Of a DNA stretch of 64,000 nucleotides, positions 1 through 64,000 are shown in pieces. The notes below the pieces were generated by a model. The model was not told the origin of the DNA and did not search any database. It saw nothing but the letters and a program-made list of their open reading frames with translations. Positions within the stretch are counted from its first letter, which is position 1; each line of letters starts with the position of its first letter. The translations under genes and the position numbers were made by a program. The stretch comes from Lutibacter sp. (GTDB lineage Bacteria; Bacteroidota; Bacteroidia; Flavobacteriales; Flavobacteriaceae): positions 1 to 64,000 of the forward strand of contig NZ_JABDRI010000074.1 in assembly GCF_013041805.1 (NCBI RefSeq), given 5' to 3'.

Positions 1-419
1 TCAATAATTTTAAAGATATAATAAAATCAAAAAATCCCATTGCAATACAAAAAGCCATTGAAGATGGAGGTGAATTTATAAAAAAAATAACATTTGAATC
101 AACCCTAACTAAAAAACAGCTAGAAGACTTAAGTTCCTTAGTTGAACAGATTAATATTGAAGATTTTAAAGATAATAATGGCTTTTTAAATCGTGAAAAA
201 TTACAAGGTGCCATAGTTGAGCTAGGTTCTACAAAATTCAGCTCATCCTTAGGCGAAAAAATTGTTGTTGATTATGCTTATGCATACACACATCAAATCT
301 ATGCTGGAATTGTTGTTGAATTTCACGTTATTGTATGTATTATTTTAGGTCAGCCACATGATGACGACCTATCTACTGAACTAATGATTAAAGACTTAGT
401 AAATCTTGATTTTCAATAA
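1..419 (+). CDS. SdpC-like antimicrobial peptide precursor, 3' part only
   Basis: The reading frame is open from the left edge (first full codon at base 3) to a TAA at 417-419, giving 138 visible residues. It is a paralogue of the complete SdpC-like gene at 493: both have a charged helical pro-region (KKQLEDLSSLVEQINIEDFK here, NEQQKDDLDKVVSKINIEEH there), then a strongly hydrophobic stretch and a short acidic tail. Here the hydrophobic stretch lies at about bases 258-357 (VVDYAYAYTHQIYAGIVVEF, then HVIVCIILG) and has one Cys. In the Bacillus SDP system the toxin is cut from such an internal hydrophobic segment. The start, signal peptide and promoter lie outside the window. Family assignment rests mainly on similarity to the neighbour. 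Confidence 0.6.
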   Translation, partial: NNFKDIIKSKNPIAIQKAIEDGGEFIKKITFESTLTKKQLEDLSSLVEQINIEDFKDNNGFLNREKLQGAIVELGSTKFSSSLGEKIVVDYAYAYTHQIYAGIVVEFHVIVCIILGQPHDDDLSTELMIKDLVNLDFQ

Positions 420-492
420 ATCGTTTTTTCTTAAAATCCATAAATAATTAGAATCAAATTACTTTAAAATCCTTCTAAATAAATATAAAATT

Positions 493-1248
493 ATGAAAAA
501 AATTAAAAATTTAATTCTATTGACTCTTTGTTTAATACTTTCAATTAGCTGTTCAAACGATTCTGACTCCTTTGAACCTGAAGTTATAGAATTTACCGGA
601 AAAGAAATTTTTGAAGGAATCTTTTTTACTCATGGTGATTTTATCAACCATGTCCCTTCAATTTTGAATTCATTTAGTTATTTAGAATTAAAAAAACTAG
701 CACAAGATGATAAAATAAATTATTCTATTAAAGTAGCGGAAATTTTAAATGAAATTGAAAAGAAAAACACTACTTATTTTAATAGTTTTAAAAAAAGCAT
801 TCAATCTAAAAATCAATTACAAATTGAAGAATCACTAAAATCTGGTGCTGAACTATTACTAAAAACAACCTTAGACAAATATCTGAATGAACAACAAAAA
901 GACGATCTAGACAAGGTTGTTAGCAAAATTAATATTGAAGAACATAAAAATAGTGACGGAACAATAAATTATGATAGTTTATCGCTGTCCATTGCAAATA
1001 TTGGGTCGTTAAATCAAGATTTTTTTCAGGGACAATGTATTTTTGCAGGGATTGTATTAGTGGCAGCCGCTTATGTAGTTGCTGTTCATGCCGCAGCAGC
1101 TATGACATATGTATATGCTGCTTGGGCCATTGAAAGGTATGCTGCTATTGATACTGATGTAACAGTTACTAATGGTAGTATTAATCCTAGTAATGAGTTA
1201 AATAGTGAAATACTAATTAATGATTTGTACTTATTAAATATAAAATAA
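493..1248 (+). CDS. sdpC: SdpC-family antimicrobial peptide precursor (lipoprotein)
   Basis: 251 residues. A lipoprotein signal peptide ends at Cys20 (LILSISC). Residues 34-50 (FTGKEIFEGIFFTHGDF) match the start motif typical of SdpC-family toxins. A charged alpha-helical pro-region follows, then a hydrophobic core at about 178-218 beginning at Cys182 (CIFAGIVLVAAAYVVAVHAA...). This resembles the mature Bacillus subtilis SDP peptide in length, Ala/Val/Tyr richness and the Cys at its start. SDP carries a disulfide between two Cys, whereas this core has only one. The stop overlaps the start of the SdpA gene (TAATG), and sdpB follows, so the precursor lies with its maturation factors. The lipid anchor differs from the Bacillus precursor. 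Expected role: secreted membrane-active toxin against sibling or competitor cells. The family call is strong; activity is inferred. Confidence 0.8.
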   Translation: MKKIKNLILLTLCLILSISCSNDSDSFEPEVIEFTGKEIFEGIFFTHGDFINHVPSILNSFSYLELKKLAQDDKINYSIKVAEILNEIEKKNTTYFNSFKKSIQSKNQLQIEESLKSGAELLLKTTLDKYLNEQQKDDLDKVVSKINIEEHKNSDGTINYDSLSLSIANIGSLNQDFFQGQCIFAGIVLVAAAYVVAVHAAAAMTYVYAAWAIERYAAIDTDVTVTNGSINPSNELNSEILINDLYLLNIK

Positions 1249-1763
1249 TGAAAAAATATTTATTTTCTTTTTTTATTTTAATCTTTTGGAGTGCTATATT
1301 AATAAATATATTTATGGCTTCATTTCCAATACCTAGCAATAAATCTTTTTTAAATAAAACAATAATATTTAGTGTTATACCTCAAGGATGGGGATTTTTC
1401 ACAAGGAACCCACGAGAAGAATTAATAACTGTATACAAAAGTCATAATGATTCCCTTGTCAAAATAACTGAACAAAATAGTTCTCTATCAAGTTTTTTGG
1501 GAATTTCTAGAAAAAGCAGATTACATAATATAGAGCTAGGAACAATACTCTCAAAAATAGATGAAAATATGTGGGTCAAAGGAAAACCAAATGAGCTTAA
1601 ATTTGATAACATTAAATATGACACTATTATGAGTTCATTCTATCCAAAAAATATGATTGGTGAATATTTTATTGTTAAACAAGAAAGAATTCCTTGGGCT
1701 TGGTCAAAAAATCACAAAAATTTAGTTATGCCATACAATTACGCAAGAATTTATGTTAAATGA
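1248..1763 (+). CDS. sdpA: SdpA-family antimicrobial peptide maturation protein
   Basis: 171 residues with one N-terminal membrane segment (about 5-25) and an extracytoplasmic remainder. The diagnostic SdpA motif is PQGWGFFTRNPREE at about residues 45-58. In Bacillus subtilis, SdpA acts with SdpB to turn pro-SdpC into the active SDP peptide; neither is a classical protease by sequence. The ATG overlaps the stop of the toxin gene by one base and the 3' end overlaps sdpB by 11 bases, so the three genes look translationally coupled. Gene order here is C'-C-A-B, unlike the sdpABC order of Bacillus. The alternative, a generic anchored protein, is unlikely given the motif and partners. Confidence 0.85.
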   Translation: MKKYLFSFFILIFWSAILINIFMASFPIPSNKSFLNKTIIFSVIPQGWGFFTRNPREELITVYKSHNDSLVKITEQNSSLSSFLGISRKSRLHNIELGTILSKIDENMWVKGKPNELKFDNIKYDTIMSSFYPKNMIGEYFIVKQERIPWAWSKNHKNLVMPYNYARIYVK

Positions 1764-2640
1764 TTTAAAATATAGTTTAGATTCTATTATAAATAAATAT
1801 TCAACCTTAAACCCTTGGACAAATGTTTATGGCTTAGCTAGATCTGTATTGGCGTTCAGCCTATTATTAACTTTGATTTTTTCTGGGTTCGACAATTTAT
1901 TCCCTAAAGTAAATGGAGAATTGTTAAAACAGCAAATATTTGATATAGAAAAACTTAGTATATTTTATCTGTTTAATGATAACATGATTATTGCTTACTG
2001 GATTTGTATTGCTATACTTATTATAGTAATTTCAGGAATTTTACCTCAAATTACATCTTTTTTACATTGGTGGGTTGCGTTAAGTTATACTTTCTCAGGA
2101 ATAATTATTGAAGGCGGTGATCAAATATCATCTATTTTAACATTATTAATAATTCCATTAGCTTTAACCGATAATCGAATAAATCATTGGCATAAACCAA
2201 AAATTAGAGAAAATAAAAAATTAAAACTATTTGTTTGGTCTTGTTATGCAATAATAACATTGCAAATAGGAATAATCTATTTTCACGCTGGAGTTGCTAA
2301 AATATTTGTAACAGAATGGCAAAATGGTACTGCCGTTTATTATTGGTTTACCCATAACATTTTTGGTGTTTCAGATAGTTTAATAAATTTAACTTACTTT
2401 TTACTGTCTTCCAAAATCGTTGTCATTTCAATAACTTGGGGCACTATTCTTTTTGAATTAACTTTATTTAGTTGGCTTTTTATTAAAAGAAATAATTGGA
2501 ATTGGAAACTATTATTTATAATGGCCTTTTTATTTCATTTTTTAATTGCGCTAATTCATGGTCTTGTAAGTTTTGGTTTAACCATGACGGCTGCATCAAT
2601 ACTATATTTTTTCCCAAAAAATATCAACATTAAATTATAA
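1753..2640 (+). CDS. sdpB: SdpB-family membrane protein (HTTM-like)
   Basis: 295 residues, a polytopic membrane protein with about six hydrophobic segments. The family motif NPWTNVYGLARSVLAFS stands at residues 20-36. Further conserved-looking patches are HWWVALSYTFSG, IYFHAGVAKIFVTEWQNGTA and the C-terminal FHFLIALIHGLVSFGLTM. SdpB proteins share the HTTM/vitamin-K-carboxylase-like membrane fold and are required with SdpA for SDP peptide maturation. The gene starts inside the sdpA 3' end, consistent with coupled translation. About 105 AT-rich bases without clear signals separate it from the next gene. No SdpI-like immunity gene follows. Confidence 0.85.
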   Translation: MLNDLKYSLDSIINKYSTLNPWTNVYGLARSVLAFSLLLTLIFSGFDNLFPKVNGELLKQQIFDIEKLSIFYLFNDNMIIAYWICIAILIIVISGILPQITSFLHWWVALSYTFSGIIIEGGDQISSILTLLIIPLALTDNRINHWHKPKIRENKKLKLFVWSCYAIITLQIGIIYFHAGVAKIFVTEWQNGTAVYYWFTHNIFGVSDSLINLTYFLLSSKIVVISITWGTILFELTLFSWLFIKRNNWNWKLLFIMAFLFHFLIALIHGLVSFGLTMTAASILYFFPKNINIKL

Positions 2641-2745
2641 AAATCTAAATAAAACATAACAATTTTCAAACTAAAATTAGATTAATTAATTACTTCTAAA
2701 TATGTTTTAAATTGTATTTTATTTAAAATTAATCATTAATAAAAA

Positions 2746-3339
2746 ATGACGAAAAAAATATTAAAATTAATTTCAATTTTTGGGTTTGTTATGTTCATTG
2801 GTTCTTGTGCTAATGACAAGGGATTATTAACTAAAGAGTACGTTTTAGAGCACTTAGCAGAAAAAGAAGCTTTAAGTCCTGTGGTGTTTAAAACAAAACT
2901 ATCTAACATTTATATAAAATCTGTCAGTGATATCGCTAATGGCTCATCTTATTACTCAAAACTATATAATGACGGATATTTAACTACACAGTTACGTTCA
3001 GATATCCCAAATCCATCGACTAGTTATAGACCTTATAAAATAGTTACTACACAAGCTGCAGAACCCTATATATTGGAGAGAAAACCTGATGGTACAGTAA
3101 TTTTGAAAACATTAAAATTTAATGCAGTAGCTGTTAAAGATATTAGATTGCTAAACGACTTTAAAGCGGAAGTAGATGTGGAGTTCAAAAAAACTAAATC
3201 GCCATTTAATAACCCTAATGAAAAAGATTATGCTGGCAGCGGAAAAGAATATCCAAATGATACCCATGTTAAAACTTTAGAATTTAGGAAAAATCAAAAG
3301 ACAAATGAGTGGAAATATCCAATAAAAATAATTTTTTAA
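2746..3339 (+). CDS. hypothetical lipoprotein
   Basis: 197 residues. A lipoprotein signal peptide is visible (KLISIFGFVMFIGSC, Cys at about 21), so the protein is probably anchored to the inner or outer membrane. The rest is soluble, mixed alpha/beta, with basic and aromatic residues and no motif I recognise. It begins a run of closely spaced same-strand genes (gap of 11 bases to the next) that encode envelope proteins. It follows sdpB by about 105 bases and might belong to the SDP locus as an immunity or accessory factor, but nothing in the sequence shows this. Function unknown. Confidence 0.7.
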   Translation: MTKKILKLISIFGFVMFIGSCANDKGLLTKEYVLEHLAEKEALSPVVFKTKLSNIYIKSVSDIANGSSYYSKLYNDGYLTTQLRSDIPNPSTSYRPYKIVTTQAAEPYILERKPDGTVILKTLKFNAVAVKDIRLLNDFKAEVDVEFKKTKSPFNNPNEKDYAGSGKEYPNDTHVKTLEFRKNQKTNEWKYPIKIIF

Positions 3340-3350
3340 ACTAAAATTTC

Positions 3351-3833
3351 ATGAAAAAATTAAAAATATTAACACCTTTTCTAATCTTACTATTAATAAC
3401 ATCATCATGTGGAAGTACAAAAGTCGTTAGGCAATCCAAACGTGTGATAAAAGGAAATTGGACCTTGAACCAAATAACTTACGACAAATCAGATAACTTT
3501 AAAATATCACTTTTTGATGACGCAGCTCAAAATTGTTTCGAAGGCAGTACTTGGCAATTTATAAGTAATAATAATAGTGGTACTTATACCTTAAAAAGTA
3601 CTAGTTGTGATCAACAATTACGTTATTTTAAGTTTACAATTATAGAAGTAGACAAAATAACTGGGTTACATGATTTTTTATTGAAACCAACTAATGCAAA
3701 GGGAAAAAGTGAAAATAATGATAAAGGATATCGTTTAAAGCTAACACAGTTATCTGATACGAATATGCAATGGCAATTATCGCTTTTTGTTGAAGGAAGC
3801 CCGTTTTTAATTAATATGAATTTTATAAAATAA
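3351..3833 (+). CDS. lipocalin-like lipoprotein
   Basis: 160 residues. The signal peptide ends in a lipobox (LLLITSSC, Cys20). The mature part begins with a GNWTLNQITYD motif, the typical N-terminal GxW strand of bacterial lipocalin-like domains (here about residues 35-155). It has alternating polar/hydrophobic strands and a paired Cys pattern (about 62 and 84). In Bacteroidota such small lipoproteins are often encoded beside an OmpA-family gene, as here (7-base gap to the next gene). A ligand cannot be predicted. Likely co-transcribed with 3841 and 4554. Confidence 0.65.
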   Translation: MKKLKILTPFLILLLITSSCGSTKVVRQSKRVIKGNWTLNQITYDKSDNFKISLFDDAAQNCFEGSTWQFISNNNSGTYTLKSTSCDQQLRYFKFTIIEVDKITGLHDFLLKPTNAKGKSENNDKGYRLKLTQLSDTNMQWQLSLFVEGSPFLINMNFIK

Positions 3834-3840
3834 TAACACT

Positions 3841-4548
3841 ATGAAAGCAAAACTAAAAAAAATGATTGTATTATTTATAACGATTACTATAGCGTTAAAT
3901 TATACAAGTTGTAAATCTGTTAAAAATGCAAATAATAAACAAAAAGGGGGTGCAATAGGTGCTGCTGCCGGTGCTGTTATAGGTGGTGTTTTGGGTAATA
4001 ATTTAGGTAAAGGTGGTAAAGGTACAGAAGGGGCAGTTATAGGTGGCGTTCTAGGTGGTGCTGCCGGCGTTCTTATTGGAAACAGAATGGATAAACAATC
4101 TCAAAAAATTGAAGAAGAAATTCCAGGTGCCAAAGTAGAGCGAATTAATGACGAGATTATAGTCACTTTTGATGAAAACAGTGGCGTTTATTTCCCAACG
4201 GGTCAAATGAATTTAAATGAAAGCTCTAAACAAACTTTGGATAAACTTGCTAATGTTTTACTAGAATATACCGATACCAATATTATAGTAGAAGGACACA
4301 CTGATAGTGTTGGAACTGCCTCATCAAATTTAAATTTATCGAAATCTAGAGCCCAATCTGTTACCAATTATTTAATTTATCAAAAAGGTATTAATATAGA
4401 TCGTATAACTACATTATGGTTTGGAGAAACTCAACCTGTATTTGATAATAATACATCAACTGGTAGAGCTAAAAATAGGCGTGTAAATATATCAATAAAG
4501 CCTAATCAAAAAATGATTGATGATGCCAATGAAAAGGCCAAAAATTAA
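3841..4548 (+). CDS. OmpA-family lipoprotein with glycine-zipper segment
   Basis: 235 residues. A signal peptide with lipobox (LNYTSC, Cys24) is followed by a glycine-zipper segment at about 36-80 (repeated GAxxGAVIGGVLG patterns). An OmpA C-terminal peptidoglycan-binding domain covers about 115-220, with the motifs VEGHTDSVGT, NLSKSRAQSV and GRAKNRRVNI. The family tethers the outer membrane to peptidoglycan. The zipper may insert in or pack against a membrane. The gene lies 6 bases ahead of the PH-domain gene and 7 bases after the lipocalin-like gene, suggesting one operon for envelope maintenance. Confidence 0.85.
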   Translation: MKAKLKKMIVLFITITIALNYTSCKSVKNANNKQKGGAIGAAAGAVIGGVLGNNLGKGGKGTEGAVIGGVLGGAAGVLIGNRMDKQSQKIEEEIPGAKVERINDEIIVTFDENSGVYFPTGQMNLNESSKQTLDKLANVLLEYTDTNIIVEGHTDSVGTASSNLNLSKSRAQSVTNYLIYQKGINIDRITTLWFGETQPVFDNNTSTGRAKNRRVNISIKPNQKMIDDANEKAKN

Positions 4549-4553
4549 AAAAA

Positions 4554-5198
4554 ATGAATCCAGAAATTGAATATATATTAGAAACTGAAGAGAAAGTACT
4601 GTGGAGTGGTAAGCAAGATTTAAAATCACTATTAACAATTGCCTTTCTTTGTTCAGGAGTAGCATTATTTATTGCATTACTTTTATTTTTTAATTTAGGT
4701 GACGTTGCTGCGCATAAAACAGTAAAATTAGGAAGTAATCCAACACAAGTATTTAAAATAATTCTTTTTGTTTTAATTGGTATTTCGGTACTAATTCCAT
4801 TTGCTTTTTATATGAATTTTAAGGCAACTGATTACTTGGTAACAAACAAGCGCCTCATAATAAAATCAGGGATTATTGGAGCGGATATACGTTCTATTTA
4901 TTATGATCAAATTAAAAGTTCTTTTGTGAATGTTGATTTAATTGGAAAACTATTTGGTTCAGGTACAATTTTAATGGATACTGGTAGAATAACACAAAGT
5001 AGAAAACGCGGTAGCAAAACAGCTTATGATAGATTTAGATTTATAAAAGATCCCTATCAAGTTTATAAATTAGCTCAAAAAGGATTATCGTCTCGCAAAG
5101 AAGGGATACATTCTGGTAGAGCAGATTTTGAAAGTAATTTAGAAGGTTACAAAGATTTTGTTCAAGAAACTGAAAAAATGAAAAGGGACATTAAATAA
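4554..5198 (+). CDS. PH domain-containing membrane protein (bPH2 type)
   Basis: 214 residues. Two membrane segments (about 25-47 and 68-92) precede a bacterial PH-like domain: TDYLVTNKRLIIKSGIIG, IRSIYYDQIKSS and KLFGSGTILMDTG are typical of this family. The C-terminal 35 residues are charged. Such domains sit at the inner face of the membrane; the ligand is not known. It ends the run of envelope genes beginning at 3351, and the sensor kinase starts 21 bases downstream. Confidence 0.75.
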   Translation: MNPEIEYILETEEKVLWSGKQDLKSLLTIAFLCSGVALFIALLLFFNLGDVAAHKTVKLGSNPTQVFKIILFVLIGISVLIPFAFYMNFKATDYLVTNKRLIIKSGIIGADIRSIYYDQIKSSFVNVDLIGKLFGSGTILMDTGRITQSRKRGSKTAYDRFRFIKDPYQVYKLAQKGLSSRKEGIHSGRADFESNLEGYKDFVQETEKMKRDIK

Positions 5199-5219
5199 AA
5201 AAACTACTATCTTTAAAAT

Positions 5220-8156
5220 GTGAAAAATTATCGTGCAATATTATTTTTAATTATCATAAGTAGTAAACTTACTGCTCAAGAACCCATACGTTATACAACC
5301 AAACAGGGGTTACCCACCAACCATGTTTATGATCTTGCAGAAGACACCAATGGCTTTATGTGGTTTGCAACCAAACAAGGTATCGTAAAATATGATGGAG
5401 AAAATTTTAAAATTTTTACTATAAAAGATGGTTTACCAAACAATGATACTTGGAAGCTAGAAACTGATTACCAAGGCAGACTATGGTACTTCTCTAAAAG
5501 TGCATATCAGGGTTATATAAAAAAAGATAGTATTTATAAATTTGCAACAAACAATAAAGAGGTACTAACTCCTAGATTTATTTCTAAAACAACAGATAAT
5601 TTATGGTTTTACAGTAATGGTATTAAAACTATGAAGAATAACCAACTAGTAAATGATGGGTTTAACATTGAAAAATCTAAACAATTATCATTAGAAATTA
5701 TAAGTAAATACGGTTTAACTGAAATTGAGAAATTTAGTAGTCTTGTAAACCCTCAAACCAAAGAATTTGTTATTTTAAACTTAATAGATAATCAAATTTT
5801 GGTATATGATTGGGATTTTAAGTTTAAACATACTATTTCTATACCTATTGAAAATAAAAATTTATTGGTCAGTGCTCAAATTATTGAAACAGGACTCATG
5901 TATAATCAAATTGCGTTCTTTACCTTTGATACAGGTGTACTTTTTATAAATTTTAATAATAAAACTACACAGTTTATAAATTATAAAGAGTTAATTGGTA
6001 GTGAAAAACACAAATACTTTAAATGCAAAAGTTTAACCCATGAATTTCAAATTAGCATTCCAGGTCATTTAATTATTTTTGATTATCAATTAAACGTAAA
6101 GAAAAAATATTCATTTTCAAAAGAATTAGGGCAGTATAGTTATCAAGATAGTTCTGGTAATGTATGGTTAACCAGTATTTCTAAAGGTATTTCACTTATT
6201 CCTAATACACAATTACAAACTAACACTTATTTTAACAACTTAAAGGTTCAGAAAATTAATGCAATTGAGAATAATTTGTATGCAGGTATTAATAATAAAG
6301 GGTTTTATAAGTTAGATGTAAGAACTAACAAAACTCAATCTTTATTAGAATTTAATATTCCTCATAGTGAAATTTATCAAATGAAAAAATACGACCTCTC
6401 AAATCAACATCTATTTGTTACTGCTAATAAATCATATATTTTAAAAAATAATGCCCTTGAAGTCTTAAATTTTGTAAATACTAAAGATAATCTTTTCATT
6501 AATGGTAATACTTCTGGTGCTAAAGATATAGTTTATCACAATGATAGTTATTATTATATAACTAGTCAAGGAATTGTAAAAACGATTAAAGGAGATGAGT
6601 ATTCAAAGGTTATAGTTCAAAAATCAGGCCTAAAAAATGGAGCATTCTTTAGTAATCAACTTTATGTTGGTGGTAGTGATGGTTTATTTAAACTTGCTGG
6701 TGATTCATTGGTAAGACCAAAATTGGAAAATGATTTACTCAACGTGTCAATAAGTTTTTTATCAGCAATAAGAGAACAACTTTTAATTGGTACTGATGGA
6801 AGAGGTGTTTATTTATTTGATGATAAAGAACTAATCCATTTAAATGAAACCGATGGGTTGTCCATTAAAAGTATTTTAAAAGAGGAAGATACCCTGTGGT
6901 TAGCCACCCAAAAAGGAATAAAAAAAATACAATTAAACCTAAAAGGAGGAACACAATCTAATACAATAGATGCCTTTTACGAAGCTGATGGTTTATTGCA
7001 AAATAACACTAATGATATTTATAAACAGGACAGTTTATTGTATGTTGCTAGCGATTTAGGTTTGGTTAGATTGAATCTTAAAAGCACTGTTTATAAGCAG
7101 CAACCCAAACTCTATTTTAAAACCAAAAATGATACTTTAAGCTATAAAAACGGTGCTCGCGATAATATAGCTATTACGTTTGCATTGCAAAATTATGTAA
7201 ACCAAGAACATATAGCTTTTAAATATAGATTGTTGCCTACTCAAAAAAAATGGACAAACACACAAACTAAAACAGTTAATTTTTCTAATTTATCACCTAA
7301 ATTATACACTTTTGAAGTACTTGCTACAGATCAACATAACAACCAAATAATATCGAGGCAATATTTAAATGTTATTCCAGCTTGGTGGCAAACTACATTT
7401 GCAAAAATAGGATTTTTAATATTGTTATTATTTTTATTTGTAAGGCTTAACAAGGTTATTATTCAAACTATTAGAAAGAAGGCTCAAGAAAAAATGCTTC
7501 AAGAAAAACGTGTTGCAGGGCTAGAATTACAAGCACTTCGTAGCCAAATGAATCCACATTTTGTGCATAATTCACTTAATGCAATTCAGTATTTTATACA
7601 ACGCAATGAAGTTGAATTATCTGAAAATTATTTATCAAAGTTTTCACAACTTATTCGTTTATTCTTTGAATACTCCAGACGGCAAACTGTAACCATAAAA
7701 GAAGAGTTGGATTTATTAACCAGTTATTTAGAAATGGAAAAACTACGGTTTGAAGAAAAATTAAATTATGTTATTTCAGTTTGTGATAAAATTGATGTAG
7801 ATGATCAATTAATACCTTCAATGTTGTTGCAGCCTATTATAGAAAATGCCGTAAATCACGGAATTTTTCATAAAATGGAGAATGGCTTGATTAAGGTTTC
7901 TTTTAAGCAACATTATCATGACACCTTTCAAGTAATAATTGAAGATGATGGTATTGGCATAAATAAAGCGAAAGCTATTTTTAAGGCATCTTCAAAAAAT
8001 TATAAATCTAATTCTTCAGCCGTATTGCAAGAACGATTAGACTTATTAAATCAAAGTAAAGAATGGAATATTAAATATGAAATAAAAGATCGTTCTAAAA
8101 TTGAAAACAAAGAAACAGGAACCATTGTTACATTAACTTTTAAACAAATTCATTAA
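5220..8156 (+). CDS. propeller-type sensor histidine kinase (LytS/YehU class)
   Basis: 978 residues. An N-terminal signal peptide leads into a periplasmic beta-propeller of two-component-regulator repeats (GLPTNHVYDLAEDTNGFMWF, GLPNNDTWKLETDYQGRLWY), then a Y_Y_Y-type domain and one membrane helix (about 725-745). The C-terminus is a LytS-type kinase: LRSQMNPHFVHNSLNAIQYF with the phospho-acceptor His near residue 780, an N-box (PIIENAVNHG) and a G-box (EDDGIGI). The start is GTG: the ATG two bases earlier is followed at once by a stop. The LytTR regulator starts 5 bases after the stop, so the two form a pair. The stimulus is unknown; in Bacteroidota such propellers often sense glycans or envelope signals. 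Confidence 0.9.
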   Translation: MKNYRAILFLIIISSKLTAQEPIRYTTKQGLPTNHVYDLAEDTNGFMWFATKQGIVKYDGENFKIFTIKDGLPNNDTWKLETDYQGRLWYFSKSAYQGYIKKDSIYKFATNNKEVLTPRFISKTTDNLWFYSNGIKTMKNNQLVNDGFNIEKSKQLSLEIISKYGLTEIEKFSSLVNPQTKEFVILNLIDNQILVYDWDFKFKHTISIPIENKNLLVSAQIIETGLMYNQIAFFTFDTGVLFINFNNKTTQFINYKELIGSEKHKYFKCKSLTHEFQISIPGHLIIFDYQLNVKKKYSFSKELGQYSYQDSSGNVWLTSISKGISLIPNTQLQTNTYFNNLKVQKINAIENNLYAGINNKGFYKLDVRTNKTQSLLEFNIPHSEIYQMKKYDLSNQHLFVTANKSYILKNNALEVLNFVNTKDNLFINGNTSGAKDIVYHNDSYYYITSQGIVKTIKGDEYSKVIVQKSGLKNGAFFSNQLYVGGSDGLFKLAGDSLVRPKLENDLLNVSISFLSAIREQLLIGTDGRGVYLFDDKELIHLNETDGLSIKSILKEEDTLWLATQKGIKKIQLNLKGGTQSNTIDAFYEADGLLQNNTNDIYKQDSLLYVASDLGLVRLNLKSTVYKQQPKLYFKTKNDTLSYKNGARDNIAITFALQNYVNQEHIAFKYRLLPTQKKWTNTQTKTVNFSNLSPKLYTFEVLATDQHNNQIISRQYLNVIPAWWQTTFAKIGFLILLLFLFVRLNKVIIQTIRKKAQEKMLQEKRVAGLELQALRSQMNPHFVHNSLNAIQYFIQRNEVELSENYLSKFSQLIRLFFEYSRRQTVTIKEELDLLTSYLEMEKLRFEEKLNYVISVCDKIDVDDQLIPSMLLQPIIENAVNHGIFHKMENGLIKVSFKQHYHDTFQVIIEDDGIGINKAKAIFKASSKNYKSNSSAVLQERLDLLNQSKEWNIKYEIKDRSKIENKETGTIVTLTFKQIH

Positions 8157-8160
8157 TAAA

Positions 8161-8901
8161 ATGACAATAAACGCTATTTTAATTGACGATGAGCGGAAAG
8201 CATTAGCAATTCTAAAAAATAAATTAGATCGTTTGTGTCCAAATATTAAGGTTGTCGCAGAAACGCAAAGTCCAAAAGAGGGGATAGGGTTAATTAAAAA
8301 ATTACGTCCTCAATTGGTTTTTTTAGATATTGCCATGCCTGAAATGAGTGGTTTTGATCTTCTTTCTCAAATAGAAAAACCAAATTTTGAAATTATTTTT
8401 GCTACTGCCTTTGATAATTATGCTATTGAAGCAATAAATAATTGCGCTATAGGGTATTTGGTAAAGCCCATAGACAATCAAGACTTAGTTATTACAGTTA
8501 ATAAAGCCATTCAAAATATTGAAGACAAAACAGCATTAGAAAAAAACAAGTTACTTATTGAAAATTTAGGCGTTCAAAAATTTCAAAATAAGAAAATTGT
8601 AATTCCTTCGCAAGATGGACTAGAATTTGTAAAAATTAATGAAATTTTACATTGTGAAGGAACTGATGGCTATACTACTATACATTTCAAAGCAAGAAAA
8701 TCTATCTTAAGTTCTAACAGTATTGGTCATTTCAATAAATTATTAGAGTCTCAACATTTTTATTTAGTCCATAAATCACATTTAATAAATTTAGACCATA
8801 TCGAAAAATACTTTAATGAAGGCTATGTTTTATTATCTGATAATTCAAAAATACCAGTGTCAAGAAATAAAAGACAAGGTTTTCTGAATAGTTTTAAATA
8901 A
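8161..8901 (+). CDS. LytTR-family response regulator
   Basis: 246 residues. The receiver domain (1-120) has acidic residues D9-D10, phospho-acceptor D56 (VFLDIAMPEMSG), T82 and K102 (YLVKPI). A LytTR DNA-binding domain follows at about 145-245 (IVIPSQDGLEFVKINEILHC, then EGTDGYTTI and FYLVHKSHLINLDHIEKY). It is the cognate regulator of the preceding kinase, 5 bases apart. LytTR domains bind paired direct repeats upstream of target promoters. It is the last gene on this strand before the block of minus-strand accessory genes. Confidence 0.92.
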   Translation: MTINAILIDDERKALAILKNKLDRLCPNIKVVAETQSPKEGIGLIKKLRPQLVFLDIAMPEMSGFDLLSQIEKPNFEIIFATAFDNYAIEAINNCAIGYLVKPIDNQDLVITVNKAIQNIEDKTALEKNKLLIENLGVQKFQNKKIVIPSQDGLEFVKINEILHCEGTDGYTTIHFKARKSILSSNSIGHFNKLLESQHFYLVHKSHLINLDHIEKYFNEGYVLLSDNSKIPVSRNKRQGFLNSFK

Positions 8902-8920
8902 CAAAATAATAATTAAACAT

Positions 8921-9391
8921 TTATACATCCATAAAGGGCAACTCAAATCGTTGTAGTTGCTCATTATAATAGACGATCTTATTTGTTGATAAATCAAAAT
9001 AAGGTTTGTTACCAAAAGCATCAGTAGACATATTATTTACTTCAAAGTAACGTGTATTTATCAAGTCTTTTAATTCCTGTATGTCTTTTTTTGTTGCTGG
9101 TTTATTATTTTCAGTAGCAAAAATTTCCTTAGCAAATGCTGTTGCAGTATTAGCCGCTAAAGTTCCTAGTGCAGCATTTCCAACTCCAGATATACTTATT
9201 TTTTCAATTGTATTTTTCTTTGGTTCATTAAGAGTGTCTGATAACACTGGTTTAGAAGTACTATTCGTCATTTTATTTTTATGATGATGGTTTTTGCTTC
9301 TACAAGTAGCAGAACAAAATTTTTGTACTTTACGTCTTGTTGGTTCAAATTCTTTTTGGCAGAATTCACATATATATAAGTGTTTTTCCAT
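8921..9391 (-). CDS. small zinc-ribbon protein, unknown function
   Basis: 156 residues. The N-terminus has four Cys in a zinc-ribbon arrangement (C8-x2-C11 ... C26-x3-C30) followed by a basic patch (RSKNHHHKNK), which suggests nucleic-acid binding. The middle holds an alanine-rich segment (GNAALGTLAANTATAFAKEI), and the C-terminus is soluble. It is the last gene of a minus-strand block downstream of a tyrosine recombinase, with a 64-base gap that contains an inverted repeat (9408-9433). It may be an accessory or regulatory factor of a small integrated element. I do not recognise the full-length family. Confidence 0.6.
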   Translation of the reverse strand: MEKHLYICEFCQKEFEPTRRKVQKFCSATCRSKNHHHKNKMTNSTSKPVLSDTLNEPKKNTIEKISISGVGNAALGTLAANTATAFAKEIFATENNKPATKKDIQELKDLINTRYFEVNNMSTDAFGNKPYFDLSTNKIVYYNEQLQRFELPFMDV

Positions 9392-9407
9392 AATTTTTTA
9401 ATATTGT

Positions 9408-9433
9408 ACGTTAAACAAACGTATGTTTGACGC
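9408..9433. repeat. imperfect inverted repeat, possible operator
   Basis: Two 10-base arms (ACGTTAAACA and TGTTTGACGC) face each other across 6 bases and match at 8 of 10 positions. The repeat lies 17 bases upstream of the minus-strand start at 9391, where a repressor or recombination-directionality factor could bind. No similar copy was noticed elsewhere in the window. Confidence 0.35.
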
Positions 9434-9455
9434 ATAATTACTTTTTTTTATTTTT

Positions 9456-10214
9456 TTAGGAATCTATTTTAACTTTAAATACGCGTTCTAAAATCAATTT
9501 TTCAATCTCACTATCATTTATTTGAGGTCGTATTTTTTTCTTTTTCGATATCTTTTTCTTTAGTTGCTTATTATTCTCTAATTCTTTTTTATGATGTTCT
9601 TCAATTTGTTCAGTAGTATTTTTATCTGATATTTTATCCAAGATTTTAGAGTATGTAGCAACTATAGTTGGCACATGGATCATCACAAAATTAACGATAG
9701 AAAAATCGTGTTCTTTCTCTAAGTCAAGTAAGTTTTCAAAATTGGTATATAAATCTCTTAAATGAGCATTAAAATTTTCGTGTTGAAGTTTGAATGCACC
9801 AATAAGCGCTATATGAAGTACTTCCTTATTATATTTTTTTAAATTATCTGTCAACCATTTTGTTAAAAATAAATAGAGTATTAATTGATCAAAGTATTTA
9901 TTAATAATGAACTGAAATTCAGATGAACTAAGCTCTGTAGATTTTTCTAAAAGTTTAAAAATATTTTGTTCAAGTAAAGAACGTTTTTCTAAAAGTCTTG
10001 TATTAATTTCTATAGCATCTTCATTATTAAAAATGCCAATTCCATTATAATTATCAAAAATTGATAGCTCATCAAAGAAATCATCCTCAATTTCATTTTC
10101 AATTTGCTCTAATACTCCATCTAGAATAATTTCACTCGGAATGTAATAAATAAAATTATGAAGAAAGGTTTCTATCATTTCATTTAGAAAAAAAGTATTT
10201 TGTTGTTCCTTCAT
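9456..10214 (-). CDS. hypothetical protein linked to recombinase
   Basis: 252 residues, soluble, mostly helical, with no signal peptide. The C-terminus is strongly basic (residues about 216-232, KQLKKKISKKKKIRPQ) and ends in a short hydrophobic helix (IEKLILERVFKVKI), which might bind DNA. The ATG follows the stop of the recombinase gene with no spacer, so the two genes are almost certainly co-transcribed and coupled. I do not recognise the family. The context suggests a function in integration or maintenance of the element; this is inference. Confidence 0.6.
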   Translation of the reverse strand: MKEQQNTFFLNEMIETFLHNFIYYIPSEIILDGVLEQIENEIEDDFFDELSIFDNYNGIGIFNNEDAIEINTRLLEKRSLLEQNIFKLLEKSTELSSSEFQFIINKYFDQLILYLFLTKWLTDNLKKYNKEVLHIALIGAFKLQHENFNAHLRDLYTNFENLLDLEKEHDFSIVNFVMIHVPTIVATYSKILDKISDKNTTEQIEEHHKKELENNKQLKKKISKKKKIRPQINDSEIEKLILERVFKVKIDS

Positions 10215-11546
10215 TTATTTTTCTCTTAAAAATTCAGAATAATCATCGGGTAGGGCAGCATCAATATCCCGTAAATATTTCTCTAATGCAATCATAGAAC
10301 TATGACCAGTGATAAACATCAACCTACTTTTAGCCTCAAAAGGAGATGAGTTTTTCACAAGTTCTCTATAGAGTTTTGTAATATAGGTGTGTCTAAAACT
10401 ATATAATGTATAATCAGCACCTAAATTAAAATGTTCCTTTACAACTTTTTTAAATCGTTTTGAAAAATGGTCTCTTCTATTATGAGGTGTTGCTTTCCAA
10501 GAGTTTCCTAAACCGTGAATTGTAAACAAAGGATTATTTCTATCCAAATTTGATAAATCAGGAAGCTCATCTATTAGAATATCTGGAATAATCTTCGTTT
10601 TTAAAGGGCTATTTTTTGCTTTAAATGCTATAGTTTTATCTCTTAAATTTATGTCACCAACTTTTAATCTGCATACTTCAATTGGTCGAAGAAAATTATA
10701 TGATATAAATTTTATGTATAATAGTAATGTAGGATCTTTGGTTTCTAAAAACTTAAAAATAGCTTCTTGAGTTTCTTTTGTATACGTTTTATTTCTTTCT
10801 GGGATTGCTTTTAAAGTTGGGATTTTCTTTAAAAAATTTGAAACTATAATTTCATTGTCTTCCAGTGTTTGAAATAAACTACTTAATTCCAAGCGGTAAT
10901 TATTTCTATTTCTAGGACTGGTGCGTTGCAATACATCATTTAAAAATTGCACCATTATATTTTTAGTTAATAAATGTATATGTGTAATACCAGCATAGTT
11001 CTTAGTAATAAATACTTGCAATGCTTTCGCTTTCCCTTTATATGCGTTATAAGTACTAGCGGTTACAATGTTTTTCTTAATTAATAGTGCAAAATCTAGT
11101 GCTTCTTTAATAGTTTTTTCATGAATTGCAACAGGTTTTTTCTTTGTAACTTTAGGCTGAACCTTAGTTGTAGGTTCAGTTTTTCTACTTGCAATTTTTT
11201 TAGTGTTCGCTAACTCTTTTTGTTTGGTTTGTAATTCCGTATTATCCTCAAAAGGATTGTATCCTTTTTTTAGTAATTCAAGAATTTTTTTTCTGTAAGC
11301 TGACAATACATAAAGTCGATCTTCTTTCGTCTTGTATTTATGAGCTTCTCCATAAAAAGGTGTCACTCGTTTTAGCTTTCCCGTTTTAGGGTCTCGGAAA
11401 GAAAAATACACATACCAACGCTTTTTTAAATCACCTTTGGCAGTATATAGTTTTGGCGGGGAATAATTCTTTTTCATTGACAAATCGTATGCACAATCGT
11501 ATGCACTTTCGAAGTTAAAGGTAATAATTTCATTTAAATTAGACAT
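10215..11546 (-). CDS. tyrosine recombinase / integrase
   Basis: 443 residues. An N-terminal arm-like region (about 30-95, RWYVYFSFRDPKTGKLKR) precedes a core-binding SAM-like domain (about 145-235) and a catalytic domain (about 255-435). Catalytic residues visible are R287 (FLRPIEVCRL), a Lys at 311 or 316, R385-H386 in LYSFRHTYIT (the first His of HxxR is replaced by Tyr), H415 (TGHSS) and the nucleophile Y424 (LEKYLRD). All are present, so it looks active. It lies 53 bases from the 3' end of tRNA-Met, the usual position of an integrase that uses a tRNA as attachment site. It heads a minus-strand unit with the two unknown genes. Met24 is a possible alternative start. Confidence 0.9.
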   Translation of the reverse strand: MSNLNEIITFNFESAYDCAYDLSMKKNYSPPKLYTAKGDLKKRWYVYFSFRDPKTGKLKRVTPFYGEAHKYKTKEDRLYVLSAYRKKILELLKKGYNPFEDNTELQTKQKELANTKKIASRKTEPTTKVQPKVTKKKPVAIHEKTIKEALDFALLIKKNIVTASTYNAYKGKAKALQVFITKNYAGITHIHLLTKNIMVQFLNDVLQRTSPRNRNNYRLELSSLFQTLEDNEIIVSNFLKKIPTLKAIPERNKTYTKETQEAIFKFLETKDPTLLLYIKFISYNFLRPIEVCRLKVGDINLRDKTIAFKAKNSPLKTKIIPDILIDELPDLSNLDRNNPLFTIHGLGNSWKATPHNRRDHFSKRFKKVVKEHFNLGADYTLYSFRHTYITKLYRELVKNSSPFEAKSRLMFITGHSSMIALEKYLRDIDAALPDDYSEFLREK

Positions 11547-11552
11547 AAAAAA

Positions 11553-11576
11553 AACAGTTTAGAAAGCTAAACTGTT
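11553..11576 (-). terminator. terminator of tRNA-Met
   Basis: A perfect 10-bp stem (AACAGTTTAG / CTAAACTGTT) with a 4-base loop is followed on the minus strand by a run of T that touches the ATG of the recombinase gene. It would end the tRNA transcript just before the recombinase start. Confidence 0.7.
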
Positions 11577-11598
11577 CGTTTTTATAGATTTAAATTTG

Positions 11599-11672
11599 TA
11601 GCGTGATGCAGAATTGAACTGCAGACCTCCGGGTTATGAATCCGACGCTCTAACCAACTGAGCTACCACGCC
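11599..11672 (-). tRNA. tRNA-Met (CAT anticodon)
   Basis: The minus strand folds as a full cloverleaf: acceptor GGCGTGG paired with TCACGCT (two G-T wobbles), D arm GCTC/GAGC, anticodon loop TTCATAA, T arm TGCAG-TTCAATT-CTGCA. The C11-G24 pair in the D stem points to an elongator rather than an initiator tRNA. A CAT anticodon is also found in lysidine-modified tRNA-Ile, which cannot be excluded by eye. The CCA end is not encoded. One A-C mismatch closes the anticodon stem at the loop. Confidence 0.9.
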
Positions 11673-11687
11673 ATTTATTAGAGGCTG

Positions 11688-11695
11688 CAAATATA
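11688..11695 (-). promoter_or_regulatory. -7 promoter element of tRNA-Met
   Basis: On the minus strand this reads TATATTTG, a perfect Bacteroidota TAnnTTTG -7 box, 15 bases before the tRNA 5' end. Confidence 0.55.
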
Positions 11696-11788
11696 AAAAA
11701 TAAAATAGTTATCGCCATAATTTATTTTAATAATTTAAATTTTTTTTAAATAGAATATTTATATATATTGTGACAATAATAATTGAAT

Positions 11789-12172
11789 ATGTCTACAAAA
11801 ATAAAATTTGAAATAGAGTTCCCAATTCACGCTTCTCCTCATATGCTATATCAATATTTTGGTACGCCTTCAGGGCTGTCGGAATGGTTTGCAGATAATG
11901 TTAATTCTAGAGGAGAAACATTTACTTTTATATGGGATGGATCTGAAGAAAAAGCAAAAGTGTTGCAAGAGCGACCTTATGAAAAAATTAAATTTAAATG
12001 GTTAGACGGTGAAGATGATAAAAGTTATTTTGAATTTAGGGTCGAAGTTGATGAAATAACTAAAGATGTTTCATTAATTGTTACTGATTTTGCTGAAGAA
12101 GATGAAATTGAAGAATCTAAAATGTTTTGGGAGAATCAAATAGATGAACTAAAACACACAATAGGAGCATAG
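11789..12172 (+). CDS. START-like domain protein (SRPBCC superfamily)
   Basis: 127 residues. The ATG at 11789 is preferred over an in-frame TTG two codons upstream. The sequence IKFEIEFPIHASPHMLYQYF followed by TPSGLSEWFADNV is the start of a START-like/AHSA1-like fold found across Bacteroidota. The helix-grip cavity continues through FTFIWDGSEEKAKV and YFEFRVEVD. The ligand is unknown. The gene stands alone, followed by a terminator at 12200, and is soluble and cytoplasmic. Confidence 0.8.
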   Translation: MSTKIKFEIEFPIHASPHMLYQYFGTPSGLSEWFADNVNSRGETFTFIWDGSEEKAKVLQERPYEKIKFKWLDGEDDKSYFEFRVEVDEITKDVSLIVTDFAEEDEIEESKMFWENQIDELKHTIGA

Positions 12173-12199
12173 TATAAATTGAAATAATATATAAAAAAG

Positions 12200-12224
12200 C
12201 CTTGAAGAAATTCAAGGTTTTTTT
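12200..12224 (+). terminator. intrinsic terminator
   Basis: CCTTGAA-GAAA-TTCAAGG hairpin followed by seven T, just downstream of the START-like gene. Confidence 0.75.
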
Positions 12225-12227
12225 ATG

Positions 12228-12235
12228 TAAATTTG
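12228..12235 (+). promoter_or_regulatory. -7 promoter element for the aminotransferase gene
   Basis: TAAATTTG matches the TAnnTTTG -7 consensus 17 bases before the ATG at 12253. It begins directly after the preceding terminator. Confidence 0.5.
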
Positions 12236-12252
12236 CATCGAAATTTTAAGAT

Positions 12253-13071
12253 ATGGTAAATTTAAATGGAGAATTAATTAATCAATTAGAAGGTGTTTTA
12301 AATACAACTAATAGAGCTTTTAAATATGGAGATGCTCTATTCGAGACTATAAAAGTTAAAGATTTAAAATGCTATTTTATTGAAGATCACTATTTTAGAT
12401 TAATGGCTTCTATGCGGATGCTTCGAATGGAGATTCCAATGAATTTTACACTGGAATTTTTTGAAGAAGAAATTACTACTACTTTAATTCAAAATAATTT
12501 GGAAGATGCCAGAGTGAGAGTTACTGTTTATAGAAAAGATGGTGGTTTATATAAGCCAATTTCAAATGAAATAAGTTATTTAATTGAAACTATACCTTTA
12601 AATATCAATAGAAAAGAAGAGTATAAAATTGATTTATTCAAAGATTATTATTTATATTCTGGCTTATTATCTACACTTAAAACTACCAATAAAATTACAA
12701 ATGTGTTGGCAAGTATCTATGCTTCTGAAAATAAATTTGATAATTGTATTTTAGTTAATGAAAAAAAACAAGTCGTAGAAGCTATTAATGGGAATATATT
12801 TATAGTAAAAGGAACAAGTATTAAAACACCGTTAATTGATTCGGGATGCATTAAGGGAATAGTGCGAAAAAAAATTATTGAACTAATTTCAAAGAAAGAG
12901 AATTATACATTAGAAGAAGGTGTAATATCTCCTTTTGATTTGCAGAAAGCTGATGAGATTTTTATAACCAATGTAATTGTTGGTATTCAAGTTGTTACAA
13001 CTTATAAAAAGACTAATTTTAAAACTAAAGTAGGAAAAGAGTTGACTTTGGAATTTGAAAAGCTAGTTTAA
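12253..13071 (+). CDS. class IV aminotransferase (PabC-like)
   Basis: 272 residues, a fold-type IV PLP enzyme. The N-terminal NTTNRAFKYGDALFETIKV motif is typical of branched-chain aminotransferase and aminodeoxychorismate lyase proteins. The PLP Lys is probably the one in LLSTLKTTNKITNVLAS (about residue 142-146). The phosphate-binding region DSGCIKGIVRKKIIEL and the C-terminal DEIFITNVIVGIQVV also fit. At this length it is most likely 4-amino-4-deoxychorismate lyase (folate pathway), but BCAT-like activity cannot be excluded. The 3' end overlaps the convergent yqgE gene by 9 bases. Confidence 0.75.
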   Translation: MVNLNGELINQLEGVLNTTNRAFKYGDALFETIKVKDLKCYFIEDHYFRLMASMRMLRMEIPMNFTLEFFEEEITTTLIQNNLEDARVRVTVYRKDGGLYKPISNEISYLIETIPLNINRKEEYKIDLFKDYYLYSGLLSTLKTTNKITNVLASIYASENKFDNCILVNEKKQVVEAINGNIFIVKGTSIKTPLIDSGCIKGIVRKKIIELISKKENYTLEEGVISPFDLQKADEIFITNVIVGIQVVTTYKKTNFKTKVGKELTLEFEKLV

Positions 13072-13620
13072 ATTTGGGTTTACTGGGGCGTTAGCCCAAA
13101 TTTTATATTCACCTCCAAATTCTAACAATTGATTTTTCCAAATACTGTCACTATTAACTTGTAAAATATTAGGATATTTATTTTCAACAACAGTCCAGGT
13201 TGATTCTTCTAACTCTTCATTTAATTGGGTGATAGACCAACCAGAATAACCTAGAAAAAATCTTATATCGGTAGGTTTTATGGTATTGCTATTTAATAAA
13301 TTTGTTAAAATATCGAAATCACCACCCCAATAAATACCATTATCTATTTGAACACTGTTAGGAATTAAATGAGGTAGTTTGTGAATAAAATATAAATTTT
13401 CCTGTTCAACTGGTCCTCCATTGTAAATTTTAAAATCACAATTAATATCATTAATTAAATCTTGAAGAATAAACTCTGTAGGTTTATTTATAATAAAACC
13501 AATACATCCTTCCGTGCTATGTTCAGATAAATATATGACTGATCTATTGAAAGATTTATCATTCAAAATAGATGGCTCAGAAATTAGCAATTTACCCTTA
13601 GATGGATTGTGAACATTCAT
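13063..13620 (-). CDS. YqgE/AlgH family protein
   Basis: 185 residues. Family motifs are visible: PSKGKLLISEPSILNDKSFNRSVIYL at the start (residues about 6-31, read in part), GCIGFIINKPTEF, YNGGPVEQ and RFFLGYSGWSITQLNEEL. YqgE/AlgH proteins are conserved cytoplasmic proteins of poorly known, possibly regulatory, function. Length is as usual. It converges with the aminotransferase gene, and the HU gene with its terminator lies upstream, so it probably has its own promoter. Confidence 0.9.
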   Translation of the reverse strand: MNVHNPSKGKLLISEPSILNDKSFNRSVIYLSEHSTEGCIGFIINKPTEFILQDLINDINCDFKIYNGGPVEQENLYFIHKLPHLIPNSVQIDNGIYWGGDFDILTNLLNSNTIKPTDIRFFLGYSGWSITQLNEELEESTWTVVENKYPNILQVNSDSIWKNQLLEFGGEYKIWANAPVNPNLN

Positions 13621-13663
13621 AATTATATTAATTTCTTTAAATATAAAAAAAAATAGCTATAAA

Positions 13664-13693
13664 AAAAACTCTCTAAAGAATTAGAGAGTTTTT
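13664..13693 (-). terminator. terminator of the HU gene
   Basis: A 13-bp stem (AAAAACTCTCTAA / TTAGAGAGTTTTT) with an AGAA loop lies 26 bases after the HU stop. It has A and T tracts on both sides and may work in both directions. Confidence 0.75.
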
Positions 13694-13718
13694 AGAATAA
13701 GAATGTATTCTTATGTGT

Positions 13719-13991
13719 TTAGTTCACTGCATCACTAAATCCAGCTCCTGCTTTAAACTTAACAACGTTTTTAGCTTTAATTTGAATAGTTTTCCCTGTT
13801 TGAGGGTTTCTACCACTTCTTGCTGCTCTTTTAGAAATAGACCAAGTTCCCCATCCTACTAGAGCTACTTTTCCACCTTTTTTAAGAGTTTTAGTAACAT
13901 TGTCTGTTAACGATTCTAGTGCTGCTTTCGCCGCTGCTTTTGTGATACCAGCATCAGCTGCCATTGCATCAATTAAATCTGATTTGTTCAT
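13719..13991 (-). CDS. HU-family DNA-binding protein
   Basis: 90 residues, the normal HU length. MNKSDLIDAMAADAGITKAA starts the helical dimer domain. The DNA-binding arm carries RAARSGRNPQTGKTIQIKA with the conserved RNP motif. It is a nucleoid protein that bends DNA without sequence specificity. It is monocistronic, with a near-consensus Bacteroidota promoter at 14044-14073 and a strong terminator, as expected for a highly expressed gene. Confidence 0.95.
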   Translation of the reverse strand: MNKSDLIDAMAADAGITKAAAKAALESLTDNVTKTLKKGGKVALVGWGTWSISKRAARSGRNPQTGKTIQIKAKNVVKFKAGAGFSDAVN

Positions 13992-14043
13992 AACTTGAAT
14001 TTTAAATTAATTGGTTAAACATTTTTTGCTTATAAAAGCTTAA

Positions 14044-14073
14044 CAAAGTTATACGGAATAAGGGTTTATGCAA
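14044..14073 (-). promoter_or_regulatory. promoter of the HU gene
   Basis: On the minus strand the region reads TTG, 19 bases, TAACTTTG. This agrees with the Bacteroidota -33 (TTTG/TTG) and -7 (TAnnTTTG) elements and spacing. The -7 element lies about 52 bases before the HU ATG. Confidence 0.65.
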
Positions 14074-14176
14074 GTTTTAACTAAAAAAAATGCCTTTTTT
14101 GTTAATAAATGACATGAAATGTTAATAACCGGAGGTCAATATCATTAAAAAGCGCTAAGCCCTTTAAAATATAGGG

Positions 14177-15121
14177 TTATTGCACTCGAGCATTTTTTGA
14201 AAATGAAAATCCATTTAATAAACTTTCAGTATCCATTTTTCGTTTACCAGCAAGTTGAAGTTTTTCAATTTTTATGAATCCATTAGTAACTGCAACTTTA
14301 ATTTCATTTTTAGAAGTAATAATAGTGCCTAAAAAATGTTGATGTGATAAAACCTCCTTTTTTATATCGAAAATTTTTAATTTAATTTCTTCATCATCAT
14401 TTGTTAAAATTGTCCAGGCTGTAGGATATGGATTTAAGCCTCGAATCAAATTATATATAGTATTTATTGGAGCTGTCCAATCTATTCTACAAGTTTCAGT
14501 AAAAATTTTTGGAGCAGGCTTTTGTTCAATTTTAGGTTGTTTATAGGTTTTAATAGTATTTTGCTGAATTTGATTTACAGTTTTTACCACTAACTCGCTT
14601 CCTACATTCATTAATTTATCATGCAATTCACCTACCGTTTCATCATTTCTAATTAATACTTCCTGTTGTAAAATAATATTTCCAGTATCAATTTTCTCAT
14701 CAATAAAAAATGTTGTGACACCAGTTTTTGTTTCACCATTAATAATTGCCCAATTTATAGGTGCTGCACCTCTATAAGCAGGTAATAGAGAAGCATGTAA
14801 ATTAAAAGTGCCGTATATTGGCATTTGCCAAACCACCTTTGGTAGCATTCTAAAAGCTACAACAATTTGTAAGTTTGCGTTTAAAGCTTCTAATTCTTGA
14901 ATGAATTCTTCACTTTTTAAATTAGTAGGCTGTAATAATTTTAAGTTATTTTTTACAGCATATTTTTTTACTGCAGATTCATTCATTTTTCTACCTCTAC
15001 CAGCTGGTTTGTCTGGGGCTGTTATAACACCAACTACATCAAACTTTCCTTGAATTAGTCTGTCTAAAATTGCCACAGCAAAGTCTGGTGTCCCCATAAA
15101 TACAATTCTTAAATCTCTCAT
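14177..15121 (-). CDS. fmt: methionyl-tRNA formyltransferase
   Basis: 314 residues, normal length. The N-terminal formyltransferase domain (RIVFMGTPDFAVAILDRLI; HASLLPAYRGAAPINWAI with the catalytic Asn-His-Asp set including D in DEKIDTGNIILQ) and the C-terminal OB-like domain are complete. It formylates Met on initiator tRNA in the cytoplasm. The ATG overlaps the stop of recQ (TAATG), so it ends a three-gene operon: AAA ATPase, recQ, fmt. Confidence 0.95.
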   Translation of the reverse strand: MRDLRIVFMGTPDFAVAILDRLIQGKFDVVGVITAPDKPAGRGRKMNESAVKKYAVKNNLKLLQPTNLKSEEFIQELEALNANLQIVVAFRMLPKVVWQMPIYGTFNLHASLLPAYRGAAPINWAIINGETKTGVTTFFIDEKIDTGNIILQQEVLIRNDETVGELHDKLMNVGSELVVKTVNQIQQNTIKTYKQPKIEQKPAPKIFTETCRIDWTAPINTIYNLIRGLNPYPTAWTILTNDDEEIKLKIFDIKKEVLSHQHFLGTIITSKNEIKVAVTNGFIKIEKLQLAGKRKMDTESLLNGFSFSKNARVQ

Positions 15122-17016
15122 TAAAGGTTGCTTTTAAATTTATTTTGCGAAGTTATTGCAATTTTATTTTTTTCAAGAAGAATTTTTAATGAATCTAAAA
15201 CTTCATCTTTAGAAAAATTTAATATACATATTATTTCTTCTGAAGACATAGGTTTATTTTTTAATAATTTACTAATACGAATTGAAACTTTTTCTAATGC
15301 AACTTTTTCAAGATTTTTAGATTTACAAATGTCACAAGTACCACAATTTTCGGTTGTAGTTTCATTAAAATACGAAAGTAGCTGAATATTTCTACAGGTA
15401 GTTTTATTTTCTATGTATGAAATTACAGCATTTAATTTTTCTAATTTTAACTTATTTTGTTGTTCAATATTTTTGGAAATACTATTGATTGTATATTCAC
15501 TATCTCTATTTACTAAAAAAGTTAATTTTGAATTTGTGTTTTCATGAGAATAATGTACGATGCCATTTGAATGCAAATTATTTAATTGATTAATAACATC
15601 ATTTTTTGAACAGTTTAATTTTTTTGATAGCCCATATTCATTGATTGTAATAAAATGTTCAAAAATACCACCATAACTTCTTAGAATTAAGTTTATTAAA
15701 CTACTTTTAGATGGGTTTTTGCTTATAAAATCAAATACTTGATTACTTGACACTAAAAATTTTACTGTAGATTTTTTGTTATAATCTTCATCTAAGCGTA
15801 AAATATTTTCGCGCTCTAAAACCTTTATTGAATTATAGGTTTTTAATAATTTCAACTGGTACGTGTAGCAAAATTCTTGCAATGAAAAATCAAATAATTG
15901 GGTAGGTAATTCACCCAGAATTATACTAAAATATTGATTTAAATGCTCGTAAACTCTTTTAATATATTTAAACGATGGAGTGTTAGATGTGTAATTATTT
16001 GAAGCACTGTATAAATTTGTGTTATTCGTTAAAATTAAAGAAAAGGATTCCTTTTCGTCTCTTCCAGCTCTACCGGACTCTTGAATATAATTTTCAAGAC
16101 TGGCAGGCGTGTTTATGTGAATAATAGCTCTAACATCTGGTTTATCTATTCCCATTCCAAAAGCATTAGTAGCAACCATAATAGATGTTTCATTAGACAT
16201 CCAGCGATTGTATGAAGCTTCCTTTTCGGAAGAGGATAGACCGCCATGGTAAAAACTACTCTTAAAGTTATTTTTTAATAGCATGGCACATACTTCTTCA
16301 GTTTCTTTCCTATTATTTGTATAAATAATTATGGACTCTTTTATTTTATATGCAATTTGAAGTAATTTTCCATAGATATTCTCAGTACTTAAAACACTAT
16401 AGTTTATATTATTTCTCTTAAATGATTTTTTAAAAGTTATCGGGTTATTTATATCTAAATTTGTTTCAATGTCGTTTAGAACTTTTTCAGTAGCGGTTGC
16501 GGTTAAAGCCATAAAAGTTGCTTCAGGATGTAAATCTTTTAAAATTTTTAGTTTTAAGTAAGAGGGTCTAAAATCATGTCCCCATTCAGAAATGCAATGT
16601 GCTTCATCGATTGCAACAATTGAAACGTTTAATTGTTTAATTTTTTCTTGAATAAATGCAGATTGTAATTTTTCTGGCGACAAGTATAAAAACTTATAAC
16701 CACCAAACTGCAAATTATCAAAAGCAATAATAAGTTCTTCAGTGCTAAGTTGAGAGGTTAACGCTATTGCCTTTATATTTTTTTCTTTTAAACTATTTAC
16801 TTGATCTTGAATTAGAGCAATTAGGGGAGAAATTACAATACATACACCATCCAAAAGTAGCGTGGGTATTTGATAGCATAATGATTTACCACCACCTGTT
16901 GGTAATAAAACAATTGTATTTTTTTTGTGTAAAGTAGCTTTAATTATTTCTTCTTGTGGATCTCTAAATTCTGAATAGTTCCAATAGGTTTTTAATATTT
17001 CTAGAGGTGAACTCAT
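15121..17016 (-). CDS. RecQ-family ATP-dependent DNA helicase
   Basis: 631 residues. Helicase motifs: I (LLPTGGGKSLCYQ), II (DEAH in VAIDEAHCISEWGHDFR), III (ALTATATEKV), the second RecA domain (VATNAFGMGIDKPDVR) and VI (QESGRAGRDE). A RecQ zinc-binding site follows (CRNIQLLSYF, then CGTCDIC). Shorter than RecQ proteins with an HRDC domain, and no HRDC is seen; Bacteroidota often have such a second, shorter RecQ. It unwinds DNA 3'-5' in repair. The gene overlaps both neighbours by 1-4 bases. Confidence 0.92.
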   Translation of the reverse strand: MSSPLEILKTYWNYSEFRDPQEEIIKATLHKKNTIVLLPTGGGKSLCYQIPTLLLDGVCIVISPLIALIQDQVNSLKEKNIKAIALTSQLSTEELIIAFDNLQFGGYKFLYLSPEKLQSAFIQEKIKQLNVSIVAIDEAHCISEWGHDFRPSYLKLKILKDLHPEATFMALTATATEKVLNDIETNLDINNPITFKKSFKRNNINYSVLSTENIYGKLLQIAYKIKESIIIYTNNRKETEEVCAMLLKNNFKSSFYHGGLSSSEKEASYNRWMSNETSIMVATNAFGMGIDKPDVRAIIHINTPASLENYIQESGRAGRDEKESFSLILTNNTNLYSASNNYTSNTPSFKYIKRVYEHLNQYFSIILGELPTQLFDFSLQEFCYTYQLKLLKTYNSIKVLERENILRLDEDYNKKSTVKFLVSSNQVFDFISKNPSKSSLINLILRSYGGIFEHFITINEYGLSKKLNCSKNDVINQLNNLHSNGIVHYSHENTNSKLTFLVNRDSEYTINSISKNIEQQNKLKLEKLNAVISYIENKTTCRNIQLLSYFNETTTENCGTCDICKSKNLEKVALEKVSIRISKLLKNKPMSSEEIICILNFSKDEVLDSLKILLEKNKIAITSQNKFKSNL

Positions 17017-17549
17017 AGTTGAATAGCATTCAATATAAAATTGGCCCTTTCATTTATATCTCCCTTTGGAACTTCTATAATGTTATAGTTTAACTCTTTA
17101 TAAGTTCGCTCTAAGTGGTTATGAATAGCTAAAGCTTGCTCAAAATTTTCATAGCGTTCATTATCTGAAATATAAATTTCTTCCCAAGGCGGCATTAGAA
17201 ATATATAGTTGTATCTATATAAATTACTTTGCGTAATATATGTATCTGGATAATCTATACTTATATAGTTCATATAAGCATGAACATCAGGAATACCTCT
17301 GTCAAAGAAAACAATATCGTTATTTTTTTTGGCAGCCTCTAAATATTGATTTTTTCGACCTTCTAATAATAATTCACTAAACAGTAATGGATTAGTTAAA
17401 AATAATTGTTCAATACCTTTACTTCTAGCATTTAAGGTAACTTCTCTCGAAATTTCTGTCATACAAGTAAAATTTCGCTTTGCTAATTCCTCAATAATGG
17501 TAGATTTTCCGGTTCCAGGCCCTCCTGTAATTACTATTTTTTGTTGCAT
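17013..17549 (-). CDS. AAA-family ATPase / P-loop kinase-like protein
   Basis: 178 residues. Walker A is ITGGPGTGKSTIIEEL (residues 7-22) and FFDRGIPDVHAYM carries a DRG motif of the AAA_28/nucleotide-kinase-like type. A conserved middle (MPPWEEIYISDNERYE) and a C-terminal HLERTYKELNY fit the small predicted NTPase family common in Bacteroidota. The substrate is unknown. It is first in an operon with recQ and fmt (ATGA overlap with recQ), divergent from the DUF493 gene. Confidence 0.8.
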   Translation of the reverse strand: MQQKIVITGGPGTGKSTIIEELAKRNFTCMTEISREVTLNARSKGIEQLFLTNPLLFSELLLEGRKNQYLEAAKKNNDIVFFDRGIPDVHAYMNYISIDYPDTYITQSNLYRYNYIFLMPPWEEIYISDNERYENFEQALAIHNHLERTYKELNYNIIEVPKGDINERANFILNAIQL

Positions 17550-17594
17550 AATACAAAAATAAATGAATCATTAAATTATACTAAAATATTCATG

Positions 17595-17602
17595 TAATTT
17601 TG
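17595..17602 (+). promoter_or_regulatory. -7 promoter element for the DUF493 gene
   Basis: TAATTTTG fits the TAnnTTTG consensus in the divergent intergenic region, 60 bases before the ATG at 17663. Confidence 0.4.
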
Positions 17603-17662
17603 TCATTTAAATATTAACAAAAGTTAATGCTTAACATGTTTAAGTAATTATCATAGATAAAA

Positions 17663-17944
17663 ATGGATAAAAGAGATCAGTTTTATAAAAAATTAAAGAA
17701 AAAATTAAAGAAAGATACTGTATTTCCTTCAAAATATCTTTTCAAGTTTATAGTTCCTTCAGATGATGATAAAATTAAGCAGGTAGAAGATTTATTTGAT
17801 TTTACCGGTGCTGTAATTACGAAAACTTCTTCTAAAACAGGTAAATATATTAGTATATCAGTACTTGTTGTTATGAAAAAAGCAGACGACATTATTTTAA
17901 AGTACAAACAAGCTGAAAAAGTAGAAGGTATAATATCTTTGTGA
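17663..17944 (+). CDS. DUF493 family protein
   Basis: 93 residues, cytoplasmic, with an ACT-like ferredoxin fold of the YbeD/DUF493 type: YLFKFIVPSDDDKIKQVEDL, TSSKTGKYISISVLVVMKKA and DDIILKYKQAEKVEGIISL. The function in Bacteroidota is unknown; the proposed role is small-molecule or protein regulation. It is 103 bases before the parvulin genes and probably separate from them. Confidence 0.8.
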   Translation: MDKRDQFYKKLKKKLKKDTVFPSKYLFKFIVPSDDDKIKQVEDLFDFTGAVITKTSSKTGKYISISVLVVMKKADDIILKYKQAEKVEGIISL

Positions 17945-18047
17945 TTCTTTTAACGTCAGGCTTCAAAAATATATAATAAATTGCAATGTTTTTTATTTAA
18001 AATGAGTGTTTTACTTTTCGAATGAATCATATAAATTAGTTGAATAA

Positions 18048-19652
18048 ATGAAATTAAAGTATATACTTTTAATAGTACTTTTTACAGTTTTAAAAGTTTT
18101 TTCACAAGATAATAGTCATGTTTTATTTAAAATAGATGGAGAACCTTATTATTCTGATGAATTTATAAAAGTATATCAAAAAAATTTAAGTTTAGTAACT
18201 GATAATAAGACTAGTATAGATGATTATTTAAAGTTATTTATTGATTATAAATTAAAAGTAAAAGAGGCAAAATTAATTAAGCTCGATACTTTTCAAAAGT
18301 TTAAAAATGAATTAAATCAATATAAAAACAATCTTGTAAAACCTTATTTAAAGGATGAGGAAGTAACAGCAAAGTTGGTAAAAGAAGCTTATGCAAGATT
18401 AAAAAAAGAGGTGCGCGTTAGTCATATTTTAATTTTTCTTAACCAAGATGCAACACCAAAAGATACATTAGAAACTTTCAATAAATTGTTAGAGGCTAGG
18501 AATTTGGTGTTATCTGGTGTTGAATTTGGAGAAGTTGCAAAGCAATACTCCAAAGATCCCACAGTAAATGAAAACTTAGGAGATATAGGTTATTTTACAG
18601 CATTGCAAATGGTATATCCGTTTGAAAATGTAGCATTTACAACTCCATTAGGTGAAATTTCCATGCCCTTCAGAACAAAATTTGGCTACCATATTTTAAA
18701 GGTTTCTGAGATTAGAGATGCCAAAGGAGAAGTGGAAGTTGCTCATATAATGCTTAAAAATCAAAATGAATTGGCGAAAGCAAGAATAGATTCTATATAT
18801 AAATTACTTCAAAATAATTCAATAGATTTTGGAGAATTGGCAAAAAAAGTATCTGAAGATAGAGCAACTGGAATGAAAGGTGGAAAATTGAATAAATTTG
18901 GAAGCGGTAAAATGATTGAGGATTTCTCGAAAGTTGCATTTTCATTAAAAACAGAGGGTGAAATTTCAGCACCATTCAAAACTAAATTCGGATGGCATAT
19001 TGTGAAGTTAATTAAAAAATATCCATTACAAAGTTTTGAGGAATTGGAAGCTAAATTAACGCAAGAAATTGAAAAGGATACCCGTTCTAATTTAATAACT
19101 AAATCTGTTCTAAATAAATTGTTTAAACAATATAGCGTTATTGTAGATAATGGTGCCCTTGAGCAGTTTAATAATGAGGATTGGGATACTCATTCTGAAA
19201 ATTTTAATAAAAATTTACTAAATATTAATGGTGATTCAATTCCACAAACCAAGTTTATCACTTATTTAAAAACGGTTAAAGCTAGTTCTGTTAAAAAAGC
19301 GTTTGATGCATTTACTGAAAAAGAAGTGTTGTATTATTTTAAAGACCATATAGAAGATTCAAATGCTAATTTCAGGGATGCTTATAAAGAGTTTAAAGAA
19401 GGATTGCTACTTTTTGATTTATTAGAAAAAGAAGTATGGGATAAAGCAAAAGATAGTTTGGGTATCTCAACATATTATATTGAAAATAAAGAACAGAAAT
19501 ATAAGGGTAAAGAGCTTCAAAGTATAAGAGGAACTGTTATGTCTGAATATCAAAATTATTTAGAGGTTTTATTTTCTAACAAACTTCGAAATAAATATGA
19601 GGTTAAAATTAATAAGAAGGAAAATAAGAGGATAAAAAAATTAAAACTTTAA
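18048..19652 (+). CDS. periplasmic parvulin-type peptidylprolyl isomerase
   Basis: 534 residues with a Sec signal peptide (YILLIVLFTVLKVFSQ). Two parvulin domains are visible, about 120-222 (VRVSHILIFLNQD ... GDIGYFTALQMVYPFENVAF ... FGYHILKV) and 230-325 (VEVAHIMLKNQNE ... GGKLNKFGSGKMIEDFSKVAF ... FGWHIVKL). The helical C-terminal 200 residues may be chaperone-like. It folds outer-membrane proteins in the periplasm, like SurA/PpiD. It is the first of three linked genes of this type (7-base gap to the next). Confidence 0.9.
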   Translation: MKLKYILLIVLFTVLKVFSQDNSHVLFKIDGEPYYSDEFIKVYQKNLSLVTDNKTSIDDYLKLFIDYKLKVKEAKLIKLDTFQKFKNELNQYKNNLVKPYLKDEEVTAKLVKEAYARLKKEVRVSHILIFLNQDATPKDTLETFNKLLEARNLVLSGVEFGEVAKQYSKDPTVNENLGDIGYFTALQMVYPFENVAFTTPLGEISMPFRTKFGYHILKVSEIRDAKGEVEVAHIMLKNQNELAKARIDSIYKLLQNNSIDFGELAKKVSEDRATGMKGGKLNKFGSGKMIEDFSKVAFSLKTEGEISAPFKTKFGWHIVKLIKKYPLQSFEELEAKLTQEIEKDTRSNLITKSVLNKLFKQYSVIVDNGALEQFNNEDWDTHSENFNKNLLNINGDSIPQTKFITYLKTVKASSVKKAFDAFTEKEVLYYFKDHIEDSNANFRDAYKEFKEGLLLFDLLEKEVWDKAKDSLGISTYYIENKEQKYKGKELQSIRGTVMSEYQNYLEVLFSNKLRNKYEVKINKKENKRIKKLKL

Positions 19653-19659
19653 TTTATTT

Positions 19660-20508
19660 ATGAAACGTATTTATTTAGTAATCATACTAGGTGCAATTTT
19701 ACATTCGTGTGATTATTTTACAATTAAAAATGATACTAGGCAGCCGGTTGCAAGAGTTAATGACACCTACTTATACAAGGAAGATTTAAAAAGTATTTTT
19801 GCAAATGATATGAGTCCACAGGATAGTGCCATAATAGCAAATAACTTTATTAATAACTGGATAAAGCAGCATTTATTATTATCAAAGGCTCAAATTAATT
19901 TAAAAAATAGTACAGAAAAATTTGAAGAACTAGTGAAGAGTTATCGCGAAGATTTATTCATTAACTCTTATAAAGAAGCCGTTGTAAAGCAATATTTAGA
20001 CACTGAAATTACAAATGATAATATTGATGAATTTTACGATAAAAATAAACAGAACTTTAAACTAAACGAAGAATTAGTCAAGTTAAAATATATTAAAATC
20101 GGAAAGAATATTTTAAATAAAAACGAGCTCATAAAATTATTTAGATCAACTAAGAAAGATGATTTAGACAGTTTAATAACTAAAGAAATTTATTTAAAAT
20201 CATATCATTTAAATGATTCGATTTGGATCAAGTTTAGTGATGTATTAGCTAAAACTCAAATTTTGAAAGAGGTTGATAAAAAACAGTTATTAAAAAAAGG
20301 AAAATTTATTCAAAAAGAAGATTCATTAAGCTTATATTTGGTCACGATTAAAGATGTATTAGATAGGAATGATATTTCACCTAAAAGTTATATTACACCT
20401 ACAATTAAGCAGATGATTTTACATCAAAGAAAATTATTATTATTAAGAAATATTGAAGAGACATTAATTGATGATGCAAGTAAAAAACAACAATTTGAAA
20501 TTTATTAA
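19660..20508 (+). CDS. SurA-N-like lipoprotein without a visible parvulin domain
   Basis: 282 residues. The signal peptide has a lipobox (LGAILHSC, Cys17). The fold resembles the helical chaperone part of SurA/PrsA proteins: PVARVNDTYLYKEDLKSIF, WIKQHLLLSKAQIN and NIDEFYDKNKQNFKL. I see no parvulin core (no HILI or G-x-G-x-F motifs), so it is likely a non-enzymatic lipid-anchored chaperone. It sits between two double-parvulin genes, 7 bases after the first and 1 base before the start of the next, so the three probably act together in outer-membrane biogenesis. Confidence 0.8.
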   Translation: MKRIYLVIILGAILHSCDYFTIKNDTRQPVARVNDTYLYKEDLKSIFANDMSPQDSAIIANNFINNWIKQHLLLSKAQINLKNSTEKFEELVKSYREDLFINSYKEAVVKQYLDTEITNDNIDEFYDKNKQNFKLNEELVKLKYIKIGKNILNKNELIKLFRSTKKDDLDSLITKEIYLKSYHLNDSIWIKFSDVLAKTQILKEVDKKQLLKKGKFIQKEDSLSLYLVTIKDVLDRNDISPKSYITPTIKQMILHQRKLLLLRNIEETLIDDASKKQQFEIY

Positions 20509-20509
20509 G

Positions 20510-21898
20510 ATGAAGAAATACAGTTTAGGAATAGCGTTTATGCTATTTTTTATGATAACCTATGCCCAAGACAGTTTGAATGTAGGAAATAATAATTTTG
20601 AGCGAATAAAAGTTGATGGAGTTGCCGTAGTTGTGGGTAAAAATATCGTATTAGATTCTGATATTGATAAGTTTAAAAAAGAACTACAGCAAAGAGTTGA
20701 GGGAAAAGTGGATATTTCAGATTGTGAAATGTTAGAAGAACTCATGTTGCAAAAGTTACTTGCTCATCATGCAGTAATAGACAGTGTTATTGTTACAGAT
20801 GCTGAAATTAATAGTGAAGTTCAACGGAATATAGCTTATTTTACTCAGCAATTAGGAGCTATAGAAAAGGTAGTTGAAATGTATGGTTTTAACGATGAAG
20901 AAGATTTAAGAAAAGAATTATATGAAATTCAAAAAGAGCAATTACTAATTCGTCAGGAAAGATCAAGTATTACAGAAAAAGTAAGTGTTACACCTGAGGA
21001 AGTTAGAACCTATTTCAAAAACTTGGAAAAGGACAATAACCTTCCTGAATTTAGTGCTGAAATTGAATTAGCCCAAATTGTTAAAATTGTAAAGCCTTCA
21101 GAAGAAGAAATAAACAGGGTAATTGATAAACTTAATGTTATAAAAAAGGAAATTGAAGACGGTTTTAGTTTTAACCTTAAAGCAATTATAAATTCAGATG
21201 ATCCTGCAGTATCAGGAAATGGAGAAGGAGCAGGAGGTAAGTATACAATTACACGTGAGAGTGGCTTTATTAAAGAATTTAAAGAGGTTGCGTTTAGTTT
21301 AGATGAAGGAGAAATTTCAGAACCATTTGAATCTGGTTTTGGGTATCATATTATCCAAGTTGAAAAAATTAAAGGTCAAGAAAGAGATGCTCGTCATATT
21401 CTAATTCAGCCAAAAGTAAGTCCATCTGAGCTAAAAGCCTCAAAAGACGAATTGGCAAGGATTAGAACAGCTATTTTGAATGGAGATATTACTTTTGAAG
21501 AAGCTGTGGCAAAGTATTCAGAAGATAAAGAAACTAAAAATAATAAAGGTTTAATCTTAAATCCTCAAACTAATGATACTCGTTTTAATTTAACTCGGAT
21601 GGATCCTACACTTTACGGACGTGTTAGTAATTTAGTAGGAGGAGAGATTACAGAACCTTATTATGATGAAATAAGAGGTGGAGAAAAAATGCATAAAATA
21701 ATTTTACTTAAAAGTAGGGAAGAAGCCCACACTGCTAGTTTCACAAAAGATTATGAGAAAATACAACAATTAACATTACAGAAAAAACAAGAAGAAACCA
21801 TTGATAAATGGTCAAAAGTTAAAATTCAAGATACTTACATAAAAATTAATAAAGATTTTAAGAAATGTGAGTTTAAAAATAATTGGAAAAAAGAATAA
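20510..21898 (+). CDS. SurA-like peptidylprolyl isomerase
   Basis: 462 residues counted from the ATG at 20510, which gives a clean signal peptide (MKKYSLGIAFMLFFMITYAQ). An earlier in-frame start at 20468 would put 14 extra residues ahead of it and overlap the upstream gene. A SurA N-terminal region (KVDGVAVVVGKNIVLDSDID) is followed by two parvulin-like domains, about 185-290 (IELAQIVKI ... FGYHIIQVEKI) and 295-395 (DARHILIQPK). This organisation is that of SurA, the periplasmic chaperone for beta-barrel proteins. It is the last of the three parvulin-family genes, with a moxR-like gene 6 bases downstream. Confidence 0.9.
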   Translation: MKKYSLGIAFMLFFMITYAQDSLNVGNNNFERIKVDGVAVVVGKNIVLDSDIDKFKKELQQRVEGKVDISDCEMLEELMLQKLLAHHAVIDSVIVTDAEINSEVQRNIAYFTQQLGAIEKVVEMYGFNDEEDLRKELYEIQKEQLLIRQERSSITEKVSVTPEEVRTYFKNLEKDNNLPEFSAEIELAQIVKIVKPSEEEINRVIDKLNVIKKEIEDGFSFNLKAIINSDDPAVSGNGEGAGGKYTITRESGFIKEFKEVAFSLDEGEISEPFESGFGYHIIQVEKIKGQERDARHILIQPKVSPSELKASKDELARIRTAILNGDITFEEAVAKYSEDKETKNNKGLILNPQTNDTRFNLTRMDPTLYGRVSNLVGGEITEPYYDEIRGGEKMHKIILLKSREEAHTASFTKDYEKIQQLTLQKKQEETIDKWSKVKIQDTYIKINKDFKKCEFKNNWKKE

Positions 21899-21904
21899 TA
21901 TACG

Positions 21905-22858
21905 ATGTCTGATGTTACTGCATTAAAAGAATTAGTGAAAAAATACAAAGCTTTAAAGCAAGAAATTAGTAAAGTAATAATTGGTCAAAATGAAGCTGTT
22001 GAACATATTTTATTGTCAATTTTAAGTGGAGGTCATTCGCTTTTAATTGGAGTTCCAGGTTTAGCTAAGACTTTAATTGTACATACTATTGCAGAATCTT
22101 TAGGGTTGGATTTTAAGCGAATTCAATTTACTCCAGATTTAATGCCTTCTGATATTCTAGGAAGTGAAATATTAGATGAAACCACACATTTTAAGTTTAT
22201 AAAAGGGCCAATTTTCAGTAATATTATTTTAGCTGATGAAATAAATAGAACGCCCCCAAAAACACAAGCAGCATTGTTAGAAGCTATGCAAGAACGGACT
22301 GTTACTGTAGCAGGCCATCATTATGAACTTTCAAAACCGTTTTTTGTATTAGCCACCCAAAACCCTATTGAGCAAGAAGGTACCTACCCTTTACCAGAAG
22401 CACAATTAGATAGGTTTATGTTTTCAATAAATTTAGAATATCCAAGTTTTAATGAAGAAGTTGCTGTTGTAAAAAGTACAACAAATGATGAAAAGCCAGT
22501 TATTAATGCTTTATTATCATCAGAAGAAATTAATAATTTTCAACACTTGATTAGAAGAATTCCTGTTGCTGATAATGTGATTGAATATGCGGTAAAGTTA
22601 GTTTCAAAAACAAGACCAAATTCAGAAAATGCACCTGAGATTGTAAGTAATTATATTGATTGGGGAGCAGGTCCTAGAGCTTCGCAAAACCTTATTTTAG
22701 GAGCCAAAGCTAATGCTGCAGTTCATGGAAAATATTCTCCAGATATTGAAGATGTTCAAGCTGTAGCTTATTCAATTTTAAAACATCGAATTGTTAAAAA
22801 TTATAAAGCAGAAGCAGAAGGTATTTCTGAAAAACAAATTATTGAATCGCTGTTCTAA
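21905..22858 (+). CDS. MoxR-family AAA+ ATPase
   Basis: 317 residues. Walker A is GVPGLAKT, Walker B/sensor are ILADEINRTPPKTQAALLEAMQE and FVLATQNPIEQEGTYPLPEA, and the arginine-finger/lid region includes LDRFMFS. MoxR ATPases are chaperones that usually work with VWA or DUF58 proteins encoded beside them. Here no such partner follows; the next genes are on the other strand. Position just after the SurA-like genes suggests a link to envelope protein assembly, but this is inference. The 3' end overlaps rsmD by 4 bases. Confidence 0.92.
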   Translation: MSDVTALKELVKKYKALKQEISKVIIGQNEAVEHILLSILSGGHSLLIGVPGLAKTLIVHTIAESLGLDFKRIQFTPDLMPSDILGSEILDETTHFKFIKGPIFSNIILADEINRTPPKTQAALLEAMQERTVTVAGHHYELSKPFFVLATQNPIEQEGTYPLPEAQLDRFMFSINLEYPSFNEEVAVVKSTTNDEKPVINALLSSEEINNFQHLIRRIPVADNVIEYAVKLVSKTRPNSENAPEIVSNYIDWGAGPRASQNLILGAKANAAVHGKYSPDIEDVQAVAYSILKHRIVKNYKAEAEGISEKQIIESLF

Positions 22859-23403
22859 GAGGAAGCCTCTTTTTCAAAAAAGCTAAACATATTACCTCCA
22901 TATTTTTTAGAGTAATTATAAAATGGATGACCCGACAAATCAGTATGTTTAGAGTGCTCAACAATCAGTATCCCATCCTCATTTAGTAACTCTTTATTAA
23001 AAATTAGATCCACTATTTTTTCAAATAAATTTACTTCAAATTCATAAGGTGGATCTGCAAAGATAATATCAAATTTAGCAGTAGATTTTTCTAAATACTT
23101 GAATACATCACTTTTTATCGTATGAATTGATAAATCTAGCGCTTTAGAAGTTGCATTTATATATTTTATACAACCAAAATGTTGGTCTACTGCAGTAATA
23201 TTCTCTGTACCTCTAGAACCAAATTCAAAACTTATATTTCCCGTTCCTGAAAATAGATCTAATACACTAATATTGTTAAAATAATATGCATTGTTAAGGA
23301 TATTAAACAAAGCTTCTTTCGCCATATCAGTTGTTGGTCTAACTGGTAAGTTCTTTGGTGCAGTTAAACGTTTACTTTTATGCTTTCCCGATATGATTCG
23401 CAT
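22855..23403 (-). CDS. rsmD: 16S rRNA (guanine966-N2)-methyltransferase
   Basis: 182 residues. MRIISGKHKSKRLTAPKNLP followed by RPTTDMAKEALFNIL is the characteristic start. The SAM-binding motif is VLDLFSGTGNISFE and the catalytic NPPY-type motif is FADPPYE. It methylates G966 of 16S rRNA. The gene lies 3 bases after the DUF3822 gene on the same strand, a pairing common in Flavobacteriia. Confidence 0.95.
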   Translation of the reverse strand: MRIISGKHKSKRLTAPKNLPVRPTTDMAKEALFNILNNAYYFNNISVLDLFSGTGNISFEFGSRGTENITAVDQHFGCIKYINATSKALDLSIHTIKSDVFKYLEKSTAKFDIIFADPPYEFEVNLFEKIVDLIFNKELLNEDGILIVEHSKHTDLSGHPFYNYSKKYGGNMFSFFEKEASS

Positions 23404-23406
23404 TTT

Positions 23407-24246
23407 TTATAATTGATTTAATAATGTAAAGTGTGAGTGAGCTGAAATATGATTTAGTTCTGAAGGAAAATTAGTTGGTTTATAAAAGCTAATATTTCTG
23501 ACGTATTGAAATAATATAGTATATAATTCAGAATCTTTTTCAATATCACCTAAAAGAACTAAATTAAATTCTTCAGGATTTAAATTTAGCTGTTCAGCTA
23601 TAAATAAGATATAATATATAAAATCTTCTTTTGTTGAAAAATTAAAAGAATTAAATAGAATGAATTTTCCTTTCTTAAGAACAACAATTTCAAAGTTATT
23701 TGAAGCTACGTTTACAAAGCAAAAATCATCTTCTTTATGTTTATAAAAATTCAATAATTTTTCTATTAATATGGTTGATGAATGTTTGTAAATAAATGAT
23801 CCATAAGTGTCTAACAAAAAATTATTGATATTTATAAATGGTATGTATACGTTTACAATATCAGAATTATATATTTCATCAATAGTAATATAATCGTCTT
23901 CAAGAACTTTAACCGTATGCTCGAGATATTTAGATAGATTCTTTCTATCTAAAAATACATTAGGAACTTGTGAAACTAAATTATTTGAATGAACAACACT
24001 AACAGAATCATACTTGTTCCGCAGCATTGGCACTTGCCGGTATAACTTTTCTAGTAATTCTAAATGTTTATATGGAGAGGTGCAATTTTGAAATTCGTAA
24101 ACAGCAAAGATGCCTATTTCTTCTTGAATTTTATTATATATACAAAAAGAAAATCCATCCAAACTAAGTTGGATGGATAAATGATTTTCTAGCAGATTTA
24201 AAAAATCTACGTTTTTATTCGTTATCTTGATTATCTCCTTTATCAT
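23407..24246 (-). CDS. DUF3822 family protein
   Basis: 279 residues from the preferred ATG at 24246. The longer frame back to 24294 lies inside the upstream gene and is unlikely. The sequence HLSIQLSLDGFSFCIYN is the family hallmark, followed by an actin/hexokinase-like duplicated fold (LDTYGSFIYKHSSTILIEKLL; FCFVNVASNNFEIVVLKKGK; EFNLVLLGDIEKDSELY). The function is unknown, though the pattern resembles ASKHA-type ATPase pseudo-folds. It is next to rsmD. The start overlaps the previous gene by 32 bases. Confidence 0.75.
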   Translation of the reverse strand: MIKEIIKITNKNVDFLNLLENHLSIQLSLDGFSFCIYNKIQEEIGIFAVYEFQNCTSPYKHLELLEKLYRQVPMLRNKYDSVSVVHSNNLVSQVPNVFLDRKNLSKYLEHTVKVLEDDYITIDEIYNSDIVNVYIPFININNFLLDTYGSFIYKHSSTILIEKLLNFYKHKEDDFCFVNVASNNFEIVVLKKGKFILFNSFNFSTKEDFIYYILFIAEQLNLNPEEFNLVLLGDIEKDSELYTILFQYVRNISFYKPTNFPSELNHISAHSHFTLLNQL

Positions 24247-24943
24247 AGAATGGAGGCCAATTACCATCTTCACTAACTTCACCCAAAGAACCAACTCTTA
24301 TAAACTCTCCTCTAACTTCCTCTCCACCAATTGCTTCTTTCTCTTGTTTAATTAAATTATAATCCATTCCCTTTAAAATAAGAGCTTTATCAACTTTTAT
24401 TTCAAATACAGGAGCTTTTAAACCAGCTATTTTTTCTATTTCGCCAATTTCAATTTTAAACTGTTGATCAGTACCAGGAATGTTTAACATATTTTTATAG
24501 TCTAATCCTGCAAATCGAAGTTTTACAGCTTCATATCCAATTGTATCAACAACTCTTTCTTCAATTTCTTTGGTAATCCCACCACCAACATCAATAGTTT
24601 TAGGAACATTTCTAGTTTGTGTTAGTGCAAATTGAGCAGTGTCTATAAACTGAATTAACCCTTCTCCATTTGAAGTATATTTACCCGTAACTTTCTTATG
24701 AGCAACTTGAGCATCACGAAGAATTTTCATTTTCTTAATTACTGCTGCATACTTAATTTTTTTCTCTTTATTAAATTGAACAGGCTTTTGAATTTCAAAA
24801 TTGATTTTATAAACCAAAAATGCAGCTAGTGCAATTAAAACGATTGATACAATCCAATGCAATTTTCTTGGAATAAAATTTACAATTGCATAAGCTAAAA
24901 AACCAGTAACTACAATACCAGCTAATATAATCAAAAAGGTCAT
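24215..24943 (-). CDS. conserved membrane-anchored hypothetical protein
   Basis: 242 residues with two N-terminal hydrophobic segments (about 2-24 and 29-47), then a soluble part. KKIKYAAVIKKMKILRDAQVAHKKVTGKY resembles the start of a pseudopilin-like helix that reads into a small beta domain. Further on are DTIGYEAVKLRFAGLDY and VFEIKVDKALILKGMDYN. No enzymatic motif is seen. It is first in a minus-strand group with DUF3822 and rsmD. I cannot name a function. Confidence 0.65.
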   Translation of the reverse strand: MTFLIILAGIVVTGFLAYAIVNFIPRKLHWIVSIVLIALAAFLVYKINFEIQKPVQFNKEKKIKYAAVIKKMKILRDAQVAHKKVTGKYTSNGEGLIQFIDTAQFALTQTRNVPKTIDVGGGITKEIEERVVDTIGYEAVKLRFAGLDYKNMLNIPGTDQQFKIEIGEIEKIAGLKAPVFEIKVDKALILKGMDYNLIKQEKEAIGGEEVRGEFIRVGSLGEVSEDGNWPPFYDKGDNQDNE

Positions 24944-25024
24944 AATTTAATTGTTTTAATATGTGTGTACGCAAATCTACAAATTTTTTTTAATGAGAAA
25001 AATTTTTAGGCATAAATCAATTTG

Positions 25025-25032
25025 TATATTTG
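25025..25032 (+). promoter_or_regulatory. -7 promoter element for the RecD-like helicase
   Basis: TATATTTG lies 15 bases before the ATG at 25048. If used, the leader would be only about 8 bases. Confidence 0.45.
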
Positions 25033-25047
25033 ACATTTATTTTAAAT

Positions 25048-26475
25048 ATGACAAAATCTGCGCCTGAATTTTACCAAGAAATTATAGAAAAATTCCCTTT
25101 CGAGCCTACAAATTCTCAAGATGTGTTATTAATTAAATTATCTGAATTTATTTTTGGAAATGATACTGATGCATTATTTTTGATAAAAGGTTATGCAGGA
25201 ACCGGTAAAACCACTACAATTAGTACAGTTGTTAATAATCTATGGCGAGCTGGTAAAAAGGCAGTTTTGCTTGCTCCAACTGGTAGAGCAGCAAAAGTTA
25301 TATCAGGATATTCTAAACGACAAGCATTTACAATTCATAAAAAAATTTATTTTCCAAAAAAAAATAAAGCAGGTGGAGTAGATTTTACATTACAAACAAA
25401 TAAACATACAAATACATTATTTATAGTTGATGAGGCGTCTATGATTCCTGATTCACCCGTAGGATCAAAATTATTTGAAAATGGCTCATTACTAGATGAT
25501 TTAATGTCTTACGTTTATTCTGGAGTGCATTGCAAATTAATACTTATCGGAGATACTGCACAATTACCGCCAGTTAAGTTAGATATAAGTCCGGCATTAG
25601 ATGCAAATAAATTAGCGCTTAACTACAATAAAAATATTACAGAAATTGAATTAAGTGAAGTAATGCGTCAGCATGAAGATTCAGGAATTTTATTAAACGC
25701 TACTGAACTTCGCTTAATTTTGGGAAATAATGGTTTTACTAATTTTACATTTCGATTAGGTTTCCCTGATTTAATTAGACTAATAGATGGTTATGAAATT
25801 GAAGACGCAATAACAACTGCTTATGATCATATTGGAGTGGAGGATACTGCTTTTATAGTTCGATCTAATAAAAGAGCGAATCAATACAATCAACAAATTA
25901 GAAGCAAAATAAGAGGTCAGGAAAATGAGATTTCAACAGGCGATTATGTTATGGTTGTTAAGAACAACTATTTTTGGTTGAAAGACTCTAGCGAAGCTGG
26001 TTTTATAGCAAATGGGGATATTTGCGAGATATTAGAAATCTTTAATATTAAAGAATTATACGGTTTTAATTTTGCCGAAGTAAAAGTGCGTATGATTGAT
26101 TATCCAAATCAAAAACCATTTGAAACAGTTTTGTTGTTAGATACACTTACTTCTGAATCACCGTCACTTTCGTATGAAGAATCCAACAGATTGTACCATG
26201 AAGTAGGAAAGGATTTTTCACATGAAAAATCTAAATACAAACAATTATTAGGGATCAAAAAAAGTAAATATTTTAATGCTTTACAGGTTAAATTTTCATA
26301 CGCAGTTACTTGTCATAAATCTCAAGGTGGACAATGGAAAACTGTATTTATTGAGCAGCCATATTTACCTGAAGGTCAAAATATTAATTATTTAAGATGG
26401 TTGTATACTGCAATTACAAGAGCGCAGGAAAAGGTATATTTAATTGGATTTAAAGAAGATTTTTTTGAAGAATAG
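25048..26475 (+). CDS. RecD-like ATP-dependent DNA helicase
   Basis: 475 residues from the ATG at 25048; an upstream in-frame TTG lies inside the probable -7 box. Motif I is IKGYAGTGKTTTIST, Ia LLAPTGRAAKV, II FIVDEASMI, III LIGDTAQLPPV, and the C-terminal UvrD_C_2-type motif is YAVTCHKSQGGQW followed by LYTAITRAQEKVYLIG. Superfamily 1B, related to RecD2 but lacking its long N-terminal region. Probable role in DNA repair or recombination. Monocistronic. Confidence 0.9.
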   Translation: MTKSAPEFYQEIIEKFPFEPTNSQDVLLIKLSEFIFGNDTDALFLIKGYAGTGKTTTISTVVNNLWRAGKKAVLLAPTGRAAKVISGYSKRQAFTIHKKIYFPKKNKAGGVDFTLQTNKHTNTLFIVDEASMIPDSPVGSKLFENGSLLDDLMSYVYSGVHCKLILIGDTAQLPPVKLDISPALDANKLALNYNKNITEIELSEVMRQHEDSGILLNATELRLILGNNGFTNFTFRLGFPDLIRLIDGYEIEDAITTAYDHIGVEDTAFIVRSNKRANQYNQQIRSKIRGQENEISTGDYVMVVKNNYFWLKDSSEAGFIANGDICEILEIFNIKELYGFNFAEVKVRMIDYPNQKPFETVLLLDTLTSESPSLSYEESNRLYHEVGKDFSHEKSKYKQLLGIKKSKYFNALQVKFSYAVTCHKSQGGQWKTVFIEQPYLPEGQNINYLRWLYTAITRAQEKVYLIGFKEDFFEE

Positions 26476-26562
26476 AATTATTAGAGCTTTTGAAGTTATT
26501 TTTAACGTATTAATTGTTACATTAATATTATCGAAAATTCAGAAATTGACTCATAAATAGTC

Positions 26563-26570
26563 TATTTTTG
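26563..26570 (+). promoter_or_regulatory. -7 promoter element for the oligopeptidase gene
   Basis: TATTTTTG, a match to TAnnTTTG, 25 bases before the ATG at 26596. Confidence 0.45.
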
Positions 26571-26595
26571 CCCATCAGAAATTTATATAGAATAA

Positions 26596-28662
26596 ATGTT
26601 AGAGAAGAATATAAAAGCGCCAAGAGCTGAACGGATTGAAAAGAAATTAGAAATTCATGGTGATATAAGAGTCGATAATTATTATTGGCTTAATGAAAAG
26701 GAAAACCCTAAAGTTATAGACTATCTTAATGCTGAAAATGAATATTATGAGTTGAAAACTGCTCATACAAAAAAGTTTCAAGAAGATTTATTCGAGGAAA
26801 TGAAGTCTCGAATAAAAGAAGAAGATGAGTCTGTACCTTATAAAAAGAATAATTTTTATTATATCACTCGTTTTGAAAAAGGAAAGCAATATCCTATTTT
26901 TTCAAGAAAAAAAGGATCCTTATCAGCAAAAGAGGAAATTTTATTTGATGTAAACATATTAGCTAAAGGACACGATTATTTTAAACTATCGGGTTTATCA
27001 GTAAGTCCAAATAACAAATTAGTCTCATTTGGTTTGGATACCATAAGTAGACGGCAATACACTCTGCAGTTTAAAAATTTAGTAACAGGTGAAATTTTTC
27101 CTGAAAAAATCGAGAATACAACAGGAAGTGCATCTTGGGCGAGTGATAATAAAACGGTTTTTTATACTCAAAAAAATCCTGTAACATTAAGAAGCGAGAA
27201 AATATATAGACATGTTTTAGGAACTGATCCAGCATTAGATGTTGAAGTTTTTCACGAAAAAGATGAAGCTTACAGCACCTATGTTTACAGAACAAAATCA
27301 GACAAATATATTATTATAGGTTCACATAGCACAGTAGCCACAGAATATCAAATTCTTGAAGCAGATAACCCAATTGGGAATTTTAAGGTGTTTCAACCAA
27401 GAAAGCGACATTTGGAGTATAGTTTAGCACATTATAATGAACACTTTTATATTCTTACTAATAAAGACGGTGCAACCAATTTTAAGTTAATGAAAACTTT
27501 ATTAAATAAGACATTGAAAGAGAATTGGGTAGATGTAATTCCTCATAGAAAGGATGTTTTACTTGAAGATATTTCCATATTTAAAGATTTTTTAGTTATT
27601 GAAGAACGTGCAAATGGACTTAATAAAATAAGAGTGATGCGATGGGATTCATCTGAAGATTATTATCTTCCTTTTGAAGAAGAAACCTATGCTGCAGGCG
27701 TATATTTTAACCCTGAATTTGATACGAATATTATTCGATACGGTTATAATTCAATGACAACTCCTAGCTCTGTCATTGATTTTAATGTTGTAACAAGAAC
27801 TAAGGATATAAAAAAGGAACATGAAGTTTTAGGAGGTAATTTTGATAAAAAAAATTATAAAAGTGAACGATTATGGGCAACAGCTATTGATGGAACTAAA
27901 ATCCCTATATCATTAGTCTATCATAAAAATACAATACTAACAAATACAACACCGTTGCTTTTATATGGTTATGGCTCTTATGGTCATACCATTGACGCTA
28001 GCTTTAGTTCAACACGTTTAAGTTTGCTAGATAGAGGATTTATTTTTGCAATTGCACACGTTAGAGGAAGTGAATATTTAGGCAGAAAATGGTATGAAGA
28101 AGGTAAATTATTGAACAAAAAAAACACATTTACAGATTTTATTGATTGTGCCAAACATTTATTAGATATAAATTATACTTCACCAAGCCATTTGTATGCA
28201 AGTGGTGGTTCTGCAGGAGGGTTATTAATGGGAGCAGTAATAAATATAAACCCAAATTTATTTAATGGGATATTGGCGTCGGTTCCATTTGTTGATGTAG
28301 TTACAACTATGTTAGATGACACTATTCCGCTTACAGCAGGTGAATACGATGAATGGGGAAACCCAAATGAGAAGGAATTTTATGATTACATGAAATCATA
28401 TTCACCATATGACAATGTAACTAAACAGAACTATCCTAGTATGCTGATTACAACAGGATTAAATGACTCTCAAGTACAATATTTCGAACCTGCAAAATGG
28501 GTGGCAAAATTAAGAGAATTAAAAACAGATGACAATATTTTAATTATGCACACCAATATGAATACTGGGCATGGAGGAGCTTCAGGTAGATTTGATTCCC
28601 TTAAAGAAATAGCTAGAGATTATAGTTTTATTCTTGGTTTAGAAGGTTACAAAAAAGTTTAA
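26596..28662 (+). CDS. ptrB: S9 family peptidase, oligopeptidase B type
   Basis: 688 residues, no signal peptide. An N-terminal seven-bladed propeller (about 70-405) gates a C-terminal alpha/beta hydrolase domain. The catalytic Ser lies in ASGGSAGGLLMGAV, the Asp in GLNDSQVQYFEP and the His in NTGHGGASGR, and the S9A hallmark HVRGSEYLGRKWYEEGK is present. The enzyme cleaves short peptides, usually after basic residues, in the cytoplasm. Length and motifs are full. Single gene. Confidence 0.93.
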   Translation: MLEKNIKAPRAERIEKKLEIHGDIRVDNYYWLNEKENPKVIDYLNAENEYYELKTAHTKKFQEDLFEEMKSRIKEEDESVPYKKNNFYYITRFEKGKQYPIFSRKKGSLSAKEEILFDVNILAKGHDYFKLSGLSVSPNNKLVSFGLDTISRRQYTLQFKNLVTGEIFPEKIENTTGSASWASDNKTVFYTQKNPVTLRSEKIYRHVLGTDPALDVEVFHEKDEAYSTYVYRTKSDKYIIIGSHSTVATEYQILEADNPIGNFKVFQPRKRHLEYSLAHYNEHFYILTNKDGATNFKLMKTLLNKTLKENWVDVIPHRKDVLLEDISIFKDFLVIEERANGLNKIRVMRWDSSEDYYLPFEEETYAAGVYFNPEFDTNIIRYGYNSMTTPSSVIDFNVVTRTKDIKKEHEVLGGNFDKKNYKSERLWATAIDGTKIPISLVYHKNTILTNTTPLLLYGYGSYGHTIDASFSSTRLSLLDRGFIFAIAHVRGSEYLGRKWYEEGKLLNKKNTFTDFIDCAKHLLDINYTSPSHLYASGGSAGGLLMGAVININPNLFNGILASVPFVDVVTTMLDDTIPLTAGEYDEWGNPNEKEFYDYMKSYSPYDNVTKQNYPSMLITTGLNDSQVQYFEPAKWVAKLRELKTDDNILIMHTNMNTGHGGASGRFDSLKEIARDYSFILGLEGYKKV

Positions 28663-28673
28663 AAAAAAATTAT

Positions 28674-28681
28674 TAAATTTG
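28674..28681 (+). promoter_or_regulatory. -7 promoter element for the cysteine-synthase-like gene
   Basis: TAAATTTG, matching TAnnTTTG, 50 bases before the ATG at 28732. Confidence 0.5.
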
Positions 28682-28731
28682 CACGTTATAGTTTATTAAT
28701 CATAATTCATTTTTGAATTAAATTAAAAAAA

Positions 28732-29769
28732 ATGAGAAAAAATACAGGTATAAGTAAAAATATTTTAGACCTTGTTGGAAATACTCCTCTAATTAAGTTA
28801 AATAAAATCACAAAAAACCTTACTGGTAATTTTTATGTTAAGTACGAAGGATTTAATCCTGGACATTCTATGAAAGATAGAATTGCTATGCATATTATTG
28901 AAGATGCAGAAAAAAAAGGAATTTTAAAAGAAGGGAGCACAATAATTGAAACAACTTCTGGAAATACTGGTTTTAGTATGGCATTAGTTAGTATCATCAA
29001 AGGTTATAAGTGCATATTAGCTGTTAATTCTAAAGCTTCTAAAGGTAAAATTAACATGCTAAAATCTATGGGAGCAAAGGTATATGTGTGTCCTGGACAT
29101 GTGGCCGCCGATGACCCAAGATCTTATTATGAAGTAGCAAAACGTTTGCATAGAGAAACAGCCAATTCAATTTATATTAATCAATATTTTAATGAATTAA
29201 ACGGAGATGCTCACTATCGTTCAACCGGTCCTGAAATTTGGGAGCAAACTAATGGTGAGATAACTCATTTAGTTGCCGCTAGTGGGACAGGAGGTACAAT
29301 TTCAGGTGTATCAAAATATTTAAAAGAACAAAATCCATCGATTAAAACTTTAGGAGTAGATGCTTTTGGCTCAATTTTAAAGAAATTTCATGAAACAAAA
29401 GAATTTGATAAAAATGAAATTTATCCTTATAGAATTGAAGGTTTAGGTAAAAATTTGATTCCTACAGCGACTAATTTTGATTTGATTGATGTTTTTGAGA
29501 AAGTTACGGATGAAGCTGCAGCGCATAGAGCTAGAGAATTAGCGCTTACTGAAGGCCTTTTTACTGGTTATACGAGTGGAGCGGTTGTGCAAGCTGCAAT
29601 TCAATATGCTGAGAAAGGAATGTTTAATGAAAATTCAAAAGTTGTTCTTATATTACCAGATCATGGATCTCGCTACATGGAAAAAATATATAGTGATGAT
29701 TGGATGAAAGAGCAAGGTTTTTTTGATACACAAAAACAAGCACATTCTGAAGTAGAATATATTAAGTAA
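28732..29769 (+). CDS. PLP-dependent cysteine synthase family protein (possible cysteate synthase)
   Basis: 345 residues, fold-type II PLP enzyme. [16 protein letters not shown] starts the fold, the PLP Lys is K48 in NPGHSMKDR, the substrate loop is [12 protein letters not shown] and the phosphate loop is [14 protein letters not shown]. Canonical members make Cys from O-acetylserine or cystathionine from Ser. The immediate neighbour is a serine-palmitoyltransferase-family gene. In gliding Bacteroidota, sulfonolipids need cysteate made by an enzyme of this fold, so cysteate synthase is a reasonable alternative. The sequence alone does not decide between them. Confidence 0.85.
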
Positions 29770-29786
29770 TTCATTTTTAATTAAAA

Positions 29787-29824
29787 AAAAGAGGTTAAAA
29801 ATTTATTTTTAACCTCTTTTTTTT
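29787..29824 (+). terminator. intrinsic terminator
   Basis: A 15-bp stem (AAAAGAGGTTAAAAA / TTTTTAACCTCTTTT) with a 4-base loop and trailing T run separates the cysteine-synthase-like gene from the next one. Confidence 0.85.
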
Positions 29825-29922
29825 GTAACATTAACATTTGAATAGCATAAAAAAAATACCGTACTTTGCAGTATTAAGTAGAAGTAATTTAAAAGTACAT
29901 TTTACTCAAAACAATTTAAAGA

Positions 29923-31170
29923 ATGAGAGATTTATTTGAAAGAATAGTTAAAGATAAAGGGCCTTTAGGAAAATGGGCTAAACAAGCTGAAGGGTATTAT
30001 GTGTTTCCTAAATTAGAAGGTGAGATTTCCAATAGAATGAAATTTAATGGCAAAGACGTAATTACTTGGAGTATTAATGATTACTTAGGCTTAGCGAATC
30101 ATCCTGAAGTTAGAAAAGCTGATGCTGAAGCTGCAGCAGAATATGGAATGGCTTACCCAATGGGAGCTAGAATGATGTCAGGACATACTAAATATCATGA
30201 ACAATTGGAGCGAGAATGTGCAGCGTTTGTAGAAAAAGAGGCCGCATATCTAGTTAATTTCGGTTATCAGGGTATGGTTTCTGCAATTGATGCATTGGTG
30301 AGTAAAAACGATGTAATAGTTTATGATATGGATGCGCATGCTTGTATTATTGATGGAGTTAGATTACATCCAGGCAAGCGTTTTACATTTCAGCATAATG
30401 ATATTGAAAGTTTAGAAAAAAACTTACATAGAGCTACAAAAATTGCAGATGAAACTGGAGGAGGTATTCTTGTTATTTCAGAGGGAGTTTTTGGAATGCG
30501 TGGAGAGCAAGGAAAATTAAAAGAAATTGTAGCCTTAAAAAGTAAATTTAATTTTAGACTTTTAGTTGATGATGCTCACGGTTTTGGAACTTTAGGAAAA
30601 GATGGAAAGGGAACAGGATTTGAACAAGGAGTTCAGAAAGATATAGATGTTTATTTTGCAACTTTTGCGAAATCAATGGCAGGTATTGGAGCATTTTTTG
30701 CTGCAGATAAGGATATAGTTCAATATTTACAATACAATATGCGTTCTCAAATGTTTGCAAAATCCTTACCAATGCCGATGGTAAAAGGTGCTCTAAAGCG
30801 CTTAGATATGCTTAGAACAATGCCTGAGCTTAAAGAAAAACTATGGGAGAATGTGAATGCTTTACAAAATGGTTTAAAAGATAACGGATTTAACATTGGG
30901 AAAACAAATACGTGTGTAACTCCTGTATTTTTAGAGGGTGATATACCTGAAGCAATGGCTATGGTAAATGATTTACGCGAAAACTATGGTATTTTTTGTT
31001 CAATAGTGGTTTATCCGGTAATTCCTAAGGGATTAATTATTTTGAGATTAATACCAACAACCACTCATACTTTAACAGATGTAAAAGAAACTATAGAATC
31101 TTTTTCAGCAATTCGAGAGAAGCTTGAAAAAGGAATTTATAAAAGAATTGCAGCTAAAATGATGGTTTAG
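29923..31170 (+). CDS. alpha-oxoamine synthase, serine palmitoyltransferase-like
   Basis: 415 residues, fold-type I PLP enzyme of the KBL/BioF/SPT group. The ring-stacking His is in YDMDAHACI (H139), the cofactor Asp/His are in LLVDDAHGFG, and the PLP Lys is K250 in ATFAKSMAGIG. Compared with BioF it has a longer N-terminus and the PKLEGEISNRMKFNGKDVI block seen in the Bacteroidota SPT-type proteins. These condense an acyl chain with Ser (sphingolipids) or cysteate (capnine, sulfonolipids). The cysteine-synthase-like gene next door favours the cysteate variant. Substrate choice is inference. Confidence 0.85.
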   Translation: MRDLFERIVKDKGPLGKWAKQAEGYYVFPKLEGEISNRMKFNGKDVITWSINDYLGLANHPEVRKADAEAAAEYGMAYPMGARMMSGHTKYHEQLERECAAFVEKEAAYLVNFGYQGMVSAIDALVSKNDVIVYDMDAHACIIDGVRLHPGKRFTFQHNDIESLEKNLHRATKIADETGGGILVISEGVFGMRGEQGKLKEIVALKSKFNFRLLVDDAHGFGTLGKDGKGTGFEQGVQKDIDVYFATFAKSMAGIGAFFAADKDIVQYLQYNMRSQMFAKSLPMPMVKGALKRLDMLRTMPELKEKLWENVNALQNGLKDNGFNIGKTNTCVTPVFLEGDIPEAMAMVNDLRENYGIFCSIVVYPVIPKGLIILRLIPTTTHTLTDVKETIESFSAIREKLEKGIYKRIAAKMMV

Positions 31171-31184
31171 AAAACATATTAAAT

Positions 31185-31225
31185 AAAAAAAGGCTTTTAG
31201 ATACATCTAAAAGCCTTTTTTTTTT
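31185..31225. terminator. bidirectional terminator
   Basis: An 11-bp GC-containing stem (AGGCTTTTAGA / TCTAAAAGCCT), extended by A and T tracts on both sides, lies between two convergent genes. Confidence 0.85.
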
Positions 31226-31244
31226 GATATTATAAAGTAAAATA

Positions 31245-31931
31245 TCAATAACCTTCAGACATATTTTTAAGTGAACTTTTATCAATAATTTTTATTTTTT
31301 TATTGACTAAGTTAATGATGCCATCCTTTTTTAAATTTGATAATAATCGTATAGCAGATTCAGTTGCTGTTCCAATAGTATTTGCAATTTCTTCTCTAGT
31401 TAAAATAACATCGATACAACCTTCATTGTCAACACCAAAAATTTCCTCTAAATGAATTAACGTTTCAGCCAATCTCTCTTTCACAGGTTTTTGAGCCATT
31501 TGTGAAACTAAAATATTAGCTTCATTTAATTGGTGTGAAATTATTTTCATAATATTTAATGAAAATTGACCATTATCTTTAATTGTGTCTAAAATATCTT
31601 GTTTTGGAATAAAACAAACATGCATATCCTCTAAAGCTGTTGCATTTAGACCAACTGGTTCGTCACTTAATATAGAACGCTGACCTAATATATCTCCTCC
31701 TTTAACAAATTTAATTATTTGTTCTTTACCGTTTGTACTAAGTTTAGTGAGTTTTCCTTTACCATCTCTAATACAATATAAACCATTAATCGCATTTCCT
31801 TCAGTCATTAAATTTTCACCTTTTTTAATAAAAAGCGAAGTTTTATGATCAGAGAATTTCTCCAACTCGTCATGAGTTAGACATTTAAGCGGGTTTAATC
31901 TTTTAATAATGCATTGTCCACATTTCGACAT
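31245..31931 (-). CDS. Crp/Fnr-family transcriptional regulator (Fnr/FixK-like)
   Basis: 228 residues. The cyclic-nucleotide-binding-like beta barrel (about 20-130) is followed by a winged helix (about 165-215) with LTREEIANTIGTATESAIRL. The Glu and Arg of the recognition helix match those that read the TGA/TCA half-sites. The N-terminus has C4, C7 and C17 and the barrel C53 and C106, a set that could bind an oxygen-sensitive Fe-S cluster, though spacing differs from E. coli Fnr. The gene is divergent from ccoI, and a palindromic Fnr box lies between them. Likely the oxygen-responsive activator of the cbb3 oxidase genes, also placed to control itself. Confidence 0.88.
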   Translation of the reverse strand: MSKCGQCIIKRLNPLKCLTHDELEKFSDHKTSLFIKKGENLMTEGNAINGLYCIRDGKGKLTKLSTNGKEQIIKFVKGGDILGQRSILSDEPVGLNATALEDMHVCFIPKQDILDTIKDNGQFSLNIMKIISHQLNEANILVSQMAQKPVKERLAETLIHLEEIFGVDNEGCIDVILTREEIANTIGTATESAIRLLSNLKKDGIINLVNKKIKIIDKSSLKNMSEGY

Positions 31932-31965
31932 ATACTTTAAATTTTAGGCTTAGCGGTAAGTGCGG

Positions 31966-31981
31966 CAAATGTACAAAAATA
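31966..31981 (-). promoter_or_regulatory. -7 elements of the Fnr-type gene
   Basis: Two adjacent minus-strand matches to TAnnTTTG, TACATTTG (31966-31973) and TATTTTTG (31974-31981), lie 35-50 bases before the ATG at 31931. They end 3 bases from the Fnr box. Confidence 0.5.
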
Positions 31982-31983
31982 AA

Positions 31984-31995
31984 TGATATTTATCA
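31984..31995. promoter_or_regulatory. Fnr-type palindrome upstream of ccoI
   Basis: TGATATTTATCA, an exact palindrome of the TGAT-N4-ATCA type used by Fnr/FixK regulators. Its centre lies about 42 bases before the transcription start predicted from the TAGTTTTG box at 32018, the usual class II activator position. The same site is found at 34452 with identical spacing to its promoter. Confidence 0.75.
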
Positions 31996-32017
31996 TTTTA
32001 TTAAGGCAATAAATGAA

Positions 32018-32025
32018 TAGTTTTG
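32018..32025 (+). promoter_or_regulatory. -7 promoter element of ccoI
   Basis: TAGTTTTG matches TAnnTTTG, 19 bases before the ccoI ATG and 22 bases after the Fnr box. Confidence 0.6.
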
Positions 32026-32044
32026 TAAACCATTTAATTAATTT

Positions 32045-34414
32045 ATGAGTTCGAATAATTGTTATCATTGCGGTGCTGATTGCGGAAAAAAACCTATTGT
32101 TTTTACTGAAAAAATATTTTGTTGCAATGGTTGTAAAACTGTTTATGAAATATTAAACGCTAATGAATTAAGTTGTTATTATGATTTAGAAGCAACTCCA
32201 GGGACAATTCCAAAGGATATTCAGGGAAAGTATAATTATTTAGATAATGAAGAAATTATACAGAAGTTAGTAGAATTTGATGATGGGGAAACCTCGGTAG
32301 TAGAATTTTATATTCCAAGTATTCATTGTAGTTCTTGTATTTGGGTATTAGAAAATTTGAATAAGCTAAATGATGGTGTTTCAACATCTATGGTAAATTT
32401 TCCTCTGAAAACAATTAGAATTACCTATAAAAATAAACTTACAAGTTTAAAAAAATTGGTAGAACTAATCACTTCAATAGGCTATGAACCCTACATAAGT
32501 TTAGAGGATGCTGATGCTAAGAATTCTAAAGTTGATCGCACACTAATCTATCAGGTTTCTTTAGCTGCTTTTTCGTTTGGTAATATTATGTTATTATCTT
32601 TTCCAGAATATTTTACAGCAGATGAGTTTTGGTTAGACCAGTACAAGCCTTTGTTTAGATGGTTAATGTTTATAATGGCAGTTCCGGTAGTATTTTATTC
32701 TGCAAAAGATTATTTTATATCAGCTTATAAAGGTCTTAGGCATAAAATGTTGAATATCGATGTTCCAATAGCTTTAGGAATTTCTGTATTATTTATAAGA
32801 AGTTCTGTGGAAATAATATTGCAAATTGGCGCAGGATTTTTTGACAGTTTAGCAGGACTAGTTCTCTTTTTGCTTTTAGGAAAGTTTTTTCAACAAAAAA
32901 CCTATAACTTCTTATCTTTTGAAAGAGACTATAGGTCATATTTCCCAATAGCAGTAACAAAAATAGTGAATGGAATTGAAGAAAGTTTGCCAGTTAAAGA
33001 TATTCAAAAAGGTGATCGCTTATTAATTAGAAATGAAGAATTAATTCCCGTTGATGGAATATTAATAAATGGAAATGCAGCGATTGATTATAGTTTTGTA
33101 ACTGGTGAATCTGTTCCTGTTACCAAAGAGTCTGGAGATAAAATTTTTGCAGGAGGAAAGCAAACGGCAGGAGCCATTGAAATGGATGTTTTAAGTACAA
33201 TTTCACAGAGCTATTTAACTCAATTATGGAGTAATGATATTTTTAATGAAGAGAACGATATTTCTATTAAAAACATTACGGATACCATAAGTAAATATTT
33301 TACAATTACAATTTTAATAATAGCTTTTGTTGCGGGTATATTTTGGTATTTCCATAATGCTGAAATGGCAATTAATGTTGTAACAGCAGTACTCATCATT
33401 GCTTGCCCTTGTGCTTTAGCATTATCAGCTCCATTTGCAATAGGTAATATTTTGAGAATTTTTGGATATAAAAATTTCTATTTAAAGAATGCTGAAACGA
33501 TTGAGAAAATGGCTAAAATAACCACTGTTATTTTTGATAAGACTGGAACAATTACCTCAAATGATAAGACTCAATTAATTTATAATGGGGAAGAACTTAG
33601 TAATGATGAACTTTCAAAAATTAAAACGGTTTTAAGAGCTTCAAACCATCCTTTAAGTAGAACACTATATCAATATTTAGATGTAGATGCTTTGGATGAA
33701 AAACCCACTTTATTTGATGAAGTTCTTGGGAAAGGTATTTTGTCAACAATTGATAATACTATAATTAAACTAGGTTCAGCAAACTTTTTAGGTTTACAAG
33801 ATGATGGAATAAATGAAACGATTATTTATATTAAAATAAATAACAGTTTAAAAGGAAGTTATAGTTTTAAAAATAGCTATAGAGAAGGAACAAAGCAAGT
33901 TTTTGAAAATTTGTCACAGAACTATAATCTGGTCATATTATCGGGAGATAATGACGGAGAAAAAGAATATTTACAGAAATTTCTTCCTGAGAATATTACT
34001 TATCAATTTAATCAAAAACCTGAAGATAAGCTAGAATATATTAAGGAACTTCAAAAAAATGGAGAGAAAGTAATGATGATTGGAGACGGTTTGAACGATG
34101 CAGGAGCTTTAGCTCAAAGTAATGTAGGTGTAGCTATTTCAGAAGATGTGAATGTTTTTTCTCCTGCTTGTGATGCTATTATTGATGCAAAACTTTTCAA
34201 CAAATTGCCTAAGTTTTTAACAATTGCAAACGAAACTGTCACAGTTATTAAGGCAAGTTTTGTAGTTTCATTTTTTTACAATATAATTGGTATGTATTTC
34301 GCACTTTCAGGATTATTAACACCCGTTGTTGCTGCGATTTTGATGCCTTTGAGTTCAATATCGATTGTAATATTTGTCACAATATTAACAAATTGGATTT
34401 CTAAAAAACTTTAG
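32045..34414 (+). CDS. ccoI: CcoI-type copper-transporting P1B ATPase
   Basis: 789 residues. An N-terminal Cys-rich domain (CYHCGADCGKKP, CCNGCKTVYEIL) precedes an HMA-like domain (IPSIHCSSCIWVLENL). The membrane core carries the CPC metal site (IIACPCALALSAP), the phosphatase TGES (VTGESVPV), the phosphorylation loop DKTGTITS and GDGLNDAGAL. About eight membrane segments. It moves Cu out of the cytoplasm for the CuB site of cbb3 oxidase. First of the cbb3 assembly and structural genes and preceded by an Fnr box. Confidence 0.93.
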   Translation: MSSNNCYHCGADCGKKPIVFTEKIFCCNGCKTVYEILNANELSCYYDLEATPGTIPKDIQGKYNYLDNEEIIQKLVEFDDGETSVVEFYIPSIHCSSCIWVLENLNKLNDGVSTSMVNFPLKTIRITYKNKLTSLKKLVELITSIGYEPYISLEDADAKNSKVDRTLIYQVSLAAFSFGNIMLLSFPEYFTADEFWLDQYKPLFRWLMFIMAVPVVFYSAKDYFISAYKGLRHKMLNIDVPIALGISVLFIRSSVEIILQIGAGFFDSLAGLVLFLLLGKFFQQKTYNFLSFERDYRSYFPIAVTKIVNGIEESLPVKDIQKGDRLLIRNEELIPVDGILINGNAAIDYSFVTGESVPVTKESGDKIFAGGKQTAGAIEMDVLSTISQSYLTQLWSNDIFNEENDISIKNITDTISKYFTITILIIAFVAGIFWYFHNAEMAINVVTAVLIIACPCALALSAPFAIGNILRIFGYKNFYLKNAETIEKMAKITTVIFDKTGTITSNDKTQLIYNGEELSNDELSKIKTVLRASNHPLSRTLYQYLDVDALDEKPTLFDEVLGKGILSTIDNTIIKLGSANFLGLQDDGINETIIYIKINNSLKGSYSFKNSYREGTKQVFENLSQNYNLVILSGDNDGEKEYLQKFLPENITYQFNQKPEDKLEYIKELQKNGEKVMMIGDGLNDAGALAQSNVGVAISEDVNVFSPACDAIIDAKLFNKLPKFLTIANETVTVIKASFVVSFFYNIIGMYFALSGLLTPVVAAILMPLSSISIVIFVTILTNWISKKL

Positions 34415-34451
34415 TATGTTTGTGAGAGATTGAAAATAATCATTTTTAATA

Positions 34452-34463
34452 TGATAAATATCA
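34452..34463. promoter_or_regulatory. Fnr-type palindrome upstream of ccoS
   Basis: TGATAAATATCA, the exact reverse complement of the site at 31984. It ends 22 bases before the TATTTTTG box at 34486, the same distance as at ccoI. Confidence 0.75.
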
Positions 34464-34485
34464 TTAGTTTTTATAAAAAAGAATT

Positions 34486-34493
34486 TATTTTTG
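34486..34493 (+). promoter_or_regulatory. -7 promoter element of ccoS-NO-Q-P
   Basis: TATTTTTG matches TAnnTTTG, 28 bases before the ccoS ATG. Confidence 0.6.
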
Positions 34494-34521
34494 TAGGCGT
34501 ATCAAATTTTAAAATCTAAAA

Positions 34522-34704
34522 ATGGAAGTAGTATACATTACTATAGGTGTTAGCGTTATTGTTGCTATCTTATTTTTTACTGCATTTATTAAGTCAGTAA
34601 AATCGGGTCAGTACGAAGATACGTATACGCCTTCAGTACGAATGTTATTTGATGACGAGCTAGTTTCCGAAAAAGATATAAAAAAAGAAAAATCAACTAA
34701 ATAA
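34522..34704 (+). CDS. ccoS: cbb3 oxidase assembly protein CcoS
   Basis: 60 residues: one membrane helix (about 3-22), then a short cytoplasmic tail with SGQYEDTYTPSVRMLFDDE, the family signature. CcoS is needed for cofactor insertion into cbb3 oxidase. It has its own Fnr-box promoter and lies 19 bases ahead of ccoNO, so it is probably the first gene of the structural operon. Confidence 0.9.
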   Translation: MEVVYITIGVSVIVAILFFTAFIKSVKSGQYEDTYTPSVRMLFDDELVSEKDIKKEKSTK

Positions 34705-34723
34705 TTAATTAATCAATCAAAGT

Positions 34724-36895
34724 ATGGAAAAAGAACAGTTTTATTATGACAATAAAATCGTAAAAATGTTTCTTTGGGCTACAATTCTATGGGGAGTTGT
34801 AGGTATGTTAGTAGGGCTTTTAGTAGCTCTATTATTTATTTTCCCAGGATTATTAGAATTTGCAGGATCTGACAATGCTATTTCATTTTTAAGTTTTGGG
34901 CGTTTACGTCCGTTACATACTAATGCAGTTATTTTTGCATTCGTAGGAAATGGAATCTTTTTGGGAGTTTATTATTCAACTCAAAGACTGCTGAAAGCAA
35001 GAATGTTTAATGATGTTTTGAGTAGAATACATTTTTGGGGATGGCAAGCTATTATAGTTGCAGCAGCGATTACATTGCCTTTAGGATTGAGTTCTTCAAA
35101 AGAATATGCAGAATTAGAGTGGCCTATAGATATAGCCGTTGTTTTAATATGGGTAGTTTTCGGAATAAATTTAATAGGAACTATTTTAAAAAGACGTCAG
35201 CGTCATATATATGTTGCAATTTGGTTTTATATTGCGACTTTAGTAACGATTGCTGTTCTTTACATATTCAATAATCTTGAAATGCCAGTAACTGCTTTTA
35301 AAAGTTATTCTGTATATGCAGGAGTTCAAGACGCTTTGGTTCAATGGTGGTATGGGCATAATGCGGTAGCATTTTTCTTAACAACTCCAATTTTAGGTTT
35401 AATGTATTACTTTGTTCCTAAAGTAGCAAATAGACCAGTGTATTCATATAGATTATCAATCATTCACTTTTGGACATTAATTTTCTTATATATTTGGGCT
35501 GGACCTCACCATTTATTGTATTCAGCCTTACCAGAATGGGCGCAAAATTTAGGAACTGTATTTTCAGTAATGCTAATTTTCCCATCTTGGGGTGGTATGA
35601 TTAATGGTTTACTAACATTACGTGGAGCTTGGGATAAAGTTCGCGAAAATCCTATTTTGAAATTCTTTGTAGTAGCTATAACAGGTTATGGTATGTCCAC
35701 TTTTGAAGGTCCTATGCTTTCATTTAAAAATTTAAATGCAATTGGACATTATACAGATTGGATTGTTGGACACGTTCATATTGGTGCTTTAGCCTGGAAT
35801 GGATTTATGATTGCTGGTATTGTTTATTGGTTAGCTGAAAAACTTTGGAAAACACCGTTGTATTCAAAAAAATTAGCGAATACTCATTTCTGGTTGGGAA
35901 CTTTAGGTATTTTATTCTATGCTATTCCTTTATATGTTGCAGGTTTTACACAGGCATTTATGTGGAAACAGTTTAATCCAGATGGTACTTTAGTATATGG
36001 AAACTTTTTAGAAACCGTAACTCAGGTATTACCAATGTATGCAATGCGTGCAATAGGAGGGACGTTATATTTAACAGGATTTATTTTACTTGCTATTAAT
36101 ATTATTAAAACAGCAAAAGCAGGTTCAGCTGTAGAGGATGAGCTAGCTGAATCAGTTCCATTGAAGAAAATTAGTGGTCAAAGAATTGCTGGTGAAGGAT
36201 GGCACACTTGGTTAGAAAGAAGAACTGTTTTATTTACTATTTTAACAACGGTTGCTATATTAATTGGAGGTTTAGTAGAAATTGTTCCTTTAATATTAGT
36301 TGAATCCAATGTAACTAAAATTGAAAGTGTAAAACCTTACACACCTTTAGAATTAGAAGGTAGAGATATTTATATTAGAGAAGGATGTAATAATTGTCAC
36401 TCGCAAATGATTCGCCCATTCCGCTCAGAAGTAGAGCGTTACGGAGAATATTCTAAAGCTGGTGAGTTTGTATATGATTTTCCATTCTTATGGGGATCTC
36501 GTAGAACAGGACCAGACGTACATAGAATTGGTGGGAAATATAATAATAACTGGCACTTCAACCATATGATGGATCCACGTTCAACTTCTCCAGGTTCAAT
36601 TATGCCTCGTTATTCTTGGTTGATTAAAAACGACTTAAACGCTTCAAATCTTGAAGATAAAATGAGTGGTTTAGCGAAGTTAGGAGTTCCTTATAGCGAT
36701 GAAGATATTTCTGGAGCAAAACAAAATTTATTGGCTCAAGCTAAAGAAATTGAAACTAGCTTAAGACAAGATCCTGAATTTGTTGCAAATTACGGATCAA
36801 GTAATATCCAAAACAAGGAAATAGTTGCATTAATTTCTTACCTACAACGTTTAGGTACAGATATTAAAGGGAATACAAATACAGCACTAAAATAA
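34724..36895 (+). CDS. ccoNO: cbb3 cytochrome c oxidase subunits I and II fused (CcoNO)
   Basis: 723 residues. Residues 1 to about 470 are CcoN, with 12 or so membrane helices and the haem and CuB ligands in RLRPLHTNAVIFAFVGN, QWWYGHNAVAF, WAGPHHLL and YTDWIVGHVHIGALAWNG. From about 500, a CcoO domain follows with a membrane anchor and one c-type haem site (EGCNNCHSQMIRP). Fusion of N and O is common in Bacteroidota. It reduces oxygen to water in the inner membrane with high affinity and pumps protons. CcoQ and CcoP follow 5 bases later. Confidence 0.95.
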   Translation: MEKEQFYYDNKIVKMFLWATILWGVVGMLVGLLVALLFIFPGLLEFAGSDNAISFLSFGRLRPLHTNAVIFAFVGNGIFLGVYYSTQRLLKARMFNDVLSRIHFWGWQAIIVAAAITLPLGLSSSKEYAELEWPIDIAVVLIWVVFGINLIGTILKRRQRHIYVAIWFYIATLVTIAVLYIFNNLEMPVTAFKSYSVYAGVQDALVQWWYGHNAVAFFLTTPILGLMYYFVPKVANRPVYSYRLSIIHFWTLIFLYIWAGPHHLLYSALPEWAQNLGTVFSVMLIFPSWGGMINGLLTLRGAWDKVRENPILKFFVVAITGYGMSTFEGPMLSFKNLNAIGHYTDWIVGHVHIGALAWNGFMIAGIVYWLAEKLWKTPLYSKKLANTHFWLGTLGILFYAIPLYVAGFTQAFMWKQFNPDGTLVYGNFLETVTQVLPMYAMRAIGGTLYLTGFILLAINIIKTAKAGSAVEDELAESVPLKKISGQRIAGEGWHTWLERRTVLFTILTTVAILIGGLVEIVPLILVESNVTKIESVKPYTPLELEGRDIYIREGCNNCHSQMIRPFRSEVERYGEYSKAGEFVYDFPFLWGSRRTGPDVHRIGGKYNNNWHFNHMMDPRSTSPGSIMPRYSWLIKNDLNASNLEDKMSGLAKLGVPYSDEDISGAKQNLLAQAKEIETSLRQDPEFVANYGSSNIQNKEIVALISYLQRLGTDIKGNTNTALK

Positions 36896-36900
36896 ATAGA

Positions 36901-37098
36901 ATGTTAAAATTTATTAAACATAATTTATCAAGTATTGATGGAGTGGAAATTTATCCAATCGTATCACTAGTACTTTTTTTTATAGTATTTATTACTATGG
37001 TAGTTTTTGTAATAAAATTACCGAAAGGAAAAATTGATTATGTGAGTCAATTACCGTTAGAAGAAGATAATAACAATAAAGAAATTAACCATGAATAA
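36901..37098 (+). CDS. ccoQ: CcoQ-like small subunit
   Basis: 65 residues with one membrane helix (about 18-40, YPIVSLVLFFIVFITMVVFV) and a charged tail. Its size and position between ccoNO and ccoP identify it as the CcoQ-type subunit that stabilises the complex. It overlaps ccoP by 8 bases. Confidence 0.8.
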   Translation: MLKFIKHNLSSIDGVEIYPIVSLVLFFIVFITMVVFVIKLPKGKIDYVSQLPLEEDNNNKEINHE

Positions 37099-37744
37099 AA
37101 ATTCAGAAAATATATCAGGTTGGAAAAAGTTTATGAAGTCCATGACGAAGGCCAACGAATTAGGAACGGAGAAAGATATTATGCTAGAGCATGATTATGA
37201 TGGTATTAAAGAATTAGATAATGTATTGCCACCTTGGTGGTTATATGGATTTTATATTACAATTGCAATTAGTATTTTTTACTATACTCAAGTGTTTTAT
37301 AATTCTGAAAAATATAGCCAAGCTGAAGAATATGCAGCGGAAGTAGCTAAAGGAAAGGAAGAAGTTGAAGCTTATAAGGCTGCCAACCCAGAATTGTTTA
37401 ATACAGATAATATTGTAGCTTTTACAGATGATGAAAATTTAGCTAAAGGGAAAGAATTATTTACATCAAAAACATGTTTTGCTTGTCATTTAGATGATTT
37501 AGGAGGAAGTATTGGTCCAAATCTTACTGATAATGCTTGGATCTTAGGTGGTGACGTTAAATCTATTTTTAATACACTTACAAATGGAGGTAGACCTGGT
37601 AAAGGTATGATAGCTTGGGAGAGTACTATTACTAGAGAAGAAAGAATACAATTGGCGAGTTATATTATATCAATGCAAGGTACTTCTCCTGCCAACCCAA
37701 AGGCACCTGAAGGAGATATTATTTATCCGGCACCTGCAGAATAA
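37091..37744 (+). CDS. ccoP: cbb3 oxidase cytochrome c subunit CcoP (one haem)
   Basis: 217 residues. A CcoP N-terminal domain with EHDYDGIKELDNVLPPWWLY and a membrane helix (about 53-72) leads to a cytochrome c domain with one haem-binding site (TCFACHLDDLGGSIGPNLTD) and a likely axial Met in GKGMIAWE. Proteobacterial CcoP has two haem c sites and is longer; this single-haem form is found in Bacteroidota. It passes electrons to CcoO. A terminator follows. Confidence 0.92.
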   Translation: MNKNSENISGWKKFMKSMTKANELGTEKDIMLEHDYDGIKELDNVLPPWWLYGFYITIAISIFYYTQVFYNSEKYSQAEEYAAEVAKGKEEVEAYKAANPELFNTDNIVAFTDDENLAKGKELFTSKTCFACHLDDLGGSIGPNLTDNAWILGGDVKSIFNTLTNGGRPGKGMIAWESTITREERIQLASYIISMQGTSPANPKAPEGDIIYPAPAE

Positions 37745-37775
37745 CTAATTTTAGCATTTTAATATCATAAAAATA

Positions 37776-37807
37776 AAAACATAGTTCCTTTGAACTATGT
37801 TTTTATT
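37776..37807 (+). terminator. intrinsic terminator after ccoP
   Basis: A 12-bp stem (AAAACATAGTTC / GAACTATGTTTT) with a CTTT loop and T-rich tail ends the structural operon. Confidence 0.8.
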
Positions 37808-37825
37808 TTTAGATAAAACATTAGA

Positions 37826-37837
37826 TGATTTTTGTCA
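37826..37837. promoter_or_regulatory. degenerate Fnr-type site upstream of ccoG
   Basis: TGATTTTTGTCA has seven of the eight positions of TGAT-N4-ATCA. It ends 32 bases before the TAAGTTTG box at 37870, ten bases (one helical turn) further than the two perfect sites. Confidence 0.45.
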
Positions 37838-37869
37838 CTTTTGTATCTAAATAGTTTTAATTTTAAGCA

Positions 37870-37877
37870 TAAGTTTG
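37870..37877 (+). promoter_or_regulatory. -7 promoter element of ccoG
   Basis: TAAGTTTG matches TAnnTTTG, 39 bases before the ccoG ATG. Confidence 0.5.
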
Positions 37878-37916
37878 TACTTAACAATTTAAGAAATAAT
37901 CTTTTTTAATATTAAT

Positions 37917-39332
37917 ATGAATAAAGAGAATAAAGAAATCTTTAGAGACTCAATTGCAACTATCGACGAGAGTGGTGAAAGAAATTTTATCTTTCCAAAA
38001 AAACCAAAAGGAAGATACTATAATTACAGAACCTATGTGAGTTGGATATTGTTAGCTTTTATGCTAGCATCACCTTTCATCAAAATCAATGGAAATCAGT
38101 TTCTATTGTTTAATGTAATAGAAAGAAAATTTCACATCTTCGGATTTCCTTTTTGGCCTCAAGATTTTCATTTGTTAGTAATTTCTATGCTGGTAAGTGT
38201 TGTTTTTGTTATATTATTTACGGTCATTTTTGGTAGAATATTTTGCGGATGGATGTGTCCTCAAACTATTTTCATGGAAATGGTGTTTAGGAAAGTAGAA
38301 TACTTAATAGAAGGAGATAGATCTAAACAAATTAAACTAGATAAGCAAGAATGGAATGCAGAGAAAATTAGAAAAAAACTCTTAAAATGGTTTCTATTCT
38401 TTATGATCTCATTTATTATTTCAAACGTATTTTTGGCTTATATTATTGGTTCAGATGAAGTTTTAGGTTATATTAGCGATGGACCTAAAGAGCACCTTAG
38501 TACACTCATATATTTATTAATTTTCACAGGTGTTTTCTATTTTGTATTTGCATGGTTCAGAGAGCAAGTATGTATCATTGTTTGTCCATACGGAAGGCTT
38601 CAAGGGGTTCTTTTAGATAATAAATCTATAAATGTTGCATATGATTTTGTAAGAGGAGAGGGTGAAAATGGGAGAAAAAAAATAAGAAAGAATGAAGATA
38701 GAGATGAACTAGGTCACGGTGATTGTATAGATTGTAAACAATGTGTTCATGTATGTCCTACAGGAATAGATATTAGAAATGGTACCCAATTAGAATGTAT
38801 CAATTGTACGGCTTGTATTGATGCTTGTGATAATATCATGGAAAAATCTGGTTTTGAAAAAGGATTGATACGATATGCATCTGAAGATAATATTGAAAAG
38901 AAAGAGAAATTCAAATTTAATGCTCGACTAATTGCTTATTCTGTAATATTAACAATTTTAGTAGGTGTTTTAGTTACCATGTTATTTTTGAGGAATGATG
39001 TTGAGGCAACAGTTTTAAGACTTCCAGGTCAAACTTTTCAATCAACTGATACAACAATAAAAAATGTATATACCGTTAAGTTTATTAACAAAACAACAAA
39101 AGATATTGAGAATGTGGAAATTAAATTAATTTCTCACAAAGGAAAAATTGAATTAGTTGGTGGAACTAGTAATATTGAGCGCCAAGGATTAAAAGAAGGT
39201 ACCTTATTTATAGAAATAAATAGAAGTGATTTAAATTCTTCCAAAGAGAAACTAAAACTTGGAATTTATTCTAATGGGGAATTAATAGAAACTACGACTA
39301 CGAACTTTATGGGACCCGTAAAAATAAAATAA
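37917..39332 (+). CDS. ccoG: cbb3 oxidase accessory protein CcoG (FixG/RdxA)
   Basis: 471 residues with about five membrane segments. Cys motifs: RIFCGWMCPQTIF, CIIVCPYGRLQG, two ferredoxin-like 4Fe-4S sites (CIDCKQCVHVCPTGID and CINCTACIDACD), and a C-terminal immunoglobulin-like domain (about 370-470). CcoG is a cupric reductase in cbb3 assembly. It starts the second, separately promoted assembly operon ccoG-ccoH-SafE. Confidence 0.95.
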   Translation: MNKENKEIFRDSIATIDESGERNFIFPKKPKGRYYNYRTYVSWILLAFMLASPFIKINGNQFLLFNVIERKFHIFGFPFWPQDFHLLVISMLVSVVFVILFTVIFGRIFCGWMCPQTIFMEMVFRKVEYLIEGDRSKQIKLDKQEWNAEKIRKKLLKWFLFFMISFIISNVFLAYIIGSDEVLGYISDGPKEHLSTLIYLLIFTGVFYFVFAWFREQVCIIVCPYGRLQGVLLDNKSINVAYDFVRGEGENGRKKIRKNEDRDELGHGDCIDCKQCVHVCPTGIDIRNGTQLECINCTACIDACDNIMEKSGFEKGLIRYASEDNIEKKEKFKFNARLIAYSVILTILVGVLVTMLFLRNDVEATVLRLPGQTFQSTDTTIKNVYTVKFINKTTKDIENVEIKLISHKGKIELVGGTSNIERQGLKEGTLFIEINRSDLNSSKEKLKLGIYSNGELIETTTTNFMGPVKIK

Positions 39333-39785
39333 ATGAAATTTAAAATTAGTTGGCCAACAGGCATTATTATTTCACTTGCATCTTTTATCATCTTTATTTT
39401 ATATTTTGTGTATAAAGTAACATTTGTGCCTGCATATGATCATCATTTGGTGTCTGAAGACTACTATAAGGATGAAATAAATTATCAGCAAGAAATCGAT
39501 AAATTAAATAGTGCTGCTGAATTAAAGCAAAACATTACTTATAGAAAAGTAGATGGTGGTTTGTTAATTAGTTTTCCTGAAGAATTTAAAGCTTCTGATA
39601 TTAAAGGTAGTATTGATTTTCAACGTGGATCAAATACTAAAATTGATTTTAATATACCTATAGATTTAGAAACATTAGATTTTCTTATTACTAATGATAA
39701 GTTGGTAGAGGGAAGATGGGATATAAGAATTGATTGGATTGCTAATGGAAAGGCTTATTTGTTTAAAGAAAAAATAATGTATTAA
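39333..39785 (+). CDS. ccoH: FixH/CcoH family protein
   Basis: 150 residues: one N-terminal membrane helix (about 5-27), then the family sequence YDHHLVSEDYYKDEINYQQE and a periplasmic beta domain. CcoH takes part in cbb3 assembly. It starts directly after the ccoG stop with no spacer and is 2 bases before the next gene. Confidence 0.9.
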   Translation: MKFKISWPTGIIISLASFIIFILYFVYKVTFVPAYDHHLVSEDYYKDEINYQQEIDKLNSAAELKQNITYRKVDGGLLISFPEEFKASDIKGSIDFQRGSNTKIDFNIPIDLETLDFLITNDKLVEGRWDIRIDWIANGKAYLFKEKIMY

Positions 39786-39787
39786 AA

Positions 39788-40510
39788 ATGCTTTGGACTG
39801 CACTTGTTTTAGGATTAGCAGGAAGTTTTCACTGTATAGGTATGTGTGGACCTATTGCATTTGTATTACCAGTTGATAGGTCATCAAAAAGTAAAGTAAT
39901 TTTTCAAACCTTTTTGTATAATTTTGGACGACTTATTAGTTACTCATTAATTGGTATATTATTTGGTTTCATTGGTAGAGGTCTGTATTTAGCAGGTTTT
40001 CAGCAAAGATTATCTGTTCTAATGGGCGTTATAATGATTGCTACAATAGTAATTCCAATATCGGTTTTTAATAAATATAACTTTTCAAAACCTCTTTATC
40101 AAATAATCGCTAAAGTTAAATCTAAACTTGGTTTTTATTTAAGTAAAAAATCAAATAAGGCATTATTTCTCATAGGATTTTTTAATGGATTCTTACCGTG
40201 TGGTTTAGTTTATATGGCTTTAATAGGATCAATTTCTACAGGAAATGCTATACAAGGCGCACTTTATATGGCAATATTTGGCCTAGGGACTATACCCATG
40301 ATGGCTGCAGCTATTTTGTTAGGGAACTTTGTTAGTGTTTCTATTCGTTCAAAAATTCAAAAAGCTATACCAGTTTTTGTTGTTATTATCGGATTATTAT
40401 TTATTTTGCGTGGATTAGGTTTAGGAATTCCTTATATTTCGCCTTCAGATGCGAAATTACAGCTTTCAAATAATCCTACGGAGTGTGTATCTATAGATAA
40501 TAACGAATAA
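39788..40510 (+). CDS. sulfite exporter TauE/SafE family protein
   Basis: 240 residues, about six membrane segments in two halves. The first half has GLAGSFHCIGMCGPIAFVLP and the second has GFFNGFLPCGLVYMALIGSI. The Cys pairs (CxxxC and PC) are typical of the DsbD-like/SafE proteins that accompany ccoGH and are thought to help copper handling or cytochrome assembly. It ends the ccoG operon; ppk2 follows 3 bases later, so transcription may continue. Confidence 0.85.
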   Translation: MLWTALVLGLAGSFHCIGMCGPIAFVLPVDRSSKSKVIFQTFLYNFGRLISYSLIGILFGFIGRGLYLAGFQQRLSVLMGVIMIATIVIPISVFNKYNFSKPLYQIIAKVKSKLGFYLSKKSNKALFLIGFFNGFLPCGLVYMALIGSISTGNAIQGALYMAIFGLGTIPMMAAAILLGNFVSVSIRSKIQKAIPVFVVIIGLLFILRGLGLGIPYISPSDAKLQLSNNPTECVSIDNNE

Positions 40511-40513
40511 TTT

Positions 40514-41371
40514 ATGTCAAATTCACCCAAATTAACCATTGACGATTTTAAAAGAATATCATCAAATGATGAGCTTTTACAATTAATAAAAGAAAAGAAT
40601 ATTTCTATTGATAAAGTAAATAAAGATTTATTTTATGAAGAAGAATTACGTCGTTTACAGATTGAATTAGTAAAACTTCAACATTGGATATTAAAAACAA
40701 ATAAGCGTGTTGTAATTATTTTTGAAGGCAGAGATGCAGCTGGAAAAGGAGGTAATATTAGACGTTTTACTGAGCATTTGAATCCAAGATCAATGAGAGT
40801 TGTTGCTTTAACAAAGCCAACCGAAGTTGAAAGAGGTCAATGGTATTTTAGACGTTATATTAAAGAATTACCGGATCCAGGGGAAATGGTATTTTTTGAT
40901 AGAAGTTGGTATAATAGGGCAGTAGTTGAGCCTGTGATGGGTTTTTGTACAGATGAACAATACAATAAATTTATGGTTCAAGTTCCCGAATTTGAACATA
41001 TGCTTTATGAAGATGGCACAACAATTATTAAATTGTGGTTTTCAATTTCAAAAGATGTTCAATTATCACGCTTTAATTCTAGATTAAGTACACCGTTAAA
41101 GCGTTGGAAATTTAGCCCAGTTGATAAAAAAGGACAGGAATTATGGGATACTTATACTCATTTTAGAGAACAAATGTTTAGTAAGACCCATACTAGTTAT
41201 AGTCCTTGGATTACGGTTAAAGCAAATAATAAAAAGATTGCACGGCTAGAGAGTATTAGATATGTACTCTCTCAATTTGACTATGAAGGAAAAGACAATG
41301 CATCTACAACGTTGCTGCCTGATCCTAATGTAATTATGAGGTATTATAGATCATCTAAACAGTTAAATTAA
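40514..41371 (+). CDS. polyphosphate kinase 2 family protein
   Basis: 285 residues. Walker A is FEGRDAAGKGGNIRRF, Walker B/lid are MVFFDRSWYNRAVVEPVMGF, and PVDKKGQELWDTYTHFREQMF closes the fold. PPK2 enzymes transfer phosphate between polyphosphate and nucleotides (NDP to NTP, or NMP to NDP for class II). The class cannot be settled by eye, but single-domain length fits class I or III. It is paired with a second PPK2 gene 2 bases later. Confidence 0.92.
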   Translation: MSNSPKLTIDDFKRISSNDELLQLIKEKNISIDKVNKDLFYEEELRRLQIELVKLQHWILKTNKRVVIIFEGRDAAGKGGNIRRFTEHLNPRSMRVVALTKPTEVERGQWYFRRYIKELPDPGEMVFFDRSWYNRAVVEPVMGFCTDEQYNKFMVQVPEFEHMLYEDGTTIIKLWFSISKDVQLSRFNSRLSTPLKRWKFSPVDKKGQELWDTYTHFREQMFSKTHTSYSPWITVKANNKKIARLESIRYVLSQFDYEGKDNASTTLLPDPNVIMRYYRSSKQLN

Positions 41372-41373
41372 TC

Positions 41374-42165
41374 ATGCATAAAGAATATATTTTAACACAA
41401 GAAGATGTAGATATCCTAAATACAAAGAAAGGATTAAAAGCCATATTATCTAAGGAACCATTTAATATAGAAAAGGCTGTTAGATATGCGAAATATGAAA
41501 AGAAATTAAAAAAATTGCAAGTTGAATTAATTCGATTACAGACTTGGGCAATTGCTGAAAATGAGCGAATTATTGTAATTTTCGAAGGTAGAGATGCTGC
41601 CGGAAAAGGTGGGGCGATTAGACGCGCTACAGAGAGAATGAACCCTAGGCATTTACGAATAGTAGCATTACCAAAGCCTACTGAAGATGAAAAAACGCAA
41701 TGGTATTTTCAACGGTATGTGAAACAATTTCCTAAAGCAGGAGAAATCGTATTTTTTGACAGAAGTTGGTATAACAGAGCAGTTGTTGAACCCGTAAATG
41801 GATTTTGCACTGATGACGAGCACGAAACGTTTATGAATCAAGTTAATGATTTTGAGCGTATGATTACTGAGTCAGGAATACGTTTGGTTAAAATTTATAT
41901 GTCGATTTCAAAACGTGAGCAAGCAAAAAGATTTGAAGATATTAAAAGTAACCCATTAAAGCAATGGAAAATGACAGCTGTTGATGAAAAGGCACAGGAG
42001 TTATGGGATGTATATACAAAGTATAAGAAGAAAATGTTTGAAAAAACAAAGCTAGGTGTTGTAGAATGGAAAATTATTAGAGCTAATAAGAAAACTTTTG
42101 CAAGAGTAGATGCAATAAAGCACGTTCTTAATAGTATACCTTACGATAAAAATAGAGAAGTATAG
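41374..42165 (+). CDS. polyphosphate kinase 2 family protein, second copy
   Basis: 263 residues, paralogue of the preceding protein. FEGRDAAGKGGAIRRATERM and IVFFDRSWYNRAVVEPVNGF carry the P-loop and the DR motif, and AVDEKAQELWDVYTKYKKKMF is conserved. It is intact, so both may be active, perhaps with different nucleotide preference. It is followed by 231 AT-rich bases without a gene, in which only a promoter at 42366 stands out. Confidence 0.92.
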   Translation: MHKEYILTQEDVDILNTKKGLKAILSKEPFNIEKAVRYAKYEKKLKKLQVELIRLQTWAIAENERIIVIFEGRDAAGKGGAIRRATERMNPRHLRIVALPKPTEDEKTQWYFQRYVKQFPKAGEIVFFDRSWYNRAVVEPVNGFCTDDEHETFMNQVNDFERMITESGIRLVKIYMSISKREQAKRFEDIKSNPLKQWKMTAVDEKAQELWDVYTKYKKKMFEKTKLGVVEWKIIRANKKTFARVDAIKHVLNSIPYDKNREV

Positions 42166-42365
42166 TTTATACACTTATTTTTATTTTTTTTTCAATTATA
42201 CAATTATATTGTATTTGTTTTTATGTTCAAAACAACTCTAAATAAAAATCCTACATATCTCTTAATCAGTTGTTTAAATTATATTTCTAGATTTAATTAG
42301 ATTAACTGTAACATTTATTTTTAAATTTTTAGGCTAAATACTTGTCATAAACCTAATAAAGGAAG

Positions 42366-42373
42366 TATTTTTG
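42366..42373 (+). promoter_or_regulatory. -7 promoter element for the DEAD helicase
   Basis: TATTTTTG matches TAnnTTTG, 23 bases before the GTG start at 42397. Confidence 0.5.
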
Positions 42374-42396
42374 TAAATCAATAAATACCAACTCGT

Positions 42397-43950
42397 GTGT
42401 CAGACCAAGTTACAGAATTAGAAGAAAGAAAAGCAGGAAAAGATCTTTATAGTTATCAGAAGGAAGCAATTAACAAAATTTTTAAAAGATTTGAAGAGGC
42501 TAAAGATGACTATCATTTGTTGTACCAACTTCCTACAGGTGGAGGTAAAACTGTTATTTTCTCTGAAATTGTAAGGCAGTATTTAAAACACCACAATAAA
42601 AAAGTTTTAGTTTTAACACATCGAATAGAGTTATGTAAGCAAACTTCTAAAATGCTTACAGAATTTCATGTAACAAACAAAGTTATTAATAGTACTGCTA
42701 ATTTAGATGATCAGGCTAATTATAGCTGTTTTGTAGCAATGGTAGAAACCTTAAATAATAGGCTAAACGATAATAAATTTGATATTTCAGATATTGGATT
42801 GGTTATTATTGACGAAGCACATTATAATTCATTTACAAAATTATTTGAATTTTTCGAAAAATCGTTCATTTTAGGCGTAACGGCTACACCTTTAAGCAGT
42901 AATATAAAGCTTCCAATGAAAGATAATTATAATGAATTAATTGTGGGAGAAACAATTGAATCATTAATCAAAAATAAGTTTTTAGCAAAGGCAGAAGTCT
43001 TTTCTTATAATGTTGGGTTAACATCATTAGAAGTAGGGGCAAACGGCGATTATACTGTAAAGTCTTCCGAAGATTTATATACAAATAATGATATGCTTAG
43101 CAAATTAATTCAAGCATATGAAACCCATTCAAAAGGTAAAAAAACATTAATTTTTAACAACGGAATTAATACCTCTATTCAAGTTTTTCAGGCTTTTAAA
43201 TCGGCAGGATATCCTATTGCTCATTTAGATAACACTTATAGTAAAAAAGATAGAAAAACAGTGTTAAAATGGTTTAAAGAAACTCCACATGCAATTTTAA
43301 CTTCTGTAAGTATTTTAACTACAGGTTTTGACGAGCCTACAGTAAATACAATTATTTTAAATAGAGCAACTAAATCACTTGGTCTGTATTATCAAATGAT
43401 TGGTAGAGGCTCACGAATTTTAAAAGATAAAAAAACATTTTCTGTTATTGATTTAGGAAATAACATGTATCGTTTTGGAGAATGGGGTGCAGACTTAGAC
43501 TGGCAAAAAATATTTAGAGCTCCAAATTACTATTTAGATAAAATTATTAGTGATGAAGAAATTGAAAGTAATTTCAAATATGAAATGCCTCCTGAACTTC
43601 GTGAAGAATTTGGAAACTCAAAAGAAGTATATTTTGATGTGAAAAGAATATATACAGCATCTATTAGTAATGGTGAATCTTCAAAAGTTGTTTTAGAAAA
43701 ATCAATTAAACAGCATGCTAAGATATGTATTGAGAATAGCGAAGATGTATATGATGCTTACGAGTTATCTAAAAAATTATCGGATGATATTGATTATAGA
43801 GTGGAACGATATACAAAGTGTATTTGTAGAAGCACTCATAATTTTGTAACCTGGTTGAAGGAAGATTATAGAACTAAATTACGACTTTATTTAAAGGATA
43901 ATTTTGATAGAGATTTTGAAATTATTCACGGTAGACCGCCGGAAGATTAA
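42397..43950 (+). CDS. DEAD/DEAH-box helicase (superfamily 2)
   Basis: 517 residues from a GTG start. Motif I is QLPTGGGKTVIFSEI, II is IIDEAHYN, III VTATPL, V TTGFDEPTVNTIIL and VI QMIGRGSRILKD. The C-terminal 130 residues are specific to this group and have no motif I recognise. Similar proteins (the YprA/SSL2-like group) act in DNA repair or nucleic-acid remodelling. Monocistronic, with its own promoter and terminator. Confidence 0.9.
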   Translation: MSDQVTELEERKAGKDLYSYQKEAINKIFKRFEEAKDDYHLLYQLPTGGGKTVIFSEIVRQYLKHHNKKVLVLTHRIELCKQTSKMLTEFHVTNKVINSTANLDDQANYSCFVAMVETLNNRLNDNKFDISDIGLVIIDEAHYNSFTKLFEFFEKSFILGVTATPLSSNIKLPMKDNYNELIVGETIESLIKNKFLAKAEVFSYNVGLTSLEVGANGDYTVKSSEDLYTNNDMLSKLIQAYETHSKGKKTLIFNNGINTSIQVFQAFKSAGYPIAHLDNTYSKKDRKTVLKWFKETPHAILTSVSILTTGFDEPTVNTIILNRATKSLGLYYQMIGRGSRILKDKKTFSVIDLGNNMYRFGEWGADLDWQKIFRAPNYYLDKIISDEEIESNFKYEMPPELREEFGNSKEVYFDVKRIYTASISNGESSKVVLEKSIKQHAKICIENSEDVYDAYELSKKLSDDIDYRVERYTKCICRSTHNFVTWLKEDYRTKLRLYLKDNFDRDFEIIHGRPPED

Positions 43951-43996
43951 TATTTAAATATTTTTAATTCAATTCATGAATTAATCATTGAATGGT

Positions 43997-44035
43997 AAAA
44001 ATCCACAATTTTAAAACTTAAAATTGTGGATTTTT
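43997..44035. terminator. bidirectional terminator
   Basis: An 18-bp stem (AAAAATCCACAATTTTAA / TTAAAATTGTGGATTTTT) with a 3-base loop between the convergent helicase and pfkA genes. Confidence 0.85.
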
Positions 44036-44060
44036 ATAAATTATTTAAAATTTAATAATT

Positions 44061-45161
44061 TTATTGATCTCCAAAAGACATACCAATACCTCGAGCAGTT
44101 TTTACCAATGATGAATTTGGTTTTACAATATTATACTTACTAATTGCTTCTAAAAAAGGAACAGCAACAATACTTGGATGTTGATAAGCTACCATTTTAC
44201 CATAGTTAGCATCAATAGCAAGCTCCATAGCTTTTACACCAAATTGAGTTGCTAAAATCCTGTCGAAAGCAGTAGGGACTCCTCCACGCTGCAAATGACC
44301 TAGTACTGTTTCTCTCATATCAGCATCACAACCAGCTGCTTTTAAATCTTTTAGTAATTTATTTGCAACACCACCTAATTTTAAGTTAGCATTTCCAACT
44401 TCATCACTTTGTTGAGAAAACACATCACCATCTTTAGGTTTTGCACCTTCAGCAATAACAATAATTACATGACCTTTTCCGTCTTTAAAACGCTTATTTA
44501 TAGTTGAAAGAACATGATTGATTTCGTAAGGAATTTCAGGAATTAAACAAACTTCTGCACCACCTGCTAGAGCTGAACTTAAAGCAATCCAACCAGCATC
44601 TCTTCCCATCACTTCAAGAATAATTACACGGTTGTGTGAGGCTGCAGTAGTAACAAGTCTATCAACAGCTTCTGTAGCTATTTGCACAGCTGTTTGGTAC
44701 CCAAACGTATAATCCGTAGCAGATAAGTCATTATCAATAGTTTTTGGAACACCTATAATATTCAATCCTTTTTCAAAAAGAACTTGCGAAATTCTTTGTG
44801 AACCATCTCCTCCAATACTTATTACGGCTTCTATTCCAAGATGTTTTAGTCTTCGTATCATTTCATCAGAACGATCAATAAACGACCATGTGCCATCATT
44901 TTCTTTCACAGGCCAAGCAAGAGGTCCTCCTTTTGTGGTCGTACCTAAAATTGTTCCACCCTGATAGTGAATACCTGAAACGGTTTTCTCATTTAATTCT
45001 ATAATCTCAGTAGGTTCTCTTAAAACACCATCAAATGATTGTATACTTCCTACAACTTCCCAATCTTCAGTTTGTGCAGCGCGCTTAACAATTCCTCTAA
45101 TAACTGCATTTAATCCAGGGCAATCTCCACCTCCTGTTAATACTAATACTTTTTTCTTCAT
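44061..45161 (-). CDS. pfkA: 6-phosphofructokinase
   Basis: 366 residues. VLTGGGDCPGLNAVIRG, GGDGSQRISQ (ATP-type Gly), PKTIDNDLSATDYTFG with the catalytic Asp, EVMGRDAGWIAL, and IPEIPYE are all present. The Lys in PKTIDND combined with Gly in GGDGS is the pattern of the mixed or long-PFK group rather than E. coli PfkA; phosphate donor is not certain. It phosphorylates fructose 6-phosphate in glycolysis. A degenerate paralogue lies 20 bases upstream in the same operon. Confidence 0.9.
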   Translation of the reverse strand: MKKKVLVLTGGGDCPGLNAVIRGIVKRAAQTEDWEVVGSIQSFDGVLREPTEIIELNEKTVSGIHYQGGTILGTTTKGGPLAWPVKENDGTWSFIDRSDEMIRRLKHLGIEAVISIGGDGSQRISQVLFEKGLNIIGVPKTIDNDLSATDYTFGYQTAVQIATEAVDRLVTTAASHNRVIILEVMGRDAGWIALSSALAGGAEVCLIPEIPYEINHVLSTINKRFKDGKGHVIIVIAEGAKPKDGDVFSQQSDEVGNANLKLGGVANKLLKDLKAAGCDADMRETVLGHLQRGGVPTAFDRILATQFGVKAMELAIDANYGKMVAYQHPSIVAVPFLEAISKYNIVKPNSSLVKTARGIGMSFGDQ

Positions 45162-45181
45162 TTTTAATTTTGTAACTATTA

Positions 45182-46249
45182 TTAATCTCCAAAAGAAATA
45201 CCAATTCCTTTTGCAGTATGAATTAAATTATGAGATAATTCAACTTTATTATATTGATCGATGACTTCTTTTAAATCTTTATGAGTTAATTCAAAATTTT
45301 GGTGAACCGCCATAGTTCCGAATTTTTTTTCTTTAACCAATTCAAAAGCTTTTACTCCAAGCTCTGTCGCTAAAATTCGATCAAATGCAATAGGTGAGCC
45401 CCCTCGTTGCAAATGTCCTAAAATTGTTTCTCTAATATCAGCTTGAAAGTTTGATTCTTTTAATTTTTCAGCAATTTTACGAGCAATACTTCCAGATATT
45501 TTTTCATTTTTTTCACCTTTAAAATAGGCGCCTTCAGCAACAACTATATTTGCAAATCCTCTACCATCAGCTGTATATCTCGACTTTAACTTTTGTAATA
45601 CTTTTTCCATGTCAATCGGGATCTCAGGAATTAGACATACTTCTGCACCGCCAGCAATTGCAGCGTGTAGTGCAATCCAGCCCGCATCACGTCCCATTAC
45701 TTCTAAAATTAAAACTCTATTATGCGAATTAGCTGTAGTAACTAATTTATCCACCGCTTCAGTCGCTACATGTGCGGCTGTTTGAAATCCAAATGAAAAA
45801 TCTGTTATTGATAAGTCATTATTTATTGTTTTCGGAATTCCTATGATATTTACGCCTTTTTGAGATAATTTATGGGAAATTTTATGAGACTCATTACCTC
45901 CAATATGTATAACCGCATCAAAGTTAAAAACTTTAAGATTATAAATTAATTTGTCAGTAACATCTTCATTTTTTATAGTTCCATCTTTTTGTTTGACAGG
46001 ATAATTAAAAGGGTTTCGCTTATTATTGGTGGTTAAAATTGTTCCACCTTGTATATGAATTCCTTCAACGCGTTTTTCAGTTAGAGGTACTAATTCCAGA
46101 GGTTCAGATAAAATACCATCAAATCCATTTACACTTCCTATAATTTCCCACTTGGTTTCTTGACTTGCACGTTTAACGATGGCCCTTATTACTGCATTCA
46201 TTCCTGGACAGTCTCCACCACTATTAACAACTAAAATTCTTTGTTTCAT
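45182..46249 (-). CDS. phosphofructokinase paralogue lacking catalytic residues
   Basis: 355 residues from the ATG at 46249, which aligns with the start of the paralogue; a start at 46261 adds 4 residues. The fold matches the intact PFK nearby over the full length (VVNSGGDCPGMNAVIRA, EVMGRDAGWIALHAA, IPEIPID). But GGDGS reads GGNES and PKTIDND reads PKTINND, so the metal/ATP-site Asp-Gly and the catalytic Asp are replaced. The codons (aat gag; aat aat) confirm this. It is probably a pseudoenzyme that regulates, or forms mixed oligomers with, the active enzyme. Confidence 0.85.
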   Translation of the reverse strand: MKQRILVVNSGGDCPGMNAVIRAIVKRASQETKWEIIGSVNGFDGILSEPLELVPLTEKRVEGIHIQGGTILTTNNKRNPFNYPVKQKDGTIKNEDVTDKLIYNLKVFNFDAVIHIGGNESHKISHKLSQKGVNIIGIPKTINNDLSITDFSFGFQTAAHVATEAVDKLVTTANSHNRVLILEVMGRDAGWIALHAAIAGGAEVCLIPEIPIDMEKVLQKLKSRYTADGRGFANIVVAEGAYFKGEKNEKISGSIARKIAEKLKESNFQADIRETILGHLQRGGSPIAFDRILATELGVKAFELVKEKKFGTMAVHQNFELTHKDLKEVIDQYNKVELSHNLIHTAKGIGISFGD

Positions 46250-46460
46250 ATAATTTCCCATTTTAAGGGATTATTTTTTTGTTTGTCGTTTTCTGTACTA
46301 TTAAAATACGAATTAAACGGTTGCGAAATTATACAAAACGATACAATTTAGCAATGATTAAAGTCATATTTAATTCAATTAAAATCTTTTTAGGGCTTTC
46401 CTAATAATCCACTTATATTTCTTAATATTGAAACTTATTACAATATATAATTTATATAAA

Positions 46461-47378
46461 ATGAATAAGCCTCAAAATACAGTTCTTATTATTTTAGCTT
46501 TTTTTGCAATTTATGTTATTTGGGGGTCTACTTATTTAATGAATAAAGTGGCTGTTGGTGAATTACCGCCCTTTATGCTTGCATCTATTCGATTTATCTC
46601 TGCTGGAATTCTCATATTTATCATAGGTAAAATTATGGGGCTAAATCTTTTAATTTCAAAAAAACAATTAGCGAATACTGCTGTTGCAGGTTTTTTGTTT
46701 TTAACATTTGGAAATGGAGTAGTAGTTTGGGCTCTTAAATATGTTGATAGCGGTTTTGCAGCTTTAGAAATTTCAGCACAGCCCTTAGTGGTCCTATTAT
46801 TAATGCGTTTTTTTGATGGAAAAAAAATAAAATTAATGTCAGTTATTGGTGTAATTTTGGGTATAATAGGAGTTTTTCTTTTGGTAAGTCAAAAAGAAAT
46901 AATAAGTAAAGAAGGAACTTTGCTTGGAGTTATAATGATATTCGCCTGTATGTTTAGTTGGGGCTATGGAAGTTTATTTGTTTCTAAAGCTGATTTGCCA
47001 TCAAATTACTTTATAAATACCGGTTATCAAATGCTTACAGGAGGTATTATGCTTTTTATAGTAAGCTTGTCTTTTGGAGAAGTTTGGTCTAGTCCAACAG
47101 TTTGGAGTGGTAAGGTGCAACTTTCAATGTTTTTACTGATTGTATTTGGTGGAATAGTGGCATTTACATCATTTAACTATTTACTAAAAACAGTTTCACC
47201 TGAAAAGGTAGCAACTTCTACTTATGTAAATCCAATTATTGCTCTTTTGCTTGGTTGGTATTTTTTAAAAGAACAAATTACAATTCAATCTGTTATTGCC
47301 GCCATAGTTTTGTTAACTGGTGTTTATTTTATAAATACAAAAAGAAAATTAGTTATTTACTCAAGATTTAGAAAATAA
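46461..47378 (+). CDS. EamA family transporter (DMT superfamily)
   Basis: 305 residues from the ATG at 46461; a longer in-frame TTG start at 46428 is less likely. About ten membrane helices form two EamA repeats, with WGSTYLMNKVAVGELPPFML and RFISAG in the first and YVNPIIALLLGWYFLKEQIT in the second. DMT exporters move small metabolites or amino acids out of the cell; the substrate cannot be named. Single gene followed by a terminator. Confidence 0.88.
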   Translation: MNKPQNTVLIILAFFAIYVIWGSTYLMNKVAVGELPPFMLASIRFISAGILIFIIGKIMGLNLLISKKQLANTAVAGFLFLTFGNGVVVWALKYVDSGFAALEISAQPLVVLLLMRFFDGKKIKLMSVIGVILGIIGVFLLVSQKEIISKEGTLLGVIMIFACMFSWGYGSLFVSKADLPSNYFINTGYQMLTGGIMLFIVSLSFGEVWSSPTVWSGKVQLSMFLLIVFGGIVAFTSFNYLLKTVSPEKVATSTYVNPIIALLLGWYFLKEQITIQSVIAAIVLLTGVYFINTKRKLVIYSRFRK

Positions 47379-47406
47379 TTAATTGGATAGAATATTGGTT
47401 AAAAAG

Positions 47407-47438
47407 TTAGAAGACAGATTAAAAAATCTGTCTTCTAA
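47407..47438. terminator. bidirectional terminator
   Basis: A 14-bp stem (TTAGAAGACAGATT / AATCTGTCTTCTAA) with a 4-base A loop lies between the EamA gene and the convergent repeat microprotein gene. Confidence 0.75.
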
Positions 47439-47451
47439 TAAATTCGAAATA

Positions 47452-47562
47452 CTATTTAGGTTTAATAGTAATACCTGTCTTAGGTTTAATTGTAATACCT
47501 GTTTTTGGTTTAATAGTTATACCTGTTTTTGGCTTGATAGTCTCTTTTTCTGGCTTTGACAT
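47452..47562 (-). CDS. 36-residue repeat microprotein (IKPKTGIT repeats)
   Basis: A minus-strand frame of 36 codons runs from ATG (47560-47562) to TAG (47452-47454). Residues 1-8 (MSKPEKET) are followed by three copies of IKPKTGIT and a final IKPK. The three 24-base units differ at several positions (ATC/ATT, AAG/AAA, CCA/CCT, ATA/ATT, ACT/ACA), and every difference is synonymous. That is strong evidence that the peptide is translated and conserved. It is basic, has no signal peptide or hydrophobic segment, and is followed by a terminator. It faces away from the TPR gene at 47669, sharing the intergenic region. Function unknown. Confidence 0.65.
   Translation of the reverse strand: MSKPEKETIKPKTGITIKPKTGITIKPKTGITIKPK
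47455..47538 (-). repeat. 24-bp tandem repeat, 3.5 units
   Basis: Three and a half tandem units of 24 bp inside the microprotein gene, each encoding IKPKTGIT. The units vary only at synonymous positions, so this is not a simple recent duplication. Confidence 0.8.
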
Positions 47563-47584
47563 TTTAAATATTTTTTAGTTAATA

Positions 47585-47599
47585 TTTTACTATATTAGT
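47585..47599. promoter_or_regulatory. 15-bp element shared with the TIR gene promoter
   Basis: TTTTACTATATTAGT, with a palindromic core ACTA-TAT-TAGT, lies between the divergent microprotein and TPR genes. An exact copy in the same orientation lies upstream of the TIR gene (52536-52550). It contains TATATTAG, one base from the TAnnTTTG -7 consensus, so it may be promoter, operator or both. Confidence 0.5.
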
Positions 47600-47668
47600 G
47601 AAAATTTTTCAGTATTCCAATTTTTCAAGTTGTTATATTGCAGTAAATAAGTTATTTAATTGATTTAA

Positions 47669-49669
47669 ATGAATATAAAGAATTTTTTAAAAGAGTGTAA
47701 TGATAAGGAAGTTTTTAAAAAACTTTCAATTTATATTGTTTCTAGTTGGGTACTTATTCAAGTTTTAGCTGTTACGTGGGAACCTCTTGGTCTTTCAAAA
47801 AAATCAGTCACCTATTTACTAATTATATTATTAATTGGTTTTCCAATTAATATATTTTTAGTTTGGCGCTATCACTTAGTAGGTTTAGACTATAAAAATA
47901 AGAAATTAAATGAAGAAGGTAACTTAGTTAAAGTAGAACTTAAAAATAGTCCATTTCATAAAATGTACTTCTATATTTTGGGGATTATTAGTGTTTTATC
48001 ATTTTTATCTGCTTTACTGATTATTCAAAATAATTTTTCTACACCAAAAATTTCAGATAAAGAAGAGTCAATAAATAATCTAAATGATAAAATAGCTGTA
48101 CTTAGATTTGGGAATAATACAGGTGATGAAAAATATGATATTATCGGGAAAATGACTTCAGATTGGATAATACATGGCATCTCTGAAAATAATGTAGGTC
48201 AGGTTATATCTCCTGAAATTATAGATAATTATTTACTTCAAATAAATAATGCATCTGATTCTTCAGCTCCAATTGACAACAAGAGTGTAATTAATGAATA
48301 TTTCAATGCAGGTAAGCTTATTTCTGGAAATTTTTATTTAGAAAACGAAAAATTATTGTTTCAAGGAACAATAACAAATAGCGCTGAGGATACGCAATTG
48401 ATATCATTTAAATTAATAGAATGTGATTCTAAATCACCGTTAGAATGTATTGAAAAATTGAATCAACTTATTTTAGGATTTTTAATAACAGAAGAAAATA
48501 AAAAAGCGAATTTACAACCAGGCTCTCCTCCTAAATTTGAAGCTTACAAATATCTTTATGAAGCAAAGGCGACAATAGATGATCCTATAAAATATGTTGA
48601 ATTGCTCGATAAATCTATTGAAGCCGATTCTAACTATTTTGAACCGAAGGTTGAAAGAGTAGCACATTATTTCAATACAGGAGATTTTAAAAAATCAGAT
48701 TCTTTGTTAAAAACAATTAATCCAACATCGTTTGCAAACCTAAGACAACAAAATTTGCTAAATATGTATGAGGCATTATTGCGAGGTCAAAACGATAAAG
48801 TTTATTATTACTCAAAAAAGGAATATGATATTACTCCATTTGATTTGTCAACGAATTCAGGTAATATGACAATTGCATTGCAGTTTGTAAATAAACCTGA
48901 AGACGTGATTGCTATTTTTAATGAAATTTCAACTAAAGGAATGGAAATTGAAAATTGTGCTTTTTGTAAAGATAGAATTTATATAAAAGCATTATCAGAA
49001 ATTGAATTAGGTAATTATGATGACGCTATTGATTTACTGACTGAAATTAATAAAACGGTGGATGAAAATCAATTAAAAAAACCATTGTTTTCAGCGCTCA
49101 TTCGTTCTGGTGAAAATAAAGAAGTTGAAGACTTAATTTCAAAATTAGAATATAAAGAATTTTCTGAGATACAAGAGTTATACCTGTATATAGGGAATGA
49201 ATATTTGTTACTAAAATCAATAGATCTGGCAGAAGTTTATTTTAATAAATTGATTCAATCGGCTAGTATTAAACAGAATGACGAAAATTTAGCATTAGCC
49301 TATTTTTATAATCAAAATTTTAAAAAAGCTAAAAATCACTTTGAAAGAGTATTAAAAAAAGATCCTTTAAATGCAGAGTTACTTTCTAAGCTTGCAAGTT
49401 CTCAATTCAAAAATAACCAACATCAAGAGTCTGAAGAAACGCTTAAAAAAATTAGATTACAACAATCTGATTATCAATTTGGAACTATTGATTATGCTTT
49501 AGCACAGTATTATGCAACTATTCGTGAAGACAATAAAGTATTTGAACATTTAACACAAGCAGTTGCTCATGGATATTTATTTACACCAAATTCATATATG
49601 AATGACCCAATATTTGTTGACTATTTTAATGATGACCGATTTAAAAATGTTTTGAACTTTTGGCATTAA
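47669..49669 (+). CDS. membrane TolB-like / TPR protein
   Basis: 666 residues. Membrane helices at about 20-36, 47-66 and 100-119, with WVLIQVLAVTWEPLGLS and IGFPINIFLVWRY, resemble the membrane module of adenylate-cyclase-associated TPR proteins. Residues about 140-270 (KIAVLRFGNNTGDEKYDIIG) match the TolB-like domain. The rest, about 290-640, is TPR-like helical repeats (LELGNYDDAIDLLTEI-type; KAKNHFERVLKKDPLNAELL). No cyclase or HTH is present, so it may be a receptor or scaffold. It is first of the plus-strand genes of the TIR/caspase island, 36 bases before the next gene. Confidence 0.75.
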   Translation: MNIKNFLKECNDKEVFKKLSIYIVSSWVLIQVLAVTWEPLGLSKKSVTYLLIILLIGFPINIFLVWRYHLVGLDYKNKKLNEEGNLVKVELKNSPFHKMYFYILGIISVLSFLSALLIIQNNFSTPKISDKEESINNLNDKIAVLRFGNNTGDEKYDIIGKMTSDWIIHGISENNVGQVISPEIIDNYLLQINNASDSSAPIDNKSVINEYFNAGKLISGNFYLENEKLLFQGTITNSAEDTQLISFKLIECDSKSPLECIEKLNQLILGFLITEENKKANLQPGSPPKFEAYKYLYEAKATIDDPIKYVELLDKSIEADSNYFEPKVERVAHYFNTGDFKKSDSLLKTINPTSFANLRQQNLLNMYEALLRGQNDKVYYYSKKEYDITPFDLSTNSGNMTIALQFVNKPEDVIAIFNEISTKGMEIENCAFCKDRIYIKALSEIELGNYDDAIDLLTEINKTVDENQLKKPLFSALIRSGENKEVEDLISKLEYKEFSEIQELYLYIGNEYLLLKSIDLAEVYFNKLIQSASIKQNDENLALAYFYNQNFKKAKNHFERVLKKDPLNAELLSKLASSQFKNNQHQESEETLKKIRLQQSDYQFGTIDYALAQYYATIREDNKVFEHLTQAVAHGYLFTPNSYMNDPIFVDYFNDDRFKNVLNFWH

Positions 49670-49704
49670 CTAATTTTTAAAAACTAACTAACTAAATCAA
49701 ATTT

Positions 49705-50268
49705 ATGGCTTTTCAAGATTCTACCGAAGAGGTTAAAGAAGTATGGACAACTTTAGAATTTATTAGTAGTATTATAGGGCATATTATTTGGCCTATAACC
49801 ATGCTAATTATTTTTTGGATTTTCAGAAAACATTTTTCAAATATAATGAATAAGTTAAGTGGTATAGACGCCACTGCTACTGGAATTTCATTAAAATTTG
49901 ATCAAGAAATTGATGAAGCAATTGGTGAAAATTTGACGGAACAAACACCTCGATTAATAGCGAAGCAAGCTATGAAAATTGGCGAGAAAAGACCATCTTT
50001 TAAAGAGGTAACACCATATCATCAAATGATGAACATAAGAGATGGTTTAAACCATAGAATTATTCTAAAAGCGCAAGAAAATGATATTTCATCTCAAAAT
50101 AAAACTAATATAGATTTGAAAGACGAATTATTGAAAGCTGAAGCTATTTCATTTCAACAGGCAAAATTATTTCAAACCTTACTGCAATTAACAAACTCAA
50201 ATTTTACTAATATCACACAATCACAAGTCAATAAGGTAAAATTGTTATACAGTAATTTAAAATTATAA
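49705..50268 (+). CDS. small membrane-anchored protein of the caspase locus
   Basis: 187 residues: one membrane helix (about 17-40, TLEFISSIIGHIIWPITMLI), then a cytoplasmic helical domain starting NKLSGIDATATGISLKFDQEID. Polar and charged afterwards, with no motif I recognise. It lies 36 bases after the TPR gene and 6 bases before the caspase gene, so it is probably translated together with them. It might anchor or regulate the caspase-like effector; this is inference only. Confidence 0.65.
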   Translation: MAFQDSTEEVKEVWTTLEFISSIIGHIIWPITMLIIFWIFRKHFSNIMNKLSGIDATATGISLKFDQEIDEAIGENLTEQTPRLIAKQAMKIGEKRPSFKEVTPYHQMMNIRDGLNHRIILKAQENDISSQNKTNIDLKDELLKAEAISFQQAKLFQTLLQLTNSNFTNITQSQVNKVKLLYSNLKL

Positions 50269-50273
50269 TTTCC

Positions 50274-52496
50274 ATGAAAAAGTTAGAAAATGCGTATGCT
50301 TTAATAATAGGTGTAGAAGATCCAGAACTAAATACATATATAGATGCAAAAGCTATTTATGATATTTTGATTGATGAAAATCTTTCAGGCTACGATCCAA
50401 ATAATATTATTTTAGTAACAGGAAAAGAATCTACAAAACAACATATATTAGATGCTTTTGATAAACTTCAAGAAATAACTAATGAGGACTCTTCTGTTTT
50501 TTTGTACTATACTGGTCATGGTGGATATGAATTTAATGAATACTTCATTCAGCCTTCTGATATGAGCAATGAAAGTGATGAAATATTTAAGGAAACTTGG
50601 ATAAGTGCTAAGACTGTTAAGGATAAATTGGATGGGTTAAAATCTAAGCGATTAATATTTTTCTTAGATTGTTGTCATGCAGCTGGAATAACACAAGGCT
50701 TCAATTTGCATAACTCGAAAGAGGTTAAAAGTAAATCTTCATTAAGACCAAAGAGTTCTCAAATAAGAGATGGGCTGGGGCAAAAAATTGATAATGAGCG
50801 TGGAGTAACCATCGTTTCTTCGTGCTGGGAAGACCAAATCTCATTTCAACCAGAGGGTCAAAATAGTTTCTTTACAAAATGTATATTAGATGTTTTTCAA
50901 GGCAAACATAAATCTGAATTTAGGGATCCATTTATTCGAATTTATGAAGTTTTAGATTATATTCAATGGGAAGTTCCAAGATTAGCTGAAATGGTGGGTA
51001 AAAAACAGAACCCTTATGCTAATTTGCAAGCGTATGATAACTTTACCCTTAGTTATGTTCCGAAAAAAATTAGAGAAAAGCTTTCTGTGGAAAAATGGGA
51101 ACAGCCAAATAAAGTTTCTAGTAAAGAATTAAAAGAAGTTGTTACCTCTTATAGACAAGATGAAAAGTCCAATAATTTGTTGCTTTTTATACATGGTTTT
51201 TCTGGTGAGGCTGCTGATACTTTTGGTATTATCCCTGAATTATTGATGAATGATAAAAGAATGGATGGTTGGGATATGAAGCCATTGGGTTTTTCACAAC
51301 ATGTAAATCCAGAATTTGGAAAAGACATATGGGGTGGAACGAAAGACATTGATAAAATCGCTAAATTTTTAGCAAAATCATTTAAGTATAAATTTGATAA
51401 ATACGATAGACTTGCCATTGTAGCGCATAGCCTTGGTGGTTTAATAGCTCAAAAAGCCATTTTAAGCTTAGATGAAGATTTAAGAAATAAGATATCACAT
51501 TTAATACTTATAGGTTCCCCTAATAATGGAATTAACCCAGATGTATTAGCAAATACTTTTGATAATAAATATTTACAATTAAGCAGTGATGGAGATTTTA
51601 TTAAATCCTTGCGCAGTAATTGGGATACTGAATTTAAGAATGATTATCCTTTTGAATTAAAAGTTGCCGCAGCTACCAATGATGAGTATGTAGCTATTGA
51701 TTCTTGTTTTGAACCTTTTGAGGATGACTATTGTGAAATGGTTGATGGTAATCACTTATCTATGGTTAAACCTAAAGATGAGTTTAATGATTGTTATCTA
51801 TTGATAGTAAATACATTAACAGGGAATAATTTTTATAATGAATATACAAATAAAGAGGAAATTAATTTAGCATTAGGTAAATATAATACCGTTGTTAAAA
51901 AGTTATTACCCGTTGTAAATTCAATTGATGCGAATGGATTAAAACGGCTTGTTTTTGCATTAGAAGGGCTCGATAGAAAAGAGGAAGCTTTAGAAATTTT
52001 AATAAGTCATCCGCTAGCTAAGAATAATTCAGACCTTTATGGTTTAATTGCTGGAAGATATAAGCGATTATATTTGAATACATATTCAAGTGAAGATGGA
52101 GATAAATCATTTGAGTATTACACGAAAGGGTATGAGCTTGCCATTCAAGCAAATAATTTAGATCAAATTTATTATCACGCAATCAATCTTGCTTTTTTAA
52201 GTCTTGTGAAGTATCATAATGAAAATGATATGCTCAAATATGCAAATAAAGCCATTGAAGCCGCAGAAGCTAGTAGTAAAAATGTTTGGCAGTTTGCAAC
52301 TTTAGCCGAAGCATATTTATACGCCAGAAAATTTGATAAGTCAAAAGAATATTATTTGAAGGCTACTAAAATGTCAGGAATAAGAGAAAAATTATCAATG
52401 CATACTAATGCATATAAGGCTTATACAGTTTTAATGAGTACCGATAATCCTGAAGATGATTTTATAAAGTTTTTGTATGAACATTTCTTAATGTAA
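50274..52496 (+). CDS. caspase-like / alpha-beta hydrolase / TPR fusion protein
   Basis: 740 residues, soluble, no signal peptide. Residues 1-260 are a caspase-like (C14) domain: NAYALIIGVED, the catalytic His at H82 (YYTGHGGYEF) and Cys at C134 (FFLDCCHAAG). Residues about 298-520 are an alpha/beta hydrolase: LLLFIHGFSGEAADTF, nucleophile elbow AHSLGG (Ser386), GSPNNGINP, and His494 in DGNHLSMV. The remainder (about 540-740) is TPR-like. Both catalytic sets are intact, so this looks like a two-enzyme effector joined to a protein-interaction domain. It follows the small membrane gene by 6 bases; the TIR gene is 88 bases downstream. Confidence 0.85.
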   Translation: MKKLENAYALIIGVEDPELNTYIDAKAIYDILIDENLSGYDPNNIILVTGKESTKQHILDAFDKLQEITNEDSSVFLYYTGHGGYEFNEYFIQPSDMSNESDEIFKETWISAKTVKDKLDGLKSKRLIFFLDCCHAAGITQGFNLHNSKEVKSKSSLRPKSSQIRDGLGQKIDNERGVTIVSSCWEDQISFQPEGQNSFFTKCILDVFQGKHKSEFRDPFIRIYEVLDYIQWEVPRLAEMVGKKQNPYANLQAYDNFTLSYVPKKIREKLSVEKWEQPNKVSSKELKEVVTSYRQDEKSNNLLLFIHGFSGEAADTFGIIPELLMNDKRMDGWDMKPLGFSQHVNPEFGKDIWGGTKDIDKIAKFLAKSFKYKFDKYDRLAIVAHSLGGLIAQKAILSLDEDLRNKISHLILIGSPNNGINPDVLANTFDNKYLQLSSDGDFIKSLRSNWDTEFKNDYPFELKVAAATNDEYVAIDSCFEPFEDDYCEMVDGNHLSMVKPKDEFNDCYLLIVNTLTGNNFYNEYTNKEEINLALGKYNTVVKKLLPVVNSIDANGLKRLVFALEGLDRKEEALEILISHPLAKNNSDLYGLIAGRYKRLYLNTYSSEDGDKSFEYYTKGYELAIQANNLDQIYYHAINLAFLSLVKYHNENDMLKYANKAIEAAEASSKNVWQFATLAEAYLYARKFDKSKEYYLKATKMSGIREKLSMHTNAYKAYTVLMSTDNPEDDFIKFLYEHFLM

Positions 52497-52535
52497 ATAG
52501 CTGATTATAAAATGATTTAATCATGATGTAATAAA

Positions 52536-52550
52536 TTTTACTATATTAGT
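52536..52550. promoter_or_regulatory. 15-bp element, second copy, upstream of the TIR gene
   Basis: TTTTACTATATTAGT, identical to 47585-47599. It lies 34 bases before the TIR ATG, and the leader contains ACTACTACTAACTAAA. Confidence 0.5.
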
Positions 52551-52584
52551 AAACAAATACTACTACTAACTAAATTTTTTTATT

Positions 52585-53784
52585 ATGTCTTCGAATACTA
52601 TTTTTATTAGTTATTCTCGAAAGGATGCTGATTTTGTAGCAAAATTCACTCAAAGCTTAAGAGAAGCTGGCGCAACTTTGTGGCTAGATAAACAAATAAG
52701 GCCTGGTGGTCATTGGGATGCTTCAATTGAGTTAGCCTTAGAAACTTGCCAAGATGTGATTTTGATCATGTCAAAAAACTCTGTAGAATCTGGAAATGTA
52801 ATGGATGAAATTTCTTATGCATTGGAAGAAAGAAAGCGTGTTATTCCTATAAAAATTGAAGAGTGCGATGTTCCATTCAGATTAAGAAGAATTCAGCATA
52901 TTGATTATTATTTGAATGAAGAAAACAGCATGAAGCTTTTGCTATCAACTTTAGATGTTAAACCACTTAAACCTGTTGATTCTCAAAATATTATTACTCC
53001 CAAATCTGGTATTGAGATAAAAAAGGAACCTGAAAAAGCTTTTAACGAAAAAAAAGAACAAGTTAAAACTGTAGATAAAAAGAACATTGAAGAAAAAAAA
53101 GAGTCTTTTCCTAAAGATACTGCTTCTAAAAAAAAGAGTAATTTACTATTGTATGGTATCGGAGTTGCAGTGATTGCGGCAGGTGCATTTTTTATGACCC
53201 AAATGGGCGGTGAAATTGATAACAAAGATAAAGAAGACGTTATTCCCATTGAGCCTATAGCAGTTATAACTGATGCTGAGGATTATGCTAAAATAGGTGA
53301 AAGTATAGAAATAATAGATTATGAAACTCATTTAGCGAACTTTCCTAATTGTGAGCACAGCAATGAGATAAATTTAATTTTAAATGAGCTAAGAGCTGTT
53401 GCAGAAGAGGAAAATGAGTACAATGTTGCCGTTTCACAAAATACTTCAACGGCTATCTTAAATTATTTAATGAAATATAAAAAGAACGCTATCTTTTATG
53501 AAAATGCGTTAACGGAGTTAGATAGGTATTTTACGAAAACTGGGTTTGTTCAGTTTTCTGCATCAAATGGAGAATTATATTTCACAATTTTTGAAGATGA
53601 GACTGGATTTACACCAGAAGTAAATGATTTAATTTTTGCAAGAACGCAACGATTCATTCACAAAGGACCTTATGGTTCTCCAGGATTTGGAAATAAAATT
53701 CATAGTACATCCAAAGACGAAGTCTTTAAAGTAATAGATGTTCAAATGAGCGGAACGGCCTATTGGATACAAGTCTCTTTTTAA
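52585..53784 (+). CDS. membrane-anchored TIR-domain protein
   Basis: 399 residues. Residues 1-125 are a TIR domain: TIFISYSRKDADFVAKF, LWLDKQIRPGGHWDASIELAL with E49 at the position of the NADase catalytic Glu, VILIMSKNSVESGNVMDEI and RVIPIKIEECD. A Lys/Glu-rich linker (about 140-185) leads to a single membrane helix (about 186-208). A C-terminal region of about 190 residues is predicted on the outer face and ends in a beta-rich part (VNDLIFARTQRFIHKGP). TIR domains of bacteria often degrade NAD or signal when a threat is sensed. Its place in the caspase island suggests a role in the same response. Ends at a strong terminator. Confidence 0.85.
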   Translation: MSSNTIFISYSRKDADFVAKFTQSLREAGATLWLDKQIRPGGHWDASIELALETCQDVILIMSKNSVESGNVMDEISYALEERKRVIPIKIEECDVPFRLRRIQHIDYYLNEENSMKLLLSTLDVKPLKPVDSQNIITPKSGIEIKKEPEKAFNEKKEQVKTVDKKNIEEKKESFPKDTASKKKSNLLLYGIGVAVIAAGAFFMTQMGGEIDNKDKEDVIPIEPIAVITDAEDYAKIGESIEIIDYETHLANFPNCEHSNEINLILNELRAVAEEENEYNVAVSQNTSTAILNYLMKYKKNAIFYENALTELDRYFTKTGFVQFSASNGELYFTIFEDETGFTPEVNDLIFARTQRFIHKGPYGSPGFGNKIHSTSKDEVFKVIDVQMSGTAYWIQVSF

Positions 53785-53799
53785 AGAAATCAATGATAT

Positions 53800-53837
53800 A
53801 AAAAGCGGAATAGTAAATATTTACTATTCCGCTTTTT
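53800..53837. terminator. bidirectional terminator, perfect 38-bp palindrome
   Basis: Arms of 19 bases (AAAAAGCGGAATAGTAAAT) form a perfect palindrome between the convergent TIR and BNR genes, with A and T tracts at both ends. Confidence 0.85.
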
Positions 53838-53865
53838 ATATTAAAGTATAAACTAAAACAATATT

Positions 53866-56800
53866 TTAATCCATTTTTAGTGCGCCAATACCGGCTTCCC
53901 AAAGTTTTTTATTATAGCCTGGTATTGATGAATTTATCAAAGTAGTTGCTTCCTCTTTTAACTGAATCCATTGTGCATCTAATTCAGCTTTTCTATCTAT
54001 TGATGATTTATTAACCCTTGGAATAGCACTCTCAGTTTGGTTAATAAGGTATAAATATTCAGCAGTAAACTTATTAGGGAAATTTTCAACATCATCGTAA
54101 GCTTTAGACTTTCGTTGAACCATTGCTTCGTCCCAGGTAACTAATTTCTTTAATAAGTTATTTCCATTAGCTAGTAATTCACTACCATTCGTTTCATTCA
54201 ATTTTAAATTTGTTACAATTTTTTTAACTTCTTCTTGAATAATTTTTAGTTTATTCACAGTTAAATGCATTTCAGTTAAAGAGTTTTCCATTTCTGTCAT
54301 AAATGTATCATAAACGTAGTATTGATTCATTGGAACACCATAATTAGGATTTTCTACTATTTGAACTTTTGAGTTTAAAACTACATCTTCTATTTTTAAA
54401 TCAATTGTATAAGATCCGGGTGTAACTTTATGTCCTCTGTAACTCGCTTCTAAATATACTTCAGGAATTCCGGGCATCATTGGGTAACGCATATCCCAAA
54501 CAAATCTATTTAAGCCTTCATTTTTTGAAAGCGTTGGAGCAGGAGAAGGTCCGCCAGCATACCTTTTAAAAGTATTATTTTTTATGGAACTTATAGTTCT
54601 AATTAATTCGCCTTTTTCATTTTTTATATCTAATGAAATTTCAACTGAATCAGATAGTTTTTCAAGGTTATAATAAATTACAACACCATTTGCAGGATTC
54701 ACACCTTCAAAAAGGTCTGTTCCATCAAATTTTGAATTAGTTGAATTAAGAGGGCTTCTCCAAGATCCATAGTAGGTGTCTTCAGGCTTGTAAAGTTTAT
54801 TTGTAGTATCCTTTTGATATTGAGATAAAAGTCCTAAGTCGTCTAAAATCCAAAATGATCTACCTGAAGTAGCAACTAATAAATCTCCTTTATGCACCAT
54901 TAAATCGGTAATTGGTGTAACTGGTAAATTTAATTGAAATGGCTCCCAAAATTTTCCTCCATTCCAAGAAATATAAATTCCTGTTTCAGTACCTGCAAAA
55001 AGTAAATCTTTTCTATCTGAATCTTCTCGAACAACTCTTGTAAAAGAACCATATGGAATTCCAGCACTTATATTTACCCAAGATTTACCATAATTTTCAG
55101 TTTTGTAAATAGCAGGCGTATAGTCATTAAATTTGTAACGAGTAGTTGCAATATAAGCTGTGCCTGGATTATGAGGAGATACTTCAATAGAATTAATTAA
55201 ACATTCTTGAAGTCCTTTTGGTGTAACATTTACCCAATTTTTACCATCATCTTTAGAGATATATACAAATCCATCATCACTCCCTGTCCAAATAATTCCT
55301 TTTTCAAAAGGTGACTCTAAAATATAGCTTAGCGTTCCATAGTTTTCTGCACCAACAGCTTCATTGGTATAAGGCCCACCACCATTTCCTTGTTTTTCAT
55401 CTATATTTCTTGTTAAATCTGGTGAAATTTCTTCCCAAGTTTCACCCATATCAGTTGTTTTTAAAACTAATTGAGCACCGTGATAAAAGGTATTAGGGTT
55501 ATGTTTAGATCTAATTATTGGCGCATTCCAATTGTAGAGATATTTCATATTTCTAGCTTCTCTTCCTAAATATTGAATAGGAGCGGCCATAATATTAGTA
55601 CTCGCCTTTGATTTCATATCTAGTACTTCTATTGTGCCCAAATAACTACCACCCATAACATATCTAGGATTGTCAGGATCAAAAGCTAAAAAAGCGCTTT
55701 CACCACCTGCACAATCTGTCCAATCTTGAGTAGAAATGCTACTTCTACCTTCTGATAGACTCGCTATTTTTACAGAATAATTATCTTGCTGCCCGCCATA
55801 TAAGTTATAAGGAAATAAATTATCTGCATTTACACGATAAAATTGTGCAGTAGGCATATTTGATTGCCCAGACCAACTTTCACCATTGTTAAAAGAAATA
55901 AAAGCACCACCATCATCTGCAATAACCATATTGTTAGCATTTTTTGGATGTATCCATAAATCATGGAAATCACCGTGAGTACCACTTAGTAACTCCCAAT
56001 TTTTACCGCCATCAATTGATCTTAATGCTGATGCACTTAAAACATACACTACATTTTCATTTGTTGGATCAACAAATACCTCTGTATAATACCACGCTCT
56101 TTGCGTTAAACGATTGTCATCACTCACTCTAGTCCAATTCATTCCGCTATTTGTAGAAACAAATAATCCTCCTAAATCTTTATTGCTATCACTTTCAATA
56201 AGTGCATAAACGGTATTTGAATTTGAACGACTTACGGCAATAGCCATTTTACCTTTCTCTTTTGGTAAACCCTCGTGAATTTTAAACCAACTTTCACCAC
56301 TATCAACAGATTTATAAAGTCCGCTACCTTCACCACCGCTAATAATTTTCCAAGGTTTACGTTGGTGTTCCCACATTGCTGCATACATGATTTCAGGGTA
56401 ATTCATATCCATTGATAGTTCTACACCACCGGTTAGTTCATTTACAAATAGCACATTTTTCCAAGTTGCTCCTCCGTCAATAGATTTATAAATTCCACGC
56501 TCTTTTGTTGGACCATATAAAGCTCCTTGCGCCGAAACAAAAACAATATTTGGATTGGTAGGATGAATTACTATTCTTGAAATATGTTGTGTTTTATCTA
56601 ATCCAATTTTTTTCCAAGTTTTTCCTGCATCTGTAGATTTATATACACCATCTCCATATGATGTCATGACACCTCTTACCGCATGTTCACCCATTCCACA
56701 ATACACAATGTTTGGACTGGACTCAGAAACTGCTACAGCACCAACAGAACCCGTTTTAAAAAACCCATCAGAAATATTATTCCAACTTACACCAGCATCT

Positions 56801-57003
56801 TCAGTTTTCCAAAGTCCACCACCTGTTGTACCCATATAGTAGGTGAGCGGGTCATTTATAACGCCACTAGCTGTAACAGATCTACCGCCTCTAAAAGGTC
56901 CTATATTCCGATATTTTAAAGGGTTGAAAAACTTGTTAGCTTCTTGTGCAAAACTTGAAAGTACTACAAAAGCAACTATAAAAGATGATACTAATTTTTT
57001 CAT
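53866..57003 (-). CDS. BNR/sortilin-like propeller protein (WD40/YVTN/BNR repeats)
   Basis: 1045 residues with a Sec signal peptide ([17 protein letters not shown]). Repeated Asp-box motifs ([48 protein letters not shown]) form two seven-blade propellers over about 25-720, followed by a C-terminal region of about 300 residues. Such proteins are annotated as sortilin-like or glycosyl-hydrolase BNR proteins in Bacteroidota; the catalytic function is not established. Probably periplasmic or outer-membrane. Single gene with a minus-strand promoter at 57030. Confidence 0.82.
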
Positions 57004-57029
57004 TTTATGTATATAAGAATTAATTGTTT

Positions 57030-57037
57030 CAAATATA
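57030..57037 (-). promoter_or_regulatory. -7 promoter element of the BNR gene
   Basis: On the minus strand TATATTTG, 26 bases before the ATG at 57003. Confidence 0.5.
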
Positions 57038-57166
57038 CATTAAAATTGAAAATAGAGATAAACAAATATAAATATGGCTAATTGATACAGATTATTTATA
57101 TAATGACAGTATAGTTAATTTTTAAAATTAACTATCAGAAACATGTTTAATAGTATTATTAAGTTC

Positions 57167-58561
57167 TTAGTACAAATTATTTATGACTCTTGATAAATTA
57201 GATTTACTAATAAATATATTAAATTCAGCATCAATTCTTTTTAGTTCAGTTTCAATAAGTTTTACTTCACGATAGTTAATTAGAAATAGAGAACCCTCAC
57301 CTAAGCTAAATTTACGTTCTTCACTAGTAACCAATTGTTTGTAATTAATTACTAAATTTTTAAGTATTTGATATTGTTTTCTGTATGAATCAATCTCTTG
57401 TACTGTTGCATTTACTTTATTTTTTAAACTGACCTCTGTGGCAGAAATATCAAAGGCAATATCCTTTAACTTTAATTTTGCCAGTGCGAGGTCACCTCTT
57501 TCTTTTCTTAAAAATAAAGGCAAACTAATATTTAATCCACTTTTATAATTTGCGGTATTAAAGGTGTTTATATTTTCGTAATCAGTGGATAAAAAATTAT
57601 ACTCTACATCAATTTTAGGTAATAGGTTGTTTAATTTTAATCGTTTTTCAATTAGTAAACTTTCTTGTTTAAATTGAAGCTCTTTTATTTTAGGATGATT
57701 TTGTATGAAATCATCATTTTCAATGTTTAAAACAGAACTATTTAAAACAAGGTCAATAGTATTAATTGTATTGGCATCTGGGACAATATCTTGTTCTAAT
57801 TCCAAAGGTAAATTATCTTCTAGCCATAAATAGTTAGAAAGCTCTAATTTTGATTTAATATACTTTATAGATGCTTTTTCAAGATCTAATTTTCTGTTTT
57901 TTAGGTTAATGCTTGCTTCAAGTGTATCCACCGCAGGTTTGTCTCCAGCTAAGTAACTTTTTCTAACAATATTGAGTCTATTTTCAGCATTCACTAGATA
58001 TCCTTCAAAAACTAACTTTTCTTGATACCCTTTTAACCAATTAAAATAACCTGAAATTGCTTCAAACAAAATTTCATTGATTATTAACTTTTGTTTGGCT
58101 TCAGCTTGGTTTGTGTATAAATTAGCTTGTTTTAAGGTAGCCATCCTTTTATTAATTAATAAACCCTTTGCTAATGATACTGAAATACCCGCGGTATATA
58201 GCCCATCTTCAGGCGTATTAAATTCAGGATTTAAGTACGTTCCTTCATTATTTTCATAGTTAGCTTTTAGTTCTATACCGTACCACGTAGGAATTTTAAA
58301 TGTCGCATTTAATTTATCATAATAGGTTGAGTTTTTAAATTTTTTATTCGCAAAATCGACTTCTAACTTAGGGTCAAATGCTCCACGAGATTTAAGCAAT
58401 TTAGCTTCACCTTCACTTGTAATTAGTTGTGCTTGCTTTACAATTGGATGGAACTTTTTTACATAGCCCAAATATTCTTCTAGGCCAAGAGAATTTGAAT
58501 TGTCTTGACTAAAACCTAGAAAAGATATTAATAAAAATATGATGTTGCTGTATACTCTCAT
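57167..58561 (-). CDS. TolC-family outer-membrane efflux protein
   Basis: 464 residues with a signal peptide (IIFLLISFLGFSQ). Two long helical hairpins per half (QAQLITSEGEAKLLKSRGAF; EKLVFEGYLVNAENRLNIVR; KESLLIEKRLKLNNLLPKID; LAKLKLKDIAFDISATEV) are typical of TolC proteins. It forms the outer-membrane exit duct of the export system encoded upstream. The ATG overlaps the HlyD-family gene's stop (TAATG), so they are in one operon. Confidence 0.88.
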   Translation of the reverse strand: MRVYSNIIFLLISFLGFSQDNSNSLGLEEYLGYVKKFHPIVKQAQLITSEGEAKLLKSRGAFDPKLEVDFANKKFKNSTYYDKLNATFKIPTWYGIELKANYENNEGTYLNPEFNTPEDGLYTAGISVSLAKGLLINKRMATLKQANLYTNQAEAKQKLIINEILFEAISGYFNWLKGYQEKLVFEGYLVNAENRLNIVRKSYLAGDKPAVDTLEASINLKNRKLDLEKASIKYIKSKLELSNYLWLEDNLPLELEQDIVPDANTINTIDLVLNSSVLNIENDDFIQNHPKIKELQFKQESLLIEKRLKLNNLLPKIDVEYNFLSTDYENINTFNTANYKSGLNISLPLFLRKERGDLALAKLKLKDIAFDISATEVSLKNKVNATVQEIDSYRKQYQILKNLVINYKQLVTSEERKFSLGEGSLFLINYREVKLIETELKRIDAEFNIFISKSNLSRVINNLY

Positions 58562-59922
58562 TATTTTTTTTCTTTAGCTTTTTTATCTCCAATTGTATCC
58601 ATAGGCTGATAGAAGTTAGGAGGGAAGCTGTTAATTTGACGCCACAATTCAAACCAAATAGGAACATTTTCTAGCAAAGCAATAGTTTTCGCACCTGATC
58701 CTACTCGAATTGCGATAGGCCATTCAACATCATCTTTATTGGGAGCTAATAAGACACGATATTTACCATTATTGCTTATAAAATTTTCAATAGCTATAAC
58801 TTTAGCTCCATAAGTTCCATAAGATACATTTGGCCAACCGCTAAACACAATTGCTGGCCAACCATCAAATTGAACCCTCACATTTTCACCAATATGAATT
58901 AATGGTAAATCTATGGGGCGTACGTACATTTCAACTGCTAATTCATAATTTGCAGGCATAATACTAACTAATTGTTCACCTTCTTTAAAAACTTCTCCAA
59001 TACCAGATTTTATAGCTTTATTAATATAACCATCTTGAGGGGCAGTTACATACATTAGGCTGCTTCGTTTTTTGTAATTCGCCAAATTTGTCTCTAATTT
59101 TGAAACTTCAGCTTCCGTATCAAAACCACTTGATTGAGCTGTATATAGGTCGCTTTGTGCCTTTGCAATTTTATCGCCATAGGTGGCACTAATTGTAGTA
59201 ATAATCAATTGACTATTTAAAACTTCATTTTTAGTACTCAAATATTTATTCTCTTGAGAAATGAACTTAGCATCAGCTTCTTGTAATTTAGAACGTTTTT
59301 CTTCAACATCTTTTACAGCTTTTAAGCCTTCAACTTGAAGAGCTAATGTTCTGTCAAACTGTATTTTAGCAATTTCAGCATTTAATTTAGTAGCTTTTAA
59401 ATCCATACTATCGCTTTCAACTTTCAACTTGGCTTGCATTAGTTTATTTTCAGCTTGCTGAAGTTTTAAACTTCTCTCTTGTTTTAACGCTGCAATTTGA
59501 TTTGTAAGCGCTGTAACCTTATTTTGATAAGCTATTACAGAAGATGATTTCACACTTAGTTGATCTCCAGTTCGTTCAGCCAATCTTTCATCAAAATAAT
59601 CACTCTTTACCTCAGAAATTCGAAGGATAGTATCTCCTTTTTTAACAAAATCACCTTCTTGAACCAGCCATTGTTCAATTCTTCCTGGAATCTGTGATTG
59701 CAATGTTTGCGGTCTGTGATTTGGTTTTAGCGTGGTTACATTTCCATCGCTAGTTATGTTTTGAGTCCATGGTAAAAAAAGTATCACAAATAAGCTTAAA
59801 GAAAAAAACACTAGTACTTTTCTAAAATTTTTATGATATTCTTTATTGAAAATTTCTTTTCCCGATTTAAATTTTGTTAAATCAATAAATTCAGAAACTC
59901 TATTATTCGAAATATTTAACAT
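58561..59922 (-). CDS. HlyD-family membrane fusion protein
   Basis: 453 residues. One membrane helix (about 35-52, VLVFFSLSLFVILFLPW), a barrel/lipoyl region split around a long coiled coil (about 105-300), with RIEQWLVQEGDFVKKGDTIL and YINKAIKSGIGEVFKEGEQL as the lipoyl halves. It links the inner-membrane ABC transporter to TolC. It is 3 bases after the ABC gene and overlaps the TolC gene by 1 base. Confidence 0.92.
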   Translation of the reverse strand: MLNISNNRVSEFIDLTKFKSGKEIFNKEYHKNFRKVLVFFSLSLFVILFLPWTQNITSDGNVTTLKPNHRPQTLQSQIPGRIEQWLVQEGDFVKKGDTILRISEVKSDYFDERLAERTGDQLSVKSSSVIAYQNKVTALTNQIAALKQERSLKLQQAENKLMQAKLKVESDSMDLKATKLNAEIAKIQFDRTLALQVEGLKAVKDVEEKRSKLQEADAKFISQENKYLSTKNEVLNSQLIITTISATYGDKIAKAQSDLYTAQSSGFDTEAEVSKLETNLANYKKRSSLMYVTAPQDGYINKAIKSGIGEVFKEGEQLVSIMPANYELAVEMYVRPIDLPLIHIGENVRVQFDGWPAIVFSGWPNVSYGTYGAKVIAIENFISNNGKYRVLLAPNKDDVEWPIAIRVGSGAKTIALLENVPIWFELWRQINSFPPNFYQPMDTIGDKKAKEKK

Positions 59923-59925
59923 AGC

Positions 59926-61593
59926 TTACTTATTACGTTTTACTATTTGACCTTTACTAAGCATAATATGTTTGTTGCACCTGCTTTTCCAATTGTCATT
60001 ATTACTAACTATAATTAAACTCCAAGGTCTTCTTTCATCTGTTAAAAAAGTCATAATTTTTTTCTCTTCAGCACTATGAAATTGATCTAAAGGATCTTCT
60101 AGGATTAATAGCTTAGGGCTTTTTAGAATTGCTCTTGCTAATACAATTTTCTTTGCAGTAGTGTCCCCAATTTTTTTGCCTTCAGGATGCAATGTTGTAT
60201 TTAATCCCATAGATTGCTTCTTTATAAAGTCAGTTAAACCAATATTTTCAAAAACTTCGAAAATAAATTCATCAGAGATAGTTTTATCACCAAAAGTAAC
60301 ATTTTCCCTAATAGTTCCTTCAAACGGAGTCTCGTCAGAAAGAGATAATCCTAGTTTTGAACGATATTCATTAACTAAAAGACTATTAATTGAAAGGTTA
60401 TTTACATATATGTATCCACCAGTTGATTTAATAAGTCCAGCGATAAGTTGTAATAGACTAGATTTACCAGAACCATTTTCCCCTTGAATTAGAATCTTAT
60501 CTTTTGGTTCAATTAGTAACGAAATATCATTTAAGATTAAATCACTTTTATCATGAACTCCATAAGAAACATTTTGTAAATCAATTGTTAGGTCACTATT
60601 TGTTTCTAAAATTTCACCATTTTGAGGCTCAATAGGTTTATCTATAACTTGTCCAAGTTTTTCAATAGAAGTTAACACATCATAAAAAGATTCAAGACCT
60701 AGAATTAGTTTTTCAACAGAATTTATCACTAATAAAATGATAATTTCAGCTGCAACAAATTGTCCAATGTTCATTCGCTGATCTAACACTAAAAATCCAC
60801 CGATTAATAACAACCCTGCGGTAATAAGTACTTTAAAACCAATCATTTGTGCAAATTGCAACACTAATATTTTAAAATGATTTTCTCTTGATTCCAAATA
60901 TTCTTCAACCAGGATATCAGTTTTTTTCAACGCTAAATCTGTTCTTCCAGATAGTTTAAAGCTAATAACTGCACGTGAAACTTCTTGCAACCAATGGGCA
61001 ACTTTATATTTATTTTTAGACTCTTTTAAACTTGTGTCTAGTCCTTTTTGGGCTGTATATTTAAATACTACATATATTAAAAGTAGCAGTAACAATCCAA
61101 AAATGATAAAAAATGGATGATAAAATGACAGTAGAAGAAGCGCGAATATAATTTGTAGAAAAGCAGAGGGAACATCAATTAAAATTTTAGATAAACCTTT
61201 TTGTATAGTTAAGGTATCAAAAAATCGATTTGCAAGTTCAGGAAGATAGAAATTGCGGAGTTCACTCATTTTTATTTTTGGAAAACGGTAGCTTAGTTCT
61301 ATAGAGGCTCTTGTAAATATGCGTTGCTGTATGGTTTCAATAATACGCATTTGCATTAATTTTAATATACCAGCAAATGTAACACCTGCTGTAACAAGCA
61401 AAATTAAAATAATCCAAGAAGCAGATATTTGAGCTCCTTGTAATAAATTTATAATTGTTTGAATACCTAAAGGAAGTGATAATGCTACAATTCCTTCTAA
61501 TATAGCATAGGAGCCTATTTGATAAATATCTTTGCGTTCTATTTTTAATAAGCCTATGAAACGTTTCCAAGGCGTTAATGTTTTACTTTCCAT
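59926..61593 (-). CDS. ABC transporter, fused membrane and ATPase domains, unusual motifs
   Basis: 555 residues. Membrane domain with six helices (about 25-330) and an ATPase domain (about 345-550). Walker A is normal (GENGSGKSS). The signature region reads IGDTTAKKIV instead of LSGGQ, Walker B reads LLILEDPLDQ with Glu-Asp in place of Asp-Glu, the Q-loop Gln is replaced (SLSDETPFEGTIREN) and no H-loop His is seen (VSNNDNW). This could be a slow or atypical ATPase. No C39 peptidase domain is present. Together with HlyD and TolC it forms a type I secretion-like exporter; the substrate is unknown. Confidence 0.85.
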   Translation of the reverse strand: MESKTLTPWKRFIGLLKIERKDIYQIGSYAILEGIVALSLPLGIQTIINLLQGAQISASWIILILLVTAGVTFAGILKLMQMRIIETIQQRIFTRASIELSYRFPKIKMSELRNFYLPELANRFFDTLTIQKGLSKILIDVPSAFLQIIFALLLLSFYHPFFIIFGLLLLLLIYVVFKYTAQKGLDTSLKESKNKYKVAHWLQEVSRAVISFKLSGRTDLALKKTDILVEEYLESRENHFKILVLQFAQMIGFKVLITAGLLLIGGFLVLDQRMNIGQFVAAEIIILLVINSVEKLILGLESFYDVLTSIEKLGQVIDKPIEPQNGEILETNSDLTIDLQNVSYGVHDKSDLILNDISLLIEPKDKILIQGENGSGKSSLLQLIAGLIKSTGGYIYVNNLSINSLLVNEYRSKLGLSLSDETPFEGTIRENVTFGDKTISDEFIFEVFENIGLTDFIKKQSMGLNTTLHPEGKKIGDTTAKKIVLARAILKSPKLLILEDPLDQFHSAEEKKIMTFLTDERRPWSLIIVSNNDNWKSRCNKHIMLSKGQIVKRNK

Positions 61594-62266
61594 TAGATGA
61601 TAATATTTTTAACGCAACATCTGTAAAATAATCAGTAGGTGTTAACGTGTCATTACAATTAGTAATTGATTTAAAATGAATTTTAATAAATTGTTGATGG
61701 AGTGAACTCTCAACAATAGTACTTGCCAAACTCAATGCAAATTTATAATTAGGATTAAATACTAAAATTATTTCAGAAAGCCTCGTAACTACCCGTTTAT
61801 ACGAAATAAAATAACCGTCTTTATTTTCTATATCAACATTCTTTGTTAGGTACGATTTTGAATTTTCATTGATAACAATTTCATTCAATAATATTTCGTT
61901 AATATGACCAAAATTAGTGTCTTGCTTTGCAGTTCTTGTAACAACTTCAATGGCCTTAATTAATTTTTCTCTTGAATTATGTATGCTATATGTCTCTAGC
62001 ACAAGTTGATATTCTATCCAAGCCCAATACCAAGAGGTTATATAAAGAAGTAATTTATGCTTACTTTCAAAATACCTATAAATTGAACTTTCATTCGATT
62101 TTATACGTTGTCCTAACTTTTTAAAGTTGAAATCTTCAAAGCCAATTTCAGCAATGAGCACAATGCTGTTCTCTATTATTTTTTTTCCTAGTTCAGAAGT
62201 CTCAGGGTCTTTTAAAAAGATTTCCTCTGGAACGATGATTTTCAGATTTGAAATTAAATTTTTCAT
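61583..62266 (-). CDS. TetR/AcrR-family transcriptional regulator
   Basis: 227 residues. The HTH (about 30-68) reads VLIAEIGFEDFNFKKLGQRI followed by KSNESSIYRYFESKHKLLLYI, a good TetR pattern. The C-terminal ligand domain (about 75-225) is poorly conserved. It starts the operon and overlaps the ABC gene by 11 bases. A perfect palindrome at 62290-62306, overlapping its promoter, is the likely operator, so it probably represses the whole exporter and itself. The inducer is unknown. Confidence 0.88.
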   Translation of the reverse strand: MKNLISNLKIIVPEEIFLKDPETSELGKKIIENSIVLIAEIGFEDFNFKKLGQRIKSNESSIYRYFESKHKLLLYITSWYWAWIEYQLVLETYSIHNSREKLIKAIEVVTRTAKQDTNFGHINEILLNEIVINENSKSYLTKNVDIENKDGYFISYKRVVTRLSEIILVFNPNYKFALSLASTIVESSLHQQFIKIHFKSITNCNDTLTPTDYFTDVALKILSSNGK

Positions 62267-62283
62267 AAGTGCGAATATAATTG

Positions 62284-62306
62284 CAAATATAATAGTATTA
62301 CTATTA
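62284..62306 (-). promoter_or_regulatory. promoter and palindromic operator of the tetR-ABC operon
   Basis: The minus strand has a -7 box TATATTTG (62284-62291) 18 bases before the ATG. A 17-bp perfect palindrome TAATAGTA-T-TACTATTA (62290-62306) overlaps its upstream side, where a TetR dimer would block RNA polymerase. Confidence 0.6.
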
Positions 62307-62466
62307 ATAATGAAATTTTAACTTTTATTTAATAAAATAGTTACTTTGAATTAGAAATAACATAACTGTAAGTAATTTTTGATAGTTCAGCTAGTTGTTT
62401 AGTTTCTTCTTCAAAATTGGTGAAATTTTTTGAAAGAATAAATAATTCCGTTATATTTAGAAGCTT

Positions 62467-63924
62467 ATGATTAAAAATAAATTCATACAATTACTTATCG
62501 TATTTTTAGTATTGAATTTAGTTTCATGTAAAGATGCAAAAAAGTCAGTTGCTAATGACTTTATTATAAATCCAATAGTAGCAAATTCTGTTGATAGGGA
62601 TTTAGATGATATCAAAAAAGATGGAGTGCTAAAGGCTCTAGTTGTTTATAGCAGTACAAGTTATTTTTTATACAAAGGTCAACCTATGGGTTTTGAATAT
62701 GAGCTTTTACAGCGCTTATCAAAACATTTGAACTTAAAATTAGAAATAATCATTTCAACCGATTTAGATTCACAATTTGAAGTTTTAAATAGAGGAGATG
62801 TAGATATAATTGCTCATGGAATGACCATTACAAACCAACGTAAATGGGAAGTGGATTTTACTGAGTATTTATACCTTACAAAGCAAGTTCTAGTTCAAAA
62901 GAAACCAGATAATTTCAGAAAAATTTCCTGGAGTGCTTTGCAAAAACAAATGATTGATGATCCCATTGATTTAATTGGAGAAACTATTTCCATTAGAAAG
63001 AACTCTGCTTATTATGAGCGCATATTGAGTTTTTCTAATGAAATTGGAGGAGACATTTATATTGATACGCTAGACAGTAAATTATCAACAGGAGAAATTA
63101 TTGATATGGTGGTTGATGGCAAAATCAAATACACAATTGCTGATGAAAACTTGGCCAAAATAAATGCATCTAATAATCCTATTTTAAAAATTGATGTTCC
63201 TATTTCTTTTTCACAACGCATTGCTTGGGTCACAAGAAAAAAATCTACAAAGTTAAGGTCTGTGCTTAATAAGTGGATAATATCTCAAAGAAAAAAAACG
63301 GATTACCATGTTATTTATAACAAATATTTTAAGAACAAACGTTTCTTTAATAGAAGGGTTAAAAGTGATTACTATAGCTTAACAAACAATCAAATTAGTC
63401 AGTTTGATGATTTAATTAAAAAATTCACAAAAATATTGGGTTGGGATTGGCGCTTGTTAGCATCACAAGTATATCAGGAATCAAAATTTGATCCAAAAGC
63501 AGAATCTTGGGCAGGAGCCAGAGGATTGATGCAGGTAATGCCGGCTACGGCAAAAGATTTGGGTATAAATGACCCAACAGACCCAATAGAAAGTATTAGA
63601 GGTGGTACAACGTATTTAAATCAAATTTATGAGCGATTTACAGATATAACCAATGAAGTTGATAGAACAAAATTTACATTGGCAGCTTTTAATTGTGGAT
63701 ACGGTCATGTTAGGGATGCTCAGCTTTTAGCAGATGCCAATGGCTTAAATCCATTAGTTTGGGAAGATAGTGTAGATCAAATGCTTTTGGCTTTACGTTT
63801 TCCTAAAAATTACAACAAAAAATTCATAAAATATGGCTATGTAAGAGGTTTTGAACCAGTAACTTATGTGAATCAAATTTATGAGAGGTATCAACACTAT
63901 AAACAGTTTATTTCTGAAAAATAG
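62467..63924 (+). CDS. MltF-like membrane-bound lytic transglycosylase
   Basis: 485 residues. A lipobox (VLNLVSC, Cys21) anchors the protein. A type-3 solute-binding-like domain (about 50-285; GVLKALVVYSSTSYFLYKGQ, PMGFEYELLQRLSKHL) precedes a transglycosylase SLT domain (about 310-450), with the catalytic Glu in SQVYQESKFDPKAESWAGA and GLMQVMPATAKDLG. It cleaves peptidoglycan in the periplasm, and the solute-binding domain is thought to regulate activity. Single gene; the remaining bases to the right edge hold nothing recognisable. Confidence 0.9.
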   Translation: MIKNKFIQLLIVFLVLNLVSCKDAKKSVANDFIINPIVANSVDRDLDDIKKDGVLKALVVYSSTSYFLYKGQPMGFEYELLQRLSKHLNLKLEIIISTDLDSQFEVLNRGDVDIIAHGMTITNQRKWEVDFTEYLYLTKQVLVQKKPDNFRKISWSALQKQMIDDPIDLIGETISIRKNSAYYERILSFSNEIGGDIYIDTLDSKLSTGEIIDMVVDGKIKYTIADENLAKINASNNPILKIDVPISFSQRIAWVTRKKSTKLRSVLNKWIISQRKKTDYHVIYNKYFKNKRFFNRRVKSDYYSLTNNQISQFDDLIKKFTKILGWDWRLLASQVYQESKFDPKAESWAGARGLMQVMPATAKDLGINDPTDPIESIRGGTTYLNQIYERFTDITNEVDRTKFTLAAFNCGYGHVRDAQLLADANGLNPLVWEDSVDQMLLALRFPKNYNKKFIKYGYVRGFEPVTYVNQIYERYQHYKQFISEK

Positions 63925-64000
63925 TTTATTCTAAGCAGCGTTACTTTAAATATTGATACTCTATTGTGTCATTCAAAAATCTCAAGTTTTATCTAAAATA

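What the first reader, a model, noticed from the sequence alone, without database searches (positions are those of the whole stretch)
45182..46249. Phosphofructokinase pseudoenzyme beside an intact paralogue
The second PFK gene has GGNES for GGDGS and TINND for TIDND, removing residues established as essential in E. coli PfkA (Asp103, Gly104, Asp127), while the rest of the fold is well kept. Conserved fold with lost catalysis, in an operon with the active copy, suggests a regulatory subunit, as in some eukaryotic and plant PFK systems.
Basis: partly seen in the sequence, partly recalled or inferred. Interest (0 to 1): 0.55.

Follow-up and report, generated by a model that had tools for sequence, protein, structure and literature searches.

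The report
Dead phosphofructokinase twin, conserved in bacteria
Some marine bacteria carry, directly in front of a normal-looking phosphofructokinase gene, a sister copy that has lost its catalytic residues but kept its sugar-binding residues, so it is probably a regulatory partner much like the non-catalytic half of our own enzyme.

Summary
On the minus strand, gene B (46249-45182) encodes a full-length PFK-A protein with Asn-Glu-Ser for Asp103-Gly104-Ser105 and Asn for the general base Asp127 (E. coli numbering). Intact paralogue A follows 20 nt later. This is not decay: Asn103 and Asn127 are present in 16 of 16 B proteins found (nine Lutibacter, three other Flavobacteriaceae MAGs, four Bacteroidales/Salinivirgaceae MAGs). 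A follows B in 14 of 14 loci whose contig continues past B. Median dN/dS is 0.12. All eight F6P-site residues checked are kept in 14 of 14 full-length B proteins. B and A are sister clades from one duplication. Of 38 genomes of the genus, 9 hold both genes and 29 show neither. Refinement: A carries the GGDGSxxI motif published for ADP-dependent PFK-A enzymes, so the active partner is probably ADP-dependent. Best explanation: B is a dead, sugar-phosphate-binding subunit that assembles with A and controls it, a separate-gene bacterial parallel to the C-terminal half of eukaryotic PFK. Loss of PFK catalysis is near certain; partnership with A is supported only indirectly; ligand and direction of control are unknown. 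No bacterial precedent appeared in the listings searched.

The parts
45182..46249 (-). Gene B: catalytically dead PFK-A paralogue, 355 aa (an upstream ATG at 46261 is possible; the eight genus relatives start at MKQ or MKK, as 46249 does).
44061..45161 (-). Gene A: intact PFK-A paralogue, 366 aa, motif GGDGSxxI, predicted ADP-dependent phosphofructokinase.
   Evidence: motif definition from PMC11609450.
45887..45895 (-). Codons for N103-E104-S105 of B (residues 119-121), in place of D-G-S of the phosphate-donor site.
   Evidence: coordinates computed from the translation.
45821..45823 (-). Codon for N127 of B (residue 143), in place of the general-base Asp127.
   Evidence: the whole motif was matched at 45815-45835.
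45162..45181 (-). 20-nt gap between B and A; the pair reads as one two-gene unit (the next genes on both sides are on the other strand).
46319..46354 (-). Possible Bacteroidetes-type promoter (TTG-spacer-TAnnTTTC, consensus recalled) about 70-105 nt upstream of B.
   Evidence: loose pattern, no shuffled control; at 103-116 nt upstream in 8 of 15 loci examined, elsewhere in 2, absent in 5 (L055 not examined).

Best explanation
B is a catalytically dead regulatory or assembly subunit of the phosphofructokinase encoded by A. The two arose by tandem duplication of a PFK-A gene carrying the ADP-PFK motif. B lost phosphoryl transfer (D103N, D127N, a side chain at 104) and its donor site was remodelled into a mostly fixed new set of residues, while the fructose-6-phosphate pocket stayed intact. 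In PFK oligomers the F6P site is completed by a neighbouring subunit (R162 in print; R243 recalled); B keeps both arginines, so an A-B assembly could have working A sites plus B sites that bind a sugar phosphate as effector. Shown: sequences, fixation, purifying selection, linkage, shared ancestry, predicted fold. Inferred: loss of activity (very likely), A-B association (likely), effector binding and direction of control (plausible).
For: N103 and N127 in 16 of 16 B proteins, residue 104 never Gly; the set is defined by 69% or more identity to B, the next relatives being at 44%, and was found with peptide patterns that do not include these residues. All 14 full-length B keep T125, R162, M169, G170, E222, R243, H249, R252, D129 and R171. 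Of the 16 lost columns, 12 have one new state in 14 of 14 B (two of these are gaps), among them N8, S9, M16, N71, N103, H106, N127. dN/dS median 0.117 for B, 0.069 for A. A directly downstream on the same strand in 14 of 14 testable loci, gaps about 20-59 nt. B and A sister clades, UFBoot 100; distance matrices correlate, r 0.87, 0 of 5000 permutations as high. 9 of 38 genus genomes have both genes, 29 neither, none only one, at E 1e-85. PFK fold: pLDDT 93.3, Z 39.0 to E. coli 1pfk. In eukaryotic PFK the C-terminal half lost its ATP pocket and its F6P pocket became an effector site (PMC12203962, passage).
Against: No measurement of any kind. Linkage and correlated trees would also follow from common descent of two neighbouring genes; no contact was tested. 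The attempt to model B and A in one chain failed (pLDDT 40.8, pTM 0.25) and says nothing either way. N103 alone is seen with an intact TIDND in an ORF of L090 that belongs to the PRK14072 diphosphate type. F6P-site retention is only modestly beyond chance (0.04). In 6 of 6 pair-bearing genomes looked at, further PFK genes exist, so B could act on another partner. Some effector-site positions of E. coli PfkA are not kept in A or B (R154, K214) and 187 varies in B, so control of the E. coli kind is not suggested.
Confidence: 0.62

Rival explanations
1. B is dead as a kinase but works alone, as a sugar-phosphate sensor or moonlighting protein that does not assemble with A.
For: F6P site kept and donor site with invariant new residues; further PFKs in 6 of 6 pair-bearing genomes looked at.
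Against: Linkage to A in 14 of 14 testable loci and joint presence or absence in 38 genus genomes; PFK fold and the arginines that would serve a neighbouring subunit are kept.
Confidence: 0.15
2. B is only a structural or stabilising subunit: A needs it to assemble, and B's sugar site binds nothing of regulatory meaning.
For: Same linkage and co-occurrence evidence; fold predicted to be retained.
Against: Invariant new residues at donor-site positions and an intact F6P site suggest that ligand binding is under selection.
Confidence: 0.14
3. B is still a catalyst with another phosphate donor or another chemistry; GGNES would resemble the GGNDS of some diphosphate-dependent PFKs, and another residue would replace Asp127.
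For: GGNDS with an intact TIDND exists in a PRK14072-type ORF; H106 is a new invariant residue beside the motif.
Against: Residue 104 is E, Q, T or R, so no acid is conserved there; the PPi signature GG(D/E)D(S/T) (PMC11609450) is not met; Asp127 is described as required whatever the substrate (PMC10339645, passage) and is Asn in 16 of 16.
Confidence: 0.06
4. B is a decaying pseudogene.
For: Loss of catalytic residues; B evolves faster than A (mean distance 0.24 against 0.14) and has a longer stem (0.40 against 0.13).
Against: No internal stops in the nine genus copies; low dN/dS; same substitutions in 16 of 16 relatives.
Confidence: 0.02

Closest known systems
Eukaryotic ATP-PFK, C-terminal (regulatory) half
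   Same: Duplicated PFK unit with the residues at 103 and 127 replaced (human liver PFK: GGFEA and TISNN at the aligned places); F6P pocket turned into an effector site (PMC12203962, passage).
   Different: There the halves are fused in one chain, active half first; here two genes, inactive one first. The bacterial duplication is separate (B is sister to A; no eukaryotic sequence was in that tree). Control by fructose 2,6-bisphosphate is untested.
Plant PPi-dependent PFP, alpha (regulatory) and beta (catalytic) subunits
   Same: Separate genes for a regulatory and a catalytic PFK-family subunit that form a heterotetramer (PMC3653104, passages).
   Different: B matches the long PPi-PFK model TIGR02477 weakly (80.2 bits against 359.5 for TIGR02483); B is a short 355-aa protein; the partner's predicted donor is ADP, not PPi.
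ADP-dependent PFK-A of cyanobacteria and alphaproteobacteria (Shen et al. 2024, PMC11609450)
   Same: A (14 of 14), A-like (15 of 15) and B (14 of 14) have Ile at 108; A and A-like have the full GGDGSxxI motif. The paper notes rare members in the FCB group, Bacteroidota included.
   Different: No dead partner is mentioned in what I saw (passages, section 6; 'heteromer' has 0 occurrences). A scores 410 bits against the 544-bit cut-off of PRK14071, its best model.
Prozyme-type dead paralogues that activate an enzyme (T. brucei AdoMetDC; PMC5201418, start of the abstract seen)
   Same: Catalytically dead paralogue acting as partner of the active enzyme.
   Different: Another enzyme family, in a eukaryote, with the complex shown by experiment.

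Membership tests
PFK-A family (Pfam PF00365) | Family profile matched above the curated cut-off | tested here: met
   B 329.8 bits, A 324.1 bits, cut-off 30.9; predicted fold of B Z 39.0 to 1pfk.
Active phosphofructokinase | General base Asp127 | tested here: not met
   Asn in 16 of 16 B; Asp in 14 of 14 A and 15 of 15 A-like.
Active phosphofructokinase | Asp103 and Gly104 of the donor site | tested here: not met
   Asn103 in 16 of 16; 104 is E, Q, T or R, never G.
Active phosphofructokinase | F6P-binding residues T125, R162, M169, E222, R243, H249, R252 (list largely recalled) | tested here: met
   14 of 14 full-length B.
ADP-dependent PFK-A (protein A) | Donor motif GGDGSxxI (PMC11609450) | tested here: met
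   A 14 of 14 and A-like 15 of 15; L028 and L029, more distant and left out of the A-like set, read GGDGTxxS.
ADP-dependent PFK-A (protein B) | Donor motif GGDGSxxI (PMC11609450) | tested here: not met
   B keeps only the Ile; D and G are lost.
ADP-dependent PFK-A (protein A) | Grouping with, and over 40% identity to, the characterised enzymes; activity with ADP | not tested
   No characterised cyanobacterial sequence was in the sets compared; A falls below the PRK14071 cut-off.
PPi-dependent PFK-A | GG(D/E)D(S/T) motif | tested here: not met
   B reads NES, NQS, NTS or NRS; A reads DGS.
Eukaryotic-type fused PFK | Catalytic and regulatory units in one chain | tested here: not met
   Separate ORFs with a stop and about 20-59 nt between them.
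Regulatory PFK subunit (works like) | Physical complex with the active subunit and an effect on it | not testable with these tools
   Only indirect evidence; joint model failed.
Pseudogene | Disrupted frame or relaxed constraint | tested here: not met
   No internal stops in nine genus copies; dN/dS median 0.117, though higher than A's 0.069.

The most novel reading that the evidence does not exclude
A bacterial lineage has independently evolved, as two separate genes, the same division of labour as eukaryotic PFK: a dead subunit whose former active site binds a sugar phosphate and allosterically controls an ADP-dependent catalytic subunit, so that entry into glycolysis runs on ADP and is gated by a dedicated sensor protein; the module is carried and lost as a unit.
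Probability: 0.4. Interest if true: 0.75.

Novelty: new variant of a known kind. Interest (0 to 1): 0.6.

Why it matters
PFK is the textbook allosteric enzyme. Eukaryotes are thought to have gained their richer control by duplicating and fusing a bacterial-like gene, with one half losing catalysis (PMC12203962, passages). Here a separate, unfused bacterial duplication shows the same loss, in species with deposited strains (Lutibacter flavus DSM 27993, L. litoralis JCM 13034), so the route can be tested directly. It also puts a predicted ADP-dependent PFK-A, a type described from cyanobacteria, into an operon with a putative control subunit, and it is a pseudoenzyme that automatic annotation would name an ATP-dependent kinase: the only NCBIfam model whose cut-off B passes is called that.

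Tried and rejected
Pseudogene decay: rejected. PPi-dependent enzyme: rejected on motif and Asp127, though the GGNDS of a PRK14072-type ORF shows that N103 alone is not decisive.

Other degenerate PFKs with Asp127 replaced turned up: L064 (Planctomycetota, QRT and TISND), L073 (Oscillospiraceae, AET and SVEND), L092 (Metabacillus bambusae, NGS and TVNND). None has a second PFK in the stretch fetched, so they do not repeat the pair; their genomes hold other PFK-like genes elsewhere. The scan that found them was biased, since its two peptide patterns came from B, and it kept the best 80 of 238 loci.

Synteny beyond the pair: no neighbour is shared by every locus; EamA and helicase genes recur in part of the genus. 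A tie to polyphosphate kinase 2 (near the pair in the window, beside it in L060) is too sparse to use.

rpoB tree of 31 of 38 genus genomes: pair-bearing genomes are scattered, many nodes weakly supported. G017 lies away from G440 and G445, although its B and A group with theirs. This suggests transfer or repeated loss of the module. Left out: G442 (a pair genome, rpoB only a fragment), G005, G439, G024 (partial), G015, G016, G002 (no match).

The joint B-A model gave no usable structure; an earlier 24-row alignment for it was badly split and not used. The promoter pattern had no control. A codon-model run gave trees but no omega in its report, so pairwise NG86 was used; L062 and L068, cut by contig ends, were left out of it, as of all counts of 14.

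That no bacterial precedent is in print is only as good as these searches: of which I saw the listings (for example 15 of 111 papers, 10 of 1,696), in an open-access library without most subscription journals; and a recent PFK review in which the words inactive, heterotetramer, regulatory subunit and non-catalytic do not occur.

Full report
What is there. The finding lies on the minus strand. B (46249-45182, 355 aa) is followed after 20 nt by A (45161-44061, 366 aa); the next genes on both sides, an EamA transporter and a helicase, are on the plus strand, so the two genes form their own unit. Both are PFK-A proteins (PF00365), 56% identical. The same genome holds four more PFK-family genes, two of them of the ATP type with intact motifs.

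Substitutions. Against E. coli PfkA, B has Asn for Asp103, Glu for Gly104 and Asn for Asp127, while A has all three. Asp127 is the general base (PMC12203962, passage; PMC10339645, passage); the role of Asp103 in metal binding is recalled. The eight F6P-site residues checked are kept in 14 of 14 full-length B proteins. R162, which comes from a neighbouring subunit (passage), is one of them; that R243 does so too is recalled. Of E. coli effector-site positions, R154 and K214 are kept in neither A nor B, and 187 is Glu in A but D, N or E in B.

Relatives. In the genus, 9 of 38 genomes have B and A together and 29 have neither at E 1e-85; some of the 38 are incomplete, down to 62%. A scan of one genome per species (GTDB 220) found the eight other pair-bearing genus genomes again, under the name Lutibacter (L. 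flavus DSM 27993 and L. litoralis JCM 13034 among them), so the genus is inferred to be Lutibacter; it added B copies from three other Flavobacteriaceae MAGs and four Bacteroidales or Salinivirgaceae MAGs. These are the 15 loci with 69% or more identity to B; the next is at 44%. With the window that makes 16 B proteins (window, L049-L062, L068). All 16 read N at 103 and INND at 126-129; position 104 is E in 12, R in 2, Q in 1, T in 1. In 14 of 14 loci where the contig goes on, intact A follows on the same strand; L062 and L068 end inside B. Several MAG contigs are short (4-6 kb), so the Bacteroidales assignments may include binning errors.

Rarity. In 395 genomes of the class, 17 besides the window's have one gene at E 1e-85 and all 17 are of the intact kind, none a B. 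In 395 genomes of the phylum, the Asp form of the codon pattern occurs in 266 (not each checked to be a PFK) and the Asn form in 6; only the window's own lies in a PFK.

Selection and history. Pairwise NG86 dN/dS has a median of 0.117 for B (62 usable of 91 pairs) and 0.069 for A (61 of 91). The codons of both Asn vary synonymously while the residue stays fixed. In a 53-protein tree B and A are sister clades (UFBoot 100), stems 0.40 and 0.13; the nearest single-copy genes are L014 and L015, with weak support (62). So one duplication, a burst of change in B, then constraint. Among 152 columns conserved in at least 27 of 29 A and A-like proteins (L028 and L029, more distant, left out), B lost 16; 12 of these have one new state in 14 of 14 B, two of them gaps; they include N8, S9, M16, N71, N103, H106 and N127. 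That most of these line the donor pocket is partly recalled.

Which donor does A use? Shen et al. 2024 (PMC11609450; passages and section 6 seen) give GGDGSxxG for ATP, GGDGSxxI for ADP and GG(D/E)D(S/T) for PPi, and report rare ADP-PFK-A members in the FCB group, Bacteroidota included. A reads GGDGSQRI, and Ile108 is present in 14 of 14 A and 15 of 15 A-like. A is therefore predicted to be ADP-dependent; identity to the characterised enzymes was not tested.

Structure. AlphaFold2 with 38 sequences gives B a complete PFK fold (pLDDT 93.3, pTM 0.90), Z 39.0 and 1.9 A over 319 residues to E. coli PFK 1pfk. A joint B-A chain failed with two sequences.

Mechanism. The pattern, donor site dismantled and sugar site kept, is what the PFK review describes for the eukaryotic C-terminal half, whose ATP pocket is lost entirely and whose F6P pocket became an effector site (PMC12203962, passage). 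In the alignment the human liver C-half carries GGFEA and TISNN at the places of GGNES and TINND. I conclude that B is most likely a dead subunit that assembles with A and binds a sugar phosphate. Shown: sequence, conservation, linkage, ancestry. Very likely: no PFK catalysis. Likely: works with A. Open: ligand, direction of control, stoichiometry. Against: no contact was tested, and further PFKs exist in 6 of 6 pair-bearing genomes looked at.

Movement. The rpoB tree of 31 of 38 genus genomes scatters the pair-bearing ones, with modest support, and the B and A distance matrices agree closely (r 0.87), so the two genes seem to be gained and lost together.

Noticed in passing
window 47669-53784 (+): Cluster beside the PFK pair: TPR protein, small orphan protein, caspase-domain protein with esterase-like and TPR-S domains, and a TIR-domain protein. 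It resembles caspase/TIR defence or cell-death cassettes (resemblance partly recalled).
   Followed up: partly
window 40514-42165 (+): Two tandem polyphosphate kinase 2 genes near the PFK pair (first one checked by Pfam, second grouped with it by BLAST); a PPK2 gene also follows the pair in L060 at 3317-4219. A link to an ADP-using PFK would be attractive but is seen only in these two loci.
   Followed up: partly
L064:5902-7074, L073:1948-3138, L092:5998-6960: Three further bacterial PFK-A proteins with Asp127 replaced (Ser, Glu, Asn), in Planctomycetota, Oscillospiraceae and Metabacillus, without a neighbouring PFK in the stretch fetched. PFK pseudoenzymes may have arisen several times.
   Followed up: partly
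genus-wide, rpoB tree: The B-A module is patchy in the genus and groups G017 with distant G440 and G445, which suggests transfer as a unit.
   Followed up: partly
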